64,000 nt of DNA from Deltaproteobacteria bacterium. GTDB taxonomy: Bacteria > Myxococcota_A > Polyangia > Polyangiales > JADJMO01. Where the stretch lies: positions 124,001 through 188,000 of the forward strand of contig JANYDK010000121.1 in NCBI GenBank assembly GCA_025363655.1. The letters run 5' to 3'. The translations under genes and the position numbers were made by a program. Shown here one piece after another: positions 1-64,000 of this stretch. The notes beneath the pieces were generated by a model. The model was not told the DNA's origin. It ran no database searches and saw nothing but the letters and a program-made list of their open reading frames with translations. Numbering within the stretch: position 1 is the stretch's first letter; each line of letters begins with the position of its first letter.

Positions 1-26
1 GACGAGTACTAGAGCGACACCCGCGC

Positions 27-323
27 TTACGCGTCGCCCTTCGCGCCTTGCGCGTACCGCTGCGTGATCTCCTCGAGCGCCGTCGAGAGATCTTCGATCG
101 CCTGTTCCTTCTCGCCCTGCAGATACGCGCGCAAGCCATCGACCGCGAGCATCGCGATCGACGCATTCACGCGTCGCTCGGCGAGCACCTGCATCACGTC
201 GTGGTTCTTGAGCAGCTGGTCGAGCTCGTCGAAGATGCCGTCGACTTCACGCGTGACCATCGCGTCGGTGTCGCTGGGAGTTTTCTTGCCGGAGCTGGGA
301 GGATGCGACGGGTCGTGGCCCAT
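27..323 (-). CDS. Hypothetical small helical protein
   Basis: A 98-residue acidic protein with no signal peptide or membrane segment, so probably cytoplasmic. The N-terminus is a short polar stretch with PSHPPSSGKK; from about residue 22 it looks entirely helical. The C-terminal part (ALA-rich, ending in a helix-turn-helix spacing with LQGEKEQAIEDLSTALEEI near residues 70-88) resembles a single TPR-like hairpin, but I would not call a TPR protein from one unit. The start is the ATG at 323. It is divergent from the SH3 lipoprotein gene. Function unknown; codon usage matches the neighbours, which supports a real gene. Confidence 0.6.
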   Translation of the reverse strand: MGHDPSHPPSSGKKTPSDTDAMVTREVDGIFDELDQLLKNHDVMQVLAERRVNASIAMLAVDGLRAYLQGEKEQAIEDLSTALEEITQRYAQGAKGDA

Positions 324-493
324 GACGCGGTCAGGTAGAGCTGCGGCGACAGCGCGTCGAGTCAGAGACGAAGCCGTGGGCGGCAGTCACCGATGCGTGA
401 CACAGACGCTGCTCACATGACGGCGCGTGCGCGCGAATCGAGCTGAATTTCATGCTTGCGGTGCTGGCACGGGCCTCGCTGAGCAGGCGCAAG

Positions 494-1345
494 ATGCGCA
501 GCGCCCTTCTCTCGTTCGCCGCCTCCTGCGTCATGGCCCTCTCGGTCGGCCTCGGCCTCGGCTGCGCTTCGGCGACCGGCGGAGGGCAACAGAAGGTCGG
601 CGTCGACGAAGGCGAAGACGGGCTCGCGGCCGAGAGCATCACCGCGCCGGTCGCGGTGGGCGCGACCTTGAAGACGACGGCCACCGTCAACCTGCGCAGC
701 GGGCCGTCGACTTCGAAGACGATCGTCGACGTCGTCGACAAGGGCGCCACCGTCACCGCCCTCGACGCGGCGCCGAGCGCGGGCTTCTATCACGTGAAAT
801 TCGGCAGCGAATCGGGCTGGATGTACGGCGCCTACCTCACGGTCGTGAGCGGTGGCGGTGGCGGCGGCACGGTGACGACGTGGTCGTGCACCGGAAGCTA
901 CGGCACGAAGCAGCCTGCCGACGGCAACTACGATCTGACCGCGTTCGGTTGCTGGGTCGATGCGGGCGGCGTCGCGCACGGCGACAGCGGAGACAACTGC
1001 CTGCCGGGATGCTTCGCACAGGCGAAGTCGGCGGGGCTCTGTTCCAGCAGCGGCACCGGCAAGGCGTGCGAAGAGAAGGTCACTTGGTACGTCGCCGATG
1101 CGGGCCGCTTCGGATGCTTGCAGCGCGTGAAGATCACCAACCCCTCGAACGGGCGCGCGGTCGTCGCGGTGGTGCTCGACTACGGTCCGGCGTGCTGGGT
1201 CGAGGCGAAGGTTTCGAAGGCGGCGCTCGACGCCAGCGGGCGCGTGAATCGATATCTGTTCGGCGCCGACCAAGGAGTGACCGATCGCGCGAACGTGCAC
1301 GTGGAGCCCGTGTCGAGCGACACGGCGCTCGGCCCCGTGCACTGA
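494..1345 (+). CDS. SH3b-domain lipoprotein with C-terminal double-psi barrel-like domain
   Basis: A 283-residue exported protein. I chose the ATG at 494, which opens with MRSALLSF, a hydrophobic core and a lipobox-like GLGC; an ATG at 452 would only add an arginine-rich extension. Residues about 45-105 form a bacterial SH3 domain (TVNLRSGPSTSKTI, then GWMYGAYL), a type that usually binds cell-wall peptides. After a Gly-rich linker comes a Cys-containing domain ending VVAVVLDYGPACW, which resembles the double-psi beta-barrel fold of RlpA or expansin-like proteins. Likely a periplasmic or outer-membrane peptidoglycan-associated protein; enzymatic activity is uncertain. Its stop lies one base from the stop of convergent serA. 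Confidence 0.7.
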   Translation: MRSALLSFAASCVMALSVGLGLGCASATGGGQQKVGVDEGEDGLAAESITAPVAVGATLKTTATVNLRSGPSTSKTIVDVVDKGATVTALDAAPSAGFYHVKFGSESGWMYGAYLTVVSGGGGGGTVTTWSCTGSYGTKQPADGNYDLTAFGCWVDAGGVAHGDSGDNCLPGCFAQAKSAGLCSSSGTGKACEEKVTWYVADAGRFGCLQRVKITNPSNGRAVVAVVLDYGPACWVEAKVSKAALDASGRVNRYLFGADQGVTDRANVHVEPVSSDTALGPVH

Positions 1346-1346
1346 G

Positions 1347-2594
1347 CTAGTAGAGAATCCGCGTTCGGATGTTCGTCTCCAGCGCGGCGATGTCGGCACG
1401 CACGTCCTCGGCGACGTCGTGCGCGATGTCCATCATCAGGTAACCAATTTGGTTGTCGGTCGAGAGGATTTGGCTCTCGATGTTGGCGTTGCGTTCGCTG
1501 ACGATGCGGTTGATGTCGCGGAGCACGCCGGGCACGTTTTTATGGACGTTCAAGATGCGGTGGGTGCGCGGCTTCGGCGCCGGCACCTCGACCTGCGGGA
1601 AGTTCACCGCGCCGGTGGTGGCGCCGGTGTTGACGTAGCGAATGAGGCTGACGGCGACCTCCTTGCCGATGGCTTCCTGGGCCTCGAGGGTCGAGCCACC
1701 GATGTGCGGCGTCAGGAGGACGTTGGGGACGCCGCGCAGCTCGCTGGCGAAGCCGGGGCCGTTCTCCTCGGGCTCCTCGGGGAAGACGTCGATGGCGGCG
1801 CCGGCGAGGTGCTTCTTCTTCAGCGCCTCGGCGAGCGCGGGGATTTGCACGACGGTGCCGCGGCTGGCGTTGAGGAGATGCGCGCCCTTCTTCATGCGCG
1901 ACAGCTCTTCGGGGCCGATCATGCCCTTGGTGGCGGCCGTCTCGGGGACGTGCAGCGAGACGAAGTCGGACTGCTCGAGGAGCTCGCCGAGCGCGGGGAC
2001 GGGGCGGTTGTTGCCCATCGGGAGCCGCGTCGCGATGTCGTAGAAGACGACCCGCATGCCGAGTGATTCGGCGACGACGCCGAGCTGACGACCGATGTGG
2101 CCGTAGCCGATGAGGCCGAGCGTCTTGCCGCGCACCTCGTGGCATCCGGCGGCGGTCTTCTTCCACACCCCCTCGTGCACCTCGCGTGAGCGATCGCCGA
2201 TTTGCCGTGAAAGCACGACGATTTCCGCGAGGATCATCTCGGCGACGGAGCGCGTGTTGGAGAACGGCGCGTTGAACACCGGCACGCCGCGGCGGTTGGC
2301 GTCGTCGAGCTCGACCTGGTTGGTGCCGATGCAGAAGCATCCGAGCGAGAGGAGCCGCTTCGCCTTCGCGAGCACCGGCGCGCGCACCTGCGTCTTCGAG
2401 CGGATGCCGAGGACGTGGACGTTCTCGATCTTCGCGGCGAGCTCGTCGTCCTTCAACGCATGCCCCAGCGCTTCGACCTGAAATCCTTCGGCGTCGAAGA
2501 GCTCGTGCGCGCTCGCGTGCACGTTCTCGAGCAGGAGGACCTTGATCTGGGTCTTCGGAAAGGACGTCGGCGGCGGAAAGGGCGTGTTGGGCAT
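1347..2594 (-). CDS. serA: D-3-phosphoglycerate dehydrogenase with ACT domain
   Basis: A 415-residue cytoplasmic enzyme for the first committed step of serine biosynthesis (3-phosphoglycerate to 3-phosphohydroxypyruvate, NAD-dependent). The length and layout match the short E. coli type: a substrate domain with LGCFCIGTNQVELDDA near residues 85-100, a Rossmann NAD site GLIGYGHIGRQLG near 160, the catalytic-region NASRGTVV and LLTPHIGGST, then one C-terminal ACT domain (about 340-415, LNVHKNVPGVL) for serine feedback. The final ILY matches the family C-terminus. Nothing is broken. The gene stands alone, divergent from the acyltransferase gene, with a candidate promoter at 2609-2636. Confidence 0.97.
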   Translation of the reverse strand: MPNTPFPPPTSFPKTQIKVLLLENVHASAHELFDAEGFQVEALGHALKDDELAAKIENVHVLGIRSKTQVRAPVLAKAKRLLSLGCFCIGTNQVELDDANRRGVPVFNAPFSNTRSVAEMILAEIVVLSRQIGDRSREVHEGVWKKTAAGCHEVRGKTLGLIGYGHIGRQLGVVAESLGMRVVFYDIATRLPMGNNRPVPALGELLEQSDFVSLHVPETAATKGMIGPEELSRMKKGAHLLNASRGTVVQIPALAEALKKKHLAGAAIDVFPEEPEENGPGFASELRGVPNVLLTPHIGGSTLEAQEAIGKEVAVSLIRYVNTGATTGAVNFPQVEVPAPKPRTHRILNVHKNVPGVLRDINRIVSERNANIESQILSTDNQIGYLMMDIAHDVAEDVRADIAALETNIRTRILY

Positions 2595-2608
2595 GGTGAC
2601 GCACGGTG

Positions 2609-2636
2609 TCGTAAGAGCGCGTCGAGCCGATGTAAA
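2609..2636 (-). promoter_or_regulatory. Candidate sigma70-type promoter of serA
   Basis: On the minus strand TTTACA is followed after 16 bp by TTACGA. The -10 element ends 14 nt before the serA ATG, so the leader would be only about 7-8 nt and there is no good Shine-Dalgarno. Seen by eye only. Confidence 0.35.
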
Positions 2637-2671
2637 CCTAGCGGGGGCGCCGCAGTGAACGTGGCGAGTGC

Positions 2672-3661
2672 TTGACGACGGAGGCGATCGTCTCGAAGGT
2701 CGCGGCGATGAGCGGTGGGCGGGTCGCGAACTACGACGTACTGCGCCTCTTGCTGGCCCTCGAGGTGCTTGCGATTCACTGCATCAGCGTCCCGGTGCTC
2801 CACCAGTTTCCGCTGCCTTTGCCGCCGGTGCCGGCGTTCGTGGCGCTGTCGGGGTTTCTCATTCCCGACAGCTGGTCGAGCTCGAACGGATGGCGGCACT
2901 TCGCGCGGAAGCGAATGTTGCGGGTGTTGCCGGCGTTCGTCGTTTCGCTCGTGCTCGTGCAAGTGCTCGCCGGCTCCGGGCCGCTGGTGGCGACGCTCGT
3001 GAGCTACCTCACGCTCGGCATCGTGCAGCGGCTGGGCGTGAACGCGACGCACAACGGCGCGCTCTGGTCGCTCGCGCTCGAAGAGCTGCTCTACACGTCA
3101 CACGTGCTCGTCCGGCTCGCGCGTCTTTGGCGTCCGCGGACGGCGATGGCGTTGTACGGCGCGACGATGATCGCGTGGCTCTGCGTTCGTCATCACGGCG
3201 ACGCGCGCATTTTCGAATCGGGGAGCACGTACTTCGCCGCCAACATCGCCTGGTTCTACAAGGAGCGCCTGATGCGTCTGCCGACGGCGCTGCTGCTGGT
3301 GATTTTCGCCGGCCTCGTCGCCATCTCGATGAGCGCGGACATGTCGCATCTGCGCTATCTGGCGACGCTCGGCCCGCTCTGCGTGACGGCGGTCGTCCTC
3401 GCCGCCAAGCTGCCCCAGCTGCGCTTTCCGATGCCTGATTTGAGCTACGGAATCTACGTCTTCCACGTGCCGATTCTCGTCTACCTCGTCTACTACCGAC
3501 ACGTGACGTCGATGGCGCCGAAGTCGGCGGCGACGTTCGTGCTCACCGTCGCGCTGGCGACCGTCTCTTGGTACGCGCTCGAAAAACGCGCACTTCGTTA
3601 CAAGAATCCGCGCGTCGCGCCGGTCACGCCAGCCTCGCCCGATACGTCCGCGGAAGGATGA
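2672..3661 (+). CDS. Acyltransferase-3 family membrane protein (OafA/YrhL-like)
   Basis: An integral membrane protein of about 317-329 residues with roughly nine hydrophobic segments. The N-terminal NYDVLRLLLALEVLAIHC is the typical first helix of the acyltransferase-3 family, which moves O-acetyl or other acyl groups onto surface sugars. A following arginine-rich loop (RKRMLRVLPAF) and the C-terminal LSYGIYVFHVPILVYL also fit. The frame opens with TTG at 2672; the ATG at 2708 (MSGGRVANYDV) is an equally credible start and keeps the whole conserved first helix. No glycan cluster is adjacent, so the acceptor is unknown. Confidence 0.85.
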   Translation: MTTEAIVSKVAAMSGGRVANYDVLRLLLALEVLAIHCISVPVLHQFPLPLPPVPAFVALSGFLIPDSWSSSNGWRHFARKRMLRVLPAFVVSLVLVQVLAGSGPLVATLVSYLTLGIVQRLGVNATHNGALWSLALEELLYTSHVLVRLARLWRPRTAMALYGATMIAWLCVRHHGDARIFESGSTYFAANIAWFYKERLMRLPTALLLVIFAGLVAISMSADMSHLRYLATLGPLCVTAVVLAAKLPQLRFPMPDLSYGIYVFHVPILVYLVYYRHVTSMAPKSAATFVLTVALATVSWYALEKRALRYKNPRVAPVTPASPDTSAEG

Positions 3662-3664
3662 GCG

Positions 3665-4309
3665 TCACTGCTTCTTGCAGGTGACCGCTTCGTACTTGTC
3701 GCTGCCGACGGTGAGAACGGCGCTGTTGAGCTTCCAAGTGCCGTCGCGCTTGCTGAGCGACATCTGCACGTTGCCGCTCGCGTTCGATCCTTGAATGGGC
3801 ATCGACCAGAACCCCGAGCCGCTGTCGCCGCCGCTCTTGCTCTTGCCGGTGGTGCAGCCGACGAACGGGACGTCGATGTCGCTTCCGAGCGCCTTCTTCG
3901 TCTTCGGGCAATCTTCGAGCGCTTTGATGACGGCGGCCGTCTCTTCGTTGAGCAGCGTGTATTTGCAGGCCTTCGGTGACATCGCGAACATGACGATGAT
4001 GAGCGGAAGGAGGATCCCGAAGAGCGCGCCGACGAACGGCTTCTTCGAAGTCCCCGGCATCGCCATCGGCGTCGGCGGACGCACGGCGGGGACGTTGGCG
4101 TACGGATTGGCCGCCGGCGGTGGCGCGCCTGCGGCGTACGGATTGGGCCCGTGCGGCATCGGCGGTTGCGGCATCGGAGGCGGAGCGCCGGCGTACTGTT
4201 GGGGCGGCACCGCACCTTGACAGTGCATGCACAGCCACCCCGTCGTCGCGCTCTGGGACGATGGTGCGGGCGCGCCGCAGAACGGGCAGGTGACGCCGAT
4301 CGGGTTCAT
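3665..4309 (-). CDS. Zinc-ribbon, Pro-rich, single-TM protein with Coa1-like C-terminal domain
   Basis: A 214-residue protein in three parts. Residues 1-32 form a zinc ribbon (CPFCGAP ... CMHCQG, four Cys). Residues 33-90 are a Pro/Ala/Asn-rich linker with repeated PNPYA motifs. One membrane helix (about 92-108) is followed by a periplasmic domain of about 105 residues. That domain has an ALG-x-DI-x-VPFVGC segment, then beta strands ending in DGTWKLNSAVLTVG, which fits the Coa1/Tim21-like fold found in many bacterial zinc-ribbon membrane proteins. Such proteins have been proposed to act in respiratory complex assembly, but no cytochrome oxidase genes are nearby. It lies just downstream of the kinase-macro gene on the same strand. 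Confidence 0.6.
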   Translation of the reverse strand: MNPIGVTCPFCGAPAPSSQSATTGWLCMHCQGAVPPQQYAGAPPPMPQPPMPHGPNPYAAGAPPPAANPYANVPAVRPPTPMAMPGTSKKPFVGALFGILLPLIIVMFAMSPKACKYTLLNEETAAVIKALEDCPKTKKALGSDIDVPFVGCTTGKSKSGGDSGSGFWSMPIQGSNASGNVQMSLSKRDGTWKLNSAVLTVGSDKYEAVTCKKQ

Positions 4310-4370
4310 CGGTGCTTAGTTCAGGCTGCTTCGCCGCGGTTTGCAACCGTTCGACGTGGCGCACGGGCGA

Positions 4371-5891
4371 TCACTCCATCGTGCCGGGTGCGCGTACCTG
4401 GGTGCCGGCGTCGACGCGCACCTCGCCGTCGGCCTGGAGGCCGAAGTCCCAGGCGGGTGCCGGTCCTTCTCCGTCGTGGAGCGCCTGGGTCGCGACCTCG
4501 CGGAAGACGTCGCGCACCGACTCGTGGTGAAGCACGAAGGTGACGCGCGAGAGACGGCTGCCTCCGAGCTGGAGGTGATGACGGAGCGCCGTGGCCATCG
4601 CGCTGGCGCACGTCTCGTAGCTGACGCGCGCAGCTCCGGTGCCGAGCGCGGGGAAGGCGACGGTGCGCGCGCCGAGATTTTCGGCGAGGAGAAACGCGCG
4701 GTGCGTCGCGCGACCGACACACGAGACCTCGTTCCAAGCGCTCACCGCGTGGAGCACGTGGCTCGCCGCGAGGTTGCCGGCGGAGGTCGCGATGCACGAG
4801 CCGAGGGGCCGCTCGCCGCCGCGCATCGCCTCTTCTTCGATGACGTCGCCGCCGCGCTTGCGAAGTGCGTCCGAGGTGCCGCTGCGCATCCGCAAATGGT
4901 CGTTGGCGGAGTTGACGAGGGCGTCGGCCTTCTGCTCGCTGAGGTCGCCGACTTCGAAGACGATTTCGCAGTCGCCGAGGCGCAAGCGGTTGCGACCCGT
5001 CGCGGTGCAGCTCACGCGATCGAACGGCGGGCGGAGATCGGCGGCGAGCCCGCCGAAGTGACGAGCCAGCTCCGAGAGATCGCGCGCGCGCTTGCCGCGA
5101 TCGTTGTCGATCATCGAATCGACGACGTGCTGGAAATAAGCCTCTTGCGGCGTCTGTGGCGCGGGAAATCTGGCACGGCATCGCGCGTCGAGGACGCTCG
5201 AGAGATCGGCGAAGGGGGCGTGTCCGTAGCGAAGATCGAACGCGGTCGCGCCGGCTCCGTAGACGTCGCAGAGGCGATCGAGGCCATCGCCGCGGAGCTG
5301 TTCGGGCGCCATGAACTTGAAGGTGCCGCTGATCTCGTTCGGTGAGCTGGCTTCGAGCTGTTCGATGGCGATGCCGAAGTCGCCGAGGCGGATGCCGGTC
5401 GCCGGCGAGCCGAAGACGTTCGACGGTTTGACATCGCGATGGAGGATGCCGGTGAGGTGCGCGGCGTGGAGCGCGAGGCAGAGCTCACGCATCGCGCTGC
5501 AGACGAACCAGAGCGGGAGACCGACGCCGAGCGCCTTTCGCCTCTCGCGGTCGAGCTCGGCGAGGTCGATGCCGTCGACGTACTCTTGGACGACGTAGCC
5601 CATGCCTTCGTGCGTCCCGGCGTCGAGCGCGCGAACGACGCGAGGGCTGGGGATGCGCGCCATCAGCCGCGCTTCGTGGAGCATCCGCGAGAAGCCTTCG
5701 GAGTCGTTGGCGTCGGGGACCGCGGCGCGCAGCGTCTTCAAGATCACCGGCACGAGGAGGATGGAGTGCTTGGCGAGCCATATCTCGCTCATCCCGCCCT
5801 CCGATAGACGACCCCAAACTTCGTAATCGCGGATGCGTCCGCCTGAGGTCAGCACCGCTGCAGAATATCTCAGCTTCTCCAAATCCCTCAT
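4371..5891 (-). CDS. Eukaryote-like Ser/Thr protein kinase fused to a macro domain
   Basis: A 506-residue cytoplasmic fusion. Residues about 22-285 are a Hanks-type kinase with all key residues: glycine loop GRLSEGGMS (27-35), ATP-binding Lys52 in VILKTL, catalytic HRD at 151-153, DFG at 171-173 and MAPE around 194-197. Residues about 310-472 are a macro domain, the fold that binds ADP-ribose and related nucleotides: ADALVNSAND near 323, GTSDALRKRGGDVIEEEA, TSAGNL, and GTGAARVSYETC near 417. There is no transmembrane helix. I prefer the ATG at 5891 because AAGGTGG lies just upstream; a GTG at 5936 adds 15 residues and has no ribosome site. Substrates are unknown. Confidence 0.9.
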   Translation of the reverse strand: MRDLEKLRYSAAVLTSGGRIRDYEVWGRLSEGGMSEIWLAKHSILLVPVILKTLRAAVPDANDSEGFSRMLHEARLMARIPSPRVVRALDAGTHEGMGYVVQEYVDGIDLAELDRERRKALGVGLPLWFVCSAMRELCLALHAAHLTGILHRDVKPSNVFGSPATGIRLGDFGIAIEQLEASSPNEISGTFKFMAPEQLRGDGLDRLCDVYGAGATAFDLRYGHAPFADLSSVLDARCRARFPAPQTPQEAYFQHVVDSMIDNDRGKRARDLSELARHFGGLAADLRPPFDRVSCTATGRNRLRLGDCEIVFEVGDLSEQKADALVNSANDHLRMRSGTSDALRKRGGDVIEEEAMRGGERPLGSCIATSAGNLAASHVLHAVSAWNEVSCVGRATHRAFLLAENLGARTVAFPALGTGAARVSYETCASAMATALRHHLQLGGSRLSRVTFVLHHESVRDVFREVATQALHDGEGPAPAWDFGLQADGEVRVDAGTQVRAPGTME

Positions 5892-5989
5892 TCCACCTTG
5901 TTTTCTCGGAAGTGTCGCGCCGATGTGACGTTTCACGCGGTGGACGATGGTTGTGGTGACGCGCTAACTTTCCTCTCGAGGTGCACACG

Positions 5990-8146
5990 ATGCTGAAGAG
6001 GTTCTCGCTTGGCCACGCTTCGTCTTGGCTCTTGCTCGCGAGTGTGGTCGCCATGGGCGCGGGCTTCGCCGCGTGCACGGGCGCGAGTGGCGACTCGAGC
6101 GATCCTGGTCTCGTCACCGACAGCGGCGGCGTCGATCCCGACGGCGGCACCACCGATGGCGGCTTCGTGCTCGACGGCAGTGGGCCGGCCGACATCGCCA
6201 GCCTCGCGCTCGATCCGACCCCAGCGACGATCACCTCGATCGACGGCGCGCCGATCGCGCAGGCGTACAAGCTCGTCGGCAAGAAGACCGACGGCACGAC
6301 GACGGATCTCTCCGGCGCGAGCGGCATCGCCTGGTCGGCGACCAACCCGCAGATCGGAAGCGTCGCCGGCGGCACCTTCACCGCCAATGGCAATCAAGGC
6401 GGCAGCGTCACGGTGAAGGCTGGCTACGCCGGCAAGACCGCGACCGCCGAGCTGACGGTGAAGCTGAAGATCTCGTCGGACACCGTCGGCGTCGATGGCC
6501 CGACCAAGGACAAGCTGCGCACCGCCACCGCCGCCGACGCCGCGGTGAAATGGGCCTATCCGTACGACGACACCGTCTTCCCGCGCGGCCTCGCGGCGCC
6601 GCAGCTGATGTGGAACGGGAGCACGGCCGGTGACGTCTTCCGCATCTCGCTCTCGAGCGACACGTTCGATTGGGAGTCGTTCGTCGACGTCGCACCGCCC
6701 TCGCGCTTCACCATCCCCTCGGCGATCTGGACCAAGTTCACCGAGTCGACGGCCGGCGCGGCGACGCTCACGGTCTCACGCAGCGTCGCCGGCAAGGTCA
6801 CCGTCGTCACCAAACTCGGTTGGCGCATCGCGCCGGCGTCGATGCGCGGCACCATCTACTACTGGAGCAATCGTCAAGGACGTGTCCTCCGCATCAAGCC
6901 GGGAGCGACGAGCCCAGACGACTTCAGCGCCAGCACGCTCCCCGCGACGGCGAAGGACAGCGCGGGCACGACGTACTCGTGCACCATGACGTGTCACGCC
7001 GTCTCCGCCGACGGGAGCACCATCGTCAGCGGCGGCGACGTCTTCGGAGGAAGCTACGATCTCCTCAAAAATACGGTGAAACACGACATCGGCGGCAACC
7101 CGGGCACCACGCGGCGTCTCTGGAACACGCCGGCGCTGACGCCCGATGGCAAGCACGTCGTCTTCAACCAAGACACGTTCGGCGGCGGTGCGCAGAGCAC
7201 CGGACTCTTCGCCACCGCCGACGGCGCGCATGTCGACGGCTCGGGTCTCGATGGCCTCAACATGCTTCATCCGTCGTTCACGCCCGACGGCTCGAACTTG
7301 GTGTGGAGCGACACCAGCGGCGGTGCCGGCTCGTGGAAGCTGATGGGCATTCCCTTCGACGTGAAGACGTTGAAGGCGACGGCTGCGGCGAAGACCATCG
7401 TCGCCGCGTCGGGTGTGCCGGCGTTGCCGGTCCTCGCGTATCCGAGCGGTTCGCCGGACGGGAAGTGGGTCATCTATCAACGCAACGATGGCGGCACGGC
7501 GCACGACACCTACGACACGCGCGGCCACTGTGGCGCCAGCGGGTGCGTCTACGACAATCGCTCCGATCTCTACTTCGCCTCCACCGCCGGCGGCAGCGAG
7601 GTCCCGCTGACGAAGGCCAACGGCACCGGCTATCCCTTCGCGCTCGGCGATCGCGACAAGCAACTCAACTTCGAGCCGACGTTCGCGCCGATCGCATCCG
7701 GAGGCTATTTCTGGGTCGTTTTCACCACGCGTCGCACGTACGGCAACCTGCAGACGGCCGACTTGCCGGAGGTGAAGCAGCTCTGGGTCGTCGCCATCGA
7801 GCAGAGCCCGACGCCGGGCAAGGACCCGAGTCACGCCGCCTTCTGGTTGCCTGGACAAGAGCTCCAGTACACGAACCCCGACGGCAGCAAGACCAACTCA
7901 CTCAACATGCGCGGCTACTGGGCGCTCGATCCGTGCCACGGCGACGGCGTCACCTGCGCGACCGGCTCCGAGTGCTGTGGAGGGTATTGCGAGAAGGCCG
8001 AAGGGGCCTCGGCGGGGACCTGCAAGAGCGTTCCGCCGCCGTGCTCGTCCGAAGGCGATCATTGCGACAAGAACGAAGACTGCTGCGGTAAGGCCACCGG
8101 AGCGACCTGCATCAACCACATCTGCTCGCAGCCGCCGCCCCGGTGA
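5990..8146 (+). CDS. Secreted PD40/TolB-like beta-propeller protein with Cys-rich tail
   Basis: A 718-residue exported protein. The start is the ATG at 5990, preceded by GAGG eight bases upstream; a GTG at 5981 overlaps that site. The signal peptide ends near AGFAACTG, probably a lipoprotein site, followed by an Asp/Gly/Ser-rich linker. Next comes a bacterial Ig-like region (about 70-160) and a propeller with several PD40-type blades: SADGSTIV, TPDGKHVVF, TPDGSNLVW and SPDGKWVIY. The last 70 residues hold two clusters of paired cysteines (SECCGGYC and EDCCGKATG), a knottin-like tail common in myxobacterial surface proteins. Likely a surface binding or scaffold protein; ligand unknown. Confidence 0.8.
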   Translation: MLKRFSLGHASSWLLLASVVAMGAGFAACTGASGDSSDPGLVTDSGGVDPDGGTTDGGFVLDGSGPADIASLALDPTPATITSIDGAPIAQAYKLVGKKTDGTTTDLSGASGIAWSATNPQIGSVAGGTFTANGNQGGSVTVKAGYAGKTATAELTVKLKISSDTVGVDGPTKDKLRTATAADAAVKWAYPYDDTVFPRGLAAPQLMWNGSTAGDVFRISLSSDTFDWESFVDVAPPSRFTIPSAIWTKFTESTAGAATLTVSRSVAGKVTVVTKLGWRIAPASMRGTIYYWSNRQGRVLRIKPGATSPDDFSASTLPATAKDSAGTTYSCTMTCHAVSADGSTIVSGGDVFGGSYDLLKNTVKHDIGGNPGTTRRLWNTPALTPDGKHVVFNQDTFGGGAQSTGLFATADGAHVDGSGLDGLNMLHPSFTPDGSNLVWSDTSGGAGSWKLMGIPFDVKTLKATAAAKTIVAASGVPALPVLAYPSGSPDGKWVIYQRNDGGTAHDTYDTRGHCGASGCVYDNRSDLYFASTAGGSEVPLTKANGTGYPFALGDRDKQLNFEPTFAPIASGGYFWVVFTTRRTYGNLQTADLPEVKQLWVVAIEQSPTPGKDPSHAAFWLPGQELQYTNPDGSKTNSLNMRGYWALDPCHGDGVTCATGSECCGGYCEKAEGASAGTCKSVPPPCSSEGDHCDKNEDCCGKATGATCINHICSQPPPR

Positions 8147-8165
8147 AGTGCTAGAGACGCGGGTG

Positions 8166-8615
8166 ATGCGTTTCGGTCTTGTTTTCGTGCTCATCGGCGC
8201 CTCATCGGCGTCGGCGGGTTGCTCGTCTTCGTCGTCGCCGGCTGGGGCCGCGACCGACGGCGCCGTCGATTCGTTCGTCGACAGTGCGCGCGAGTCCTCG
8301 GTCGATGGCGCCTCCGACGTCGCCACCGAGGCCGCCGCCAAGACCTGCACCTTCAACCGCGATTGCCCCGTGGCGCAGCGCTGCGCCTGCACCGACGCAG
8401 ACGGTTGTGCGTGCGAGGTCGGCCCACGCGGCACCGGGAAATCGGGCATCGACACGTGCACGACGGGCAACGACTGCGAGAGCTCGCTCTGCGTCGAGGG
8501 TCCCGGATCGGTCTACACCTGCTCCGGCGAGTGCACGGGCGCGGGCGACTGCAAAGGCAGCTTGCCGAAGTGCGTCGACGTCGCCGGACTGGGGAAGATT
8601 TGCGCGCGCGCGTGA
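8166..8615 (+). CDS. Cysteine-rich lipoprotein
   Basis: A 149-residue protein starting at the ATG at 8166. The first 19 residues are a signal peptide with a lipobox-like SAGC, followed by poly-Ser and an Asp/Ser/Ala-rich linker to about residue 58. The rest is a Cys-rich domain with about twelve cysteines in CTFNRDCPVAQRCAC-type spacing, the same style as the tail of the upstream propeller protein. It lies 19 bp downstream of that gene and 2 bp upstream of the CHAT gene, so the three probably share transcription. TAGAGA eight bases before the ATG may be an internal -10 element. Function unknown. Confidence 0.7.
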   Translation: MRFGLVFVLIGASSASAGCSSSSSPAGAATDGAVDSFVDSARESSVDGASDVATEAAAKTCTFNRDCPVAQRCACTDADGCACEVGPRGTGKSGIDTCTTGNDCESSLCVEGPGSVYTCSGECTGAGDCKGSLPKCVDVAGLGKICARA

Positions 8616-8617
8616 CG

Positions 8618-11194
8618 ATGCCGAGCAGGAGTCCGCGGCTCCTGCTGCTCGCCGCGCTCTGTCTCGCGCTCGGTTGTAGCTGGACGAGGCGTCGTTCCGG
8701 CGCGCCGCGCTCGCGTCCGACGGTGCAGCTCCGCGAGCTCGGGCAGCCGACCGATCCAGCGCTCGATCGCGCCGTCGAGCTCTCTCTTCGTGATGGGCCT
8801 GGAGCCGCCGCCGCCGCGCTCTTCGTCTTCGACGAACAGGGTCGATCGCTGGCCGCGCCGATCGCCTTCGTCTCGAGCGCCGCCGGAGTGATGCGGGTGG
8901 TGGTCGCGAGGCGCACGCTCGATCCGTACCTCGGCCGGGCGATGGGGGTCGTCGCTTTTGGTTCGGAGGCGTTCGTGCGCGCCATCGTCGAACGTCAGGC
9001 ACGGCGTACGCGTGCAGAGCTCGCCGTCACCGTCGGCGATCGCGCCTTGCCGATCACGCTCGACGCTGCTTCGCTCGGCGCGCCGTTCGACGAGGCGACG
9101 CTCGCGTCCGCGGAAGGTCTCATCACCGTCGATCCTGCGAGCGCGCTCGCGCTCATCGATGGGCTGCGAGGTTCGGCCGTGGGTGAGGCCGCCCCTCGTG
9201 CCGACGCGATCGCGGCCGAGGCTGCGTTTGCCTTCGGTCGAGCGCGACTCGCCCTCCGCTTCGCCGAACGCGGGCTCTCGCTCGTGACCGCCGCGCAGGC
9301 CGACGTGCGGCTCGAGGCGCGTCTTCGACGCATCGTCGTGCTCGTCGACATCGAAGAGAGCGTCTCCAAAGAGACGCCAGCCTCGCGCGAAAGGCTCGCT
9401 GCGACCGCGGAAAAAAGGGCCGATCCGCTGGAGATCGCGCTCGATGCGGCGCTCGACGTCCGGCTCGCCGAGGTGCACGATCGCACCTTCCCACTCGATC
9501 GACGCGCGCCGGCGATCGCCCGCGTCTTCGTCGAGGCGATGGGAAAGGTCGAAGGCGATCGCGGACGACTCGCCTCCGGCCTCTGTCGCGCGGCGCGCCA
9601 CCTCGCCGATGGAACGGCTACCGATCCTGCGCCGGCGCTCCTCGCGCAGGGAGCCGCGGTCGCTCACGCGGCTCATCGTCTCACCGACGAGGTCATCTGC
9701 GCCATCAAGGCCGGCGACGTGGCGCGCGCGTTCGGACGCTTCGAGGCCGCGACAGCGCACTTCGAGCACGCGCGTGAGCTCCTCGGCGATCGTCCATTGC
9801 CGAGAGAACAACGCGAGGCCGCCTTCAGCGCCGCCCTCCTCGCCGACGCGCGCGGCGATCACGCGGAGGCGCTCCGTGCGGCGCTCGTCGCCTGTCGCTT
9901 CATCGATCGGCTCTTGGCGAGCGAATCCGATTTGGCAGCCCGTGAAGCGCTGGTCTCGTTCGTGGTCGGTTACTACGGCGTCACCGAGCTCTTCGCCGTC
10001 CGCGCGGGGGATCCGACGCTCGCGATCATCATCGGCGAGTCGGGAAAAGCACGGGCCTTCGGCGTGCTCCTCGCTGGCCCTGCCGGCGTCGACGCCACCG
10101 CTGGCGGCGCATGGGTCGGTCATCGCGCGCTCGCGGTCGAAGAAGACGTCACCAAGGTCGCGGCCACGCGCGCCTTGCTCGGAGAGGCCGACGCCGCGCT
10201 CTCGTTCATGCAAGTCGGCACCGACGAGCGCGGCTTCCTCCAACATGCGGTCGGCGTCATCACCCGCGAGGCAGTCTCCGTTCGCATCACCACCCACTCC
10301 GCGACCTTCCTCGCGGACGTCGTCGCGCATGGCGAGGCGATCGAGCAGGGAGACGAGCCGCGCGCACGAGTCCTCGGTGCTCGCATCTACGACGAGCTGC
10401 TCCGGCCGACGGAAGATCTCTGGGCCGGGAAAAACCGCCTCTTCCTCTCGCCGAACCGCCGTCTGCAGTCGCTCTCGTGGGCTGCGCTCCACGATGGAAA
10501 GCGCTATCTCGTCGAACGCGCGGCGCTCGCGCGGGTCCCTCCCTTCTTCTCCGATCCGCGCCTCGCCGCCGACGACTCGGTGCGCCTTCGCCCCGCGCGC
10601 TGGCTCTTTGCGCTCGATCCGCAGCATCCGCCGTTCGAGCAGCTTCCGGGTCTCCGCGCGCTCGGCACGCAGCTGGCGAGCGTCGTCGCCCCTCGCGTCA
10701 TCTTGCAGGGCGAGGAGGTGACGGCGTCACGTTTGCTACGCGAAGCGAAGTCGGTCGACGCGCTCCTCTACGCGGGACACGCCGAATATCGTCCCGAGCG
10801 TCCGCTCGAGAGCGCGCTCCTCGTCGCCAAAAGCGCGAGCGATCGCGAAGGGAAGGTCTTCGCCTGGTCGGCGCTGGGCATGGAGCGCCCACCGAAGTTG
10901 GTGCTCCTCGTCGGGTGCGAGACCGCGCGCCTTTGGAAGGGCACCGCCTCGTTCAGCGACGACTTCATCGGCCTGCCGCGCGCGTTCCTCGCCGCCGGTG
11001 CGCGCTACGTGGTCGGAGCGCTCTGGCCGGTCGTCGATCGCGACGCCGAAGAGTTCCTCCGCGCGGTCTTCGCCGTCACCGACGACGTCGATCCGATACG
11101 AGCGATCGGCAAAGCCCAGGCCTGCATGGCCAGCGGGACCTGCGTTTCCCGCGGAATCGCCTCATGGGCGAGCTACGTCGTCGACGCGCGGTAA
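8618..11194 (+). CDS. CHAT-domain (caspase-like) lipoprotein
   Basis: An 858-residue protein. The ATG at 8618 opens a signal peptide (LLLLAALCLALGC) with a lipobox, so the protein should be membrane-anchored outside the cytoplasm. Residues about 190-520 are helical and repeat-like (TPR-type arrays), the usual partner of CHAT domains. The C-terminal CHAT domain (about 590-858) keeps both caspase-type catalytic residues: His721 in YAGHAEY and Cys767 in LVGCETAR. It also has the conserved GLPRAFLAAGARYVV and WPVVDRDA segments. CHAT proteins are clan CD proteases; those with known roles act in cell death or CRISPR-linked proteolysis, mostly inside the cell. An exported CHAT lipoprotein is typical of myxobacteria but has no assigned role. 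Confidence 0.88.
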   Translation: MPSRSPRLLLLAALCLALGCSWTRRRSGAPRSRPTVQLRELGQPTDPALDRAVELSLRDGPGAAAAALFVFDEQGRSLAAPIAFVSSAAGVMRVVVARRTLDPYLGRAMGVVAFGSEAFVRAIVERQARRTRAELAVTVGDRALPITLDAASLGAPFDEATLASAEGLITVDPASALALIDGLRGSAVGEAAPRADAIAAEAAFAFGRARLALRFAERGLSLVTAAQADVRLEARLRRIVVLVDIEESVSKETPASRERLAATAEKRADPLEIALDAALDVRLAEVHDRTFPLDRRAPAIARVFVEAMGKVEGDRGRLASGLCRAARHLADGTATDPAPALLAQGAAVAHAAHRLTDEVICAIKAGDVARAFGRFEAATAHFEHARELLGDRPLPREQREAAFSAALLADARGDHAEALRAALVACRFIDRLLASESDLAAREALVSFVVGYYGVTELFAVRAGDPTLAIIIGESGKARAFGVLLAGPAGVDATAGGAWVGHRALAVEEDVTKVAATRALLGEADAALSFMQVGTDERGFLQHAVGVITREAVSVRITTHSATFLADVVAHGEAIEQGDEPRARVLGARIYDELLRPTEDLWAGKNRLFLSPNRRLQSLSWAALHDGKRYLVERAALARVPPFFSDPRLAADDSVRLRPARWLFALDPQHPPFEQLPGLRALGTQLASVVAPRVILQGEEVTASRLLREAKSVDALLYAGHAEYRPERPLESALLVAKSASDREGKVFAWSALGMERPPKLVLLVGCETARLWKGTASFSDDFIGLPRAFLAAGARYVVGALWPVVDRDAEEFLRAVFAVTDDVDPIRAIGKAQACMASGTCVSRGIASWASYVVDAR

Positions 11195-11222
11195 GAATCC
11201 CGCCCGCTCGTTCGTCTACCTG

Positions 11223-11254
11223 GTCGGGAAGTCGGGAAGTCGGGAAGGTGGGAA
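11223..11254. repeat. Octanucleotide tandem repeat
   Basis: GTCGGGAA is repeated three times exactly (11223-11246), followed by the variant GGTGGGAA. It sits in the 164-bp gap between the CHAT gene and the next lipoprotein gene, about 105 bp before that start codon. Confidence 0.9.
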
Positions 11255-11358
11255 ACGATTGTTCGTGGCGCGCGACGTACGTCTTGCAAGCACAGCTGCT
11301 CGGCGGCCATCCCACGCCCCGGCAGTTCCCAACGGCCCGAGCCGAAGAGGAAAATTCC

Positions 11359-11847
11359 ATGATCCAGAGCCGAGTTCTACCTTTCGTCGTCGCCTGTGTC
11401 GCCTCCTTGGGCGTGGCCTGCACCGCCGGGGTGGGCCCCGAAGGCAGGGAAAATTCCGAGCAGGAAGCGAGCGCGATGACGGCGGCCGACTTGAGCGGGC
11501 TGGTGGCGTGCGACGTCACCCACGACGAGGCGAAGTGCTTCGTCGACGCGAGCTTCCCCGTCCAGGGTTGGTATTCGCTCGCGACCAGGCTCGAAGATGG
11601 GACGGCGGGCCCGCCGATGATCGCCAAGGCCGAGGTCGTCGGCCCGAAGGAAGCGCTCGGCATTCCGATTCGCCTCTACGGCGGCGCCTTCGACGGCGTC
11701 TATTCGTGGAAGCCGGCGGCAAAGAGCAAGCCCGGCTCCGGCGGAGGCCTCTCGACCAAGACCCTGCCCGCGGCCTTCGTTCGCTACTGCACCTTCACCC
11801 GCTGCAAGTACATCGTCGTCGGCAAGGAAGGCCCGCCGCCGCAATAG
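11359..11847 (+). CDS. Small lipoprotein of unknown function
   Basis: A 162-residue protein. The ATG at 11359 has a good ribosome site (GAAGAGG, 8 bases upstream). The signal peptide ends with SLGVACTAG, a likely lipoprotein cleavage site. The mature part has four cysteines (VACDVTHDEAKCF, and YCTFTRCKY near the C-terminus) that could form two disulfides, and a Gly/Ser/Lys-rich stretch near residue 120. I recognise no domain. A solitary gene between the CHAT gene and the sigma factor. Confidence 0.65.
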   Translation: MIQSRVLPFVVACVASLGVACTAGVGPEGRENSEQEASAMTAADLSGLVACDVTHDEAKCFVDASFPVQGWYSLATRLEDGTAGPPMIAKAEVVGPKEALGIPIRLYGGAFDGVYSWKPAAKSKPGSGGGLSTKTLPAAFVRYCTFTRCKYIVVGKEGPPPQ

Positions 11848-11906
11848 GCGGAAAAACACGGCTCCCAAGGCCGCCAAGGCTGCCGGTGATAGCCTCGCCG
11901 CCTCCG

Positions 11907-12437
11907 ATGCGGTCTTTCCTCGAGGTGCATGCGCCGCTGATTTGCCGCCTGGCGCGGCTCAGCGTGCGCGTCCCCTCGGATGCCAACGACGTGGCCCAAG
12001 ACGTCATGGCCTCGCTCCTCAAGCAGCACGCCGAGGGGCGCTTCGATCCGCATCGCATCGAGAACGCAGAGGCGTTTCTCCGCGTCGTCGTCCGCAACCG
12101 CGCGCGCACTGCTGGTGTTCGCGCGTCGCGCGCACACGGCGACGGTGACGACGACCTCGAAGGCGTCCCGACCTCCGCGCCGACGCCCGAAGAAGCGACC
12201 GGCGAAGCCCGCGATGCGCGCCGTTTCCTCGAGCGAATCAAGTCACGATTGCGCCCGCGCGACGCCCTCGCCTTCGCACTCCTCGTGGAAGACGGCCTCG
12301 AAATCGAGAGCGTCGCCCAGGCGATGGGCACCACTGCCAACAACGTCTACCAGATGCGTCATCGCATCCTCGCCGTCTCTCGCGAGGTACACTCCGAGCT
12401 CGCGATGTCGACCGACGCCCACGAGGGACCGGCATGA
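11907..12437 (+). CDS. Sigma-70 family (ECF-like) RNA polymerase sigma factor
   Basis: A 176-residue protein with the two domains of a minimal sigma factor. Region 2 is near residues 1-60 (VRVPSDANDVAQDVMASLL, ENAEAFLRVVVRNRAR). Region 4 is near 110-165, with a helix-turn-helix at LEIESVAQAMGTTANNVYQMRHRI. A charged GDGDDDLEG linker joins them. The ATG at 11907 is used; a GTG at 11886 would add seven residues. Its stop overlaps the start of the next gene in ATGA, the usual arrangement of a sigma factor with its anti-sigma factor. Promoter targets cannot be told from the sequence. Confidence 0.85.
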   Translation: MRSFLEVHAPLICRLARLSVRVPSDANDVAQDVMASLLKQHAEGRFDPHRIENAEAFLRVVVRNRARTAGVRASRAHGDGDDDLEGVPTSAPTPEEATGEARDARRFLERIKSRLRPRDALAFALLVEDGLEIESVAQAMGTTANNVYQMRHRILAVSREVHSELAMSTDAHEGPA

Positions 12438-13204
12438 GCGACGAAGAATCGCTCCGCGAGCTCGTGTCCGAAGCTGCGACGGCTGCAGCAGCGGCGCCGG
12501 CGAAGCCCGACGGTGCGCACCTCGGCGACGAAGATCTCGCGCGCCTTCGTGCGGGCGAAGACGACGAGTCGCTCGATGGCGCGTATCGACATGTTGCGTC
12601 GTGCGCGGTTTGTCGAGCTCGGATGACGGATGCGGAAGCCGGAAAAGCGCTCGTTGCGTCGGTGCTTACGCCCGCGCCTGCGCCCGCACTCGCGCCCGCG
12701 CCCGTTTCTCTGGCGGCGCGGCGACGTGTCGTCGGCTGGTGGGTCGCCGCCGCTGCCGCCGTCCTTCTCATTTCCGTCTTCGCCCTCCGCTCCCCCCGTC
12801 ACACCGCCCCTCTCTCCATCACCCAACGCGCCTTCACCGGCACCATGGGCACCAGCCCATCCCCCTCTTCCTCTTCCCTCCCTGCTTCCGATCGCAACGT
12901 CGAGCTCACCCTCGACGACGACGTCGAAGCCGCCTCGGCGATCGCATGCGATGCCGAGGGACGAAGGCTCTTCGACGCTCAGCCGTTTGCGCGGGATGCG
13001 CGTGGCAAGTTGGTGTTGGTCCTCGCGCCGCGCGTCTTCGCGGTGCACGCCGGGCCGGTGCGGATGTGGGTTTTTGCGGGCAGTTCGATCGCGCTGCGTG
13101 AGCTCTTCGGTGAGCTCGGCAGTGGGCTGCTGGTCGAGTCGACGGTGCGTGTGCTCGCTGCCGAAAAGGGTCTGCGTCTTACCGTCGTCGTGCTTGCCGA
13201 GTGA
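12434..13204 (+). CDS. Anti-sigma factor, single-pass membrane protein
   Basis: A 256-residue protein, translationally coupled to the sigma factor by a 4-bp ATGA overlap. Residues about 25-75 resemble a zinc-binding anti-sigma domain with the HVASCAVCRARM motif (H-x3-C-x2-C). A Pro/Ala linker (about 80-90) precedes one membrane helix (about 97-117). The remaining 140 residues should be periplasmic, with a Ser-rich spacer and a compact beta-rich domain. The predicted role is to hold the sigma factor at the membrane until a periplasmic signal arrives. The Pro/Ala linker is encoded by a hexanucleotide repeat (12668-12704) that also occurs between genes elsewhere in the window. Confidence 0.82.
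   Translation: MSDEESLRELVSEAATAAAAAPAKPDGAHLGDEDLARLRAGEDDESLDGAYRHVASCAVCRARMTDAEAGKALVASVLTPAPAPALAPAPVSLAARRRVVGWWVAAAAAVLLISVFALRSPRHTAPLSITQRAFTGTMGTSPSPSSSSLPASDRNVELTLDDDVEAASAIACDAEGRRLFDAQPFARDARGKLVLVLAPRVFAVHAGPVRMWVFAGSSIALRELFGELGSGLLVESTVRVLAAEKGLRLTVVVLAE
12668..12704 (-). repeat. GCRGGY hexamer array inside a coding region
   Basis: Read on the minus strand this is GCGGGC-type hexamers, the same family found between genes at seven or more other sites here. On the plus strand it encodes alternating Pro/Ala in the anti-sigma factor linker. Confidence 0.75.
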
Positions 13205-13231
13205 GCTTCGAAAACGGATCGGGGCGACGGT

Positions 13232-13750
13232 TCAGTCGTTCCAGCGGCCGATCACGTAGTTGACGTCGAGTTTCCCCGTCACGCAGCGGACCGTCACCTT
13301 GGCGCCGGGGACGACGTCGTGGCCCCAGATCTCCGGCTTGGAGAAGCCGACGTGGACCTCGGTGGTGAAGGCGAGGGCGTCGTCGATGTCGACCTCGAGG
13401 GTGGCGGCGTTCTCGACGGCGTAGACCCCGACGACGAGGTATTGGAGGCGGGCCGTCGTACTCGGGCGCTGCAAGGGGGCGCTGATGGAGCTGCCGGCGA
13501 TGAGGCGGACGGCTTGCGCGGAGTCGGGGACGATCGATTCGGCGGTCTGCACGTCGCCGACATGGACGCACGGAGGTCGGCCTTCGAGACAGGCTGCGAA
13601 ATCGATCGCCGAGAGCTCGTGATCGACGGTGCCCGGCGGCGCGGTGCTGCAACCCGACAAAATACACGAAAAAACAAGCGTAGAAGCCGTCGCGGCGGCG
13701 GCGATGACGTGGGCGAGCAGGCGCCTACTCGAGGACACGGAGCACCCCAT
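13232..13750 (-). CDS. Putative lipoprotein
   Basis: A 172-residue protein starting at the ATG at 13750, with a signal peptide (residues 9-33) ending in the lipobox LSGC. The mature domain, about 135 residues, looks beta-rich: it has paired cysteines at AACLEGRPPC, then LQYLVVGVYAVENAATLEVDI-type alternating strands, and ends VIGRWND. No family is recognised. The start overlaps the end of the upstream outer-membrane protein gene by 26 bp, so the two are co-transcribed and probably translationally coupled. It converges on the anti-sigma gene with 27 bp between stops. Confidence 0.65.
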   Translation of the reverse strand: MGCSVSSSRRLLAHVIAAAATASTLVFSCILSGCSTAPPGTVDHELSAIDFAACLEGRPPCVHVGDVQTAESIVPDSAQAVRLIAGSSISAPLQRPSTTARLQYLVVGVYAVENAATLEVDIDDALAFTTEVHVGFSKPEIWGHDVVPGAKVTVRCVTGKLDVNYVIGRWND

Positions 13751-14369
13751 CGAGCGAGAAGATCCATCCGCCGAAGTCGTACTTGCCGCCCTCGGCGCTG
13801 ACGTTGGCGAGCGTCGGGGCCCACGCGTAACCGATGCGAAGGCGCGCGGCCGTCGGTTGGTTGCCGATGCGCAGCCCGAAGCCGCCGCGGACGGCCGGCG
13901 TGGCGACGAGGCGATGCGAACCGGAGACGCCGAAGCGGGCGAGACCGAAGCCCTCGTCGGCGTAGAGGAAGATGCGTGGCCAACCGACGAGGACGAGCTC
14001 TTGTCGCACCGCGAGGAAGAGCGCGTCGGTGCGGATGGGCTCGACGCCGTCATACGGTGCGCCGAGCCGTCCGATGTCGGCGCGAAGGAGGCCGCCGATG
14101 GCGAAGCGTCCGCCCCATGCGACGGGGCGAAGCACGCCGGCCTCGGCTTCCCAGGAGAATCGATTCTTGTGCGCGTCGTATCCGAGGAGATACGCCGCGC
14201 TGCGGTAGTCGGAGTTGCTCGGTGCGATGGCCGCCGCGCTGACGAAGAATTCGGCGCCCCGCAACGACGGTGCGGGTTTTTCCGGCTCTTCAGCCTGCGC
14301 GCGCGCGGAGAGGAGAAGCGCCACGAGCGCTCCTCCCACTCCACCCAACGCGACGACGCGACGGTGCAT
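13725..14369 (-). CDS. Outer-membrane beta-barrel-like protein
   Basis: A 214-residue protein with a cleavable signal peptide (MHRRVV ... LLLSARAQA, AxA site near residue 26). The mature sequence alternates short amphipathic strands, for example FAIGGLLRADIG, IFLYADEGFGLARFGV and GGFGLRIG, and ends in an aromatic-hydrophobic strand with no soluble domain. This is what a small 8-10 strand barrel looks like. The terminal residues are VLRVLE rather than a classic ...F signature, so barrel assignment is by pattern only. First gene of a pair with the overlapping lipoprotein gene. Confidence 0.6.
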   Translation of the reverse strand: MHRRVVALGGVGGALVALLLSARAQAEEPEKPAPSLRGAEFFVSAAAIAPSNSDYRSAAYLLGYDAHKNRFSWEAEAGVLRPVAWGGRFAIGGLLRADIGRLGAPYDGVEPIRTDALFLAVRQELVLVGWPRIFLYADEGFGLARFGVSGSHRLVATPAVRGGFGLRIGNQPTAARLRIGYAWAPTLANVSAEGGKYDFGGWIFSLDGVLRVLE

Positions 14370-14380
14370 CGCTCGTTCGA

Positions 14381-16630
14381 CTAACGACGGGGACGATCGC
14401 CACGGCCACCGCGGTCGCCGCCACGGCCACCGCGATCACCGCCACCCGCACGATCGCCGCCCGGACGGGCCTCGCGCTCACCCGAGTGCGCGGCCTCCAT
14501 GCGACGCTTCGCCTCTTCACCGGCCGGACCTTCCGGGAGCGGGAGGAGGGCGCGGCGCGAGAGACGGATTTTCCCGTCGCGACCGACGTCGAGGACCTTC
14601 ACTTCGACCTCGTCGCCTTCCTTCATGACGTCGCCCGGGCTCTCGACCCGCGTGTGCGCCATTTCGGAGACGTGGAGGAGACCGTCGGTGCCGGGGAGGA
14701 TCTCGACGAACGCACCGAAGTCGGTGATGCGCTTGACGGTGCCCTTGTAGATGGTCCCGACCTCGGGCTCGGCGGTGAGGCCTTGGATGATGGCGAGGGC
14801 GCGCTTGACCGCTTCCGGATCGCTCGAGGCGATGTTGACGGTGCCGTCGTCCTCGACGTCGATGGCGACGCCGGTCTGATCGACGATGCCCTTGATGGTC
14901 TTGCCGCCCGGCCCGATGACGAGGCGGATTTGGTCGGGCTTCACCTTGATGCTGGTGATGCGCGGCGCCCACTTCGACAGCTCGGCGCGCGGTGCGGCGA
15001 GCGTCGCCAGCATCTTGCCGAGGATGTGCAGACGACCTTCTTTCGCCTGACGGAGCGCGGTCTCGAGGATCTCGCGGGAGAGCCCTTCGACCTTGATGTC
15101 CATCTGGATGGCGGTGATGCCGCGCTTGGTGCCACAGACCTTGAAGTCCATGTCGCCGAGGTGGTCTTCGTCGCCGGTGATGTCGCTGAGGACGGCCATG
15201 CGATCGCCCTCTTTGATGAGGCCCATCGCGATGCCGGCGACCGGCTCCTTGACGGGGACGCCAGCGTCCATGAGCGAGAGGCAACCGCCACAGACCGCCG
15301 CCATCGACGAGCTGCCGTTCGACTCGAGGGTCTCGCTGACGACGCGGACCGTGTAGGGGAACTTGCCGTCGCCGTCGGGCATCATGCGCGCGAGCGCGCG
15401 CTCGGCGAGGTTGCCGTGACCGACCTCACGACGTCCCGGCCCGCGCAGCGGCTTGGTTTCGCCGGTGCTGAAGGGAGGGAAATTGTAGTGGAGCATGAAG
15501 TTCTTCCAGCGCTCACCGATGAGCCCGTCGATCTTCTGCTCGTCGCTGGCAGTGCCGAGCGTGGTGGTGACGATCGCCTGCGTCTCGCCGCGCTGGAAGA
15601 GCGCCGAACCGTGGACGCGCGGCAGGAGGCCGACGTCACACGAGATCGGACGAATGACGTCGTAGGCGCGACCGTCGATGCGCTTCTTCTCGTCGAGCAC
15701 CATGCCGCGGACGACGGTGTACTTGCGCTCTTCGACCTCGGCCTTGAGGAGCTTCTCGTTCTCGCCGTACTTGTCGCCGAGGTCGGCCTTGAGCGCCTCG
15801 ACCATCTTCTTCTTCACGCCGGCGTAACCCTCGTAGCGCTCGGCCTTGCCGAGGATGCGCGCGGAGTCCATGAGGCCCTTGTCGACGAGCCCGGCGACCT
15901 TGGCCTTGAGCTCGGGGGCGAGCGACTTGGCGACGAAGGTGCGCTTCGGCCTGCCGACCGCGGCGCGGATTTGCTCGATGAGCTGGAGGAGGGGGCCGGC
16001 CGCCTTGTGGGCGAACATGATGGCGTCGATGAGGTCGCCTTCGGAGACCTCGGCAGCGCCGCCTTCGACCATCACCACGGCGTCTTTCGACGCGGCGACG
16101 ATGAGCTCCATGTCGCTCTCGGCGATTTGCTCGTAGGTCGGGTTGGCGATGAGCTCGCCGTTGATGCGACCGACGCGGACGCCGACGACCGGACCTGCCC
16201 AGGGAATGTCGCTGATGTGCAGCGCGGCGCCGGCGCCGGTGAGCGCCATGACGTCGGTCGGGTTGGTCTTGTCGACCGAGAGCACCGTCGCGATGATCTG
16301 CGTGTCGTTCTTGTAGCCCTCGGGGAAGAGCGGACGGCAGGGGCGATCGATGAGGCGCGAGGTGAGGATCTCTTCGTCGCGTTGACGGCCTTCGCGCTTG
16401 AAGAATCCGCCGGGGATTTTGCCGGCGGCGAACGTCTTCTCGACGTAGTCACAGGTCAGCGGGAAGAAGTCGATGCCTTGGCGCTCTTCGCCCGAGCTGA
16501 CCGCGGTGACGAGCACGACGCTCTCGCCGTAGGTGACGAGGATCGAGCCGTGCGCCTGCTTGGCGAGGCGGCCAGTCTCGAGGGTGAGCGGCTTGCCGTT
16601 GATGAGGACGGATTCGCGAACGATGTTCAT
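14381..16630 (-). CDS. pnp: Polyribonucleotide nucleotidyltransferase (PNPase)
   Basis: A 749-residue 3'-5' phosphorolytic exoribonuclease of RNA decay. It has two RNase PH cores (about 1-230 and 315-545): FFPLTCDYVEKTFAAGKIPGGFFKREGR is recognisable in the first, FPPFSTGE, DGDGKFPYTVRVVSE, SSSMA and DITGDEDHLGDMDFKV in the second. A KH domain (VIGPGGKTIKGI) and an S1 domain (GTVKRITDFGAFVEILPGTDGLLHVSE) follow, then an unusual C-terminal tail of about 40 residues rich in Arg, Gly and Asp (RGGDRGGRG). RGG tails often add RNA contacts. The start is the ATG at 16630. It is downstream of rpsO as in many bacteria, but a lipoprotein gene lies in between. Confidence 0.97.
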   Translation of the reverse strand: MNIVRESVLINGKPLTLETGRLAKQAHGSILVTYGESVVLVTAVSSGEERQGIDFFPLTCDYVEKTFAAGKIPGGFFKREGRQRDEEILTSRLIDRPCRPLFPEGYKNDTQIIATVLSVDKTNPTDVMALTGAGAALHISDIPWAGPVVGVRVGRINGELIANPTYEQIAESDMELIVAASKDAVVMVEGGAAEVSEGDLIDAIMFAHKAAGPLLQLIEQIRAAVGRPKRTFVAKSLAPELKAKVAGLVDKGLMDSARILGKAERYEGYAGVKKKMVEALKADLGDKYGENEKLLKAEVEERKYTVVRGMVLDEKKRIDGRAYDVIRPISCDVGLLPRVHGSALFQRGETQAIVTTTLGTASDEQKIDGLIGERWKNFMLHYNFPPFSTGETKPLRGPGRREVGHGNLAERALARMMPDGDGKFPYTVRVVSETLESNGSSSMAAVCGGCLSLMDAGVPVKEPVAGIAMGLIKEGDRMAVLSDITGDEDHLGDMDFKVCGTKRGITAIQMDIKVEGLSREILETALRQAKEGRLHILGKMLATLAAPRAELSKWAPRITSIKVKPDQIRLVIGPGGKTIKGIVDQTGVAIDVEDDGTVNIASSDPEAVKRALAIIQGLTAEPEVGTIYKGTVKRITDFGAFVEILPGTDGLLHVSEMAHTRVESPGDVMKEGDEVEVKVLDVGRDGKIRLSRRALLPLPEGPAGEEAKRRMEAAHSGEREARPGGDRAGGGDRGGRGGDRGGRGDRPRR

Positions 16631-16716
16631 GGGACGAGCGTGACTTTCCCGGCGCATCTCGTGCGCCGTGCGCCCATCGTCACCACCATCGTTCCTCGGT
16701 CTCCGGTCGATCGATG

Positions 16717-16754
16717 CCACCTCGCGCGCGTCTCGGGTCGAACGCGCGCGGTGG
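16717..16754 (-). promoter_or_regulatory. Strong hairpin in the pnp leader
   Basis: A perfect 9-bp inverted repeat (CGCGCGCGT at 16723-16731 and ACGCGCGCG at 16742-16750) extended by CCAC/GTGG with a two-base bulge. It lies about 90 nt before the pnp ATG. In E. coli a double-stranded leader element cut by RNase III gives pnp autoregulation; the same role here is inference. Confidence 0.5.
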
Positions 16755-16813
16755 TCACATGGATGGATCGAAGAGCGAAGGAACCAACGTCGGCAGTGCT
16801 TCCGGGGACGAGA

Positions 16814-16848
16814 GAATGATTATTGAGCGGACTTCTTAGTACGTCCGC
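16814..16848 (-). promoter_or_regulatory. AT-rich segment and small hairpin between the lipoprotein gene and pnp
   Basis: On the minus strand GCGGAC pairs with GTCCGC (16848-16827, 10-nt loop), followed by TCAATAATCATT, the most AT-rich stretch nearby. It could end the upstream transcript or supply a -10 element (TAATCA) for pnp with a leader of about 180 nt. The rest of the 271-bp gap shows nothing else clear. Confidence 0.3.
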
Positions 16849-16901
16849 GCGAAGTTGCCCAGCGATTGACCGAATTTCCGAGAAAAACGAGGCAGGTCGG
16901 C

Positions 16902-18137
16902 TCAATCCTTCTTCGCCTCGAGCTCCGCCACCGCCTCTTTCAGCTCTGAATCCCCCGCGAACTTGTGCGCATACGCCTCGTACGAAGGCGCGTTCTCCAC
17001 CAGTGCCTTCAACGCATCTGCGCGGTCCGGATAGCCCTTCGTCTCGACCATCTTCTGCAAGAGCGCGATAGCGCCCTTTTTGATGGCCGGCGGCGTCGAC
17101 TTGAGCTTCACCAGGCCCCTGCCAAGACCGTAATAGAGGAAAGCGTTCGGTTTGCCGCCGGTGTCGAAGGTCTTCGTGGCGACGTCGAGCGCCATCTGCA
17201 AATCGGCCTCGCTGCAGACGCTTCCTTCCTCGGGTCCGCCGCCGCCGCCGGTGCAGGAGTCTTCGCTCTCGCTGTCGCTCGTGGTGTTGCCGGTCCAACC
17301 GCCGGTGAGGTGACCGAAGGCGTATTGATTGACGGTCGTGTCCGGCGTCTCGAGGTGTGACGACCAGTAGCTGCAGGCTTCGGCTTTGTGCGCGCCGAAG
17401 CTGTGGAGGTAACCCTGCACGGCGCCGTTCACCAACGTCGGATCGCCGCTGTCGGCGAAGGCTTTGGTGACTCGATGGGCGACCTCGGTCTCGCTCCAGG
17501 CGACGTAGTTCAGCTTGATGTCGAGCTGCGTCGCGGGGTCGATCATCAGCTTCTCGAGGTCGTCGTCGACGCCGGCCTCGGGGCGAATCCTCGAGACGAG
17601 CCTCGCCCAACTTCCGTCGATCGGCGAGTGCGGTCCCTCGTTCTTCAGCGCCGCGATCATCCGCGCGGCCAGCGCATGATCGGTGCGCCAGAGGCCACCA
17701 CCCCACTCGTCGAGCCGATACACGGCCACCGCGCGCACCTTGACGTCGGGATCTTCGAGGAGGTTGACGAGGGTCGAGGTCGTCGTCTTTTCGTCGGGGA
17801 TTTTCGTGGTGGTGAAGCTCTTCCAGTCGTCGCCGCAGGTCCACAAGCTGTGCTTCTTCGTGCCGGTGAAGATCTCGTCCATGCGCTTGCCGCACGTCGT
17901 GAGCATCTTCTTCACTGCGGCGATCAGCGAGGGATCGCTCGTCGGATCGTCGAGCCCCACTTTTCCCGTCTTGGCGGGCGTCGCGGCCGGCGCGGGCTTC
18001 GCGTCGTGCTTCGGTTTTTCCTTCGGCGAGTCGTCCTCGGCGACGATCTTCTCGCCGCCCTTCTCCTCGCGGCGGCAGGCGAGGCCGATGACTCCAGTCA
18101 GGAAAACGACGGCTGCGAGCTTGGACGACGTCTTCAT
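16902..18137 (-). CDS. Lipoprotein with helical HEAT-like repeats, between rpsO and pnp
   Basis: A 411-residue protein. The ATG at 18137 begins MKTSSKLAAVVFLTGVIGLAC, a lipoprotein signal with lipobox-like GLAC. A Lys/Glu/Pro-rich linker (25-65) is followed by helical pairs. One near residues 115-145 (LVNLLEDPDVKVRAVAVYRLDEW) has the DPDxxVRxxAxxxL signature of HEAT repeats. A region near 290 carries SESEDSCTGGGGG. Likely a periplasmic scaffold or binding protein; specific role unknown. Upstream frame extensions read through the rpsO terminator and are not credible. The gene needs its own promoter or readthrough. Confidence 0.75.
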   Translation of the reverse strand: MKTSSKLAAVVFLTGVIGLACRREEKGGEKIVAEDDSPKEKPKHDAKPAPAATPAKTGKVGLDDPTSDPSLIAAVKKMLTTCGKRMDEIFTGTKKHSLWTCGDDWKSFTTTKIPDEKTTTSTLVNLLEDPDVKVRAVAVYRLDEWGGGLWRTDHALAARMIAALKNEGPHSPIDGSWARLVSRIRPEAGVDDDLEKLMIDPATQLDIKLNYVAWSETEVAHRVTKAFADSGDPTLVNGAVQGYLHSFGAHKAEACSYWSSHLETPDTTVNQYAFGHLTGGWTGNTTSDSESEDSCTGGGGGPEEGSVCSEADLQMALDVATKTFDTGGKPNAFLYYGLGRGLVKLKSTPPAIKKGAIALLQKMVETKGYPDRADALKALVENAPSYEAYAHKFAGDSELKEAVAELEAKKD

Positions 18138-18177
18138 CGCGTGACCTTCCGAGCGTGCGAGTCTTGGACAAAACGAC

Positions 18178-18203
18178 GAAAGCCCAGGCGACCCCGGGCT
18201 TTC
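18178..18203 (-). terminator. Rho-independent terminator of rpsO
   Basis: On the minus strand GAAAGCCCGGG, loop GTCG, CCTGGGCTTTC forms an 11-bp stem (one G-T pair), followed by GTCGTTTTG. It starts 19 nt after the rpsO stop. This is the clearest terminator in the window. Confidence 0.85.
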
Positions 18204-18221
18204 GTACACGCAGACCGCCGC

Positions 18222-18491
18222 TTACTTGCGGAGGTTGAGGGTCGAGACGACCTTGCGGTAGCGGTCGAGGTTGCTCTTCTTCAAGTAGTCGAGGAGACGA
18301 CGACGCTGGCTGACCATCTTGAGGAGGCCGCGGCGCGAGTGGTGATCTTTCGCGTGCGTGCGGAAGTGGTCGGTGAGGTAGGTGATGCGCTCGGTGAGGA
18401 GAGCGACCTGGACCTCGGGGCTGCCGGTGTCCGACTCGTGCTGGCGGAACTGGCCGATGATCGCGTTCTTGCGGTCTTGATGAAGGGGCAT
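18222..18491 (-). CDS. rpsO: 30S ribosomal protein S15
   Basis: An 89-residue protein of exactly the usual length. It binds the 16S rRNA central-domain three-way junction early in 30S assembly. Family hallmarks are all present: the N-terminal helix, [41 protein letters not shown] and [10 protein letters not shown]. The ATG at 18491 is confirmed by the family N-terminus (MPLHQDRK). It has its own promoter (18577-18604), a leader of about 80 nt with hairpins, and a strong terminator, so it can be expressed as a single-gene transcript. Confidence 0.98.
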
Positions 18492-18519
18492 TTTCTCTGA
18501 CGTCCTCCGCGGGGCCAGT

Positions 18520-18565
18520 GGTCCTCGAAGGAGGGACCGGCGTCCGGGAAAGCGACCGAAGTCGC
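18520..18565 (-). promoter_or_regulatory. Structured rpsO leader, candidate S15 autoregulatory site
   Basis: Within the leader the minus strand carries GCGAC-TTCG-GTCGC (18565-18552), a stem with a UUCG tetraloop, then GGTCC/GGACC arms (18538-18520). S15 represses its own mRNA through leader structures in several bacteria; whether this one binds S15 is inference. Confidence 0.4.
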
Positions 18566-18576
18566 AGGGGGGGCGC

Positions 18577-18604
18577 ACTCTAGTCGAGGCTCTGGAGACG
18601 TCAA
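18577..18604 (-). promoter_or_regulatory. Sigma70-type promoter of rpsO
   Basis: TTGACG (18604-18599), 16-bp spacer, TAGAGT (18582-18577) on the minus strand, about 86 nt before the rpsO ATG. The best match to a housekeeping promoter in the window. Confidence 0.7.
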
Positions 18605-18646
18605 GCGGGGTGCTGGGAGGGGCGTGGGCCCGGAAACTCGACGTGC

Positions 18647-18652
18647 TAGAAT
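18647..18652 (+). promoter_or_regulatory. Candidate -10 element, leaderless start
   Basis: TAGAAT lies 6 nt before the GTG at 18659, which has no Shine-Dalgarno. The transcript would begin at or beside the start codon. No good -35 is visible. Confidence 0.4.
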
Positions 18653-18658
18653 CGGCTC

Positions 18659-19327
18659 GTGCGCCGCCTGATTTCCGCTGGGTTCGTGGTCGCCGCTCTG
18701 GCCTGGGGGGCGAACGCGTGCACCGTCGGGCAGGGCCAAGGCTCGGTGACCGGGAACCTGACGGTGCCGAATTGCGACAAGGACCTCACCAGCTACGACA
18801 TGGGGCCGGACTTTTTCGCGGCCAACGCGGTCAACGGGCAGATGACGATCACCATCCAAAAAGGTGGTGACTACGCCGAGTACGCCGACAGCGTGACGAT
18901 CGTCGTGCAGGACATCGCCTACGTCTACGATCACATCCAGAGCTCGACGAAGGTAGACGGGGAGGGGCGTCCCTACGAAGAGTTCCCGATTCAGCTCGAG
19001 CGGCCACCGGGCTCGGCGCCAGACGTGCCGCCGCCGATCATTCGCATGTCGCTCTCGCTGCGCGGCAGCTGCGGATCGCACAAGGTCAATCCCAGCGACG
19101 AGCCGCAAATCGTGATGCACGCGACCGGCGGCGTGATGCGTTTCTACACCATCCTCCACGGTGACATCGGTTCGCGCGACACCAACAGCAAGCTCATCGA
19201 CGGGAAGTTCACCGGCGTGCCGATGTCCGATCCGCGCGGGTGGGGAACGCTGCCGACGAAGGGCACGCTCGATGGGAGCTTCCACTTCTTCTATCAGCGC
19301 GGCGGTCCGGCGCAGCCCTTCCCGTGA
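18659..19327 (+). CDS. Putative lipoprotein
   Basis: A 222-residue protein starting with GTG at 18659. The signal peptide ([21 protein letters not shown]) ends in a lipobox-like ANAC. The mature protein has a beta-sandwich-like pattern, with a cluster of aromatic and acidic residues at YDHIQSS and [12 protein letters not shown], and a Pro-rich segment near 120. No family recognised. It is divergent from rpsO, and its last codon overlaps the GTG of the methyltransferase gene (GTGA, 4 bp), so the two are co-translated although their products seem unrelated. Confidence 0.65.
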
Positions 19328-20622
19328 GACCTCCGGTGAAGCGTCGCGGCGGCGGAAAGCCTGGAAAAACCGAGCGAACAGAGGTGACGATCGAGAAGAT
19401 CGTCTCCGGCGGTGCCGGCCTCGCGCGGATGCCCGAGGTGGTGCTGGTGCCGCGTACGGCCGTCGGTGAGCGCGTCGCCATCGTGCTCGATCGCGGCCGC
19501 AAGCCAGCGCGAGGGCGGCTGCTCGAGGTGCTCGAGCCGTCGGCCGATCGGGTGACGCCGCCGTGCCTCATCGTCGATCGTTGCGGGGGCTGCGATCTGA
19601 TGCACCTCTCGCCATCGGCGCAGAGGGCGGCGCGCCTCTCGATGTTGCGCGAGGCGCTGCCGACGAGCCTGCAGGACCTCGCGATCGAGTATCTCGTGGC
19701 GACGCCGGTGCGTGGTCGAACACGCGCTCGCTGGCACGGCAAGGCGCTCGGTGGCGGGCGTGTGTTGCTCGGATATCGCGCAGCGAGCTCCAACACGGTC
19801 GTCGACGTCGAGGCGTGTCATGCGCTCGATCCGCGGCTCGAGACGGCGCTCGTGTCGGCGCGATCGATCCTCGCCGGAGGCAAAGGCGAAGGCGACGTGC
19901 ACGCGGCGCTGGGCGAAGGCGGCGCGCCGGTGATCTCGATCGAATGGCGTGGTGAGCTGGCGCCGACGGGCTATCGCGCCTGCGAAGATCGCGTGCGCGA
20001 AGGAAAACTGGCGGGCGTCGAGATCGTGCTCGAGGGCGTGCGTGAGCCCGCGATCACCGGGAATCCTCGGCCGATCGGGCGTTCGGCGGATGGGCTCGCG
20101 CTCGTCGCGCCGCCGCGAGGGTTCGCGCAGGCGAGCGAGGTCGGAGACCAGGTGCTCGTCGAGCGCGTCGCGTTGCGTGCCGAGGCTCTGGGCAAGCGAG
20201 TGGTCGAGCTCTTCGCCGGAAGTGGCAATCTCACCGTCGCGCTCGCCGCCGCAGCCGAGCAAATCACTGCCATCGAAATCGCCGAGCCAGCTTGCCAAGC
20301 GGCGCGCGAGAACCTGCGTGCGCGTGGTCTCGCGGCCAAGGTGCGCGTCGTCGTCGGTGACGCCGATGCGACGCCCATCGCGCCGCAGACCGACGTCGTC
20401 GTCCTCGATCCGCCGCGCGCCGGAGCTCCTGGTGCGGTTCGCGCGATCGTCCTGCGCAAAGTGAAGCGCGTGGTCTACGTCTCGTGCGAGCCAGCGACGC
20501 TGGGGCGCGATCTCGGCGTCCTCCTCGAGGGCGGGTACGTCGTGAAGCACGTCGACGCGATCGATCTCTTCCCCGACACGAGCCACGTCGAGACCATCGT
20601 CACGCTCGTCCGCGAGCGGTGA
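19324..20622 (+). CDS. 23S rRNA/tRNA (uracil-5-)-methyltransferase, RlmD/TrmA family with Fe-S motif
   Basis: A 432-residue cytoplasmic enzyme that puts a methyl group on C5 of uracil in RNA. An N-terminal TRAM-like domain (TVEKIVSGGAGLAR-type, about 20-75) precedes the [4Fe-4S] ligands C-x5-C-x2-C at CLIVDRCGGC and a fourth Cys in VEACHAL. The C-terminal Rossmann methyltransferase has VELFAGSGNLT, VVLDPPRAG and the nucleophile in YVSCEPATLGRD, then DLFPDTSHVETI. The Fe-S motif favours RlmD-like over TrmA, but the exact uridine cannot be told, so no symbol is given. The GTG at 19324 overlaps the upstream stop; a GTG at 19336 is also possible. Confidence 0.9.
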   Translation: MRPPVKRRGGGKPGKTERTEVTIEKIVSGGAGLARMPEVVLVPRTAVGERVAIVLDRGRKPARGRLLEVLEPSADRVTPPCLIVDRCGGCDLMHLSPSAQRAARLSMLREALPTSLQDLAIEYLVATPVRGRTRARWHGKALGGGRVLLGYRAASSNTVVDVEACHALDPRLETALVSARSILAGGKGEGDVHAALGEGGAPVISIEWRGELAPTGYRACEDRVREGKLAGVEIVLEGVREPAITGNPRPIGRSADGLALVAPPRGFAQASEVGDQVLVERVALRAEALGKRVVELFAGSGNLTVALAAAAEQITAIEIAEPACQAARENLRARGLAAKVRVVVGDADATPIAPQTDVVVLDPPRAGAPGAVRAIVLRKVKRVVYVSCEPATLGRDLGVLLEGGYVVKHVDAIDLFPDTSHVETIVTLVRER

Positions 20623-20623
20623 G

Positions 20624-20815
20624 ATGCGCACCAAGGTCACGCTCCAGTTGCTCGACGAGGCGGCGCGCTTCTCGCTTCGCTATGCGTGCGACGATTGTGC
20701 TCATTTTCTCGTGTCGACCGCGCGATGCGCGCACGGCTATCCGACGGGTGAGCGCACCGGCGAGCTGCGCGAAGGGCGCGAGATCGAGTTCTGCAAAGAG
20801 TGGGAGGGCGCCTAA
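20624..20815 (+). CDS. Small Cys-containing protein, possible metal binder
   Basis: A 63-residue protein starting one base after the methyltransferase stop, so in the same operon. It has three cysteines in CDDCAHFLVSTARCAHGYP and another near the end (FCKEW), a spacing that would suit a zinc or iron site. No signal peptide. The compact motif and tight coupling to a methyltransferase gene support a real conserved gene rather than noise. Function unknown. A 10-bp tandem duplication runs across its stop codon. Confidence 0.65.
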   Translation: MRTKVTLQLLDEAARFSLRYACDDCAHFLVSTARCAHGYPTGERTGELREGREIEFCKEWEGA

Positions 20816-20834
20816 GGGCGCGTGAGGGCGCGTC
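20805..20834. repeat. 10-bp tandem repeat across a stop codon
   Basis: AGGGCGCCTA, AGGGCGCGTG, AGGGCGCGTC: three head-to-tail units; the TAA stop of the small Cys gene lies at the first junction. Confidence 0.85.
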
Positions 20835-20846
20835 GGACCGCGTGAT

Positions 20847-21263
20847 TCAGCGCTGAGCGACGACGGTCACGTCGTAGGTCTGGCTCGCGCACTCGGCGCG
20901 GAGGGTGACGGTCGTCTTGCCGGGCGCGATTCCCCACAAAACCCAGTCCGTTTTTGCCGTGCCACGCGCGAGGAGCCGGCCGCCGAGCACCGACGGATCG
21001 GCGATGGTCAACGTCGGCGGCGCGCCCTTCGGGTAGGGGCAGTCGTCGGAGATGGAGATCGCGAAGGCGACGCCGCTGGTGACGGTGACCGCGTGCAGCG
21101 TCTCTTCGTTCTTCAACTCGACACGTCGGGCTGGAGGTGCGCCGCTCGTCGGGTACATCGTGACGTGCTTGGGGCGCTCGGCGGGCACGCATCCGGAGGC
21201 CGTGACCAGCGCAAGCAGCGCGAACACCGCGTGCGGCACGAGACGGGTGATCAGCGCCTTCAC
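20847..21263 (-). CDS. Putative lipoprotein
   Basis: A 138-residue protein starting with GTG at 21263, overlapping the upstream stop by 4 bp. The signal peptide ends in TASGC (lipobox). The mature domain looks like an Ig-like beta sandwich: APPTLTIADPSVL, WGIAPGKTTVTLRAEC and a final TYDVTVVAQR strand, with paired cysteines at DDCPYPKG and RAECAS. Ig-like lipoproteins of this size are common surface components in myxobacteria. The next gene upstream in the operon has a similar Ig-like architecture, so they may be partners or paralogues. Confidence 0.65.
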   Translation of the reverse strand: MKALITRLVPHAVFALLALVTASGCVPAERPKHVTMYPTSGAPPARRVELKNEETLHAVTVTSGVAFAISISDDCPYPKGAPPTLTIADPSVLGGRLLARGTAKTDWVLWGIAPGKTTVTLRAECASQTYDVTVVAQR

Positions 21264-21931
21264 GGCTCCACCTCGATCGACCACGTGGTCGACAAATTGA
21301 GCGCTCGAAAGGTGATCTGCGTCGCCCCGGGTGCTCGTGCGATCACGCGGTAGTAGCCGGTCACCGAGTCGGGAAGGAGCGCCACGCTGTTGCCCGCGAG
21401 ATTGCGCGCGAGCTCGAAATTCCCGGCCAAAGGCTGTCCGTTCGCGTACGGCTCGACCGCCACCAGGAGCTCGTCGTGGACGAGGAGCCTCACTGCTGGC
21501 TGCACGCGTCCGATCGGCGTCCCCGAGCGCTCGTAGCGAAGAATGCGCAGCTCGGTCGCCGGCTGCACCCAGAGGTGGAGAAAATCGATCACCTCGTGAT
21601 CGGGCCCGACGAAGAAGACCGCGCTCGCGCCGGCTCCAGTGGCCATCAGCTGCGCGCCCTTCAGCGTGAAGACGCTCTTGTCCGCGACCTCGAGCGTGAT
21701 CGGCGGTCCCGAGCTGCCGGCGAGTTGCGTGCGTACGTCGAGCTCCAAGAACGCTCCGAGCGCGATCGGTGCATCGAGCTTCTGCCCGACGCACGTGACG
21801 TTGAGCGCACCGCACTGCGGCCGGCCGCCCGTCGCAACCGGCGAATGATCGCCCGGCCGTCCGCCATGGCTGCCTCCGCACGCTGCGAGGAGCAGACAGC
21901 CGACCATGCAAGAGAGGGAGCGAAGTCGCAT
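21260..21931 (-). CDS. Putative lipoprotein with Ig-like domains
   Basis: A 223-residue protein. The ATG at 21931 gives MRLRSLSCMVGCLLLAAC, a clear lipoprotein signal with LLAAC. A Gly/His-rich linker follows, with CGALNVTC near residue 45. Two beta-sandwich segments are suggested by ITLEVADKSVFTLKGAQL and TGYYRVIARAPGATQITFRAL, the latter ending in WSIEVEP as Ig-like repeats do. It overlaps the downstream lipoprotein gene by 4 bp. Function unknown. Confidence 0.65.
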   Translation of the reverse strand: MRLRSLSCMVGCLLLAACGGSHGGRPGDHSPVATGGRPQCGALNVTCVGQKLDAPIALGAFLELDVRTQLAGSSGPPITLEVADKSVFTLKGAQLMATGAGASAVFFVGPDHEVIDFLHLWVQPATELRILRYERSGTPIGRVQPAVRLLVHDELLVAVEPYANGQPLAGNFELARNLAGNSVALLPDSVTGYYRVIARAPGATQITFRALNLSTTWSIEVEP

Positions 21932-21968
21932 CGGAGGACCGCTTTGCAAGAGGTGCGTCGACAACGCC

Positions 21969-22466
21969 TCACCCACACGTGCTCTTACACTTGCTCTCCG
22001 CGCAGCCGATCGCCGTGTCGTAGAGCGCCTTCCCCGCAGGGTACTTCGCCGCGCAATCGGCGAGGCACGCGGCGACCACGGGAGCGGCATCGGTCCCGGC
22101 GTCGACGCTCGTCGTCAGCGCACAGGCGAGCGAGCAATTGACGTAATCGTCGTTGCAGCGCGGATCATCGAGGCACCCGTTGATCTCGACACAACAGCTC
22201 GCCTCCGCGCAGTCGTTGCAGGCCTTGTTTTTCGACGAATACGGCGAGCTCAGCTTGCATGCGGCGGGAGCGTCGGTAGCGTCGGGAGCGGTGTCGCGCG
22301 CGGCTTCGGGAATCTGCGTGTCGGTCCCGCCGTCGACGACGACGACGTCACGTCCGGCATCGACCGACGAGTCTGGTCCCGCGTCTGGCGACTCCGACGA
22401 GGACGAGGTCGAGGTCGAGGACGAACAACCGACACCCAAGAGCAGAAAAAGGGGCCAAGCGCGCAT
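21969..22466 (-). CDS. Cysteine-rich lipoprotein
   Basis: A 165-residue protein. The ATG at 22466 opens MRAWPLFLLLGVGCSSS, a short lipoprotein signal followed by a Ser/Asp/Thr-rich spacer to about residue 65. The mature domain holds about fourteen cysteines, including CNDCAEASCCVEINGC and CAESKCKSTCG at the C-terminus, so it is a disulfide-rich extracellular module. This spacing occurs in many myxobacterial small lipoproteins. GAGGGAA precedes the ATG. Stop is 37 bp upstream of the next lipoprotein gene on the same strand, so the three may form an operon. Confidence 0.7.
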   Translation of the reverse strand: MRAWPLFLLLGVGCSSSTSTSSSSESPDAGPDSSVDAGRDVVVVDGGTDTQIPEAARDTAPDATDAPAACKLSSPYSSKNKACNDCAEASCCVEINGCLDDPRCNDDYVNCSLACALTTSVDAGTDAAPVVAACLADCAAKYPAGKALYDTAIGCAESKCKSTCG

Positions 22467-22546
22467 TTCCCTCGAGCCTATCAGCCGCGCGCCCACCTCA
22501 CGCGCTCGCCCTTTCTTCCCGCCCCGCCGCATGTTCGCGTCTCTCC

Positions 22547-23527
22547 ATGCGCGCAATCGTCATCACCAAACCCGGCGGCCCCGAAGTCCTCCAGCTCGCC
22601 GTGCGCCCGTCGCCCACTCCCCCCTTCGGTCACGTCCGCGTGCGCGTGCATGCTGCGGGAGTGAACCGCGCCGATCTCCTCCAACGCGCCGGCTTCTATC
22701 CCGCACCCCGCGGCGTCCCCGAAGACATCCCGGGCCTCGAATACGCGGGAGTCGTCGACGAAATCGGTGATGGCGTGACCCTCTTCCAAGGAGGCGAACG
22801 CGTCTTCGGTGTCGTGGCTGGAGGCGCCTACGCGGAGCACATCGTCGTTCACGAGCGTGAGACGGTGCGCATTCCGGCGGGGCTCGATGACGTGCAGGCG
22901 GCGTCGTTGCCCGAGGCCTTCATCACGGCGTACGACGCGGCGGTCGTTCGGGGACGGCTCGCGCCCGGAGAGAGACTGCTGGTGCATGCGGCGGGCAGCG
23001 GCGTGGGCACGATCGCGGTGCAGATTGGGCGGGCGCTCGCGTGCCGGGTGCTCGGGACCTCGCGGACGATCGACAAGCTCGAGCGTTGTCGCGCCCTCGG
23101 GCTCGATGACGCGATCGTGCCGGAAAACGCAGCCTTTGGTGCGCGCGTGCTCGAGCTCACGGGGGACGGCGTCGACGTCGTGCTCGATCTCGTCGGCGGG
23201 CCCTATCTCATCGAGGACATGATCGCGGCGGCGCCGCGCGGGCGCATCGTCGTCGTCGGGCTCACCGGCGGGCGGAAGGCGGAGATCGATTTCGGGCTCG
23301 TGCTCCGCAAGCGTCTCGAAATCATCGGCACCGCGCTGCGCACGCGGCCACTCGAAGAGAAGATCGAAGCGGCGCGGCTGCTCGCGCGGCACGGCGTTCC
23401 CTGGTTCGTCTCCGGGCAGGTGAAGCCGCTCGTCGACCGCGTCTTTCCGATGGCGCAGGCAGGCGAGGCGCACGCGTACGTGGCGAGCGATGCCAGCTTC
23501 GGCAAGGTCATGCTGCAGATGACGTAA
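22547..23527 (+). CDS. NAD(P)H:quinone oxidoreductase, MDR superfamily (QOR/PIG3-like)
   Basis: A 326-residue cytoplasmic NADPH-dependent reductase. The N-terminal GroES-like domain has MRAIVITKPGGPEVLQL and HAAGVNRADLLQRAGFYP, typical of the PIG3-type quinone oxidoreductases. The nucleotide-binding domain has VHAAGSGVGTIAVQIGRALACRV with the AxxGxxG pattern near residue 145, then DVVLDLVGG and GRIVVVGL. It lacks the zinc-binding cysteines of alcohol dehydrogenases. Likely reduces quinones or enones; physiological substrate unknown. It starts 80 bp from a divergent lipoprotein gene and is followed by the kinase-receiver gene 9 bp downstream. Confidence 0.9.
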   Translation: MRAIVITKPGGPEVLQLAVRPSPTPPFGHVRVRVHAAGVNRADLLQRAGFYPAPRGVPEDIPGLEYAGVVDEIGDGVTLFQGGERVFGVVAGGAYAEHIVVHERETVRIPAGLDDVQAASLPEAFITAYDAAVVRGRLAPGERLLVHAAGSGVGTIAVQIGRALACRVLGTSRTIDKLERCRALGLDDAIVPENAAFGARVLELTGDGVDVVLDLVGGPYLIEDMIAAAPRGRIVVVGLTGGRKAEIDFGLVLRKRLEIIGTALRTRPLEEKIEAARLLARHGVPWFVSGQVKPLVDRVFPMAQAGEAHAYVASDASFGKVMLQMT

Positions 23528-23536
23528 GCTCCCGAC

Positions 23537-24928
<1,392 letters not shown>

Positions 24929-24946
24929 TCCCGCGAGCCTGCACGA

Positions 24947-24962
24947 CTGCGCGCCCGCGCAG
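24947..24962 (+). terminator. Weak terminator-like hairpin after the kinase gene
   Basis: CTGCGCG-CC-CGCGCAG, a 7-bp perfect inverted repeat 18 bp after the stop, without a real T-run. A second small repeat, CCGAC/GTCGG, lies at 24984-24998. Confidence 0.3.
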
Positions 24963-25013
24963 CGCTCCTTGTCTGCAATCTTACCGACTCACTGTCGGCT
25001 GACGCGTTGGGCA

Positions 25014-25042
25014 TTGAGTGCCGAAGCGCTTGTGCGTTAGTC
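25014..25042 (+). promoter_or_regulatory. Candidate promoter, leaderless start
   Basis: TTGAGT, 17-bp spacer, TTAGTC, ending 8 nt before the ATG at 25051; no Shine-Dalgarno is present. The -10 match is weak. Confidence 0.35.
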
Positions 25043-25612
25043 CACCCCCCATGACCCACACCAGCGCCGCCGACTCGTCGGGCGAGAGCGCCACCCGCCA
25101 AGGCGTGATCCCGCCGAACCTGCCCAGCTCGGCCTACGACGACGTTCTTCCGACGACCCGTATGGAGCTGCGCGCGTCGGCGTTTCAGCCGCCGCTGCCG
25201 AGCTTCGCGAGCGTCGATGCCGCCGATTCGATGCACGATGCGCCGCTCGAGACGCGCAAATTGCCGCCGCCGATTCCGAGCGCGCGTGCGACCTCGTGGA
25301 ACACCAAGCCGGGCGGCTGGTGGATGTCGCTCTCGGCGATGGTGCAAGGAAAGAAGACCGCGGCGATCATCGTGCCTACGCGATGGACGCGCGCGCGCAT
25401 CGGCGTCGTCGCTTCCTGCACCGGGGTCGTCGCCATCGTCGCCGCGCTGGTGGTGGCGTTCGTCGTCCTCGGCATCGACGGTCACGCACCCACGCGTGAT
25501 GCGCTCGCGGTCACCGTCGCCGCCCTGCGCGTCGTCGTCGCCCTCGCGGTCGCGCTCTTCGGTTGGGGCCTCGTGCGACTCGGCGAACGCCTCACCGCAC
25601 GGCCCGAGACGC

Positions 25613-27679
<2,067 letters not shown>

Positions 27680-27712
27680 GGGTGCGCGAAGTTATCATTT
27701 GAGGAGCCCGAC

Positions 27713-27748
27713 GGCGCGCCCGCGCCTGCACGCGCCTGCACCCGCGCC
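27713..27748 (-). repeat. GCRGGY hexamer array
   Basis: On the minus strand it reads GGCGCG-GGTGCA-GGCGCG-type hexamers in the gap between the TetR stop and the peptidase start. Confidence 0.75.
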
Positions 27749-28386
27749 TACTTCTCCCGTGCCTCGAGCCCCCGAAACAGCACTCGCAACACATCCCTCG
27801 CCATCATCCCCGCCCCCTCGCTCGCCACCTCCGCAACTGCGATCTGCCCATCCACCATCAACCAAGCAATCCCATGCACCGCGCTCCACGCCGAGAGCGC
27901 GAACTTGCGCGAGGCACCCGCCCGCACGACCCCCTCGCGCTGACACTCCTCGATCGCCGCGAGCACCACGCCGAACGCATCGCGGTACGCGTCGAGGAGG
28001 CCTGGATGCTCCCTCTTGTCGGCCAACTCGGGCGCACTGAAGAGCCGAAAATACGCCCCATTGGCGCACGCGAAGGTGACGTAGCCGACCCCGATCGCCT
28101 CGAATCGCGCTCCGGCCGCCCGGTGCTCGTCGCGCGCACCCAGCATCGCTCGCTCGAGGCCGCGCAACCCTTCCTCGGCCGCGGCGGCGAGGAGCGCGGC
28201 CTTGTCGCGAAAGTGATTGTAGGTGGCCTGCGGCGAGACGCCGACCCGGCGAGCGGCGGCGCTGAGCGAGACCGCGCCGGTGCCTTCGCGGGCGACGATG
28301 GCGAGCGTGGCGTCGAGGAGGGCGCGACGGAGATCGCCGTGGTGGTAGCGGTCCTTGGATTTTTTGACGGTGCGGAGAGCAGGCAC
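27748..28386 (-). CDS. TetR-family transcriptional regulator
   Basis: A 212-residue repressor-type regulator starting with GTG at 28386. The N-terminal DNA-binding domain shows RYHHGDLRRALLDATLAIVAREG and the recognition helix in SLSAAARRVGVSPQATYNHFRDKAALLAA. The C-terminal ligand domain has VHGIAWLMVDGQIA, the WHG-type motif found in a TetR subfamily. It is divergent from the SnoaL-like gene with 91 bp between starts. That space holds two 13-bp direct repeats, so this regulator probably controls itself and the SnoaL gene. Ligand unknown. Confidence 0.88.
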   Translation of the reverse strand: MPALRTVKKSKDRYHHGDLRRALLDATLAIVAREGTGAVSLSAAARRVGVSPQATYNHFRDKAALLAAAAEEGLRGLERAMLGARDEHRAAGARFEAIGVGYVTFACANGAYFRLFSAPELADKREHPGLLDAYRDAFGVVLAAIEECQREGVVRAGASRKFALSAWSAVHGIAWLMVDGQIAVAEVASEGAGMMARDVLRVLFRGLEAREK

Positions 28387-28402
28387 GGGGGGGCGATAAC
28401 AT

Positions 28403-28430
28403 GCGCGGGCGGGCGCGGGTGCAGGCGTGG
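28403..28430 (+). repeat. GCRGGY hexamer array
   Basis: GCGGGC-GGGCGCGGGT-GCAGGC style repeat between the tetR start and the 13-bp direct repeats. Confidence 0.7.
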
Positions 28431-28431
28431 C

Positions 28432-28464
28432 ATATTGACGCCATTCATTTTATATTGACGCCAT
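28432..28464 (+). promoter_or_regulatory. Two 13-bp direct repeats in the tetR/SnoaL divergent promoter
   Basis: ATATTGACGCCAT occurs at 28432-28444 and 28452-28464, exactly 20 bp apart (about two helical turns). Each copy contains TTGACG, a -35-like hexamer. TATGCT at 28477-28482 would be a -10 at 16 bp from the second copy. Candidate TetR operators overlapping the promoter. Confidence 0.55.
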
Positions 28465-28477
28465 CAACATTTGCCCT

Positions 28478-28942
28478 ATGCTTCCTGGCGTGTACCACTA
28501 CTTCGTTCGTCGCCATCTCCGCGAAGTCGTCCGCCGCCTCAACGCTGGCGACTACGAGTTCGTTCGGCGGCAGTTTCATCCAGCGGCCGAGCATTGGTTC
28601 TCGGGTGAGCATGCGCTGTCGGGGCGACGGACGTCGGCTTCGCGCATCGCCGATTGGTATGCGCGGCTCGGCGTCGTCTTTCCTTCGTTGCGTTTCGAGA
28701 CGGACGCGCTCTTCGTCAGTGGCCCGCCGTGGCGCACCCGGGCGGCCCTCGAGTGGACCGACGAAGCGCGCGACACGCGAGGCGCGCCGATGGTGAATCG
28801 CGGCGTCTTCGTCCTCGAGCTGCGGTGGGGAAAGGCGATCAGCTTTCACGTGCACTGCGACACCGCGCTCCTCGAACGCAACCTCGGGCTCCTCGCCGAG
28901 CAAGGCGTCCGCGAAGCTCGCCTCGCGCCGATCGAGGGCTAG
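28478..28942 (+). CDS. SnoaL/NTF2-like protein
   Basis: A 154-residue soluble protein of the SnoaL-like (NTF2) fold: a helical start with VRRLNAGDYEFVRRQFHPAAEHWF, then strands with LRFETDALFVSGPPWRTRAALEWTDEARD and GVFVLELRWGKAISFHVHCDT. Members include small-molecule cyclases and isomerases and many proteins of unknown ligand. The frame opens with ATG at 28478, but the candidate -10 (TATGCT at 28477) overlaps that codon; if the promoter is right, the GTG at 28490 would be a leaderless start. Its divergent position relative to tetR suggests response to a small molecule. Confidence 0.75.
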   Translation: MLPGVYHYFVRRHLREVVRRLNAGDYEFVRRQFHPAAEHWFSGEHALSGRRTSASRIADWYARLGVVFPSLRFETDALFVSGPPWRTRAALEWTDEARDTRGAPMVNRGVFVLELRWGKAISFHVHCDTALLERNLGLLAEQGVREARLAPIEG

Positions 28943-28958
28943 CCGCTGCGTGTGGTGT

Positions 28959-28987
28959 TTGTCGTCACGGCGACGAGCACCTAGAGT
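28959..28987 (+). promoter_or_regulatory. Candidate promoter, leaderless start
   Basis: TTGTCG, 17-bp spacer, TAGAGT, ending 8 nt before the ATG at 28996, which has no Shine-Dalgarno. Confidence 0.5.
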
Positions 28988-28995
28988 CCTCGCGC

Positions 28996-30054
28996 ATGAG
29001 CGAGACGAACGTGCGAAGCCCGGCCGGATTGCCTGCCACCGACTGGCGTGAAGAGATCGCGCCGGACGAGACCGAGCGCTTCACGCACTACGCCGAGCAG
29101 CTCCGCGCGCTGCAACGCGACCGCGCCAAGAAGAGCTCGAAGGGCGCGGCCGATCGGGCGCTTCACGCCAAGGGACAAGCGGGCGTCGAGGGCGAGTTCA
29201 CCGTTCTCCCTGAGTTGCCGGAGTACGCGCGCGTCGGGCTGTTCGCCGAGCCGAAGACGTATCGTGCCTACGTGCGCTTCTCGAATGGAGCCGGCGCGAG
29301 GCAGCACGACGCCAAGGACGACGTGCGTGGCATCGCGATCAAGCTCGTCGGCGTCGACGGGAAGAAGATCATCCCCGGCATGGAGGACGCGAAGACGCAG
29401 GATTTCCTGGCGATTCTCAGCGCCTTCACTCCCTTCGTCGGCCCTCACGAGTTCGTCACCGTCGTCCGCGCGGCGGCCAATCCGGCGCTCCTCCTTCCGC
29501 GACTCATCAAGGGCCTAGGCTTCGGACCGAGCTTCAAGCTGCTGAAGAAGCTCGCCGGCGGGTTTCCCAAGATCGCCTCGGTGGCGACGGCGACGTACTA
29601 CAGCGCGCTGCCGATTCAGTTCGGCCCCTACGCCGTGCACTATGCCCTTCGCGCGCAATCGAAGGCCGAGCCAGTGAGCGGGAAGAAAGCCGCCGACCAC
29701 TTCGGTGCCGAGCTCGCCGATCATCTGCGCAAGGGTCCCGTGGTCTACGACTTCCGCGTGCAGTTCTTCCGCGACGAAAAGACGACGCCGATCGAAGACG
29801 CCTCCGTCGAATGGCGCGAGTCGGATGCGCCGTTTCTCACGATCGCGCGGCTCACGATTCCGCAGCAGGATCCGAGCTCCGCGAAAGGCGTGAAGCTCGC
29901 GTCTTTCATCGAAGGACTCTCGTTCGATCCGTGGCACGCGCAGGTCGAGCTGAAGCCCCTCGGTGCGATGATGAGGGCGAGGAATTTTGCGTATCGATTG
30001 AGTACCGAGGAACGGAAGGCCGCGAAGGAGCCCGACGGAACGGAGGAGCTCTAG
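28996..30054 (+). CDS. Catalase-superfamily heme protein
   Basis: A 352-residue protein, shorter than the usual 480-750 residue catalases. It keeps the N-terminal heme-side region RALHAKGQAGVEGEF with the distal His, then YRAYVRFSNGAG, DDVRGIAIKLVG and TQDFLAI, in family order. It ends with FDPWHAQVELKPLGAMMRARNFAYRLS, comparable to the proximal heme region of catalases including an R-x3-Y arrangement. Such short catalase-like proteins include fungal and bacterial allene oxide synthase-like and peroxidase-like enzymes, so peroxide or lipid hydroperoxide turnover is likely rather than classic catalase. No signal peptide. Confidence 0.8.
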   Translation: MSETNVRSPAGLPATDWREEIAPDETERFTHYAEQLRALQRDRAKKSSKGAADRALHAKGQAGVEGEFTVLPELPEYARVGLFAEPKTYRAYVRFSNGAGARQHDAKDDVRGIAIKLVGVDGKKIIPGMEDAKTQDFLAILSAFTPFVGPHEFVTVVRAAANPALLLPRLIKGLGFGPSFKLLKKLAGGFPKIASVATATYYSALPIQFGPYAVHYALRAQSKAEPVSGKKAADHFGAELADHLRKGPVVYDFRVQFFRDEKTTPIEDASVEWRESDAPFLTIARLTIPQQDPSSAKGVKLASFIEGLSFDPWHAQVELKPLGAMMRARNFAYRLSTEERKAAKEPDGTEEL

Positions 30055-30082
30055 CGCCCCACATCCGCACCCGCGTCTGCGC
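30054..30082 (-). repeat. Degenerate GCRGGY hexamer array
   Basis: On the minus strand GCGCAG-ACGCGG-GTGCGG-ATGTGG, between two convergent stop codons. Confidence 0.5.
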
Positions 30083-31153
30083 TCAGTCCTGAACGAACCC
30101 CTTCCACTTCCTCATGTAATTCGCAAACCCCGCACTCAAGCCCTCTCCCCTCAACGCCTCCTCCGTGAACGGCGGCTTCTTCGGCACCCACTCCGTCGAA
30201 GTCGCGCGCGCGGCCCAATCGTGATTGCCGATCGCTCCGCGACCGATGGCGACGGCGTCGGCGCCGAGGGTCAGCAGGTGATCGGCGTCTTCGCGCGTCC
30301 AAATCTTTCCGGCGACGAGCATGGGGACGTCGGTCGGGAGCACCTCGCGGAAGGCCTGCAGCGCGTGGACTTCGGGGCGCTTTTTCGTGTTCATCGAGGC
30401 GGTCCACAGCGAGAGGTGGAGGAAGTCGACGCCGTCGTCGACGAGCCAGCGGGCGAGCTGCAGATTTTCGTCGAGGTCGAGGCCCTTGGCGTTGCCGAAG
30501 TCTTCCGGGGAGATGCGGATGCCGACGACGAAGCCGGCGGGGACGCGGGCGCGGACCGCACGGACGACCCTACGCATGAGACGCGCGCGGTTTTCGAGGG
30601 AGCCACCATACGCATCCGTACGGGTGTTCTCGACGTTGCTGAGAAACTGCGTCAGCAGGTAGCCGTGGGCGCCGTGGATCTCGACGCCGTCCATGCCGGC
30701 AGCGTGCGCACGGGCGGCGGCATCGGCAAATTGGACGACGACGCGTTCGAGATCGTCGTGCGTCGCGGCGCGTGCTTCGGCGGTTTCGCTCGCAGTCCAA
30801 GGCTTTTCGCCGCTGACCGAGGCGTCGGCGCGGAGACCACCGTGGAAGATCTGCACGAGCGCGCGGGCACCATGCGCGTGGATGACTTCGGCGAGGCGCG
30901 TGAGACCGGGGACGTGAGCGTCGCTGAAGCAGGCGAGCTCGCCGGGCCAACCTTGGCCGTCTTTGGCGACGTGCGAGGCGCAGCTGGTGACGACGCCGAA
31001 GCCGCCCTCGGCGCGCATGCGGAGAAAGCGCAGCTCGTCTTCGCTGAGCGTGCCGTCGGCGTGGCTCTGCATGTTGGTGAGCGCGGCGAGCACCACGCGG
31101 TTCTTGGCGACGACGCCGTTGCGGAAGCGGAGCTCCGAAAAGAGATTCTTCAC
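30083..31153 (-). CDS. NADH:flavin oxidoreductase, Old Yellow Enzyme family
   Basis: A 356-residue FMN-dependent ene-reductase barrel. It shows LVQIFHGGLRA near 100, the GVEIHGAHGYLLTQFLS motif (about 152-168) with the substrate-binding His pair, SLENRARLMRRVV, and VAGKIWTREDADHLL with GADAVAIGRGAI near the C-terminal phosphate site. No extra Fe-S domain is present, so it is the short OYE type that reduces activated double bonds. The ATG at 31153 overlaps the histidine kinase stop by 4 bp, so this enzyme is the third gene of the regulator-kinase operon. Confidence 0.92.
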   Translation of the reverse strand: MKNLFSELRFRNGVVAKNRVVLAALTNMQSHADGTLSEDELRFLRMRAEGGFGVVTSCASHVAKDGQGWPGELACFSDAHVPGLTRLAEVIHAHGARALVQIFHGGLRADASVSGEKPWTASETAEARAATHDDLERVVVQFADAAARAHAAGMDGVEIHGAHGYLLTQFLSNVENTRTDAYGGSLENRARLMRRVVRAVRARVPAGFVVGIRISPEDFGNAKGLDLDENLQLARWLVDDGVDFLHLSLWTASMNTKKRPEVHALQAFREVLPTDVPMLVAGKIWTREDADHLLTLGADAVAIGRGAIGNHDWAARATSTEWVPKKPPFTEEALRGEGLSAGFANYMRKWKGFVQD

Positions 31154-32691
31154 GCCGCCGATGTAGCATCGTCCGACGGTCGACGCGCGCCTTCGAAATC
31201 CACCTGCAAGCCGCCGTACTCGGACGCGGCGAAGGTGAGCTCGAGATCGTGCAGCTCGGCGACCCGGCGGGCGATGGCGAGGCCGAGACCTCGACCGTCG
31301 GGGTTGCGTGTTCGAGCGCTCGCGCCGCGGACGCTTCGAGAGGCGATGCTGGCGATCTCGTCTTTCGGCACGCCCGGTCCGTCGTCGACGACGCGAAGAC
31401 GGAAGCGATCGTCGTCCATCGATTCGAGCACGACCGCGACGTGGCCTCCGCGCTTGTTGTAGCGAATGGCGTTGTAGACGACGTTGCTCACGTCCTGCTC
31501 GAGGAAGGTCTCGTCGCCGTCGATCGTCAGCTTCTCTTCCGGGGGCGGGAGCGCGCGATCGATTTCGACCTCGTGCTGCCTTGCGACCGGGCGATGACGG
31601 GAGACGACGCGTTCGACGAGCGCGGCGAGATCGACCGGCGCGCGCACGAAATGCGGCTCGCCCGCCTCGAGCCGCGCGGCGACGCCGAGGTTGTGGACGA
31701 GCGAGGTCATGTAATGCGCCTCGTCGATGGCGGCGCCGATCAGCGCTGGCTCGACCTGACGTCCTTCGCCGGCGAGGCTCTGCATGGTCGAGAGGTGCCC
31801 TTGCAAGACGGTCAACGGCGTCATCACGTCGTGCGTCGTGTTGGCGAGGAAATCGCGCAGCGTCTGCTCGCGCTTCTGCTGTTCGTCCATGCGCAGCCGC
31901 ACCTCGCGCGCGGCTTCGTCGAAGGCGTGGGCGAGCTCGGCAACCTCGTCGGTCCCTGCCATCGCGATCGGCGCTTGGTAGTGCTCACGCGCCGAGGCGC
32001 GCACGCGGGTCGCCAGCTCGCGGATGCGGCGGACGATCGGCGAGGCTCCGAGCGCGACGGCGGCCAACATCGCGACGATCGGCGTCAGCCAACTCGCGAG
32101 GAGCGCGCGCACGTCGAGCGGCGGCGCACCACGTCGCGCCACGAGATAGCTGCAGGGCCCCTTCCCCCACGGGGTGCGCATGAGCACCTGGACGCCGTTG
32201 TTGGTGTTGGCGTCGCTGAACATGCCGCGCACCGGCGACGCTCCGGCGCGCGCGGCTTCGATCGTCTCGGCGTCGAGCGTGGGTGCGAACGGCAAGCTCG
32301 GACGAAGTGATTCGTCGTAAGGAAAGACCGCGATCGGGGGAGCGTGCCCCGGGAACGGCATCGGCGGTGGCCGCGCGCCCGGCGGAGGTGCTCCCGGCGG
32401 AGGCGGCATTCCAGGTGGTGGCATTCCGGGGTGTGGTCCATCGAAAGATCCGAAATGGGGTGGATCAGGCAGACCAGGTCCCGGCGGCGGAGGCATCGCC
32501 GGACGCGCGAAGACTTCTGGCGACTCTTCGCACAAGCGTCGTCCTTCGCTGGCGAGACGCGCCTCGAGGTGCGCGATCAGCACCTCTGCTTCTTCGCGTC
32601 GCCTCGCCCGCTCGAAGCCGAACGAAGCGAGGAGCCCGAGCGGAATCGTCAGGAGCGCGACGGTGAGCGCCAGCCGCGGGCGGAGCTTCAT
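31150..32691 (-). CDS. Sensor histidine kinase with Pro/Met/His-rich periplasmic domain
   Basis: A 513-residue membrane kinase. The ATG at 32691 gives a first membrane helix (residues 6-25), a periplasmic region to about 198, a second helix near 200-222, a HAMP linker and a kinase core. Phospho-acceptor His288 is in THDVMTPLTVL; the N box (NVVYNAIRYNKRGG), G1 (VVDDGPGV) and GRGLGLAIARR are intact. The periplasmic region has an unusual segment, about residues 64-122, dominated by Pro, Gly, Met and His (PPPGMPPPPG style). It is coupled to the response regulator upstream and to the OYE gene downstream by 4-bp overlaps. Confidence 0.92.
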   Translation of the reverse strand: MKLRPRLALTVALLTIPLGLLASFGFERARRREEAEVLIAHLEARLASEGRRLCEESPEVFARPAMPPPPGPGLPDPPHFGSFDGPHPGMPPPGMPPPPGAPPPGARPPPMPFPGHAPPIAVFPYDESLRPSLPFAPTLDAETIEAARAGASPVRGMFSDANTNNGVQVLMRTPWGKGPCSYLVARRGAPPLDVRALLASWLTPIVAMLAAVALGASPIVRRIRELATRVRASAREHYQAPIAMAGTDEVAELAHAFDEAAREVRLRMDEQQKREQTLRDFLANTTHDVMTPLTVLQGHLSTMQSLAGEGRQVEPALIGAAIDEAHYMTSLVHNLGVAARLEAGEPHFVRAPVDLAALVERVVSRHRPVARQHEVEIDRALPPPEEKLTIDGDETFLEQDVSNVVYNAIRYNKRGGHVAVVLESMDDDRFRLRVVDDGPGVPKDEIASIASRSVRGASARTRNPDGRGLGLAIARRVAELHDLELTFAASEYGGLQVDFEGARRPSDDATSAA

Positions 32692-33356
32692 GGGCCCTGC
32701 GCCTCCAGGCGATAACCAATGCCCCACACCGTGACGATGTAGCCGCCCGCCTCGCCGAGCTTCTTGCGCAGCCTGGACACGTGGACGTCGAGCGTGCGTT
32801 CGGCGCCGTCGCGTTCGTCGAGGACTTGATCGACGAGCGATTGCCTCGTCACCGCTGCGCCGCGTCGCTTGGCGAGCGCCACGAGGATGCCGAGCTCGGT
32901 GGCGGTGAGCGCGACCGACTTGCCCTGCACCGAGACCTCGCGACTGCTCGGATCGACGCGGAGCAGACCGATCTCGATGACGTCGCTGCGCTGCAACACC
33001 GGCCGCCGCAGCCGCGCACGCACCCGCTCGACGAGCTCTTCGGGCCAGAACGGCTTCGTCAGGTAGTCGTCGGCGCCTAGCTGCAGTCCACGCACGCGCG
33101 TCGCGTTGTCGTTGCGCGCGCTGAGGATCAGCACCGGCACGTCGGTGCGCTCGCGAAAGCGCTTCAGCAGATCGAGCCCGAACTCGCCGGGGAGCATCAA
33201 ATCGAGGACCAGCAAGTCGATGGAGCCGACCTCGGTCCCCTCGAGCTCGCGGCCGTCTCGATGCCACGTCACGACGTACCCCACGCGCTCGAGCTGGGAG
33301 ACGATTTGCGCGCCGAGCGCCCCGTCGTCTTCGATCAGGAGAATGCGCGAGGCCAT
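32688..33356 (-). CDS. OmpR/PhoB-family response regulator
   Basis: A 222-residue regulator. The receiver domain has acidic residues at LIEDDG, phospho-acceptor Asp52 in LVLDLMLPG, and Lys101 in LTKPFW. The C-terminal winged helix (about 128-220) shows LTATELGILVAL, then TLDVHVSRLRKKLGE and VWGIGYRLE, so it binds tandem direct repeats as OmpR/PhoB proteins do. TACTCT lies 8 nt before its ATG, with two phased boxes upstream (33365-33397), which suggests autoregulation. It overlaps the kinase gene by 4 bp. Confidence 0.95.
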   Translation of the reverse strand: MASRILLIEDDGALGAQIVSQLERVGYVVTWHRDGRELEGTEVGSIDLLVLDLMLPGEFGLDLLKRFRERTDVPVLILSARNDNATRVRGLQLGADDYLTKPFWPEELVERVRARLRRPVLQRSDVIEIGLLRVDPSSREVSVQGKSVALTATELGILVALAKRRGAAVTRQSLVDQVLDERDGAERTLDVHVSRLRKKLGEAGGYIVTVWGIGYRLEAQGP

Positions 33357-33364
33357 GGAAGTGG

Positions 33365-33397
33365 AGAGTAGCGTGGGAGTCTTAAGGAAATCTCAAG
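33365..33397 (-). promoter_or_regulatory. Response-regulator operon promoter with two phased 11-bp boxes
   Basis: On the minus strand TTGAGATTTCC and TTAAGACTCCC lie head to tail, followed by ACGC and the -10-like TACTCT (33370-33365). The near copy at 33431-33484 faces the other way with the same spacing from box to TACTC. Confidence 0.65.
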
Positions 33398-33430
33398 GCC
33401 TCGCGGCAACAGGGCCAAAGCGAAATCGCC

Positions 33431-33484
33431 TTCAGATTTCGGCAAGATCTCGTTAAGAACCTCGCAAGATCGACTCGCTACTCC
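33431..33484 (+). promoter_or_regulatory. Four phased 11-bp boxes and -10 for the Pro-rich lipoprotein gene
   Basis: TTCAGATTTCG, GCAAGATCTCG, TTAAGAACCTC and GCAAGATCGAC are exactly 11 bp apart (33431, 33442, 33453, 33464), followed by TCGC and TACTCC (33479-33484). Tandem 11-bp repeats abutting a -10 are typical of PhoB/OmpR-type activation. Confidence 0.7.
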
Positions 33485-33524
33485 TGTCTGCACGACATCG
33501 AGTCGTTCACCACAGGAGCTCGTC

Positions 33525-34436
33525 ATGACCCTTCGCCGCCTCTCGCTCGGCCTCTCTGCGCTCACCCTCGTCGCCACCGCTTGCGGCGCCCATCCCGACG
33601 GGTCTGGAAGCGGCGCCAGCGCGCTCGGCGGTGACCCCAGCAAACGTCCGATGGTCGTCTTCGCCGACGCGAAGGCTCTTCGTCCACCGGCTGGCACGCA
33701 AGCGCCGGACGCGACCGATGCACCCGACGCGAAGAAGCCGACGCATCTCTTGATCCCCTTCGTTCTCCCGCCGCCCCCGAAAGATCTCGAACACGCCCCC
33801 GAGGGAGCGCCGCCCGCGCTCTGCGTCCTTCATCACACGAGCGACATGCCTCCGATCCCGCTCCCTCCGATGCCTCCCGCCAAAGAGGCCCCCGAAGCGT
33901 CGAAGCTGAGCGACGTGACGATCGCCGATCGCCCCCTCAGCCTCGATCTCGCGCTCGCAGACGGCGGCGATCTCGGCGCCACGTTCACGCCTGATCCTTC
34001 GAAAAAAGAAGGCGATCCCATCATCGCCCTCGAGCTCGCCACCTTCGCCCACGCCCCCACCGGCGACGCGCCCCCGCGCCCCGACATCGTCATCCACTGC
34101 TTCGCCCCGCCCGGCGCCGGACGCATCGACGTGCCCAACGCACTCCTCACCGAGCTCCTCGCCGGCGACCACGCAGCGGATGCCCACGTTCGCATCACGC
34201 TCGCACGGCTCCCCGCTCCGCCGCCGATGGATGCAGCGACCGCCGACGCCTGCACGCCTCCGCCGCCCCCGGCCGATGGCGCCGCACCGCCGAAGGATGG
34301 CCCGCCGAAGGATGCTCCGCCCGATGCATCCAAGTGCCCGCCTCCTCCGATGGGTCATGGCGTCTTCGCGATCGTGCCGATGGGAGATGCGGCGTCGATC
34401 ACTGCGGCGATCGCGGCGTTGCCCAAGGGACACTGA
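33525..34436 (+). CDS. Proline-rich lipoprotein, likely target of the adjacent two-component system
   Basis: A 303-residue protein. The ATG at 33525 has a good ribosome site (AGGAG, 33516-33520). The signal peptide ends in LVATAC. The mature chain is Pro/Ala/Asp-rich with PPIPLPPMPPAK near 108 and PPMDAATADACTPPPPP near 232, plus a few cysteines (ALCVLHH, VIHCFAPPG, ASKCPPPP). A beta-rich core (about 135-230) is flanked by these flexible parts. Only about 170 bp separates it from the divergent regulator gene, and it has four phased regulator boxes. The kinase sensor region is also Pro/Met/His-rich, so ligand sharing is possible but unproven. Confidence 0.7.
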   Translation: MTLRRLSLGLSALTLVATACGAHPDGSGSGASALGGDPSKRPMVVFADAKALRPPAGTQAPDATDAPDAKKPTHLLIPFVLPPPPKDLEHAPEGAPPALCVLHHTSDMPPIPLPPMPPAKEAPEASKLSDVTIADRPLSLDLALADGGDLGATFTPDPSKKEGDPIIALELATFAHAPTGDAPPRPDIVIHCFAPPGAGRIDVPNALLTELLAGDHAADAHVRITLARLPAPPPMDAATADACTPPPPPADGAAPPKDGPPKDAPPDASKCPPPPMGHGVFAIVPMGDAASITAAIAALPKGH

Positions 34437-34439
34437 CGA

Positions 34440-34470
34440 GCGCGCCCTGCGCCCGCCCCCGCCCCCGCGC
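34440..34470 (-). repeat. GCRGGY hexamer array
   Basis: On the minus strand GCGCGG-GGGCGG-GGGCGG-GCGCAG-GGCGCG between the Pro-rich lipoprotein gene and the YHYH gene. Confidence 0.7.
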
Positions 34471-34498
34471 TTTCTTCCTCTGACCCGTTCGAGGCCCC

Positions 34499-35458
34499 AT
34501 GCACTCCCGCCTCTTCTTCCTGCTCCCGCTCCTCCCCCTCGCCTGCTCTTCCTCCTCTTCGACCTCCACCCCTACCGACACCGGCATCACGTCACTCGAC
34601 TCCACGCCCTCTGACACGCTCTCCTCCGACACACTCTCCGCCGACACCCACGTAGCCATCGACGCACCCGCGGGGGCGAGGACGATCGACAACTGCACGA
34701 CCGACGTCTCCGCGGACGCGCCGGCGTTTTTCCGCACGTATTTCCGGTGTGTCACGATCATCACCACCGCCGACGCGGTCGTGATCACGACCGACGATCT
34801 GCCGCCGCATCTCTCGTACTACTACGGCGCGTCGAGTCCGAATTACGCCACGTTCGACGTGCGTGGTGGCGATTACCACCCGAATCCGAACAAGCTCAAG
34901 AGCAAGAAGTTCAGCATCAAGGTGCCGAAGAGTCCGGTGGCGAAGGGGCTGACCATCACCAGCGCGATGGTCGATGGCGTCGTCGGGACCAGCAAAGACG
35001 AGTTCGCGATGGGGCAGGTCGGCGTCGCCCTCGATGCGGTGGCGGTGTTCAATCCGCTCGCGGCGCCGGGCGACGACATCGCGACGGAGCGCTTCACGTT
35101 CGACGAGTACGACGCGCACCCTGCACCCGACGGGGTGTACCACTACCACACGTCGAGCAAGGGGCCGCTCGAGGTGATGGTCGCAGTCGGGGCGAGCAAA
35201 GGGGCGACGCCGGGGAGCGCGAGCGTGGAGCTCTTCGGCGTGATGTGCGACGGGACGATCGTCTTCGGCTGTACCGAGCTCGACGGTTCGGCGCCGACGG
35301 GCACGCTCGACGCGCAGGGAGGACACGTCGGCGACATCAAGGACGCAGCGGGCGCCGTACATTTCGCAGCGCGCTACCACACGCATGTTTGCCCCACCTC
35401 GGCGACGGGGCGAAAATTCACACCGGAAATTCAGTACTATTCGAGTTGCGGACTCTGA
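34499..35458 (+). CDS. YHYH-domain lipoprotein
   Basis: A 319-residue protein. The signal peptide (LFFLLPLLPLAC) ends in a lipobox, then a Ser/Thr/Asp linker with repeated SDTLSSDTLSADT. Residues about 75-319 form a YHYH domain: the name-giving GVYHYHTSS is at 212-220, with DEYDAHPAPDG before it and RYHTHVCP near the end. YHYH proteins are extracellular, of unknown function; the His-rich motifs suggest metal binding. The ATG at 34499 is the only sensible start. No obvious partner gene. Confidence 0.85.
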   Translation: MHSRLFFLLPLLPLACSSSSSTSTPTDTGITSLDSTPSDTLSSDTLSADTHVAIDAPAGARTIDNCTTDVSADAPAFFRTYFRCVTIITTADAVVITTDDLPPHLSYYYGASSPNYATFDVRGGDYHPNPNKLKSKKFSIKVPKSPVAKGLTITSAMVDGVVGTSKDEFAMGQVGVALDAVAVFNPLAAPGDDIATERFTFDEYDAHPAPDGVYHYHTSSKGPLEVMVAVGASKGATPGSASVELFGVMCDGTIVFGCTELDGSAPTGTLDAQGGHVGDIKDAAGAVHFAARYHTHVCPTSATGRKFTPEIQYYSSCGL

Positions 35459-35520
35459 ACGATTTGTCCACGAGTTCGAAGTGCGCTTGCTCGCCGCGCG
35501 TCGTCGGTTACGATCCGGTG

Positions 35521-36399
35521 GTGACTTTGACTCCCGTGCACGGGCGCACCGCCCGAGCAGTGCCACGTTCTCGTTTGCGGTTTCCGGGTCAGGAAATCAC
35601 GCTCCCCGAAGGCGTGCTGACGATCGGGCGTAGCGACGAGTGCGCCGTCACCATCGACGATCCGCTCGCCTCGCGGCAGCACGCCACCATCACCGTGGTC
35701 GGCGCGCGGGCGACGGTGCGCGATCTCGGCAGTCGCAACGGCACCTTCGTCAACGGCGAGCGGCTCGACGGTGAGCGCTTGATGAAGAACGGAGACGAGA
35801 TCGCCTTCGGTTCGCGCAAGGCGGTCTTCGTCGCCGTCTCGCCGGCGCTGATGCGCGTCGACACGCAGCAAGAGCTGGCGACGGTCGAGAGGCCGACACC
35901 GCTCTCCGACGTCGATCGTCACCGCTGGTGGATCGACATGCACCTCGACTTCGTCGACAAGGCGCTCGGCTCCAACCCCGAGACGGCGCTCGAAGGGTTC
36001 GATCGACTGGTGGCCGGCGTCGGTGCGCGCATCGATCCCGACGATCCCCCGCTCGCGCACTCGCAGCTCGACAAGCTCTGTCTCGTGACCGTGCGCGTCG
36101 CGCTGGCGACCGCGGACGCAGCGCGCATCCAATGGCTCTTCGATCTCTTCACGCGCGTCGACCTGTTGCCGAGCGCGGGGGCGCTTCGCGCGTCGATGTG
36201 TCAGGCGCCTCAACACTTCGTCGCTGCATCGCTCGCCATCGATGCTTGTCGCGCGCACTGGTCGTCGCGTCGTCTGCAGGTCGGCGCCGAACGTGCGGCG
36301 GCGCTCGACGCGCTCGACGAGCTGGCGCATTCTATCGCGCTCCGACGCGCCTCGGCCGAGGACGATCCCGACACGGTCACGCAATCGAAGCGCGATTGA
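35521..36399 (+). CDS. FHA-domain protein
   Basis: A 292-residue cytoplasmic protein. I use GTG at 35521, which keeps the whole domain; no ATG is available before it. Residues about 20-100 are a forkhead-associated domain with GRSDECAVTI (Gly36, Arg37), SRQHATI (Ser51, His54) and GSRNGTFVNG (Asn73, Gly74), the residues that bind phosphothreonine. The rest (105-292) is helical with HRWWIDMHLDFVDKALG and no known family. Its likely partners are Ser/Thr kinases, two of which are in this window, though not adjacent. Confidence 0.82.
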   Translation: MTLTPVHGRTARAVPRSRLRFPGQEITLPEGVLTIGRSDECAVTIDDPLASRQHATITVVGARATVRDLGSRNGTFVNGERLDGERLMKNGDEIAFGSRKAVFVAVSPALMRVDTQQELATVERPTPLSDVDRHRWWIDMHLDFVDKALGSNPETALEGFDRLVAGVGARIDPDDPPLAHSQLDKLCLVTVRVALATADAARIQWLFDLFTRVDLLPSAGALRASMCQAPQHFVAASLAIDACRAHWSSRRLQVGAERAAALDALDELAHSIALRRASAEDDPDTVTQSKRD

Positions 36400-36461
36400 G
36401 CTCTCGCCCGCTGGCCCGCATTTTTCGGGACGGAACGGGTCGCGTGGCGCAATCTGTCGTC

Positions 36462-38009
36462 ATGACCCGCGCCCGCCGCGTGCTCTCTCCGATCTTCGCG
36501 GTGGCCTTGGCCATCGCTGCAGTGCAGCTCAATTGCGGCGGAAAAAAGGCCGAATGCAACTCCAACTCCGATTGTCCGGAGGGGTTCACCTGCGGAGAGA
36601 ACGCCTGCAATCCGCCCCCGCCGGTCGCGTGTCCGCCGGGTCAGGCGCCCTGTGGGAAGGTCTGTTTCGACCAGCTCGCCGACCCGAAGAACTGCGGTTC
36701 GTGCGGTCACGCCTGCGACGTCGGGCTCGACTGCACGAACGGGAGTTGCCAAGCGGCGTGTGCCGTCGGTCTCACGCAGTGCGGCGTCTCGTGCCTCGAC
36801 ACCGCCAGCGATTCGAAGAACTGCGGCAAGTGCGCGAACGCTTGCGCGAGCGGCGAAACGTGCGCTGGCGGCGCGTGCGGGTGTCCGGCGCGTTCGACGT
36901 CGTGTGGCGGCAAGTGCATCGACGTCGCGAGCGACGCGAGCAACTGTGGTGGCTGCGGCATCGTTTGCAGCGGCGCGACGGGCCTCTGCCAAGCAGGTGT
37001 CTGCGTCGGCGCGTGCACCAGTCCTTACGTCGCGTGCGGCAGCTCGTGCGTCGACACCGTCGCCGACCCGGCGCACTGCGGCGCTTGCGACACCGCCTGC
37101 AAGGGCACCGAGCTCTGCGAGGCGAGCGCCTGCACGTGCGCCAAGGGCTCGACGCTGTGCAGCGATCACTGCGCCAACCTCGACTCCGATCCGCTCGATT
37201 GCGGCGCGTGCGGTGCGGCTTGCGGCGGCGGGCAACCGTGCGTCGCCGGCAAGTGCGCGTGCGCGGGGAGCCTCGCGCCCTGCAAGTCCGGTTGTACCAA
37301 CCTCGGGAGCGACGCGAAGAACTGCGGCGCCTGCGATCGTCCTTGCGGCGCCGGTCAAGTGTGCGCGTCGGGTGCATGCAAGTGCCCCGCAGCGGAGACG
37401 TTCTGCCTCGACGGATGTCACGAGCTCCAGGCCGACAGCAAGAACTGCGGCGCGTGCGGCAACGTCTGCCCAGACGGCTCGGTCTGCAGTCGCGGCACCT
37501 GCGTCGGTAGCTGTCCGAAGAGGCAGACCATCTGCAACGGCGGTTGCACGAGCATTCGCAGCGACCCGCAGAACTGCGGCGGTTGCAACATCGCCTGCCC
37601 GACCGGACAGCGATGCATGGGCGCGACCTGCGTCTGCGCGACCGGGCTCCTCCCCTGCGGCTCGAGTTGCATCGACCCGCTCAACGACGCCGGCAACTGC
37701 GGCACCTGCGGTCACGCTTGCCCGGGAAATCAAGCCTGCGCGGGCGGCACCTGCGCTTGCGATGGCGGCACCACGTTCTGCGGCGGCCTCTGTGTCGACA
37801 CCGCCAACGACAAATCGAACTGCGGCGCGTGCGGGAAGACGTGCGCCGCGGGCAAGGTCTGCAAGTCCGGGAGCTGCACCTGCGGCCCCGAGAGCAACGC
37901 CTGCGGCAGCGCCTGCGTCGACGTGCTCACCGACCCGAGCAACTGCGGCGGCTGCGGAAAAGCCTGCCCGAAATTCACCTTTTGCTCCAACGGCACGTGC
38001 ACGCCATAG
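36462..38009 (+). CDS. Exported protein with eleven 8-cysteine repeats
   Basis: A 515-residue protein with a signal peptide (residues 1-24, ending AVQLNCGG). After a short CNSNSDCPEGFTC module, eleven tandem units of about 41 residues run to the C-terminus. Each has eight cysteines on the plan C-x6-C-x3-C-x9-C-x2-C-x3-C-x5-C-x4-C with a DxxNCGxCGxxC core. Units are similar but not identical, so this is an old protein repeat rather than a recent DNA expansion. Proteins of this type are frequent in myxobacteria, where they are often misnamed tryptophan synthase alpha chain. It should be a rod of disulfide-locked modules at the cell surface. Confidence 0.85.
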   Translation: MTRARRVLSPIFAVALAIAAVQLNCGGKKAECNSNSDCPEGFTCGENACNPPPPVACPPGQAPCGKVCFDQLADPKNCGSCGHACDVGLDCTNGSCQAACAVGLTQCGVSCLDTASDSKNCGKCANACASGETCAGGACGCPARSTSCGGKCIDVASDASNCGGCGIVCSGATGLCQAGVCVGACTSPYVACGSSCVDTVADPAHCGACDTACKGTELCEASACTCAKGSTLCSDHCANLDSDPLDCGACGAACGGGQPCVAGKCACAGSLAPCKSGCTNLGSDAKNCGACDRPCGAGQVCASGACKCPAAETFCLDGCHELQADSKNCGACGNVCPDGSVCSRGTCVGSCPKRQTICNGGCTSIRSDPQNCGGCNIACPTGQRCMGATCVCATGLLPCGSSCIDPLNDAGNCGTCGHACPGNQACAGGTCACDGGTTFCGGLCVDTANDKSNCGACGKTCAAGKVCKSGSCTCGPESNACGSACVDVLTDPSNCGGCGKACPKFTFCSNGTCTP

Positions 38010-38017
38010 TCGGCCGA

Positions 38018-38512
38018 ATGCATCAGCTGGTCCTCGAGCACGTCATCGACTGCGACGCCGCCACCTTCTGGGTGCACTTCTTCGATCGCGATCTCAACGC
38101 CAAGCTCTTCGTCGAGGGCCTCGGCTTTCGGCACTACGAGACAGTCGCGCAAGAAGAGACCGAGTCGACCATCACGCGAACGACACTCGTCGAGCCCAAG
38201 CTGACGGTGCCGGGGCCGGTGGCGAAGCTGATGGGCTCGTCGTTTCGCTATTCCGAGACGGGCACCTTCGATCGCGCGGCTGGCGTTTGGCGCTGGAAGC
38301 TCGTGCCCGGGACGTTGCCGAACAAGATTCGCGTCGAAGGTCGGCTCACCATCTCGAAGGTCGGCGAGAAAAAGGTGAAGCGCCACATCACCCTCGACAT
38401 CGAGGCCAAGGTCTTGATGATCGGCGGGATGATCGAGGACACCTTCAAGAAGCAGCTCAGCGAAGGCTGGGAAAAAGGTGCGATCGTGCAGAATGAGTGG
38501 CTGAAGGTCTGA
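38018..38512 (+). CDS. DUF2505-family protein
   Basis: A 164-residue soluble protein starting at the ATG at 38018, 8 bp after the Cys-repeat gene stop. It begins VLEHVIDCDAATFWVHFFDRDLNAKLFVEGLGF, as DUF2505 proteins do, and continues with ETGTFDRAAGVWRWKLVPG and KRHITLDIEAKV, consistent with a START/polyketide-cyclase-like helix-grip fold. Members bind an unknown hydrophobic ligand. No signal peptide, so cytoplasmic. Not obviously linked in role to its neighbours. Confidence 0.75.
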   Translation: MHQLVLEHVIDCDAATFWVHFFDRDLNAKLFVEGLGFRHYETVAQEETESTITRTTLVEPKLTVPGPVAKLMGSSFRYSETGTFDRAAGVWRWKLVPGTLPNKIRVEGRLTISKVGEKKVKRHITLDIEAKVLMIGGMIEDTFKKQLSEGWEKGAIVQNEWLKV

Positions 38513-38617
38513 GGCGAAACGCGAGTGTCCAGCGGGTCCGTCGACGGCTCACCTCGTTGGATTCGCACTTCTTCACCCGTGATCAGAGCGCGCGCCGACT
38601 ACCCTGGTTTTCGAGCT

Positions 38618-38623
38618 TAGAAT
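38618..38623 (+). promoter_or_regulatory. Candidate -10 element, leaderless start
   Basis: TAGAAT lies 5 nt before the ATG at 38629 of the receptor gene, which has no Shine-Dalgarno; no clear -35. Confidence 0.4.
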
Positions 38624-38628
38624 CCACG

Positions 38629-41250
38629 ATGCGCCGCGCCCACGCCGCCGCTGCGACCCTGCTCGCGGCCACGATCGCCGTCGGCGCGCCGCGCGTCTCG
38701 TTGGCGCAGGACAAGCCCGTCGTCGTCGCGCCGCACCTCGCGCAGGGTGCCGAGGCGACGTATCCGAAAGAAGCCTACGACGCCAAGCTCGAAGGCTCGG
38801 TGCTTCTGCAGCTCGACATCGACGACAAGGGCGCGGTCACCGCGGTCGAAGTGAAGGAACCGGCGGGGCACGGCTTCGACGAAGCGGCGGTCGAAGCCGC
38901 GAAAAAATTCGTCTTCGATCCGGCGACGAAGGACGGCCTGCCGACGAAGGCGCGCATCAAGTATCGCTACGCGTTCACCTACAAGCCGCCGGCGCCACCG
39001 CCGCCCGATCCGAAAGACGCGAAGGTCGGTAAAGACACCAAAGAGGACGCCAAGCTCGGTGAGCTGCGCCTCTCGGTAAAGATCGCCGGCATCGAGACCG
39101 CGCTCGCCGGTGCGCGCGTCACCGTCGTCGGGTACGGCACGCCCCCGCGAATGAGCGAGCTCGGCGCCGATGGAGTGTTTTTCGCCGGCGATTTACCGCC
39201 TGGAATTTATCACGTCACCGTCAGCGCCAGCGGCTTCGTCGGCTTCGAATCCGACGAGACGATCTTCGTCGGCAAGCGCACCGAGGCGACGTATCGCCTC
39301 TCGCCGGAAGCTTCGAAGGACGGCAGCGTCGACATCGTCGTCGTCGGGAAGCGCCCGCCGCGCGAGGTCACCGTCTACACGCTCGAACAACGCGAGCTCT
39401 CGCGCATCCCCGGCACCAACGGCGATGCGCTCAAGAGCTTGCAGGCGCTCCCCGGCGTCGGTCGCTCTCCCGGCCTCGGCGCGCAGCTCATCGTGCGTGG
39501 TTCGGCGCCGCAGGACACGCAAGTCTTCATCGACGGCGTGCCCGTGCCCATCGTCTACCACTTCGGCGGCATCTCCAGCGTCATCCCTACCGAAATGCTC
39601 GAGAAGCTCGACTTCAGGCCGGGAAATTTCGGCACCGAATACGGTCGCGTGATCGGCGGCATCGTCGACGTGAAGACGATGTCGGCGCCCACCGACGGCA
39701 AGTTCCACGCGCTCGCGCAGGCTGATTTCATCGACACGCGCCTCATCGCCAAAGGCCCGGTGCCCTTCCTCCCTGGATGGGCGTTCGTCATGGGCGGGCG
39801 ACGCAGTTGGGTCGACGTCTGGCTGAAGCCTCTGCTCCAGCGGCGCGGCGCCAACTTCACCGCGGCGCCCATCTATTACGATTGGCAAGCTTTCCTCGAG
39901 AAGCATCTGAGCGAGAAGGCGACGGTGCGCATCGGCTTCTATGGTTCGAACGATCGACTCGAGGTCATTCGCGACACCGTCAACACCCGCGATCCGGCGG
40001 AGACCGGCGACCTCAGTCTGCATACTGGTTTCGGGCGCGTACAGGGGACACTCAACGCCGAGCTCACGCCGACGATGCGCTACGACGGCGTCCTCGCCTA
40101 CGGCTGGAACGTGCGCAGCTTCACCAACGGCGCGCGCTCGTTCGAGTTCGTCGAGCACCCGCTGACGAACCGCAACGAGCTCTCGATCAAGCTCGCCAAG
40201 GGCTACACGATTCACCTCGGCACCGACCTGCAATACACGACCTCGCGCGTCGATCAGACCGCGCCGCCGCCGCGTGTGCCTGGTGAGCCGGCGAGCGGCA
40301 ACTCGCAAGTGCTCCTCACCGAGAGCACGCAGCCGACGTTCTTCTCGCCCGCCATCTACTCGGAGATGGAGATGCAAATCTCCAAACGCCTGCGCATCGT
40401 GCCGGGTTTTCGCATCGACTACACCGGCGCGACGCAGAGGTTCAACACCAGCCCGCGCATCTCGGCGCGCTACGACATCATCCCCGGACCCGACCGCACG
40501 ACCCTCAAGGGTGGCGTCGGCGCCTTTTACCAACCGCCGCAAGCGCAGCAGATTTCGCCCGTTTTCGGCACGCCCGGGCTCTACAGCAATCGCGCGATTC
40601 ATTACTCGCTCGGCGTCGAGCAGACGTGGGGAAAGAATTTCGAGATCAGCGCCGAGGGCTTCTACAAGTCCCTCGACTCGCTCGTCGCGCGCACGCCCGC
40701 CAACACCACCGGCGGCTTCACCTACGACAATCTCGGCACCGGCTACGTCGTCGGCTCCGAGGTGCTGATTCGTTACAAGCCGGATGCGCGCTTCTTCGGG
40801 TGGATCGCCTACACGCTCTCGCGCTCGACGCGCATCGACTCGCCGGGCGCGCCGCAGCATCTCTTCCAATACGATCAGACGCACATCCTCACGGTGCTCG
40901 GCAGCTATCGCATCGGCGGCGGCTGGGAAATCGGAGCGCGGTTCCGCTTCGTCTCCGGCAACCTCTTCACGCCTTGTCACGGCGGCGCGATGGACGGCTC
41001 GACCGGCTCGTACACTTGCGTCTCGGGCGCCTCGTTCAGCGAGCGACTGCCGCCCTTCCATCAGGTCGACATCCGACTCGACAAACACTGGTATTTCGCC
41101 GATTGGCAGCTCTCGGCGTATCTCGATCTCTACAACGCGTACAACCGTGGCAGCCCCGAGGGGATCGCCTACAACTTCGATTACTCGCAGAAAATCTACC
41201 AGACGGGATTGCCGATCATCCCCAGCCTCGGCATCCGAGGAGAGCTGTGA
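38629..41250 (+). CDS. TonB C-terminal domain fused to a TonB-dependent outer-membrane receptor
   Basis: An 873-residue outer-membrane protein starting at the ATG at 38629 with a cleavable signal peptide (VSLAQ end). Residues about 30-115 are a TonB C-terminal domain (YPKEAYDAKLEGSVLLQLDID, KKFVFDPATKDGLPTKARIKYRY). A carboxypeptidase-regulatory-like domain follows (about 140-222, LPPGIYHVTVSASGFVGF), then the plug (about 235-345: LKSLQALPGVGR, IVRGSAPQDTQVFIDGVPVP, GGIVDVKT) and the 22-strand barrel to the C-terminus. The TonB domain lies in the periplasm before the plug. First gene of a coupled three-gene operon. Confidence 0.92.
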   Translation: MRRAHAAAATLLAATIAVGAPRVSLAQDKPVVVAPHLAQGAEATYPKEAYDAKLEGSVLLQLDIDDKGAVTAVEVKEPAGHGFDEAAVEAAKKFVFDPATKDGLPTKARIKYRYAFTYKPPAPPPPDPKDAKVGKDTKEDAKLGELRLSVKIAGIETALAGARVTVVGYGTPPRMSELGADGVFFAGDLPPGIYHVTVSASGFVGFESDETIFVGKRTEATYRLSPEASKDGSVDIVVVGKRPPREVTVYTLEQRELSRIPGTNGDALKSLQALPGVGRSPGLGAQLIVRGSAPQDTQVFIDGVPVPIVYHFGGISSVIPTEMLEKLDFRPGNFGTEYGRVIGGIVDVKTMSAPTDGKFHALAQADFIDTRLIAKGPVPFLPGWAFVMGGRRSWVDVWLKPLLQRRGANFTAAPIYYDWQAFLEKHLSEKATVRIGFYGSNDRLEVIRDTVNTRDPAETGDLSLHTGFGRVQGTLNAELTPTMRYDGVLAYGWNVRSFTNGARSFEFVEHPLTNRNELSIKLAKGYTIHLGTDLQYTTSRVDQTAPPPRVPGEPASGNSQVLLTESTQPTFFSPAIYSEMEMQISKRLRIVPGFRIDYTGATQRFNTSPRISARYDIIPGPDRTTLKGGVGAFYQPPQAQQISPVFGTPGLYSNRAIHYSLGVEQTWGKNFEISAEGFYKSLDSLVARTPANTTGGFTYDNLGTGYVVGSEVLIRYKPDARFFGWIAYTLSRSTRIDSPGAPQHLFQYDQTHILTVLGSYRIGGGWEIGARFRFVSGNLFTPCHGGAMDGSTGSYTCVSGASFSERLPPFHQVDIRLDKHWYFADWQLSAYLDLYNAYNRGSPEGIAYNFDYSQKIYQTGLPIIPSLGIRGEL

Positions 41251-42323
41251 TGCGCGCTCTTCGACACCCCGGCTTCGCGCTCTCTGCCGCCCCCGCGCTC
41301 GTCGGCTTCTTCGCGCTCTTCGCGCTCGACGCCTGCACCACGCGGCCGTTCGAGCCGCAGGCGCAGCTCGAGACCTTGCGCATCATCGCGCTGCGGATGG
41401 ATCACCCGACGCCGGCGCCCGGCACCGACGTCCACCTCGAGATGCTCGCCTTCGACGGGTCGCCCAACGCGAAAGACAAGGGCGGCAAGGCGCGTCCCGT
41501 CGAGCTGGCGTGGATCGGCGGCTGCTTCGATCCGAGCGGCGACATCTATTACAAGTGCTACCCCGGCCTCGGCAGCACGCTCGACGCCTTCGACACCGGC
41601 GCGAGCTCTCCCTACGTCGGCCACGGCAACACCTACACGCTGCACATGGCGGACGACGTCATCTCGCGTCGGGCGAGCAAATCGGGCTCGCCGCCGTATG
41701 GCATCGCCTTCGTCTTCTACGCAGCGTGTGCCGGCAAAGTCGTCACCGTGCGCGGCGGCGATCAGACCACGCCGCCGCTCTCGTGCGTCGACGCGTCGGG
41801 CGAAGCCGTTGGCTCGGACGGCTTCGTCTACGGCTATCTCCCCATCTACAGCTATCCGGGAATCGACAACAAGAACCCGATCGTCGATGGCAGCACGTTC
41901 GGCGGCGTCACGCAGACGAGCACGCCGTGCACCACCGACGCCGAGTGTTTGCCCTCGCAAGCCTGCGGGACGGGAAAAACATGCCTTCCGGTCGTCAGTC
42001 CGTGCACCGCGCGTCGCCGGAGCGATTGCGAGACGCATGTCTTCTCGCCCAACGTCGAACTCGCCAGCGCCGAGCCCGATGCGCTGGCGACGCTGCGCGC
42101 GAAGGCGCCTCGCACCGAGGTCGTCTACGTGCAGTACTACGTCAGCCTCGGCACGCTCGGCGAGGACTCGCGCCTCATCGTCGACGCCGTCTACGGACCG
42201 AAGGAGTCGTGGGAGACCAACTGGACCGCGCCCGGCACCCCCGGTGAATCGCGCATCTGGGCGGTCGTCCGCGACAACCGCGAAGGGCTCACCTGGGTGT
42301 GGCAAGACGTGGTGGTTCGATGA
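41250..42323 (+). CDS. Lipoprotein coupled to the TonB-dependent receptor
   Basis: A 357-residue protein. The ATG at 41250 shares a base with the receptor stop (TGATG) and has GAGGAGA upstream. The signal peptide ends in FALDAC. The mature protein has a Cys-rich insert near 245-270 (CTTDAECLPSQACGTG) and otherwise beta-rich sequence with no recognised family. Tight coupling suggests an accessory of the receptor, for example a surface lipoprotein that captures the substrate, as SusD-type proteins do, but there is no SusD homology that I can see. Confidence 0.7.
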   Translation: MRALRHPGFALSAAPALVGFFALFALDACTTRPFEPQAQLETLRIIALRMDHPTPAPGTDVHLEMLAFDGSPNAKDKGGKARPVELAWIGGCFDPSGDIYYKCYPGLGSTLDAFDTGASSPYVGHGNTYTLHMADDVISRRASKSGSPPYGIAFVFYAACAGKVVTVRGGDQTTPPLSCVDASGEAVGSDGFVYGYLPIYSYPGIDNKNPIVDGSTFGGVTQTSTPCTTDAECLPSQACGTGKTCLPVVSPCTARRRSDCETHVFSPNVELASAEPDALATLRAKAPRTEVVYVQYYVSLGTLGEDSRLIVDAVYGPKESWETNWTAPGTPGESRIWAVVRDNREGLTWVWQDVVVR

Positions 42324-42970
42324 AGGGGGCATTTTTTGCGGGCTCGATCGCGTCGATGCTGCTCGTGTCGTCTCTCGCTTCCGCGCAGAGCAAGGGCGAC
42401 GACATGCCCGACTTCATGCACCATCCCGTCGTCGCCGAGCGGCGGCATGGGTTCACCTTCGGGGTCGTCACCGCAGCGTCTCTTCTCTGGACCACGGCGA
42501 CGCCGACCGACTATGCGAAGCGCAATTCGGCGTACGAAGTCCGTCTCTCGGGCGCGGTCGTTCCCTACGTCAGTCCCTTCTTCGGCGTCGCGTTCGCCGA
42601 CGAGCTCTCGTTCACGCTCTCGTTCCAACCTTCGCTCGCGCGCCACGGCGACGTGAAAATCAGCGGAAATTGCTTCGCATTTCGCGTCGAGGCGTGGCCG
42701 CTCGTCTCGCTCGGGAAGGCCTATCGCGACTTCGGCATCGCCGGTCGCTTCGGCTTCGGGACCGCCAGCTTCACTTCGAGGGCCACCGACGACTCGATCG
42801 CCAACGCCGGCAACTACTCGATGGTCGGCGTCGATTTGTTGTGGGATGCCGCGCGCCTCGGCTCGTTCGGGTTCGGGCCCACGCTCGGCGTCTCGTATCG
42901 CTTCAGCGCCACCTACTCGCAGACCGACGTCATCCTCGGCCTCCGCAGCGCGTTCTACGGCGGACCGTGA
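42320..42970 (+). CDS. Outer-membrane beta-barrel-like protein, third gene of receptor operon
   Basis: A 216-residue protein. The ATG at 42320 overlaps the previous stop in ATGA. The signal peptide is MKGAFFAGSIASMLLVSSLASAQ. The mature chain alternates amphipathic strands (YEVRLSGAVVPYVSPFFGVAF, FGFGPTLGVSYRFSATY) and ends LGLRSAFYGGP, so it looks like a small barrel. It probably works with the receptor and lipoprotein, as a channel or adhesin. No family recognised. Confidence 0.65.
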   Translation: MKGAFFAGSIASMLLVSSLASAQSKGDDMPDFMHHPVVAERRHGFTFGVVTAASLLWTTATPTDYAKRNSAYEVRLSGAVVPYVSPFFGVAFADELSFTLSFQPSLARHGDVKISGNCFAFRVEAWPLVSLGKAYRDFGIAGRFGFGTASFTSRATDDSIANAGNYSMVGVDLLWDAARLGSFGFGPTLGVSYRFSATYSQTDVILGLRSAFYGGP

Positions 42971-42997
42971 CCGCGACGTAGGTAGTAAGCTTCGGCG

Positions 42998-43981
42998 ATG
43001 GGCCGCGGGACGTTCGCGATCGGCGTGGATCTCGGCGGGACGAACCTCCGTGCGGCGGCGGTGAGCGCAGAGGGAGAGGCGATCGAGAAGATCCTCGTCG
43101 CCACCGATTCGCGCGCGCGTGGACCCGAGGACGTGCTCGGCGTGCTCGCCGATGCGGTGCGCGCGCTCGTCGCTCGTCACGCGAACGAAACGAACGAGCT
43201 CGCCGGAATCGGCATCGGCGTACCGGGAATTCTCGAGGCGCGCACCGGCGTCTTGCGCGACTCGCCGAGCCTGCCAGGGTGGAAAGACGTGCCGGTGCGC
43301 GCGATCCTCGAAGCGAGCTTGCAAACGCGGGTCGTCCTCGACAACGACGCCAACGGCGCGGCCGTCGGCGAGCTCTGGGTCGGTGCGGCGCGGGGAGCTT
43401 CGAGCGTCTGCATGGTCACGCTCGGCACTGGTGTCGGTGGCGCGCTCGTCGCCTTTGGCGCTCCGTGGCGCGGAGAAAATGGCATGGCCGGCGAGCTCGG
43501 CCACATGACGCTCTACCCCGACGGCCACCCCTGCAATTGCGGCAATCGCGGGTGTCTCGAGCAATACGCCTCGGCGACCTTCGTCGAGCGGCGCGCGCGA
43601 TCGTTCGACGTGCTCGCGTCGTCGCTCGTCGACGTGCCTCGAGGTGGCGCCGCGCGTCGCATTTTCGAGCTCGGAATGAACGGCGTCGCCGAAGCGCGGG
43701 AGGTCTTCCGCGAGCTCGGCGTCTCGCTCGGCATCGCGGTCGCTGGACTCGTCAACGCCTTCGATCCGCCCGTCCTCGTCGTCGGCGGCGGGGTCTCGGC
43801 GGCGTGGGAGCTCTTCTCGCCCGCGCTCTTCTCGGAGCTGGCCGCGCGCTCGTTCGTCTATCGAGCTGGCGAATCGGAGGCTCGCACCCGAGTCGTACGA
43901 GCGGCGCTCCCCTCCGACGCCGGGCTCTTCGGTGCCGCGAAAATGGCCTTCAACGCAGCCGAGAGCGAAGCTTCCCGGTGA
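42998..43981 (+). CDS. ROK-family sugar kinase (glucokinase-like)
   Basis: A 327-residue cytoplasmic kinase. The N-terminal phosphate loop VDLGGTNLRAA, the LDNDANGAAVGE motif, GTGVGGALV and GELGHMTLYPDG are in order. The zinc site is complete: CNCGNRGCLEQYAS (Cys-x-Cys-x4-Cys). These features fit glucokinase or a related hexose/N-acetylhexosamine kinase rather than a ROK repressor, as there is no N-terminal HTH. TAGTAA is about 9 nt before the ATG. It is coupled to the first ATP-grasp gene by GTGA overlap. Confidence 0.93.
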   Translation: MGRGTFAIGVDLGGTNLRAAAVSAEGEAIEKILVATDSRARGPEDVLGVLADAVRALVARHANETNELAGIGIGVPGILEARTGVLRDSPSLPGWKDVPVRAILEASLQTRVVLDNDANGAAVGELWVGAARGASSVCMVTLGTGVGGALVAFGAPWRGENGMAGELGHMTLYPDGHPCNCGNRGCLEQYASATFVERRARSFDVLASSLVDVPRGGAARRIFELGMNGVAEAREVFRELGVSLGIAVAGLVNAFDPPVLVVGGGVSAAWELFSPALFSELAARSFVYRAGESEARTRVVRAALPSDAGLFGAAKMAFNAAESEASR

Positions 43982-44805
43982 AGCTCGCGATTCTCCACAG
44001 TCGTCTCAATCCGGTGCTCACCGAAGCGGTCGAGCACTTGCGCGCGCGTCGGGTCACGGTCGATGCGATCGACGTCACCGAAGCCACGACCCTCGACGCG
44101 ATCGCCGACGTCGAGCTCGGCGCGCTTCGTCCGTCGCACGACCTCGTCTATCTCAAGACCACCGTCGAGCCGGCGCGGACCTACGCGGGCGCGCTGCATG
44201 CCGCGGGTGCGATCACGATCAACGCCTATCCACGCGTCGCCGAGCTGAGCAACAAGCTGATCGCCACGATCGCCCTGAAAAAAGCCGGTCTCCCCGTGCC
44301 CGAGACGTGGCTCGCGCGTGACGGTGCGCAGCTCGTGCAATTGCTCGAAGGCGGAGCGTTGGTCGAGAAGCCGTGTCATGGCTCACGTGGCGTGGGCGTG
44401 CGTGTGCTGCGTCGAATGGAAGATCGCGTCTCGAGCTCGCTCGCTGCCGAGTCGCTCATGCTCCAACGTTTTCATCCGAGCGACGATGGATGCGATCACA
44501 AGCTCTACGTCATCGGCGGACGCGTCTTCGGGGTGCGACGCACGTGGAGCGTGTTCCCCGACTGGACGGCGAAGGCGCGCGCGAGTGAGTCGTTCGTCCC
44601 CGATTCGTCGTTGGAGTCGTTGGCGCTCGCGTGTGGTCACGCCCTCGGCCTCGAGCTCTATGGTCTCGACGTGGTCATCAGCGGCGGCGCGCCGTACGTC
44701 GTCGACGTCAACAAATGCGCTGGTTTCATCGGGGTTCCAGGGGCGGCCGCGATCCTCGCCGCGCACCTCGAAGGCGCCGTTCGCGCGGCGCGAGGGCAGG
44801 CATGA
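43978..44805 (+). CDS. RimK-type ATP-grasp ligase, first of a tandem pair
   Basis: A 275-residue enzyme starting with GTG at 43978, overlapping the ROK stop. N-terminal pre-ATP domain about 1-90, then NAYPRVAELSNKLIATIALKKAGLPVPETW as in RimK-type ligases. The ATP-grasp core has ALVEKPCHGSRGVGVRV (Lys and Gly-rich loop), HKLYVIGGRVFG and YGLDVVISGGAPYVVDVNKCAGF with the metal-binding Asp/Asn. ATP-grasp enzymes of this type join a carboxylate to an amine or similar. The substrate is unknown. The next gene is a paralogue coupled by ATGA. Confidence 0.85.
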   Translation: MKLAILHSRLNPVLTEAVEHLRARRVTVDAIDVTEATTLDAIADVELGALRPSHDLVYLKTTVEPARTYAGALHAAGAITINAYPRVAELSNKLIATIALKKAGLPVPETWLARDGAQLVQLLEGGALVEKPCHGSRGVGVRVLRRMEDRVSSSLAAESLMLQRFHPSDDGCDHKLYVIGGRVFGVRRTWSVFPDWTAKARASESFVPDSSLESLALACGHALGLELYGLDVVISGGAPYVVDVNKCAGFIGVPGAAAILAAHLEGAVRAARGQA

Positions 44806-45602
44806 CGCACCAGTCGTCGGTGCTCTTGATCACCGAGGACGACGAGGCGCCGATGGCCGAAGGTTTGCGCGCGCGCCTCATGGAGGTCATGGAGGTAGGC
44901 GCGCACGCCTGCGAGCTACGATTGGCGAGCTCGCTCCGCGCCGAGGACTCGTCGTGGATCGCCGCACGAGACCTCGTCTTCGTCCGGTCGCGGAGCCCGC
45001 GTCTCCTCGACATTCTCGCGCGCGTCGAACGCACTGGCGGGCTCGTCGTCAACTCGACGCGATCGATTCGTGTGGCTCGTCAGCGGCTCGGCGCGCTGGC
45101 CATGGTGGCAGCGGCAGGCGTCCCGACGGCGCGCGACTACCAAGGTCCGATCGCGGCGATCCCCTTCGCGCGCGCGGTGATCAAATCGCGCTACGACCGA
45201 GGGCGCTCTTCGGCGACGTTGCACGAGCGGCCGAGCACGTCGTCGCGGGTCGTTTATGCGCAGGAGCATCTTCCTGGCGCGGTGGAGCACAAGCTCTACC
45301 TCGTCGGCGCCGAGACGTTCGCCTTCGTGCAGCGGCCGACGTTGCTCGAGCCCGACAAGTTGGCGACGCGCCGCCGTGTGCCGGCCTCGGCGCAGCTCGA
45401 AGATCACGCGCGTCGCGCCGCGATCGCGCTCGGTCTCGAGATCGCGGGCGTCGATTTCATCGAGGATTCCGCGGGTCTTCCGCGCGTCACCGACGTCAAC
45501 TCCAACCAAGGTCTGCACACGTTTTCCGAGGGTCACGACGCGCTCGCACGTCACCTCGTCGAGCTCCTCGCGCGCGCACGCTCGCGTACGCACGTCGCCT
45601 GA
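44802..45602 (+). CDS. ATP-grasp protein, second of a tandem pair
   Basis: A 266-residue paralogue of the preceding gene (ATGA overlap). It shares the layout: VRSRSPRLLDILARVER, VNSTRSIRVARQRLGALAMVAAAGVPTARDY, AVIKSRYDRGRSS, EHKLYLVGAETFAFV and GLEIAGVDFIEDSAGLPRVTDVNSNQG. The ATP Lys and final Asp/Asn metal site are kept, but the glycine-rich loop is poorer (RYDRGRSSATL), so activity may differ or be reduced. The pair may form a heteromeric ligase or act in sequence. The ROK kinase upstream could supply a phosphorylated sugar. Confidence 0.78.
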   Translation: MTHQSSVLLITEDDEAPMAEGLRARLMEVMEVGAHACELRLASSLRAEDSSWIAARDLVFVRSRSPRLLDILARVERTGGLVVNSTRSIRVARQRLGALAMVAAAGVPTARDYQGPIAAIPFARAVIKSRYDRGRSSATLHERPSTSSRVVYAQEHLPGAVEHKLYLVGAETFAFVQRPTLLEPDKLATRRRVPASAQLEDHARRAAIALGLEIAGVDFIEDSAGLPRVTDVNSNQGLHTFSEGHDALARHLVELLARARSRTHVA

Positions 45603-45604
45603 CG

Positions 45605-45610
45605 TACATT
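45605..45610 (+). promoter_or_regulatory. Candidate -10 element, leaderless start
   Basis: TACATT lies 6 nt before the ATG at 45617, which has no Shine-Dalgarno. No clear -35. Confidence 0.35.
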
Positions 45611-45616
45611 TTGGGC

Positions 45617-46228
45617 ATGCGTCGTCGCCGGGGGGCTCGATTCCTGATGAGCGTGTCGGGCGTCTGCGTGAGCCTCGCGCTCGTCTCGCTCGCGACCGCC
45701 TCGCCGCCGACCAAGCCGGTCGGAATCCTCGAGCGCATCGTGGCCATCGTCGGCTCCGATGCGATCCTCCTCTCGGAGCTGCGCGCTCGCGCGAAGCCGC
45801 TGCTCTCGAAGCTCGTCACGTCGGGGGCGGGCGGCGCGCAGGGCGGGGTCGACCCCCAAAAAGTCTTCCGCGATATGCTCGACCGACTCATCGACGAGAG
45901 GCTGATCGCGCTCGAAGCCGACAAGAGCGCACTCACCGTCACCCCCGCCGAAGTCGACGCGGCCGCCCAATCGATGGCCACCTCGCGCAACGTCACCGTG
46001 CCCGAGCTCTTCAAAGCAGCCAACGCGGCCGGCTTCACCGACGACGAATATCGCGCCGAGCTGCGTCGCCAACTGCTCTTCGGCAAAGTCATTCAGCTGC
46101 GCGTTCGTCCGCAAATCAAGGGGTTTGCGAAGCTGACAGAGGCCGAGAAAGAGACGCAGCTCGACGCCGAATGGCACAAGTGGCTCGCGGCCCGTCGCGC
46201 CGGCACCTACGTGGACATCCGCCTGTGA
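45617..46228 (+). CDS. SurA N-terminal-domain protein without a PPIase domain
   Basis: A 203-residue exported protein. The signal peptide (to about residue 31, LVSLATASPP) is followed by ILERIVAIVGSDAILLSELRARAKPLL, the start of the SurA chaperone domain, then helices with MLDRLIDERLIALEADKSALTVTPAEVD. The sequence ends YVDIRL after KWLAARRAGT, the C-terminal chaperone helix of SurA, with no parvulin domain between. It should be a periplasmic chaperone for outer-membrane proteins. It overlaps the POTRA lipoprotein gene (GTGA), which also belongs to outer-membrane assembly. Confidence 0.82.
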   Translation: MRRRRGARFLMSVSGVCVSLALVSLATASPPTKPVGILERIVAIVGSDAILLSELRARAKPLLSKLVTSGAGGAQGGVDPQKVFRDMLDRLIDERLIALEADKSALTVTPAEVDAAAQSMATSRNVTVPELFKAANAAGFTDDEYRAELRRQLLFGKVIQLRVRPQIKGFAKLTEAEKETQLDAEWHKWLAARRAGTYVDIRL

Positions 46229-47373
46229 AGCTGCCCAATCAGCGCCACGTCATCGGTCTCGCCGGCGCGCTCGTGACGTTCGTCAGCCTTGCTGCGTGCA
46301 CGCCAGCGAAGGCGCCAGGGCCTCTCTCCAAGCCGAAGGTGGCGGGAACGCCTGCGTCCGCGATCGAGACGAAGACGAAGACGTGCTCGGTGGCGAAGCC
46401 CACGAGCGATGACGCCGACGTCGTCGAGCGCGTCGAGCTCGAGGGCAATCGACGAATTTCGAGCGACGACATTTGCAACTACCTGAAGACGCGCGCGGGG
46501 AAGACGCTCGACGAGCTCGGCGTCACCCGCGACGTGCGCGAGCTCTGGGCCTCTGGCTTGTTCGACGACATCGAGGTGGAGTCGCGGGTCGTCGCCGGCA
46601 AGCGTTCTCTCATCTTCCGCGTGCGCGAGCGTCCGTCGGTGCACGCCGTTACACTGACGCAGACCGCGCTCTCCGGCCCCGCGCTCGCGGCGGCGTCGGC
46701 GGAGGTCGGAAAAGCAGGCACCATCCTCGACTTCGGAACCCTGCGCCTGCAGGTCGCGCGCATTCGTGAGGTCTACGTCGAGAACGGGTACGGCGCGGCC
46801 GAGGTCAACACCCAAGTCACTCCCATCGCCGGCAACCAGGTCGACATCGAGCTGAAGGTGACGGAGGGCGCGCGTCAGAAGATCGTCGCGCTCCGTTTTC
46901 CCGGCGCCGATCCGTCACGCATCGCTGCCTTGACCGCGCTCCTCGACACCGAAAAGGGCAGCACCAACGCCGTCGGCGGAGTCTACCGTCCGACCCGCTT
47001 CGAGCGCGGCCTCCTCGACATCAACTCGTACTACTGGGATCGCGGCATGGTCACCGTGCAGCTGAGCCCCGTCGAGGTCACGCTCGCGCCCGATCGAACG
47101 TCGCTCACCCTCGTCGTGCCGATCGTCGAAGGTGACGTCTACGCGTTCGGAACGATCGGCTGCGCGGGCGATCTGGCGATGAGCGAGGCCGACTGCGTCG
47201 CGCTCCTCGGCGTGAAGAAGGGCGATATTTTCAGCCGCAAACGCATGATGGAAGGCGTCGCTCGCCTCGTCAGCGCGCAAACCAAGGGCGGCCACGGGAC
47301 GTCGATCGATCCGCAGAGCGACGTCGACACCACCAAGCATACGGTTGCCCTCCGCCTGGTCGTGTCGAAATAG
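46225..47373 (+). CDS. POTRA-domain lipoprotein without a barrel
   Basis: A 382-residue protein starting with GTG at 46225. The signal peptide ends in SLAAC (lipobox), a Lys/Thr-rich linker follows, then at least three POTRA-like units: VVERVELEGNRRISSDDICNYL, the YVENGYGAAEVNTQVTPIAGNQVDIELKV region, and RFERGLLDINSYYWDRGMVTVQLSP with a matching strand pair. In BamA or TamA these units precede a 16-strand barrel; here the sequence stops at LRLVVSK after a POTRA-like unit. It may act as a soluble BAM accessory, coupled to the SurA-N gene. Confidence 0.82.
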   Translation: MKLPNQRHVIGLAGALVTFVSLAACTPAKAPGPLSKPKVAGTPASAIETKTKTCSVAKPTSDDADVVERVELEGNRRISSDDICNYLKTRAGKTLDELGVTRDVRELWASGLFDDIEVESRVVAGKRSLIFRVRERPSVHAVTLTQTALSGPALAAASAEVGKAGTILDFGTLRLQVARIREVYVENGYGAAEVNTQVTPIAGNQVDIELKVTEGARQKIVALRFPGADPSRIAALTALLDTEKGSTNAVGGVYRPTRFERGLLDINSYYWDRGMVTVQLSPVEVTLAPDRTSLTLVVPIVEGDVYAFGTIGCAGDLAMSEADCVALLGVKKGDIFSRKRMMEGVARLVSAQTKGGHGTSIDPQSDVDTTKHTVALRLVVSK

Positions 47374-47390
47374 CGTGGCAAATAGCGTGG
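47368..47390. repeat. 11-bp tandem duplication across a stop codon
   Basis: AAATAGCGTGG at 47368-47378 and again at 47380-47390; the TAG stop of the POTRA gene is in the first copy. Confidence 0.85.
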
Positions 47391-47402
47391 TATGACGGCC
47401 GC

Positions 47403-48233
47403 GTGCAGTCGAGCGCGCTCGGGCCCTTCGTCGATCTCGCCCCTCTGATCGAGCTCATGCGCGGCCGACGAGTCGCCATGCTCACCGGCGCCGGATGCAG
47501 CACCGAGTCCGGCATCCCCGACTATCGCGGGCCCGGCACGCGCGAACGTGCACGGCATCCGATTCAACATCGCGCCTTCGTCGGTGATCCCGAGGCGCGT
47601 CGTCGCTATTGGGCTCGCAGCGCCGTCGGTTGGCCGTTCTTCTCCACCGTCTCGCCCAACGCCGCGCACCACGCGATCGCGAGCATGGAGCTGACGGGGC
47701 TCATCACCCAGAACGTCGATCGTCTCCATCATCGCGCTGGCAGTCAGAACGTCGTCGAGCTCCACGGCGCGCTCGCCGAGGTGCGGTGTCTCGACTGCAC
47801 CGCGCGCGAATCGCGGGACGCGTTGCAGGTGCGAATTCTCGCGCTGAATCCTGGTCTTCGTCAGGTGGCAGAGCTCGCGCCCGATGGCGACACCGAGCTC
47901 GAGCCCGAGGCCAGCTTCCGCGTGCCTTCGTGTCTCGCCTGCGGCGGGGTGCTCAAGCCCGACGTCGTCTTCTTCGGTGACAACGTGCCTCGTCCGCGCG
48001 TCGACTCGGCCTTCGCGATCGCCGACGCTGCCGACGTGCTCCTCGTCGTCGGCTCGTCGTTGACGGTCTTCTCCGGCTATCGCTTCGTCCTTCGCGCCGC
48101 CGAACGTGGCCAGCCCGTCGCCATCGTCAACCTCGGCGAGACGCGCGGAGACTCGCACGCCGTCCTCCGCGTCGATGCCCGCGCCGGCGAGGTGATGCCA
48201 GTCCTCGTCCAGGCCCTCCGAGAGAACGCTTGA
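47403..48233 (+). CDS. Sir2-family NAD-dependent protein deacylase (class II-like)
   Basis: A 276-residue sirtuin starting with GTG at 47403. It keeps the NAD site [15 protein letters not shown] (29-43), [12 protein letters not shown] (102-113), catalytic His121 in VVELHG, and zinc ligands Cys129/Cys132 and Cys177/Cys180. GSSLTVFSG and [10 protein letters not shown] complete the nucleotide pocket. The HPIQHRAF and PDYRGPGTR details resemble the SIRT4-like class II group, which can act as lipoamidase, deacylase or ADP-ribosyltransferase. Alone in transcription except for a possible start from TATGAC six bases upstream. Confidence 0.95.
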
Positions 48234-48285
48234 ATTCGAGCATCTGCGCGTCGACCAAGCGAGCCGGGTGCGCGAAGATGGCGTG

Positions 48286-48717
48286 ATGCGCGCCCTCCTC
48301 CTCGTCGTCCTCTCGACATCGCTCTCGCTCGGACTCTTCGGCTGCTCCAAGTCCGACGACGGCAAGAAGGACGACGACGAGCTCATCGAGAAGATCGACG
48401 GCAAAGCGAAAATCGACGGCAAAAAAGTGAAGATCGAGAGCTGCAAAGCGGTCAAGGGCGAGCAGAACCACGAAGCGCTCGAATTGGTGGTCGGCGGCCT
48501 CACCATCCTCCGCGACGAGCTCCTCGGCATGACCATCGACGACAAGCGGGTCGAGTGCAGCCGCCAGTCATCGACCAGCCGGGGCGGCACCTTCGGCGAG
48601 AAGCGTTGGACCAAGGGCAAACTCGAGCTCACGTGCGAGACCAAGAAGGGCGAGCTCGACCTCGACGTCACCTACGACTGCGGCTCGAAATCACGACCGA
48701 GCAACCTCAAGGATTGA
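48286..48717 (+). CDS. Small lipoprotein, Lys/Asp-rich
   Basis: A 143-residue protein. The ATG at 48286 gives [20 protein letters not shown], a clear lipoprotein signal, followed by [12 protein letters not shown]. The mature domain is beta-rich with strands such as [10 protein letters not shown] and [20 protein letters not shown], and four cysteines. No family recognised. An in-frame GTG at 48268 would extend by six residues and is unlikely. Converges on the MFS gene. Confidence 0.65.
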
Positions 48718-48722
48718 TCCGT

Positions 48723-50111
48723 TCAGCTCTCGGCCCGTCGCAGCGAAGGAAGTCCGACGGCGCAGGCGACCGCGAGGGCGAGGGCGACGCAGAAAATCGT
48801 CAGGGCGCGTCGGTGGAGTGAGACCGCCGCGCTCGCGTCGTCCGCGGCACCGATGGCGCTCGAGACGCGCGAGACGCCGAAGAGCACGCCGAGGATGAGG
48901 GTGCCGATGACGCCGCCGAGATAGCGCAAGGTCGCCATCATCCCGGCCGCGACGCCGCTCTTCGATGCGGGAATGGCGCTCATTCCTGCGCTCTGCGCCG
49001 GCGAGCTGCTGAGGCCGAGACCGGCGCCGAGGATGACGAGACCTGGCACCGGTGAGAGCAACGAACGGAGCGGCGTCAACAGCAAGACGACCATCCCGAC
49101 GAGGGCGACCGTCGTCCCCACGAGGGCGACACGACGTGCGCCGTGGCTGTCGGTGAGCCTTCCGGCGATCGGTGAGAAGACCACCATCGGCGCCATCAGC
49201 GAGACGAGGAGTCGCCCGGCGCCGCTCGCGCCGCTCCCGAGGACCATCCCGCAGACGTTGGGGAGCTCGAAGAGGAGCGCATACATCGCCAGATTGTGCA
49301 GTGCGATGAGCAGCCCGCTGGTGACGAACGGCAAGACGCGGAGGAGGCCGAGATCGACGATCGGCGAAGCCGCGCGACCTTCCACCCAGACGAAGATCGC
49401 GAGCAAGACGGGGCAGGCGAGGGCGAGGCGAAGATCGATCGCGCCGCCACGTCCGACGCCGAGCGCGAGGCAGGCGAGCCCGCTGCCGAGGAGGAGCGTG
49501 CCGAGGTAGTCGTAGCGCGCCGTCACCTTCGCCGGCGCCGCGGCGCTCTTGCTGCTGGTGCGCGCGAGCCACGCCGAGATCGGGAGGACGACGAGGTTGA
49601 CGACGAACACCGCACGAAAGCCGAACCACACCGTGATTTGTCCGCCGACGGGAGGGCCGAGGGCCGCCGAGAGCGCCATCGACGCGCCGAAGATGCCGAA
49701 CGCGCGTCCACGAAGGGCGAGCGGCAACTCGGTGCGAAGGAGCGCCATCGCGCTCGGAACGATCATCGCGCCGGCGGCGGCCATCGCCACGCGGGCGACC
49801 ACCAGCCAGGTCAGCGTCGGCGAGAAGAGCGCGAGGACCGCGCCGAGCGCGAAGGCCATTTGTCCGAAGGCGAGCGCGCGACGATGTCCGAGGAGGTCGC
49901 CGAGCTTGCCGCCGGGCGCCTGCATCACGATCGAGGTCACGAGATAGCTGGTGACGAGCGCGCGCGTCAGCGTCGAATCACTGGCCCCGAAGGCGGCGCC
50001 GATCGGCCGCAGGGCGACGCTGAGCATCGTCGAGTTGAGCGGTGCCAGCGCGGAGGCGAGCGCCATGGCGGCGACGAGACGGAGCGAGAGCCCCTGCGGT
50101 GCTTCAGCCAC
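48723..50111 (-). CDS. MFS drug-type transporter, DHA2-like
   Basis: A 462-residue membrane exporter with about 14 helices, the DHA2 layout. GKLGDLLGHRRALAFG is the MFS loop-2 motif; RVAMAAAGAMIVPSAMALLRTELP and GPPVGGQITVWFGFRAVFVVNLVV fit motif C-type drug/proton antiporters; GRLTDSHGARRVALVG is the loop 8-9 copy. The GTG at 50111 overlaps the end of the ATP-grasp gene by 8 bp, so it is the third gene of an operon with the split phosphotransferase. Likely exports a small organic molecule; which one is unknown. Confidence 0.9.
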   Translation of the reverse strand: MAEAPQGLSLRLVAAMALASALAPLNSTMLSVALRPIGAAFGASDSTLTRALVTSYLVTSIVMQAPGGKLGDLLGHRRALAFGQMAFALGAVLALFSPTLTWLVVARVAMAAAGAMIVPSAMALLRTELPLALRGRAFGIFGASMALSAALGPPVGGQITVWFGFRAVFVVNLVVLPISAWLARTSSKSAAAPAKVTARYDYLGTLLLGSGLACLALGVGRGGAIDLRLALACPVLLAIFVWVEGRAASPIVDLGLLRVLPFVTSGLLIALHNLAMYALLFELPNVCGMVLGSGASGAGRLLVSLMAPMVVFSPIAGRLTDSHGARRVALVGTTVALVGMVVLLLTPLRSLLSPVPGLVILGAGLGLSSSPAQSAGMSAIPASKSGVAAGMMATLRYLGGVIGTLILGVLFGVSRVSSAIGAADDASAAVSLHRRALTIFCVALALAVACAVGLPSLRRAES

Positions 50112-50907
50112 GCGTGATCGCTCGACGCTGCAGCAGATACAAAACCCCGCGTTCGAAAGCGAATTCGAGATCTTGGGTGCCGCCGAAGGTCGCCTCGCAG
50201 CGCGCGGTCAAGGCTTCGAGGGCGCCGAGCATCGCGTCGTCGAGGCAGAGTCGTTCGATCTGATCTTCGGGCACCGGCACCTCGGCGGTGCCACCGGTCT
50301 CGAGGAAGCGAATCGCCAAATCTTTCTCGCCGAGCGTGCGCGCGAGGATCGCTCCGCCGCGCGCCATTCGAAAACCGTCGGGCGTGACGAGCCCTTGCAC
50401 GACCGCCTCGCCGAGCCCCCAGGTCGCTTCGATCACGCGCTCGTCGGCGCCGCTCACCGGATGACGCGAGAAGAGCACGCCGGCGACGTCGGCGCGCACG
50501 AGCTTCTGCACGACGACGCCCATCTTCGGCTCACCGTCGACGCCGAGCTTCTTGCGATAGGCGAGGGCCGCGTCGGTGTGCGCCGAAGCGAGCACTTCGG
50601 CGATGGCCGCGCGAAGGCCCGCCGCGTCGTGCACGCCGAGGATCGTCGCATGTTGCCCGGCAAAACTGGCTGCTGCGCTGTCCTCACCGACCGCGGACGA
50701 ACGAACCGCGACGAGCCCACCGAGCTGGTGGAGAAGCGTCGTTTGGGCCGCTTCGTTTTCATCGCCGACGATCTCCGAGATCGCGTCGTGCGCGATGGCC
50801 ACGCCCGGCGGCACGGGCAACCCCGCACGGAGCGCGGCTCCGAGTTGAGTGGCCTTGCCGCCGAAACCTCGCTCTTCGTCCACCAGCTCGAGCGGGACGA
50901 AGCTCAT
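50104..50907 (-). CDS. PEP-synthase/rifampin-phosphotransferase-type ATP-binding subunit
   Basis: A 267-residue protein matching only the N-terminal ATP-grasp domain of PEP synthase, rifampin phosphotransferase (Rph) and the phenylphosphate synthase beta subunit. Motifs: GFGGKATQLGAALRAGLPVPPGV, VAVRSSAVGEDSAAASFAGQH, VVVQKLVRADVAGVLFSRHP, WGLGEAVVQGLVTPDGF, and GGTQDLEFAFERGVLYLLQRRAI. In PEP synthase the chain would continue into the His domain; here it stops at ITRG. The missing part is encoded by the gene just upstream, with an ATGA overlap. It should supply the phosphoryl transfer from ATP to the partner histidine. Confidence 0.88.
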   Translation of the reverse strand: MSFVPLELVDEERGFGGKATQLGAALRAGLPVPPGVAIAHDAISEIVGDENEAAQTTLLHQLGGLVAVRSSAVGEDSAAASFAGQHATILGVHDAAGLRAAIAEVLASAHTDAALAYRKKLGVDGEPKMGVVVQKLVRADVAGVLFSRHPVSGADERVIEATWGLGEAVVQGLVTPDGFRMARGGAILARTLGEKDLAIRFLETGGTAEVPVPEDQIERLCLDDAMLGALEALTARCEATFGGTQDLEFAFERGVLYLLQRRAITRG

Positions 50908-52604
50908 GCGCCGCCGAGCACGTGGACTTCACCACTCGTGCCGTCGACACGCACGCGCGCGCCGTCGGGGATCAGCGCCGTCGCCTCCTTGGTGCCGACG
51001 ACCCCGGGAATGCCGTACTCGCGCGCGACGATCGCTGCATGGCAGAGCTGTCCCCCGCGATCGGTGACGATGGCGCCGAGGAGCGGAAGAACGACGTTGA
51101 AATAAGGCGCCGTCGAGCGCGTCACGAGCACGTCGCCCTGCTGCAGTCGACCGAACTCGGAGGCGTTTTGGATGAGCCGCGCGGTGCCCTCGTAGATGCC
51201 GTCGTTCACCGAAAGACCGCGCACGATCTTCTTCGACGACGTCGTCAGCGCCTCCTTGAAGAGGTTGGTCAGCACGGCGTCGACCGCGCGCGTCGCTCGC
51301 TTGGCCGCGGGCGGCAGGATGTTGGGATCGGGCGGCCCACCCGGCTGTCCTCCGAGGAAAGCCGGGATGTCGGCGACCGTCTTGGTCTCGCGCCAGACCG
51401 CGCGTCGATGGACCTCTTCGAGCGAAGGACCGCCCTTGCCCGTGAGCAGCGCCCGCGCCTCGGGCAATTCGAGATCGACCGCTTCGTCGGCCGCCTTCAG
51501 CTTGCCGTTTTCGACGAGGCGACGACCGAGCTCGAGGAGCGCTCGGCGCGCGATGCCGATCGCCCAACAGTCCGCGTAGAGACCGCGTTCGTCACGCAAT
51601 CGATTGATGACGCGCGCCTCCTCGAGGAGCTCGTCGAAGCGCGTGCGATGCGCCTCGGGGACGAGCGCACGGAGCGCTGCCGTCTTCGCTTTCGCGTCCT
51701 CCGGGCGTGGTTTGAAGGTACCCGCGAGCGCGCCGCGGATCGCGCCGACGAGCACCTCGGGCATCTCGCCCGTCGCCTTGTCGCCGATGCTGTAGCTGAC
51801 CGCGCGGTGCCACACGAGATCGAGGAACGTTCGCGCCGCCTCGCCCGTCGCCCCCGGCGCAGCCCGCAAGGCCTCGAGCTTCTCCGCGGGATCGCCGTTC
51901 GACTCGAGAATTTTCCGAGCCTCCGCGTCGTCCTTCAACGTCGGCACCAGCGCTTCGAGCTCACCCGCCGAGATCCCATTCGACAGCGGCGTCGAGCCGC
52001 GCATCGAGCAGAGGATCTCGCCCGGTGATTTTCCCGTCCACTCCGCGACGTGGGCGAGGAAGTCGCCGGTCGGGAGGATGCACGTCATCGTGTACTTGTG
52101 GTGGAGGCCGATCATCGCCGCCACGTGCTTCTCGCAACGCTCGAGGTGCGCCAGCAGCGCAGCGTCGTCGAGGCTGGTCGGATCGATCGCCACCAGCTCG
52201 CGATGCTTCGCCGTCGCCGCCGGTTTGTCGGTGTCGTCCCAGGTGCGCAAATCTTCGCGCCAGCGCCTTTGCGCGAACGCCTCCCCACTCGTGCGAATGC
52301 GCGCCCGCATTCCAGGATGCAGTCGCGTCAGCAGCCAGAGAATCGGCTTCGGCGGCGGCCCCTTCGCCCCCTTCGGCGCCCCGAACGGCGCCGGCTGCTG
52401 GAACCAGAAGTCGTTCACGAATTCGATCTCGAAGTGACTGAGGAGCAGCCCATAGCGCGCAGTCCCCGCCATGAACGCCGCCTTGAATGCCACCGCCACG
52501 GCACTCCGCCCGAACCGCGGCATCGGCCGAGGAAAGTGCGCAGTCTCGGCCTCCCAAGCCCCAGGCCCCGGCGGCTCCCAGCGGATTTCGGTTTCGGTGG
52601 TCAT
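50904..52604 (-). CDS. Acceptor-binding plus swivelling His-domain subunit (Rph/phenylphosphate synthase-like)
   Basis: A 566-residue cytoplasmic protein starting at the ATG at 52604. The first 450 residues are helical and include LGRRLVENGKLKAADEAVDLE, which corresponds to the region just before the His domain in Rph. The C-terminal swivelling domain (about 465-566) has VTRSTAPYFNVVLPLLGAIV and GGQLCHAAIVAREYGIPGVVGT with phosphohistidine His522. Family order is ATP domain, acceptor domain, His domain; here the last two come first as a separate gene. The layout equals the alpha subunit of phenylphosphate synthase. Acceptor unknown: an antibiotic hydroxyl or a phenol are both possible. Confidence 0.85.
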   Translation of the reverse strand: MTTETEIRWEPPGPGAWEAETAHFPRPMPRFGRSAVAVAFKAAFMAGTARYGLLLSHFEIEFVNDFWFQQPAPFGAPKGAKGPPPKPILWLLTRLHPGMRARIRTSGEAFAQRRWREDLRTWDDTDKPAATAKHRELVAIDPTSLDDAALLAHLERCEKHVAAMIGLHHKYTMTCILPTGDFLAHVAEWTGKSPGEILCSMRGSTPLSNGISAGELEALVPTLKDDAEARKILESNGDPAEKLEALRAAPGATGEAARTFLDLVWHRAVSYSIGDKATGEMPEVLVGAIRGALAGTFKPRPEDAKAKTAALRALVPEAHRTRFDELLEEARVINRLRDERGLYADCWAIGIARRALLELGRRLVENGKLKAADEAVDLELPEARALLTGKGGPSLEEVHRRAVWRETKTVADIPAFLGGQPGGPPDPNILPPAAKRATRAVDAVLTNLFKEALTTSSKKIVRGLSVNDGIYEGTARLIQNASEFGRLQQGDVLVTRSTAPYFNVVLPLLGAIVTDRGGQLCHAAIVAREYGIPGVVGTKEATALIPDGARVRVDGTSGEVHVLGGA

Positions 52605-52710
52605 CTCGGCGTCTCCCTCTCGAGGACGCTGCATAGGCTGCGCGTCCATTGGCACATGATGCCTGAGTACGAGGGGAATTTGACGCTGGATCGACACGAA
52701 ATGGTCACAC

Positions 52711-52779
52711 GGGTGCAGGTGCAAGTGCAGGTGCGGGCGCGGGTTCGGGCGCAGGCGCAGGGCAGGCGCGAGTGCAGCG
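52711..52779 (+). repeat. GCRGGY hexamer array, longest copy
   Basis: About eleven hexamers (GCAGGT, GCAAGT, GCAGGT, GCGGGC and relatives) between the divergent phosphotransferase operon and LCCL gene. Confidence 0.85.
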
Positions 52780-52806
52780 CGATAGGCTCAGTGTCATTCT
52801 GTGTCG

Positions 52807-53787
52807 ATGCATTCGCGTTGGGCGGTTTCACTTCTCTGTCTCGCGGGCATCTCGTGCGCGACCGCGGAAGACGCCGGGCTCACGGGTGCGACCGATGCGA
52901 AGGTCGACTCGGCCATCGACTCCACGGTTGCGGATACGAACAGCGCGGATACGAACCGAGCCGACGATGCGGTCGATTCGGCGACGGTCGACTCGAGCAA
53001 GGGTGATGCGGCTGACGGCGGCACCGATATTGATGTGCTCAGCGACGACGCGATCGACGGCTCCGAGAGTTCGACCTCGGACGCTTCCGACACCTCGGAC
53101 ACCTCGGACACCTCCATTGCCGACACGGCGGTCGACGCCGACACAGGTCCCACGGCGGCGACGTGGACGACGGATGCGGTCTCGCATGCATGCACCCTCG
53201 GCGTGCGTTACGCGTATGTGTGCCCTTCCGGCGGCATCCCCAGCTCGGTGTGGGGGAGCGATCCGTACACCGACGACTCCTCCATCTGCACCGCGGGCGT
53301 GCACGCGGGCGTCATCACGTCGTCGGCGGGAGGCACCGTCGTCATCCAGATGAGCGCGGGCGCTGCGGCGTATGCCCCGTCGACGGCCAACGGCATCACC
53401 ACGCTCAGCTACGGCTCGTGGAGCTGCAGCTTCGACGTCATTCGACCGACCGGCGATGGTGGCACCGACGTCGTCGTCGACACGGCGCCACCGCCGACGC
53501 CCGCCACGTCGTCGACCACCGCCGCCGACCACGTATGCAGCATCGGCTCGCGCTACGCCTACGCGTGCCCCCCCGGCACTGCAGCCTCCATCTGGGGCAG
53601 CTCCCCCTATACCTACGACTCGGCCATCTGCACCGCCGCCGTCCACGCCGGCAAGATCACGCTCAGCGCCGGTGGCGACGTGACCCTCGAAATGCGCGCC
53701 GGCGAATCGGCCTACGTCGGCACGACCGCCCACGGAATCACGTCATCGTCGTGGGGCGCGTTCAGCTGCAGCTACGTATTCATCTAG
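52807..53787 (+). CDS. Lipoprotein with two LCCL-like domains
   Basis: A 326-residue protein starting at the ATG at 52807 (a GTG at 52801 is close but less likely). The signal peptide ends in LAGISC. Residues 20-118 are a low-complexity Asp/Ser/Thr/Val stalk with a SDTSDTSDTS core. Two copies of an LCCL-like domain follow (about 122-205 and 240-326): RYAYVCPSGGIPSSVWGS, then SICTAGVHAGVITSSAGGTVVIQM, and in copy two ICTAAVHAGKITLSAGGDVTLEM. LCCL modules bind lipids or polysaccharides in other proteins. Clear internal duplication; likely surface-exposed. Confidence 0.82.
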   Translation: MHSRWAVSLLCLAGISCATAEDAGLTGATDAKVDSAIDSTVADTNSADTNRADDAVDSATVDSSKGDAADGGTDIDVLSDDAIDGSESSTSDASDTSDTSDTSIADTAVDADTGPTAATWTTDAVSHACTLGVRYAYVCPSGGIPSSVWGSDPYTDDSSICTAGVHAGVITSSAGGTVVIQMSAGAAAYAPSTANGITTLSYGSWSCSFDVIRPTGDGGTDVVVDTAPPPTPATSSTTAADHVCSIGSRYAYACPPGTAASIWGSSPYTYDSAICTAAVHAGKITLSAGGDVTLEMRAGESAYVGTTAHGITSSSWGAFSCSYVFI

Positions 53788-53907
53788 TCCCTATGCAGTG
53801 GCGTCCGCCCGCAACTTCGTCCGTTTGCCGACGTTTTTGGGGTCTCGAATCGCCGAGACCAAAAGTCGATCGCGGATCGCCACCAAAACAAGACCCGCGG
53901 GAAAATC

Positions 53908-54975
53908 ATGGCGCCCAATACCTCAGTGCCCTCTCCCCCCTGCACCGATCACCCCACCACCCCCTCCCGCGCCCGCTGCTCTTCCTGCAACCGCCCCCTC
54001 TGCAACGACTGCTTCCGCTTCCGCCTCGACGATCGCCCCGCCTGCGCCCGCTGTGCCTACGAGCTCGCCACTCGCCCGCAGCGACGCATCTCCTTGGCGA
54101 TCGCCTTCTTCACCTTCTGCGCCGTCGGCGGTGCTTGGTGCACGCGTCGCTATGGTCTTTGGACGAGCAGTCCGGGTGCGGTCGTCTTCGGGGGGCTCAT
54201 CGCTGCGCTGATCGGGATCTTGGTGGTGATGACGGGAAAGCGCGGGAAGGAAACGCGGATCGAGAATCGTGATCCCGACGACAATCCCGACGTCGAAGAG
54301 GTCGTCGATGCGTCGCCGAGCCCGTATCGCGCTGGGGTGCGGCGCATCATCCAGGCCGCGTCGCCGCGGGTGTCGGGGGCTCTCACTGCGCTCGTCGTCT
54401 GTCTCAGCCTCGTCGCGTCGGCGGTGGCGGTGCCGTTCTCGTTGCATCTGCCGGTGTGGCTCGAGGTCGAGCTCGTGGTCGGCGCGTGGTGGTTGATCGT
54501 CTCCGTGACGCTCATCGTCATGCTCTATCGCGGCTTCCAATTGCGGGACGATTACGTCTATTTTCTCCCTTGGAATCGCCCCAAAGAAGGAGCCGGCGGT
54601 GGCGGCGGCGGCCATGTGACGTCTGCGAGCACTGGCAGGACGAAGAGCTCGTTCCTCGATGGCTGTGGCAGCGGATGCAGTCCGTTCGACGGGTGTGGAA
54701 GCGTCGATGGCGAAGGTGCGCTCATCGCCATCGTCGTCGTCGTCGCGGCGGTCGTCGCACTCGGGGCGGCGTGGCTCTTCGTCGAGCTGGCGATGCCGCT
54801 CGTCTTCTTCCTCATGTACAGCTTGCTCCTCCGCGCGATCTCCCGCGTCTCGCGGAACAACCGCGAGTGTCAGGGCAGCGTGCTCCGCTCGGTGGGCTGG
54901 GGCGCGCTCTGGGCTGCGATTTACGTGTTGCCGGTGGGGCTCTGCGCGCTCGTCGCGCATGCGCTGAAGAAGTGA
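53908..54975 (+). CDS. Membrane protein with N-terminal B-box-like zinc finger
   Basis: A 355-residue protein. Residues about 10-55 hold a zinc-binding cluster of the B-box type (CTDHP, RCSSCNRPLCNDCF, CARCAYEL). At least six membrane helices follow, in three blocks near 62-108, 158-206 and 270-352, with a charged acidic loop (DPDDNPDVEEVVD) and a Gly/Ser/Cys-rich loop (FLDGCGSGCSPFDGCG) between them. No known transporter signature. A B-box fused to a membrane domain occurs in several bacterial families of unknown function. It ends at a tandem repeat across its stop codon. Confidence 0.75.
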   Translation: MAPNTSVPSPPCTDHPTTPSRARCSSCNRPLCNDCFRFRLDDRPACARCAYELATRPQRRISLAIAFFTFCAVGGAWCTRRYGLWTSSPGAVVFGGLIAALIGILVVMTGKRGKETRIENRDPDDNPDVEEVVDASPSPYRAGVRRIIQAASPRVSGALTALVVCLSLVASAVAVPFSLHLPVWLEVELVVGAWWLIVSVTLIVMLYRGFQLRDDYVYFLPWNRPKEGAGGGGGGHVTSASTGRTKSSFLDGCGSGCSPFDGCGSVDGEGALIAIVVVVAAVVALGAAWLFVELAMPLVFFLMYSLLLRAISRVSRNNRECQGSVLRSVGWGALWAAIYVLPVGLCALVAHALKK

Positions 54976-54998
54976 CGAGAAGTGACGAGAGTGACGAG
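54970..54998. repeat. 10-bp tandem repeat across a stop codon
   Basis: AAGTGACGAG twice, then AGTGACGAG. The TGA stop of the B-box gene lies in the first unit. Confidence 0.85.
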
Positions 54999-55008
54999 CG
55001 GCCGTCAC
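54991..55008. terminator. Candidate bidirectional terminator hairpin
   Basis: GTGACG, 6-nt loop, CGTCAC between two convergent genes. Stem of 6 bp and no T-run, so weak. Confidence 0.3.
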
Positions 55009-55022
55009 CAGCGCCGTCAGGA

Positions 55023-55511
55023 CTACGCCTCGTTGGCTTTGAGATAGGCGAGGAGGAACGGGAGCTCGTTCACTGGGTCGACGTTCTGATTCGCCATCGG
55101 CGTCATGTACGTCTTGAAGAGGTCCTTCGCGGTGTCGTCTTGTTTGATCATCAAGTCCGGGCGGAGAATCATCTTCTCGATCCACTTGATGTCCCGACGC
55201 GCGGTCACGCCCTTGAGATCTGGACCGACGAGCTTTCCCTCGCCGACCTTGTGACAAGTGACGCAACCCTTGGCGACGAACGTCGCCTTGCCCTTGTCGA
55301 CGTCGGCAGAGGCCGTGCTGTAGGTGAGCTCGGGGATGGTCAGCTTGTCGATGGAGTCGGGAGCGCCACCCCCCGCGGGGGCGACCGGCACGCCACCGCC
55401 CCCACCCGTCGAAGCAGGCGCGGGCGCGTCGGTGCCACCCTTGCTGCAACCGACGCTGGCGATCACCAGCAACGCACCGCCGAGGTGCACGAAACGAAGC
55501 CGCTTCGACAT
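55023..55511 (-). CDS. Cytochrome c lipoprotein
   Basis: A 162-residue protein. The ATG at 55511 has a good ribosome site (AAGGAGA). The signal peptide ends in ASVGC (lipobox). A Gly/Pro/Ala-rich linker spans about 24-50. The heme motif CVTCH is at 83-87 in GCVTCHKVGEGKLVGPDL, with a Met ligand candidate in YMTPMANQ near 139. So this is a class I cytochrome c anchored in the membrane, probably carrying electrons to a terminal oxidase that is not in this window. The 192-bp gap upstream shows no other gene. Confidence 0.92.
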   Translation of the reverse strand: MSKRLRFVHLGGALLVIASVGCSKGGTDAPAPASTGGGGGVPVAPAGGGAPDSIDKLTIPELTYSTASADVDKGKATFVAKGCVTCHKVGEGKLVGPDLKGVTARRDIKWIEKMILRPDLMIKQDDTAKDLFKTYMTPMANQNVDPVNELPFLLAYLKANEA

Positions 55512-55703
55512 GAGTCTCTCCTTTGCCTTCCTTCGTAGGTAGGTGCGCGGTCGGTCGAATGGAAGATGCGACCGATCGCCGCGACTCCCGCGCCGACGAG
55601 CGCCAGCGCCCACTCCTCCGACTGCGCCACCGCGGCCACCGCGATGCAGCGTTTTCCGCGTGGAAAGTGACGGGCGTACTCGCCGAGAAGAACGGGAAGA
55701 CCG

Positions 55704-56618
55704 CTACGTCTTCGGCCTCTGCATGACGATCAGCGCCTGCGGGAGAAAGTCGGGATCGGCCTTGAAATCGACGACCCTGAGGAACTTGCTCCATCGCGCT
55801 TCGACGTAGGCGCGCGGCAACAGCGTCTCGCCATAGAACGACGCCCCCCGCGTGTCGTCGCTCGCCGCCCCCGTCGCCGCGTGAACGATCTCGCCAGCGT
55901 CGTACTTCGCGCGCGCCGCCGCCAAATCGGGGAACGCGACCGCCAGCTGCGCATGCCAAGGATTGTCGTGCTTCGGCTGCTTCGACATCTTCTCGCAGAG
56001 GTCGAAGAACCAACGCCCTTGCGTCGTCGCGAGCAAGAGCCCACCCGGTTTCAAGAGCCGCGCCAGCTCTTCCGCCCACGCCAGCGACGTCGCCTCGTTG
56101 AGGTGCGAGAAGACCGAATAGGCATAGATGACGTCGAAGCTCTTCTCCGGCAACGCACACGGCGGCTGCGCCGGCACCACCTCGAAGCGCCCACGCGCGT
56201 ATCCCTCGCGACACTGCTGAATCATCTTCGGATCGACGTCGGCCCCGACCACGTCGGCGATGAGCGTGTCCTTGAGGAAGAAGCGCGTCATCCGCCCCCA
56301 GCCACATCCGAAATCGAGGACGCGCGATCCACGCACGACGGGATGACCATGCTTACGCGCGTATTCTTTGACGACGCGATAGAAGCGATCGGCCTCGTGG
56401 AGAGCGTTTTTTCCGATGGATCCGACGGAGTGGAGCTGGAATTGATCGGAGGGAAACCCGGGGAGCTGGACGCCGCGGGTGCGCTGCTTGTGGAGGCTGC
56501 GCTCGAGCACCCATGACCAATCGTCATCGCTCGACGCTCCGAAGACTTCACAGGGCTCGGCGTCGGGGCCGGCGGGCGTGAGGCGGTAGTGGAGGCGTTT
56601 GAGGAGGTGGGTGAGCAT
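55704..56618 (-). CDS. Class I SAM-dependent methyltransferase
   Basis: A 304-residue cytoplasmic enzyme. The SAM site is VLDFGCGWGRMTRFF (about 99-113), then ADVDPKMIQQC and FDVIYAYSVFSHLNEATSLAW, with ELARLLKPGGLLLATTQG as the following strand-helix. This is a family often found beside glycosyl or polyketide genes, but no such genes are here. The N-terminal 60 residues carry a conserved SSDDDWSWVL segment. Substrate unknown. Gene is downstream of pirin on the same strand with a hexamer array between. Confidence 0.85.
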   Translation of the reverse strand: MLTHLLKRLHYRLTPAGPDAEPCEVFGASSDDDWSWVLERSLHKQRTRGVQLPGFPSDQFQLHSVGSIGKNALHEADRFYRVVKEYARKHGHPVVRGSRVLDFGCGWGRMTRFFLKDTLIADVVGADVDPKMIQQCREGYARGRFEVVPAQPPCALPEKSFDVIYAYSVFSHLNEATSLAWAEELARLLKPGGLLLATTQGRWFFDLCEKMSKQPKHDNPWHAQLAVAFPDLAAARAKYDAGEIVHAATGAASDDTRGASFYGETLLPRAYVEARWSKFLRVVDFKADPDFLPQALIVMQRPKT

Positions 56619-56644
56619 GCCGGGGAAGGGGAGTAGTCGGGATG

Positions 56645-56689
56645 GGGCGCGGGCGCGAGCGCAGGCGCGGATGCGGGCGCAGGCGCGGA
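56645..56689 (+). repeat. GCRGGY hexamer array
   Basis: GCGGGC, GCGAGC, GCAGGC, GCGGAT, GCGGGC, GCAGGC, GCGGAC in series between the pirin stop and methyltransferase start. Confidence 0.8.
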
Positions 56690-56692
56690 CGA

Positions 56693-57715
56693 TCAGCCCT
56701 CGATCTTCTCGACCTTCCCATCCGCATGTTTCGCAAATCTCCCCGCCTCGCGCGGGTGCACCGGATCATCACTCGACCACGGCCAGCCGCCGAACCTGGT
56801 GCGGCGGTAGTCGGCCATCGTTTGCTCGATCTCCGCGCGCGTGTTCATGACGAAGGGGCCCTGTTGGACGACGGGTTCGCCGATGGGGCGGCCTTGGAGC
56901 ATGAGGATCTCGACTTCGCCGTCACCGGCGGCGAGGTGCAGGTTGCGCGACGGATCGACGACGAGGGCGGCGTGAGACGACTGCGTGTGATCGTCGACGC
57001 GTAGCTTCGGACCGTGGAAGAAGTAGAGGGTACGCACGGTGTCGGGGCCCGCGGCGGCGGGTACGTCGAAGGCCGCACCGGGGGCGAGGCGCATCGACAT
57101 GATCGCCAAGTCGGAATCGGGGCGTGACGCCCACGATCGCGGCGGCGGCGAAGGCGGACGATTCTCGCCGAGAATTCCCGCGTAAATGTCGACGATCGCC
57201 TTTCGTCCTTTCTCGTCTTCGAACACCCTTCGCGGGATGTCTTTCGCCCACAGCATCGAGAAGTGCGGCTTCGTCATCTTGTCGGCGCGCGGCAGGTTGA
57301 GCCAAATCTGGAAGAGCTCGACGGGATTGGGCGCCGTCTCGGAGACCAGCGGAAACATCTCTGCGTGATTGATCCCGGCCCCCGCCGTCCGCCACTGCAC
57401 GTCTCCGTGGCCAAACCGCGCCGTCGCGCCGAGCGAGTCGGAATGATCGATGTAGCCGCGCCGCACGATCGTGACCGTCTCGAAGCCCCGGTGCGGATGC
57501 TGTGGAAATCCAGGCACCACCTCGCCGTGGTACATGCGAAAGCCATCTTTGACGGTGAAGTCCATCCCGAGGTTGCGCCCCTCGAGCGACACCGCGGGCC
57601 CGAGGCGATCGTTGCCGGCGGGATAGGCATCGTCGTGATGAACGCAAAATAGAAACGGATCGACGGTCACCCAGGGGAAGCCGAGCGGCGCAGTCTCGCG
57701 AACGGAGGAGGACAT
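56693..57715 (-). CDS. Pirin-family protein
   Basis: A 340-residue bicupin. N-terminal metal-binding cupin motif HPHRGFETVTIV with a second His pair at GDVQWRTAGAGINHAEM; the C-terminal cupin (about 200-300) has DTVRTLYFFHGPKLRV and EVEILMLQGRPIGEPVV. These match pirins, some of which are quercetin 2,3-dioxygenases; function otherwise unclear. No signal peptide. The last 40 residues are a basic tail with RRTRFGGWPW. Genes around it give no context. Confidence 0.9.
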   Translation of the reverse strand: MSSSVRETAPLGFPWVTVDPFLFCVHHDDAYPAGNDRLGPAVSLEGRNLGMDFTVKDGFRMYHGEVVPGFPQHPHRGFETVTIVRRGYIDHSDSLGATARFGHGDVQWRTAGAGINHAEMFPLVSETAPNPVELFQIWLNLPRADKMTKPHFSMLWAKDIPRRVFEDEKGRKAIVDIYAGILGENRPPSPPPRSWASRPDSDLAIMSMRLAPGAAFDVPAAAGPDTVRTLYFFHGPKLRVDDHTQSSHAALVVDPSRNLHLAAGDGEVEILMLQGRPIGEPVVQQGPFVMNTRAEIEQTMADYRRTRFGGWPWSSDDPVHPREAGRFAKHADGKVEKIEG

Positions 57716-57751
57716 CGTCCGATTAAAGCACGCGCCGGAGAACGCGCCGCT

Positions 57752-57976
57752 TCAGGGTTTCTGCGGCCCTTCGTCGCCTTTCGGCGCGTCGTCTTCCGGC
57801 ACCTCCGAGAGTCGGGCGCCATCGATCTTTCGCTCGAGGAGCGCCTTCTCCTTCGCCTCCAGCGACCGCTCTGCCTTGGTACGCCCGTGCAAACGCACGT
57901 TCGTCTCCGCGCGCTTCTTCTCGGCTTCCTTCGCCTTGCGTTTGCGAAATTTGTTGAGATTGACGACGTTGGACAC
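57752..57976 (-). CDS. DUF4169-family small basic protein
   Basis: A 74-residue protein starting with GTG at 57976. It opens VVNLNKFRKRKAKEAEKKRAE and continues TKAERSLEAKEKALLERKIDGARL, the pattern of DUF4169 proteins, which are short, helical and highly charged. Function unknown. Gene is 36 bp upstream of pirin on the same strand, so probably co-transcribed. Confidence 0.8.
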   Translation of the reverse strand: MSNVVNLNKFRKRKAKEAEKKRAETNVRLHGRTKAERSLEAKEKALLERKIDGARLSEVPEDDAPKGDEGPQKP

Positions 57977-58053
57977 GGTCGCTCCATCGTAGCGCGAGGA
58001 AGTGACAGGTGTAGGCGTTGACGGCGTGGGCGGCTCGCGAAACCATCGAAGAA

Positions 58054-59313
58054 GTGCGCCGTCAGTTCCCAATTTTCACGCCTACGCTCATGCTCACGCT
58101 TCTTCTCGGCTGCGGCAGCTCGGAGTCGAACGACGTCGGTGACGGCGGAGCCTCCGACGACTCCGCGCTCCTCGACGACGTCGCGCGCGCCGAGACGATC
58201 GAGCCCAGCGACGCGCTCGTCGATGGAGCCGTGAAAGACACTTCGACCACTGACGCGACCCGCACCGATACGGGAGTCGACGACACGGCCATCAAAGACG
58301 TCGGCGTCGACAGCGGTCCTCCGAAGCCGACGACGGCGCTGCTTCGTCCCTCCGATCCGATGCCTTGCGCCGACCCCGCGGTGGTCTCCGAGGGCAACCT
58401 CGGCAAAGTCTTCTACGTCTATTGCACGAGCATGTCGCACGTCTGGAAGACGACGGATTGGGCTTCTTTTTCCGATGTTCGCGCGTCGGTGACCTTCACC
58501 CTCGCGGGCCTCTCCGCCAATGGCAAGGAGCTCGGCAGCTGGTGGGCGCCGGGCGTCGTCTACGCGCCCGCGCTCAAGCAATACGTGATGTACGTCTCGG
58601 TGCCCGATGCGCAAGGCACGAAGGGCACCGACGGTTGGGACACGCGTTCCATCGCCGTGCTCACTGCCGCAGCTCCCGACGGACCGTGGACCTACCAGGC
58701 CCTCGCCCTCGATGGCACCCCTGGCGAGCACTACATCGATCCATTCTTGTTCCTCGACTCGGACGGCACGCGCTACGTCTATTGGAAACAATACGGCGGC
58801 AGTCTCACGTCGAGCATCAAGGGCGCACGCGTCGACGGCACCTGGACCAACGTCGTCACGGCGAGCTCGATGGAAGTGATGAATGGATATGGCGGCACGG
58901 GCACGTGGGAAGACAACGTCCGCGAAAATCCCGCCGTCTTCCGCGACGCCGGAGGCCGCCATCACCTCATTTTCTCGGGCGGTCATTGGTTCAATGACAC
59001 GTACGCGACCGGTCACGCGCTGAGCACTTGTGGCGCTCTCTGCCCCGCATCGTCGACCGGCGGCTGGCACATGGCCGACAGCGGCGATCGCGGCATCCTC
59101 CAAGTCGTGCGCACGCTCGGCAATCCGAAATTCGCCAATGGCGGCGCCGGGGGCGCGGTCTTCGTCGACGACTCGGCCATGCAAATCGTCTATGCCGCAG
59201 CCGCCAAGAGCGCGAGCGGCGACAGCGCGCGGTACCTGATGCTCGACGACCTGCAGTGGGCGAAGAACGCACCCTTCGTCGATACGTCGGGCCACGAACC
59301 GCGTGGCTACTGA
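58054..59313 (+). CDS. GH43-like five-bladed beta-propeller lipoprotein
   Basis: A 419-residue protein. I use GTG at 58054, which gives a signal peptide ending in TLLLGC (lipobox); a TTG at 58018 and an ATG at 58090 are alternatives. An Asp/Thr-rich linker spans 25-85. The catalytic domain has the three acidic residues of glycoside hydrolase family 43: Asp in MPCADPAVV, Asp in HYIDPFLFLDSDGTRYVYW, and Glu in VRENPAVF. Further blades: WWAPGVVYAPALKQYVMYVSV. GH43 enzymes cut arabinan or xylan side chains. A surface-anchored polysaccharide hydrolase is likely, though binding without catalysis is possible. Confidence 0.8.
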   Translation: MRRQFPIFTPTLMLTLLLGCGSSESNDVGDGGASDDSALLDDVARAETIEPSDALVDGAVKDTSTTDATRTDTGVDDTAIKDVGVDSGPPKPTTALLRPSDPMPCADPAVVSEGNLGKVFYVYCTSMSHVWKTTDWASFSDVRASVTFTLAGLSANGKELGSWWAPGVVYAPALKQYVMYVSVPDAQGTKGTDGWDTRSIAVLTAAAPDGPWTYQALALDGTPGEHYIDPFLFLDSDGTRYVYWKQYGGSLTSSIKGARVDGTWTNVVTASSMEVMNGYGGTGTWEDNVRENPAVFRDAGGRHHLIFSGGHWFNDTYATGHALSTCGALCPASSTGGWHMADSGDRGILQVVRTLGNPKFANGGAGGAVFVDDSAMQIVYAAAAKSASGDSARYLMLDDLQWAKNAPFVDTSGHEPRGY

Positions 59314-59329
59314 GGGCTGAGCCGAGAGC

Positions 59330-60124
59330 ATGACGCTCGCCGCGTTTTCCCCGCTGATCGTCCTCGGCGCGGTCACCCAGCTCTACGGCCTGGCGACGGT
59401 CCTCGTCCTCGGGCCCGCGGGCGCCGTCACCTTCTATGCGCCCTTCACCTGGCGCCGCTTCTATCTCCTGATGGGTTGGGCGCCGCTCACGTTCCTCACC
59501 CTCGCCCTCGCCGTCGACATTCGCTATTTGGCATTCTTCCTCGTCGCCGGCGTCGCGGGAATCGTCGGTGAGCTGCTCTTGTCGGTGCTCTGGCGCTCGT
59601 TCTTCCGGGAGCCGATTTGGACGTACACCTATGGCGCCAAAGCCGCGGGCTTCACCAGCACGCTGAATTTCCTGCCCTGGGCGATCGGCGGACTCATCTT
59701 TCAAGTCGTCGGTCGACTGGTGCACCCCGCGCGCTTTTCACCGATGCGACCGATGCTCGTCAGCGCCATCGCCTTCACGGTCGCCTTCGCGCTCGTCTCG
59801 GCGGTGCGTCTCTTCACCCGACCCCACGGGGGTGCTTTCTCGAAGACGGGATTGGCGCTCTTCTGCCTCCCGATCGCGACCACCAGCGTCGCGCTCGCGC
59901 GCTTCTGCGACCCCATCTATCTGCCTTTGATGGCCGCCTTCGCAGTCGTCGGCACGCTGACCGAATATGGATACGGCCGCTCGATGAGCTACCTCTTCGA
60001 GAGGGGCCTTTGGTCGTACAACCACGGAAAACTCGACGACGGCCACACGAGCTACATCACGCTCCCGCTCTGGGCGCTCGGCGGGCTCTATTTTCACTTC
60101 CTCGCGTCGTGCCTCGGGCTTTGA
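59330..60124 (+). CDS. Polytopic membrane protein of unknown function
   Basis: A 264-residue protein with about eight hydrophobic segments. Conserved-looking polar spots are YAPFTWRRFYLLMGW near 36-50, FREPIWTYTYGAKAAGFTSTLNF near 92-112, and the C-terminal FERGLWSYNHGKLDDGHTSYITLPLW. No transporter motif recognised. Its end overlaps the convergent DUF4956 gene by 31 bp. GAGAG lies 6 bp before the ATG. It follows the GH43-like gene by 16 bp, so the two may be co-transcribed. Confidence 0.65.
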   Translation: MTLAAFSPLIVLGAVTQLYGLATVLVLGPAGAVTFYAPFTWRRFYLLMGWAPLTFLTLALAVDIRYLAFFLVAGVAGIVGELLLSVLWRSFFREPIWTYTYGAKAAGFTSTLNFLPWAIGGLIFQVVGRLVHPARFSPMRPMLVSAIAFTVAFALVSAVRLFTRPHGGAFSKTGLALFCLPIATTSVALARFCDPIYLPLMAAFAVVGTLTEYGYGRSMSYLFERGLWSYNHGKLDDGHTSYITLPLWALGGLYFHFLASCLGL

Positions 60125-60744
60125 GCGAGCACCCGATGCACCACGAGGACGTCTGCCGAGTCCCGCAACAAGTCCACCCGCTGCACCTCGACTCGCACCA
60201 CCTCGAGCCCGGTCCTCTTCTTCAAGTCCTCCAACAACTCCGCCTGTCGCTCGGGCTGCAAGAGCGCCAAATCGTCGTACGAGATTCGCAACGAGCCTTC
60301 CCGCTGCGCTGCGGTCAATTGCTCGAGCAAGGCGACGAGGCCGATGATCGTCCCGTCGACGAAGAGCAGCTCCGCCGTACTCACCTTCTTGTTCGCCACG
60401 CCGTTGAGAATCCCGAGCCCGATGCTGATGAACATGTACGTCAAATCGCGCATCCGAATTTCTTCGGTGCGATAGCGGAGAATTCCGAAGACGGCGAAGA
60501 GCCCGAGGGCGAACCCCAGCTCCATCGGCACCTTGCGGAGCAGGATGCACATCGTGAAGGTGATGACGTTGAAGACGTAATACGTGAAGAGCAACTCCCG
60601 ATTGCGATGCAGTCGATAGTGCACCCCCGCGATCACCAACGTCGCGCACGCCAAGTCGACGAGCATCCGCGCCACGAGCCGCACGAAGTCGTCGACGTCG
60701 ATGAAGTGCTCGGTCCCGAAGATCTGGTTGAAGGGGAGATTCAT
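60094..60744 (-). CDS. DUF4956 membrane protein, partner of polyphosphate polymerase
   Basis: A 216-residue membrane protein starting at the ATG at 60744 (MNLPFNQIFG). Four helices are near 28-125, with TYYVFNVITFTMCILLRKV and ALGLFAVFGILRYRTEEIRMRDLTYMF, the family core, then a soluble C-terminal domain with VRVEVQRVDLLRD. DUF4956 proteins are typically encoded next to VTC-type polyphosphate polymerases, as here (10-bp spacing). The role is unknown but probably in the membrane part of polyphosphate synthesis or transport. Confidence 0.88.
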   Translation of the reverse strand: MNLPFNQIFGTEHFIDVDDFVRLVARMLVDLACATLVIAGVHYRLHRNRELLFTYYVFNVITFTMCILLRKVPMELGFALGLFAVFGILRYRTEEIRMRDLTYMFISIGLGILNGVANKKVSTAELLFVDGTIIGLVALLEQLTAAQREGSLRISYDDLALLQPERQAELLEDLKKRTGLEVVRVEVQRVDLLRDSADVLVVHRVLAQSPRHDARK

Positions 60745-60754
60745 GGGTCGTTCG

Positions 60755-61513
60755 TCACTCGTCCCGTGCCTCGAGTGCGAGCGTGCGCAGCTCGAAGAGC
60801 AGCCGATTGCGCGGTAGCTCGGGTCGCAAGAGGGCAGTCGCCACCGCATACTTGCTGAGCGAGCTCGGCCGCAGACGCTCGGCCCGCACCGCCTGCGCGA
60901 TCGGCGTCCGCATGCTGAAACGCGGTTGCTTGATCTCGAAGACGACCCAATCACCGAAGCGTCGACGCGTCCCGCCACGCTCGGCCTCGATGTCGAGATC
61001 GACGGTCACCCGCTCCTGAATGTTCACCCCGACGAGCCCCACCCGACGAAAATCGACCCGCAGGCATGGCCGCAGCTCCCCCACGGAGAGCTCGACGTGC
61101 GTCCGAAGAAACTCGAGCGCCCGCGCGTTCAAGCTCTCCTCGCCATACGGCAGCGCCAGCCGATGCTTCTCGGTCAGCTCCTCGCTCCGCTTGTTCTTCA
61201 CCTCGAGAAAGCTCAACCCTCGATCGGGATAGTGCCGTATCCGCACCTTGCACCGCCGCCGCCTTCCACGCCGGTGATCGTGAAAACAACGCAAGTCGGG
61301 GGTGTCGAAATACAGGCTCCGATACCGCGCGACGTTGCCCCCGGAGACCGCCCACGCTGCGTAGTCGTCGCGAACGCGCCGGAGGATTCGCCCCGCGATC
61401 TCGGCAGTCGCGACGATCTTGGTGTCCACACGCCGCAACAGATCGCGCTCGCCCAAGGCCGCGCTCGCCGAAGGAAAAAGATCCGCGGCAGCGACGACCT
61501 CGAGAATGCTCAC
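60755..61513 (-). CDS. VTC-domain polyphosphate polymerase-like protein
   Basis: A 252-residue protein of the CYTH/VTC tunnel fold. Motifs along the chain: RRVDTKIVA, YRSLYFDTPDLRCFHDH, KVRIRHYPDRGLSFLEVKNKRSEELTEKHRL, RVTVDLDIE, FEIKQPRFSM and SKYAVATALL. Basic and acidic residues of this type line the tunnel of yeast Vtc4, which polymerises ATP gamma-phosphate into polyphosphate. No membrane helix, so the membrane part is supplied by the DUF4956 partner downstream. The start is ATG at 61513. Confidence 0.9.
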   Translation of the reverse strand: MSILEVVAAADLFPSASAALGERDLLRRVDTKIVATAEIAGRILRRVRDDYAAWAVSGGNVARYRSLYFDTPDLRCFHDHRRGRRRRCKVRIRHYPDRGLSFLEVKNKRSEELTEKHRLALPYGEESLNARALEFLRTHVELSVGELRPCLRVDFRRVGLVGVNIQERVTVDLDIEAERGGTRRRFGDWVVFEIKQPRFSMRTPIAQAVRAERLRPSSLSKYAVATALLRPELPRNRLLFELRTLALEARDE

Positions 61514-61546
61514 GTGGATTGTAGGACGAGGGTCGTCGAGTGATGT

Positions 61547-61570
61547 TCACCTGCGCCCGCGCCGGCGCCT
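61547..61570 (-). repeat. Short GCRGGY hexamer array
   Basis: Minus-strand GGCGCC-GGCGCG-GGCGCA-GGTG between the polyphosphate operon and the next gene. Confidence 0.6.
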
Positions 61571-61584
61571 GAAATCTCGCCCAT

Positions 61585-61613
61585 TTGCGCGTCACTCCTC
61601 CATGAGTTACGTA
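61585..61613 (+). promoter_or_regulatory. Candidate promoter, very short leader
   Basis: TTGCGC, 17-bp spacer, TACGTA; or TACTCC at 61612-61617, 6 nt before the ATG at 61624. No Shine-Dalgarno. Confidence 0.35.
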
Positions 61614-61623
61614 CTCCCTCCCG

Positions 61624-62643
61624 ATGCGCCTTCTCCCCCTCCTCCTCTCCACCCTCCCTCTCCTCGCCTGCGCCGCCCAGCACGGCTCCAGCCTCGACGA
61701 GGAAACCTCCAGCAGCGCCAACGCCCGTCTCGGCGATCCCGCCTCCATCACCTTCGGCGCCGACTGGTCGGTGCACACCTCCGGCGCTCTCGTCGCCGGG
61801 GCCAAGGTCGACGTCGCCTACGATCTCGGTCGCCTCACGACCTGTCGTGGTGAGCAAGGCGGCATTCCGCAGTGGAGCGTCGGTGGCAGCTATCGCATCG
61901 GCGACGGGCCGGTGCAGAGCTTCGCGCTCGGTGGGCTCGATGGCACCGTCGGTCCGCTGAGCGGGGTCGCGCATGCCGCAATCACCCTGGAAAAAGCCGG
62001 CGATCTGCAGCTCTGGTTCAACAACGGCAACCGTTGGGGATGTCAGGCGTACGACTCGGCGTACGGCGCCAACTATCACTTCGCGGTCGGCGCCGATCCG
62101 CGGGCGCCGGGTTGGGTCGGGAACGCCAACGTCGTCGTCTCGCGCGCGACCTGCAGCGCCGGACCGTGCGACGCGGATCTCCGTCCGCTCGCGGGAGGGT
62201 TCTCCTTCGACACGTGGGCGAGGCAGCGCGCGGCGATCACGGCGGCGTATTTCCAAGTCTGGAAGTCGGGGGTCACCGACTTCGACAATCCCGATCTGTG
62301 GAAGCAGCTCGACGTGCAGGTGCACACGCGCATCGGCGAGGCCGGCACCTTCACCAGCAGCTACGTCTCCTTCGATCACCGCGTTGGCAACGACGCGCGC
62401 TACGTGATCTCGCTGCGCGGGCTCGATCCGTTCGCCGGGCCGAGCGGCTATGGCGGCGTCGTCGTCACCAAGAAGGCCGACTGCCCGAAATTCCCGCTCC
62501 GCAAATCGGCCGACGGCGCCTACGTCGAGACCGACCTCTTCTTCTACGTCACCGTCAACGGCGTCGAGCTGCGCCCCGCGCCGGGCGCGACGTACAAAGG
62601 CACTTACAGCGAGTACGTCGGCAACTACGCGATCTGCCTCTGA
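61624..62643 (+). CDS. DUF6209-like lipoprotein
   Basis: A 339-residue protein. The ATG at 61624 starts a signal peptide (LPLLLSTLPLLAC, lipobox). The mature part begins with an SSLDEETSSS linker, then ITFGADWSVHTSGALVAGAKVDVAYDLGRLTTCRG, which resembles the DUF6209 family of myxobacterial secreted proteins. The first half looks like a beta-sandwich lectin-like domain (VQSFALGGLDGTVG; LQLWFNNGNRWGC), the second half repeats similar strands (WKQLDVQVHTRIGE). Probably a surface protein; function unknown. Confidence 0.68.
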   Translation: MRLLPLLLSTLPLLACAAQHGSSLDEETSSSANARLGDPASITFGADWSVHTSGALVAGAKVDVAYDLGRLTTCRGEQGGIPQWSVGGSYRIGDGPVQSFALGGLDGTVGPLSGVAHAAITLEKAGDLQLWFNNGNRWGCQAYDSAYGANYHFAVGADPRAPGWVGNANVVVSRATCSAGPCDADLRPLAGGFSFDTWARQRAAITAAYFQVWKSGVTDFDNPDLWKQLDVQVHTRIGEAGTFTSSYVSFDHRVGNDARYVISLRGLDPFAGPSGYGGVVVTKKADCPKFPLRKSADGAYVETDLFFYVTVNGVELRPAPGATYKGTYSEYVGNYAICL

Positions 62644-62716
62644 GGCCCGGTGTGGCGTGCATCCTTCTTCGACGTCGCGTCATCGGAGAGGGGCCGGTCT
62701 CTTCCGGACACACGCC

Positions 62717-63220
62717 ATGCGCATCCTGGCCATTTGCGGCAGCCTCCAGAAATCCTCGGGCAATCGTGCCCTGCTCGACGAAGCCGCGCGACGCGTACCC
62801 GGCGGCGTCACCGTCGAGCGCTACGAAGGTCTCGCCGAGCTCCCGCACTTCGATCCCGACCTCGAAGCGAACGGCACGCCACCCACGGTCGCCGGGCTTC
62901 GTCGCGCTCTCGCCGCCTCCGACGCGGTCCTCATCGCCTGCCCCGAGTACGGACACAGCCTCCCCGGCGCCTTGAAAAATGCGATCGATTGGGTGATCGG
63001 CAGCGGTGAGCTCGAACGAAAGTTGGTCGCCATCACCGCCTCCGTCCCCCACTCCGAACGAGGTCGACGCGGCCTCGGCGCCCTCCGTCAAGCCCTCGCC
63101 GCCGTCAGCGCACAAGTCGCGTTCGACGAACCCATCGTCCGCGGTGAAGGCCAAGCGAGCGACCTCGACCGAGTCTTCGCGGCCCTCGTCGCAGCCGCGT
63201 CAGCTGCCCAATCGGAATAG
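62717..63220 (+). CDS. NADPH-dependent FMN reductase family flavoprotein
   Basis: A 167-residue cytoplasmic flavodoxin-like protein. The N-terminus MRILAICGSLQKSSGNRALL carries the FMN phosphate loop; IACPEYGHSLPGALKNAIDWV is the signature second motif. The rest fits azoreductase or chromate reductase-type members. It likely reduces quinones, azo compounds or flavins with NADPH. Start ATG 62717. Lies 73 bp after the DUF6209-like gene. Confidence 0.9.
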   Translation: MRILAICGSLQKSSGNRALLDEAARRVPGGVTVERYEGLAELPHFDPDLEANGTPPTVAGLRRALAASDAVLIACPEYGHSLPGALKNAIDWVIGSGELERKLVAITASVPHSERGRRGLGALRQALAAVSAQVAFDEPIVRGEGQASDLDRVFAALVAAASAAQSE

Positions 63221-63246
63221 CGAACGACTCGCCGACGCCTGCGCCC

Positions 63247-63735
63247 CTACTTCCCCTCGACGATCCTCTTCATCTTCATCTTCGCCGCAAACGCATTCCC
63301 CGGCCGATCAATCACCATGTGGTCCGCATCGCCGAACACGATGATCACCACATCCTTCCCATTCAACAACGTGCACTTCATCGCCCCATCCTCCCGCACG
63401 AAATAGGTCGAAGAAAGCACCTGCCCGGGCATGCTGATCTTGATCTGATCCTTCGTGTAGATGATCCGCAGCGCATTCGCTTCGTCCGACCCCATCTGCT
63501 GATTGAGCGCCGCCGCGCTCGCTGACCCCGCGGGGGTGGCGGCCTCGAAGCCAATCGCCTGCCAAGTGCCAATCAACATCTGCGCGGCACTCGGCGGCGC
63601 AGGGGTCTGCAGGTTCGGCGCGGAGCTCGATGGGGGGGTGGCGACGGCGCTCGCGACGGTCTTGGACGGTGCGCTGCCTTCCTCTTTGCAGGCGAGGAGC
63701 GACGACAAAACGACGAGCACGACGCACCGACGCAT
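63247..63735 (-). CDS. Small lipoprotein
   Basis: A 162-residue protein starting at the ATG at 63735. The signal peptide ends in SSLLAC, with a Pro/Ser/Ala-rich linker to residue 50. The mature domain (LIGTWQAIGFEAAT, then SSTYFVREDGAMKCTLL and DVVIIVFGDADHMVI) resembles a lipocalin-like small barrel with the GxW motif near its start. No family certain. Divergent from the DHH-family gene with a hexamer array between. Confidence 0.65.
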   Translation of the reverse strand: MRRCVVLVVLSSLLACKEEGSAPSKTVASAVATPPSSSAPNLQTPAPPSAAQMLIGTWQAIGFEAATPAGSASAAALNQQMGSDEANALRIIYTKDQIKISMPGQVLSSTYFVREDGAMKCTLLNGKDVVIIVFGDADHMVIDRPGNAFAAKMKMKRIVEGK

Positions 63736-63759
63736 GCGCGCGACGGTAGCTGATTTGCG

Positions 63760-63810
63760 AGCGGGCGCGCGGGCGCAGGGGCGGGTGCGGGCGCAAACGC
63801 CGACGCGGGC
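63760..63810 (+). repeat. GCRGGY hexamer array
   Basis: GCGGGC, GCAGGG, GCGGGT, GCGGGC, GCAAAC and relatives in the divergent promoter gap. Confidence 0.8.
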
Positions 63811-63836
63811 ATCAACCCGTGGTAACCCGCGATCCC

Positions 63837-64000
63837 ATGACCTCCGTCGTCGTCGCCACCCACGGTCACTGCTTCGACGGGATGGCCTCGGCCGTCCTCT
63901 TCACCCACCTCGCGCGCGAGGTCGACGAGCTGGCGAAGGGGGCCACCGTCTCCTACAAAGGGCAGGCCTACGATCCGGGCAAAAACGGGGTCGATCCGCG
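63837..64000 (+). CDS. DHH-family phosphoesterase-like protein, 5' part only
   Basis: The ATG at 63837 opens a frame that runs off the window after 54 codons. It reads MTSVVVATHGHCFDGMASAV, then LFTHLAREVDELAKGATVSYKG and AYDPGKNGVD. The THGHCFDG-type start with a following helix resembles DHH phosphoesterases, which cut cyclic dinucleotides, nanoRNA or polyphosphate. The catalytic DHH motif itself is beyond the edge, so the call rests on the N-terminal strand-loop-helix only. Confidence 0.6.
   Translation, partial: MTSVVVATHGHCFDGMASAVLFTHLAREVDELAKGATVSYKGQAYDPGKNGVDP

Follow-up and report, generated by a model that had tools for sequence, protein, structure and literature searches.

What is the function of a phosphotransferase that is split into two subunits and encoded together with an MFS exporter, and does it differ from the dikinases already known? 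This question is raised by three overlapping minus-strand genes located in the 64,000-nucleotide stretch of DNA analysed here (the window), which comes from a soil-dwelling relative of the myxobacteria. A preliminary description had read them as an acceptor plus phospho-His subunit, an ATP-grasp subunit and a DHA2-like exporter, and their coordinates, order and overlaps all hold (Table 1).

Table 1. Features of the dikinase-exporter locus in the window
Feature	Position	Strand	Description
alpha subunit	50904-52604	(-)	566 aa; acceptor (substrate-binding) domain ~1-455 and phospho-His swivel domain ~457-566
beta subunit	50104-50907	(-)	267 aa; stand-alone ATP-grasp domain
DHA2/EmrB-type MFS exporter	48723-50111	(-)	462 aa; GTG start; assigned by homology
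intergenic region	52605-52800	.	between alpha and divergent LCCL-domain gene

The genes are read in the order alpha, beta, MFS, with a 4-nt overlap (ATGA) between alpha and beta and an 8-nt overlap between the beta stop codon and the MFS start codon. The alpha reading frame stays open further 5', to 52724; the start was nevertheless placed at the ATG at 52604 because a ribosome-binding-site-like GAGAGGGAG is present there and the position agrees with the start of the relatives. The intergenic region 5' of alpha contains neither a TetR gene nor a sigma-70-like promoter match, and a search for sigma-70 promoters and terminators at the operon gave nothing exceeding chance. The MFS protein is probably translated from the same transcript as alpha and beta. 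The genes around the operon in the window encode a SIR2 protein, an LCCL protein, a cytochrome c, a methyltransferase and a pirin. As had been stated, no CBS subunit and no carboxylase gene lie beside the operon, and Pfam matches and inspection of the neighbours revealed no catabolic genes there either; PADLOC gave no match on the locus. No biosynthetic cluster was seen adjoining the operon, so that self-resistance is without local support.

The sole Pfam match in alpha is the phospho-His mobile domain (PF00391, residues 488-558, 1.1e-21), and the predicted catalytic His522 sits in TDRGGQLCHAAIVAREYGIP. The AlphaFold2 model of alpha (pLDDT 92.3, pTM 0.91) has RPH structures as its top Foldseek matches. 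With a second structure aligner, residues 1-564 of the model were superimposed on residues 310-867 of RPH-Lm (Z 22.5, rmsd 4.7 A, 476 aa), a match that spans both the RIF-binding and the swivel domains, while the match to PEP synthase, PPDK and enzyme I is restricted to the swivel. This agrees with the acceptor domain being of the RPH type, as proposed earlier. Residues 1-450 correspond to the RPH substrate domain and not to a PEP-carboxylating or glycolytic enzyme, and His522, which aligns with the histidine of HpeH, PpsA and RPH, is kept in 83 of the 83 relatives covered at that position; on both points the preliminary description withstood scrutiny. The predicted acceptor-site residues R337, D338 and R340 are present in 84/84 relatives, and R337-D338 are aligned with Arg666-Glu667 of RPH, a pair that this enzyme requires (PMC4844700); the mechanism put forward below is drawn by homology from these two residues and His825 of RPH.

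The beta subunit carries a PPDK_N domain (2.4e-63, Pfam), and its AlphaFold2 model (pLDDT 92.1) matches the ATP-grasp domain of RPH with a Z of 31.8 and HpeI (9GOJ) with a Z of 24.3. In the alignment, its N-lobe is about 50 residues shorter than those of HpeI, PpsB, CreI and RPH. K18 and R69 of beta align by motif (GGK, RSSA) with the ATP-site residues Lys22 and Arg117 of RPH. A C-terminal PEP/pyruvate-binding TIM barrel of the PEP synthase/PPDK kind was found in neither subunit by Pfam or fold comparison, similarity to these enzymes being confined to the alpha swivel and the beta ATP-grasp domain. The domain and structure matches bear out the assignment of a two-subunit dikinase, as do the separate acceptor-swivel and ATP-grasp genes lying side by side and the conserved phospho-His. 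In NCBIfam, models for RPH, PEP synthase, RedH/PigC and the PRK08296 group matched alpha and beta, but all far under their curated cut-offs. The best full-length match of alpha was NF006149 (1e-38), one of the PRK08296 families (NF006149-NF006153, named 'hypothetical protein'); its score of 133 bits falls well short of the 730-bit cut-off, so that alpha lies outside all of them.

Two-component dikinases have been characterised before. According to Dexter et al. (PMC12167813), HpeHI of Rhodococcus rhodochrous GD02 is a two-component dikinase of hydroxyphenylethanone catabolism in which HpeI (PDB 9GOJ) is the ATP-grasp component and HpeH comprises the acceptor and swivel domains; both components are required, AMP is formed and the H581Q variant is dead. 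The same paper describes CreHI and PpsAB as characterised systems of this kind. The split and inverted gene order, regarded at first as unusual, is therefore no discovery by itself, because all three systems already have this layout and any known two-component dikinase with alpha ahead of beta could equally be called order-inverted.

As yardsticks, four loci were recovered with the HpeI sequence as query and an annotated RPH (L159) was taken from the alpha search; the names CreH-like and Hpe-like were assigned here from neighbours and similarity. They comprise the Rhodococcus JS3073 locus (L155, 97.6% identity to HpeI), the Azoarcus KH32C phenylphosphate synthase locus with its CBS subunit and ppcBDAG (L156), a CreHI-like locus of R. 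ruber with P450 and dehydrogenase genes (L157) and a Hpe-like Rhizobium locus with a biotin carboxylase (L158). HpeHI shares with the window's pair the division into an acceptor-swivel subunit and a stand-alone ATP-grasp subunit, the catalytic histidine in a GG...CH motif and an RPH-like acceptor fold, but HpeH is only 20% identical to alpha, the HpeI N-lobe is longer as noted above, and the HpeHI neighbours in the parts of PMC12167813 drawn on here are biotin carboxylase, phosphatase and CoA ligase genes, with no MFS or TetR partner found there. PpsABC has the alpha-then-beta order and the mechanism class in common with the window's operon; it differs by its 21% identity and by the CBS third subunit and the carboxylase neighbours. 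CreHI, of the 4-methylbenzyl phosphate synthase type, is likewise a two-component dikinase, but its R. ruber homologue is 21% identical to alpha and its beta gene precedes alpha. RPH resembles the pair in that alpha corresponds to residues 310-867 over its full length and beta to its ATP-grasp domain, and in the Arg-acid pair of the acceptor site; by contrast, it is a single chain (ATP-grasp, RIF-binding, swivel) with the ATP domain first, and it is 24% identical to alpha. HpeH, CreH-like and PpsA share 44-50% identity with one another and form a common clade, whereas alpha is 20-22% identical to these phenolic kinases and in the tree its family stands apart from them with strong support. The claim that the system is distinct from phenylphosphate synthase thus stands, given the low identity to PpsA, the separate clade and the absence of CBS and carboxylase genes.

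To define the family, 84 loci were collected, of which 79 were aligned. A scan of genome contigs with a single sequence gave nothing, whereas using five aligned alphas as the query yielded 80 loci in named genomes; in the window's class, 32 of 318 genomes matched at E <= 1e-60. The 79 aligned relatives share 38-58% identity with the window's alpha, and the nearest relative is 68% identical. The beta gene adjoins alpha in all loci but one, where the sequence ends 34 bp after alpha. In L069, an O-methyltransferase gene lies between the two. The family splits three ways, with the operon partner following the tree: an MFS protein in the window's clade, a TetR gene directly upstream in 16/16 loci of the second, and a cNMP-binding domain fused to beta or encoded just after it in 25/25 loci of the third. 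A CBS domain had been considered as this third module and was ruled out, the domain being cNMP_binding (PF00027). A pruned tree, from which near-copies and long-branch rows (L121 among them) were left out, gave one clade per partner, with supports of 96/96 for MFS, 100/100 for TetR and 100/99 for cNMP.

We then considered whether the exporter belongs with the enzyme. It carries an MFS_1 domain (7.3e-42, above the Pfam cut-off), and its assignment as a DHA2-type exporter is by homology, the best NCBIfam match being EmrB/DHA2 TIGR00711 (4.4e-49) with 167.5 bits, under the cut-off of 230.2. When tblastn matches were placed on the tree, an MFS homologue was found 3' of beta in 36/37 testable loci of the window's clade, that is, loci reaching far enough downstream, with the gene directly 3' of beta or, in three loci, within about 600 nt; the sole exception is L121. 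It should be noted that the MFS genes of L051, L052, L084 and L115 were absent from the initial gene calls and became apparent by direct tblastn. Among the sister clades, one of 44 loci (16 + 28) has a homologous MFS gene (L083), which is upstream and divergent. With spacing counted to whichever MFS start codon lies closest to the end of beta, beta and MFS are separated by -8 nt in 18/35 loci and by -4 nt in 8/35. The same three-gene order and the same overlaps thus recur in other phyla, as the neighbourhood survey proposed earlier was to establish, and the arrangement is therefore far from chance. Pairwise identities of alpha and MFS are correlated (r = 0.85; alpha and beta, 0.82) and none of 1000 permutations gave a value as high, although part of this correlation reflects shared descent. 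The exporter is 35-47% identical to its operon homologues elsewhere (nearest, 61%), and the other DHA2 paralogues in its own genome are at most 31% identical to it. DHA2-like exporters are common, and this genome holds seven such matches, the operon copy included. Judged from these comparisons, the exporter is part of the operon, as first described, and has travelled with the enzyme across several phyla.

Taken together, computation establishes the order of the genes, their domains and predicted fold, the conservation of catalytic residues, a distinct clade and a conserved exporter linkage, and the operon is likely to encode a small-molecule dikinase of two components together with an exporter dedicated to it. 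Because an exporter, as in one clade, and a TetR regulator, as in a sister clade, typically accompany the handling of xenobiotics or antibiotics, the operon most likely serves to inactivate and expel a toxic or antibiotic-like compound; the TetR and MFS neighbours suggest detoxification. By analogy with RPH and HpeHI, beta would bind ATP and bring it to the alpha swivel domain, whose His522 would accept the beta-phosphate while AMP and Pi are released. The swivel would then rotate to the RPH-like acceptor domain within alpha itself, in which R337, D338 and R340 may position the phospho-His so that the phosphate goes to a hydroxyl of the bound small molecule. The MFS protein would then remove either the phosphorylated product or the toxin in its unmodified form, a compound that might be taken up or self-made, and a self-made product is a possible cargo. 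From this arrangement we infer that phosphorylation is coupled to export and that the role is one of detoxification.

Other readings of the locus were weighed against this one. The enzyme might be a phenol kinase serving catabolism, on the model of HpeHI, CreHI or PpsAB, and the MFS protein might take up its aromatic substrate; the two-component layout and the ATP-grasp/swivel logic are common to those systems and the window's operon. We regard this reading as rather unlikely, since alpha falls outside the clade of these enzymes, their loci have carboxylase, phosphatase, P450 or dehydrogenase genes whereas no carboxylase, phosphatase, ring-cleaving or other catabolic neighbour is conserved across the 84 loci, and the best profile scores of the transporter are to DHA2/EmrB drug exporters and not to aromatic-acid importers. 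Unlikely, too, is a relative of PigC/RedH that would carry out an ATP-dependent condensation or biosynthetic step, with phosphorylation activating the substrate and the MFS protein exporting the product: alpha and beta match RedH and PigC models about as closely as they match those of RPH, an exporter would fit a product and the methyltransferase gene of L069 would be in keeping with biosynthesis, but the scores are far under the RedH and PigC cut-offs and the 84 loci have no conserved biosynthetic neighbours.

The fold of the RIF-binding domain in alpha and the retention of the Arg-acid pair of block 9 would be compatible with a split rifamycin phosphotransferase. This is very improbable in view of the low identity to the annotated RPH, the distance of the RPH models from their cut-offs and the residues themselves: in an alignment of about 20% identity, Arg-Asp is kept, Arg-Gly stands in place of Pro-Lys670 in block 9, and the Gln336-Gln337 region of RPH is unalignable and without counterpart. 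The acceptor pocket of alpha is, on this alignment, diverged, the rifamycin residues being not recognisably kept; divergence of specificity in distant clades is what Stogios et al. expected (PMC4844700). Assignment as an RPH-type rifamycin enzyme was rejected on identity and model cut-offs. That the exporter is an unrelated neighbour could be argued from the abundance of DHA2-like proteins in general and in this genome, yet its conservation in the clade, the overlapping genes and the matched divergence make this the least credible reading, with hardly any probability left to it.

Stogios et al. proposed the RPH relatives as a broad small-molecule dikinase family (PMC4844700), and Dexter et al. 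(PMC12167813) pointed out that the two-component branch has homologues in other processes; the present clade is a branch of the kind foreseen by both. No description of it was found in the open-licence literature, and one may exist elsewhere; the branch with its fixed exporter thus appears undescribed, the subunit split being already known. The fixed exporter offers an easy functional handle toward finding the substrate, and if this is antibiotic-like, new resistance or self-protection chemistry would follow. More tentatively, the operon could be a horizontally spread phospho-efflux module: the split dikinase would add a phosphate to a small molecule that is toxic or resembles an antibiotic, and the MFS pump, dedicated to the enzyme and co-evolving with it, would export the phosphorylated form. 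The sister modules would be controlled by TetR or by a cyclic-nucleotide-binding domain. Members of the family occur in Myxococcota, where they are recurrent, and in Actinomycetota, Acidobacteriota, Pseudomonadota, Planctomycetota, Chloroflexota and Cyanobacteriota, and one of them, in Streptomyces NBC_01001, is plasmid-borne.

In the sister clade of split dikinases with a cyclic-nucleotide-monophosphate (cNMP)-binding partner (L085, L087, L088, L092-L097, L104, L112, L117 and relatives), the cNMP-binding domain was either fused to beta, the ATP-grasp subunit, or encoded next after it at all 25 testable loci. Directly upstream in L092, L093, L097, L098 and L099, the encoded proteins belong to one single cluster and reach about 1200 residues where complete; that of L092 is a class III nucleotide cyclase carrying an AAA_16 domain. 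This clade is possibly a small-molecule dikinase under cyclic-nucleotide control.

The split family has two single-chain relatives as adjacent branches, which suggests interconversion of the split and fused forms. Gene order is an unstable mark of two-component dikinases, since the CreHI-like pair of Rhodococcus ruber Y14 is arranged beta-alpha.

The O-methyltransferase gene separating alpha, the acceptor and phospho-His subunit, from beta in one Comamonadaceae locus hints that the substrate there is methylated as well as phosphorylated. In two Planctomycetota, a SMI1/KNR4 gene lies between beta and the MFS exporter gene. In three Pseudonocardia loci (L066, L067 and L084), an ORF whose beginning was judged MenD-like by eye lies just upstream of alpha-beta-MFS, a module which may therefore be situated in a menaquinone gene region. 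In the window, the divergent neighbour of alpha encodes a product with a probable lipoprotein-like N-terminus and LCCL domains, which are better known from eukaryotes.

Features of the window and of the loci compared
Locus	Positions	Strand	Feature	Context
L030	2-2173		Single-chain relative (ATP-grasp, acceptor, swivel)	
L032	5593-8175		Single-chain relative (ATP-grasp, acceptor, swivel)	
L069	7284-8690		O-methyltransferase (PF00891)	Between alpha and beta; Comamonadaceae bacterium 2FH
L070	7235-7729		SMI1/KNR4 (SUKH)	Between beta and MFS gene; Planctomycetota
L081	8516-8998		SMI1/KNR4 (SUKH)	Between beta and MFS gene; Planctomycetota
L157	6950-9921		CreHI-like pair	Beta-alpha order; Rhodococcus ruber Y14
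Window	52715-52777		Imperfect direct repeats, short and G-rich, resembling GCAGGTGCAAGTGCAG	Intergenic, upstream of alpha
Window	52801-53787	+	Divergent neighbour gene	Two LCCL domain matches
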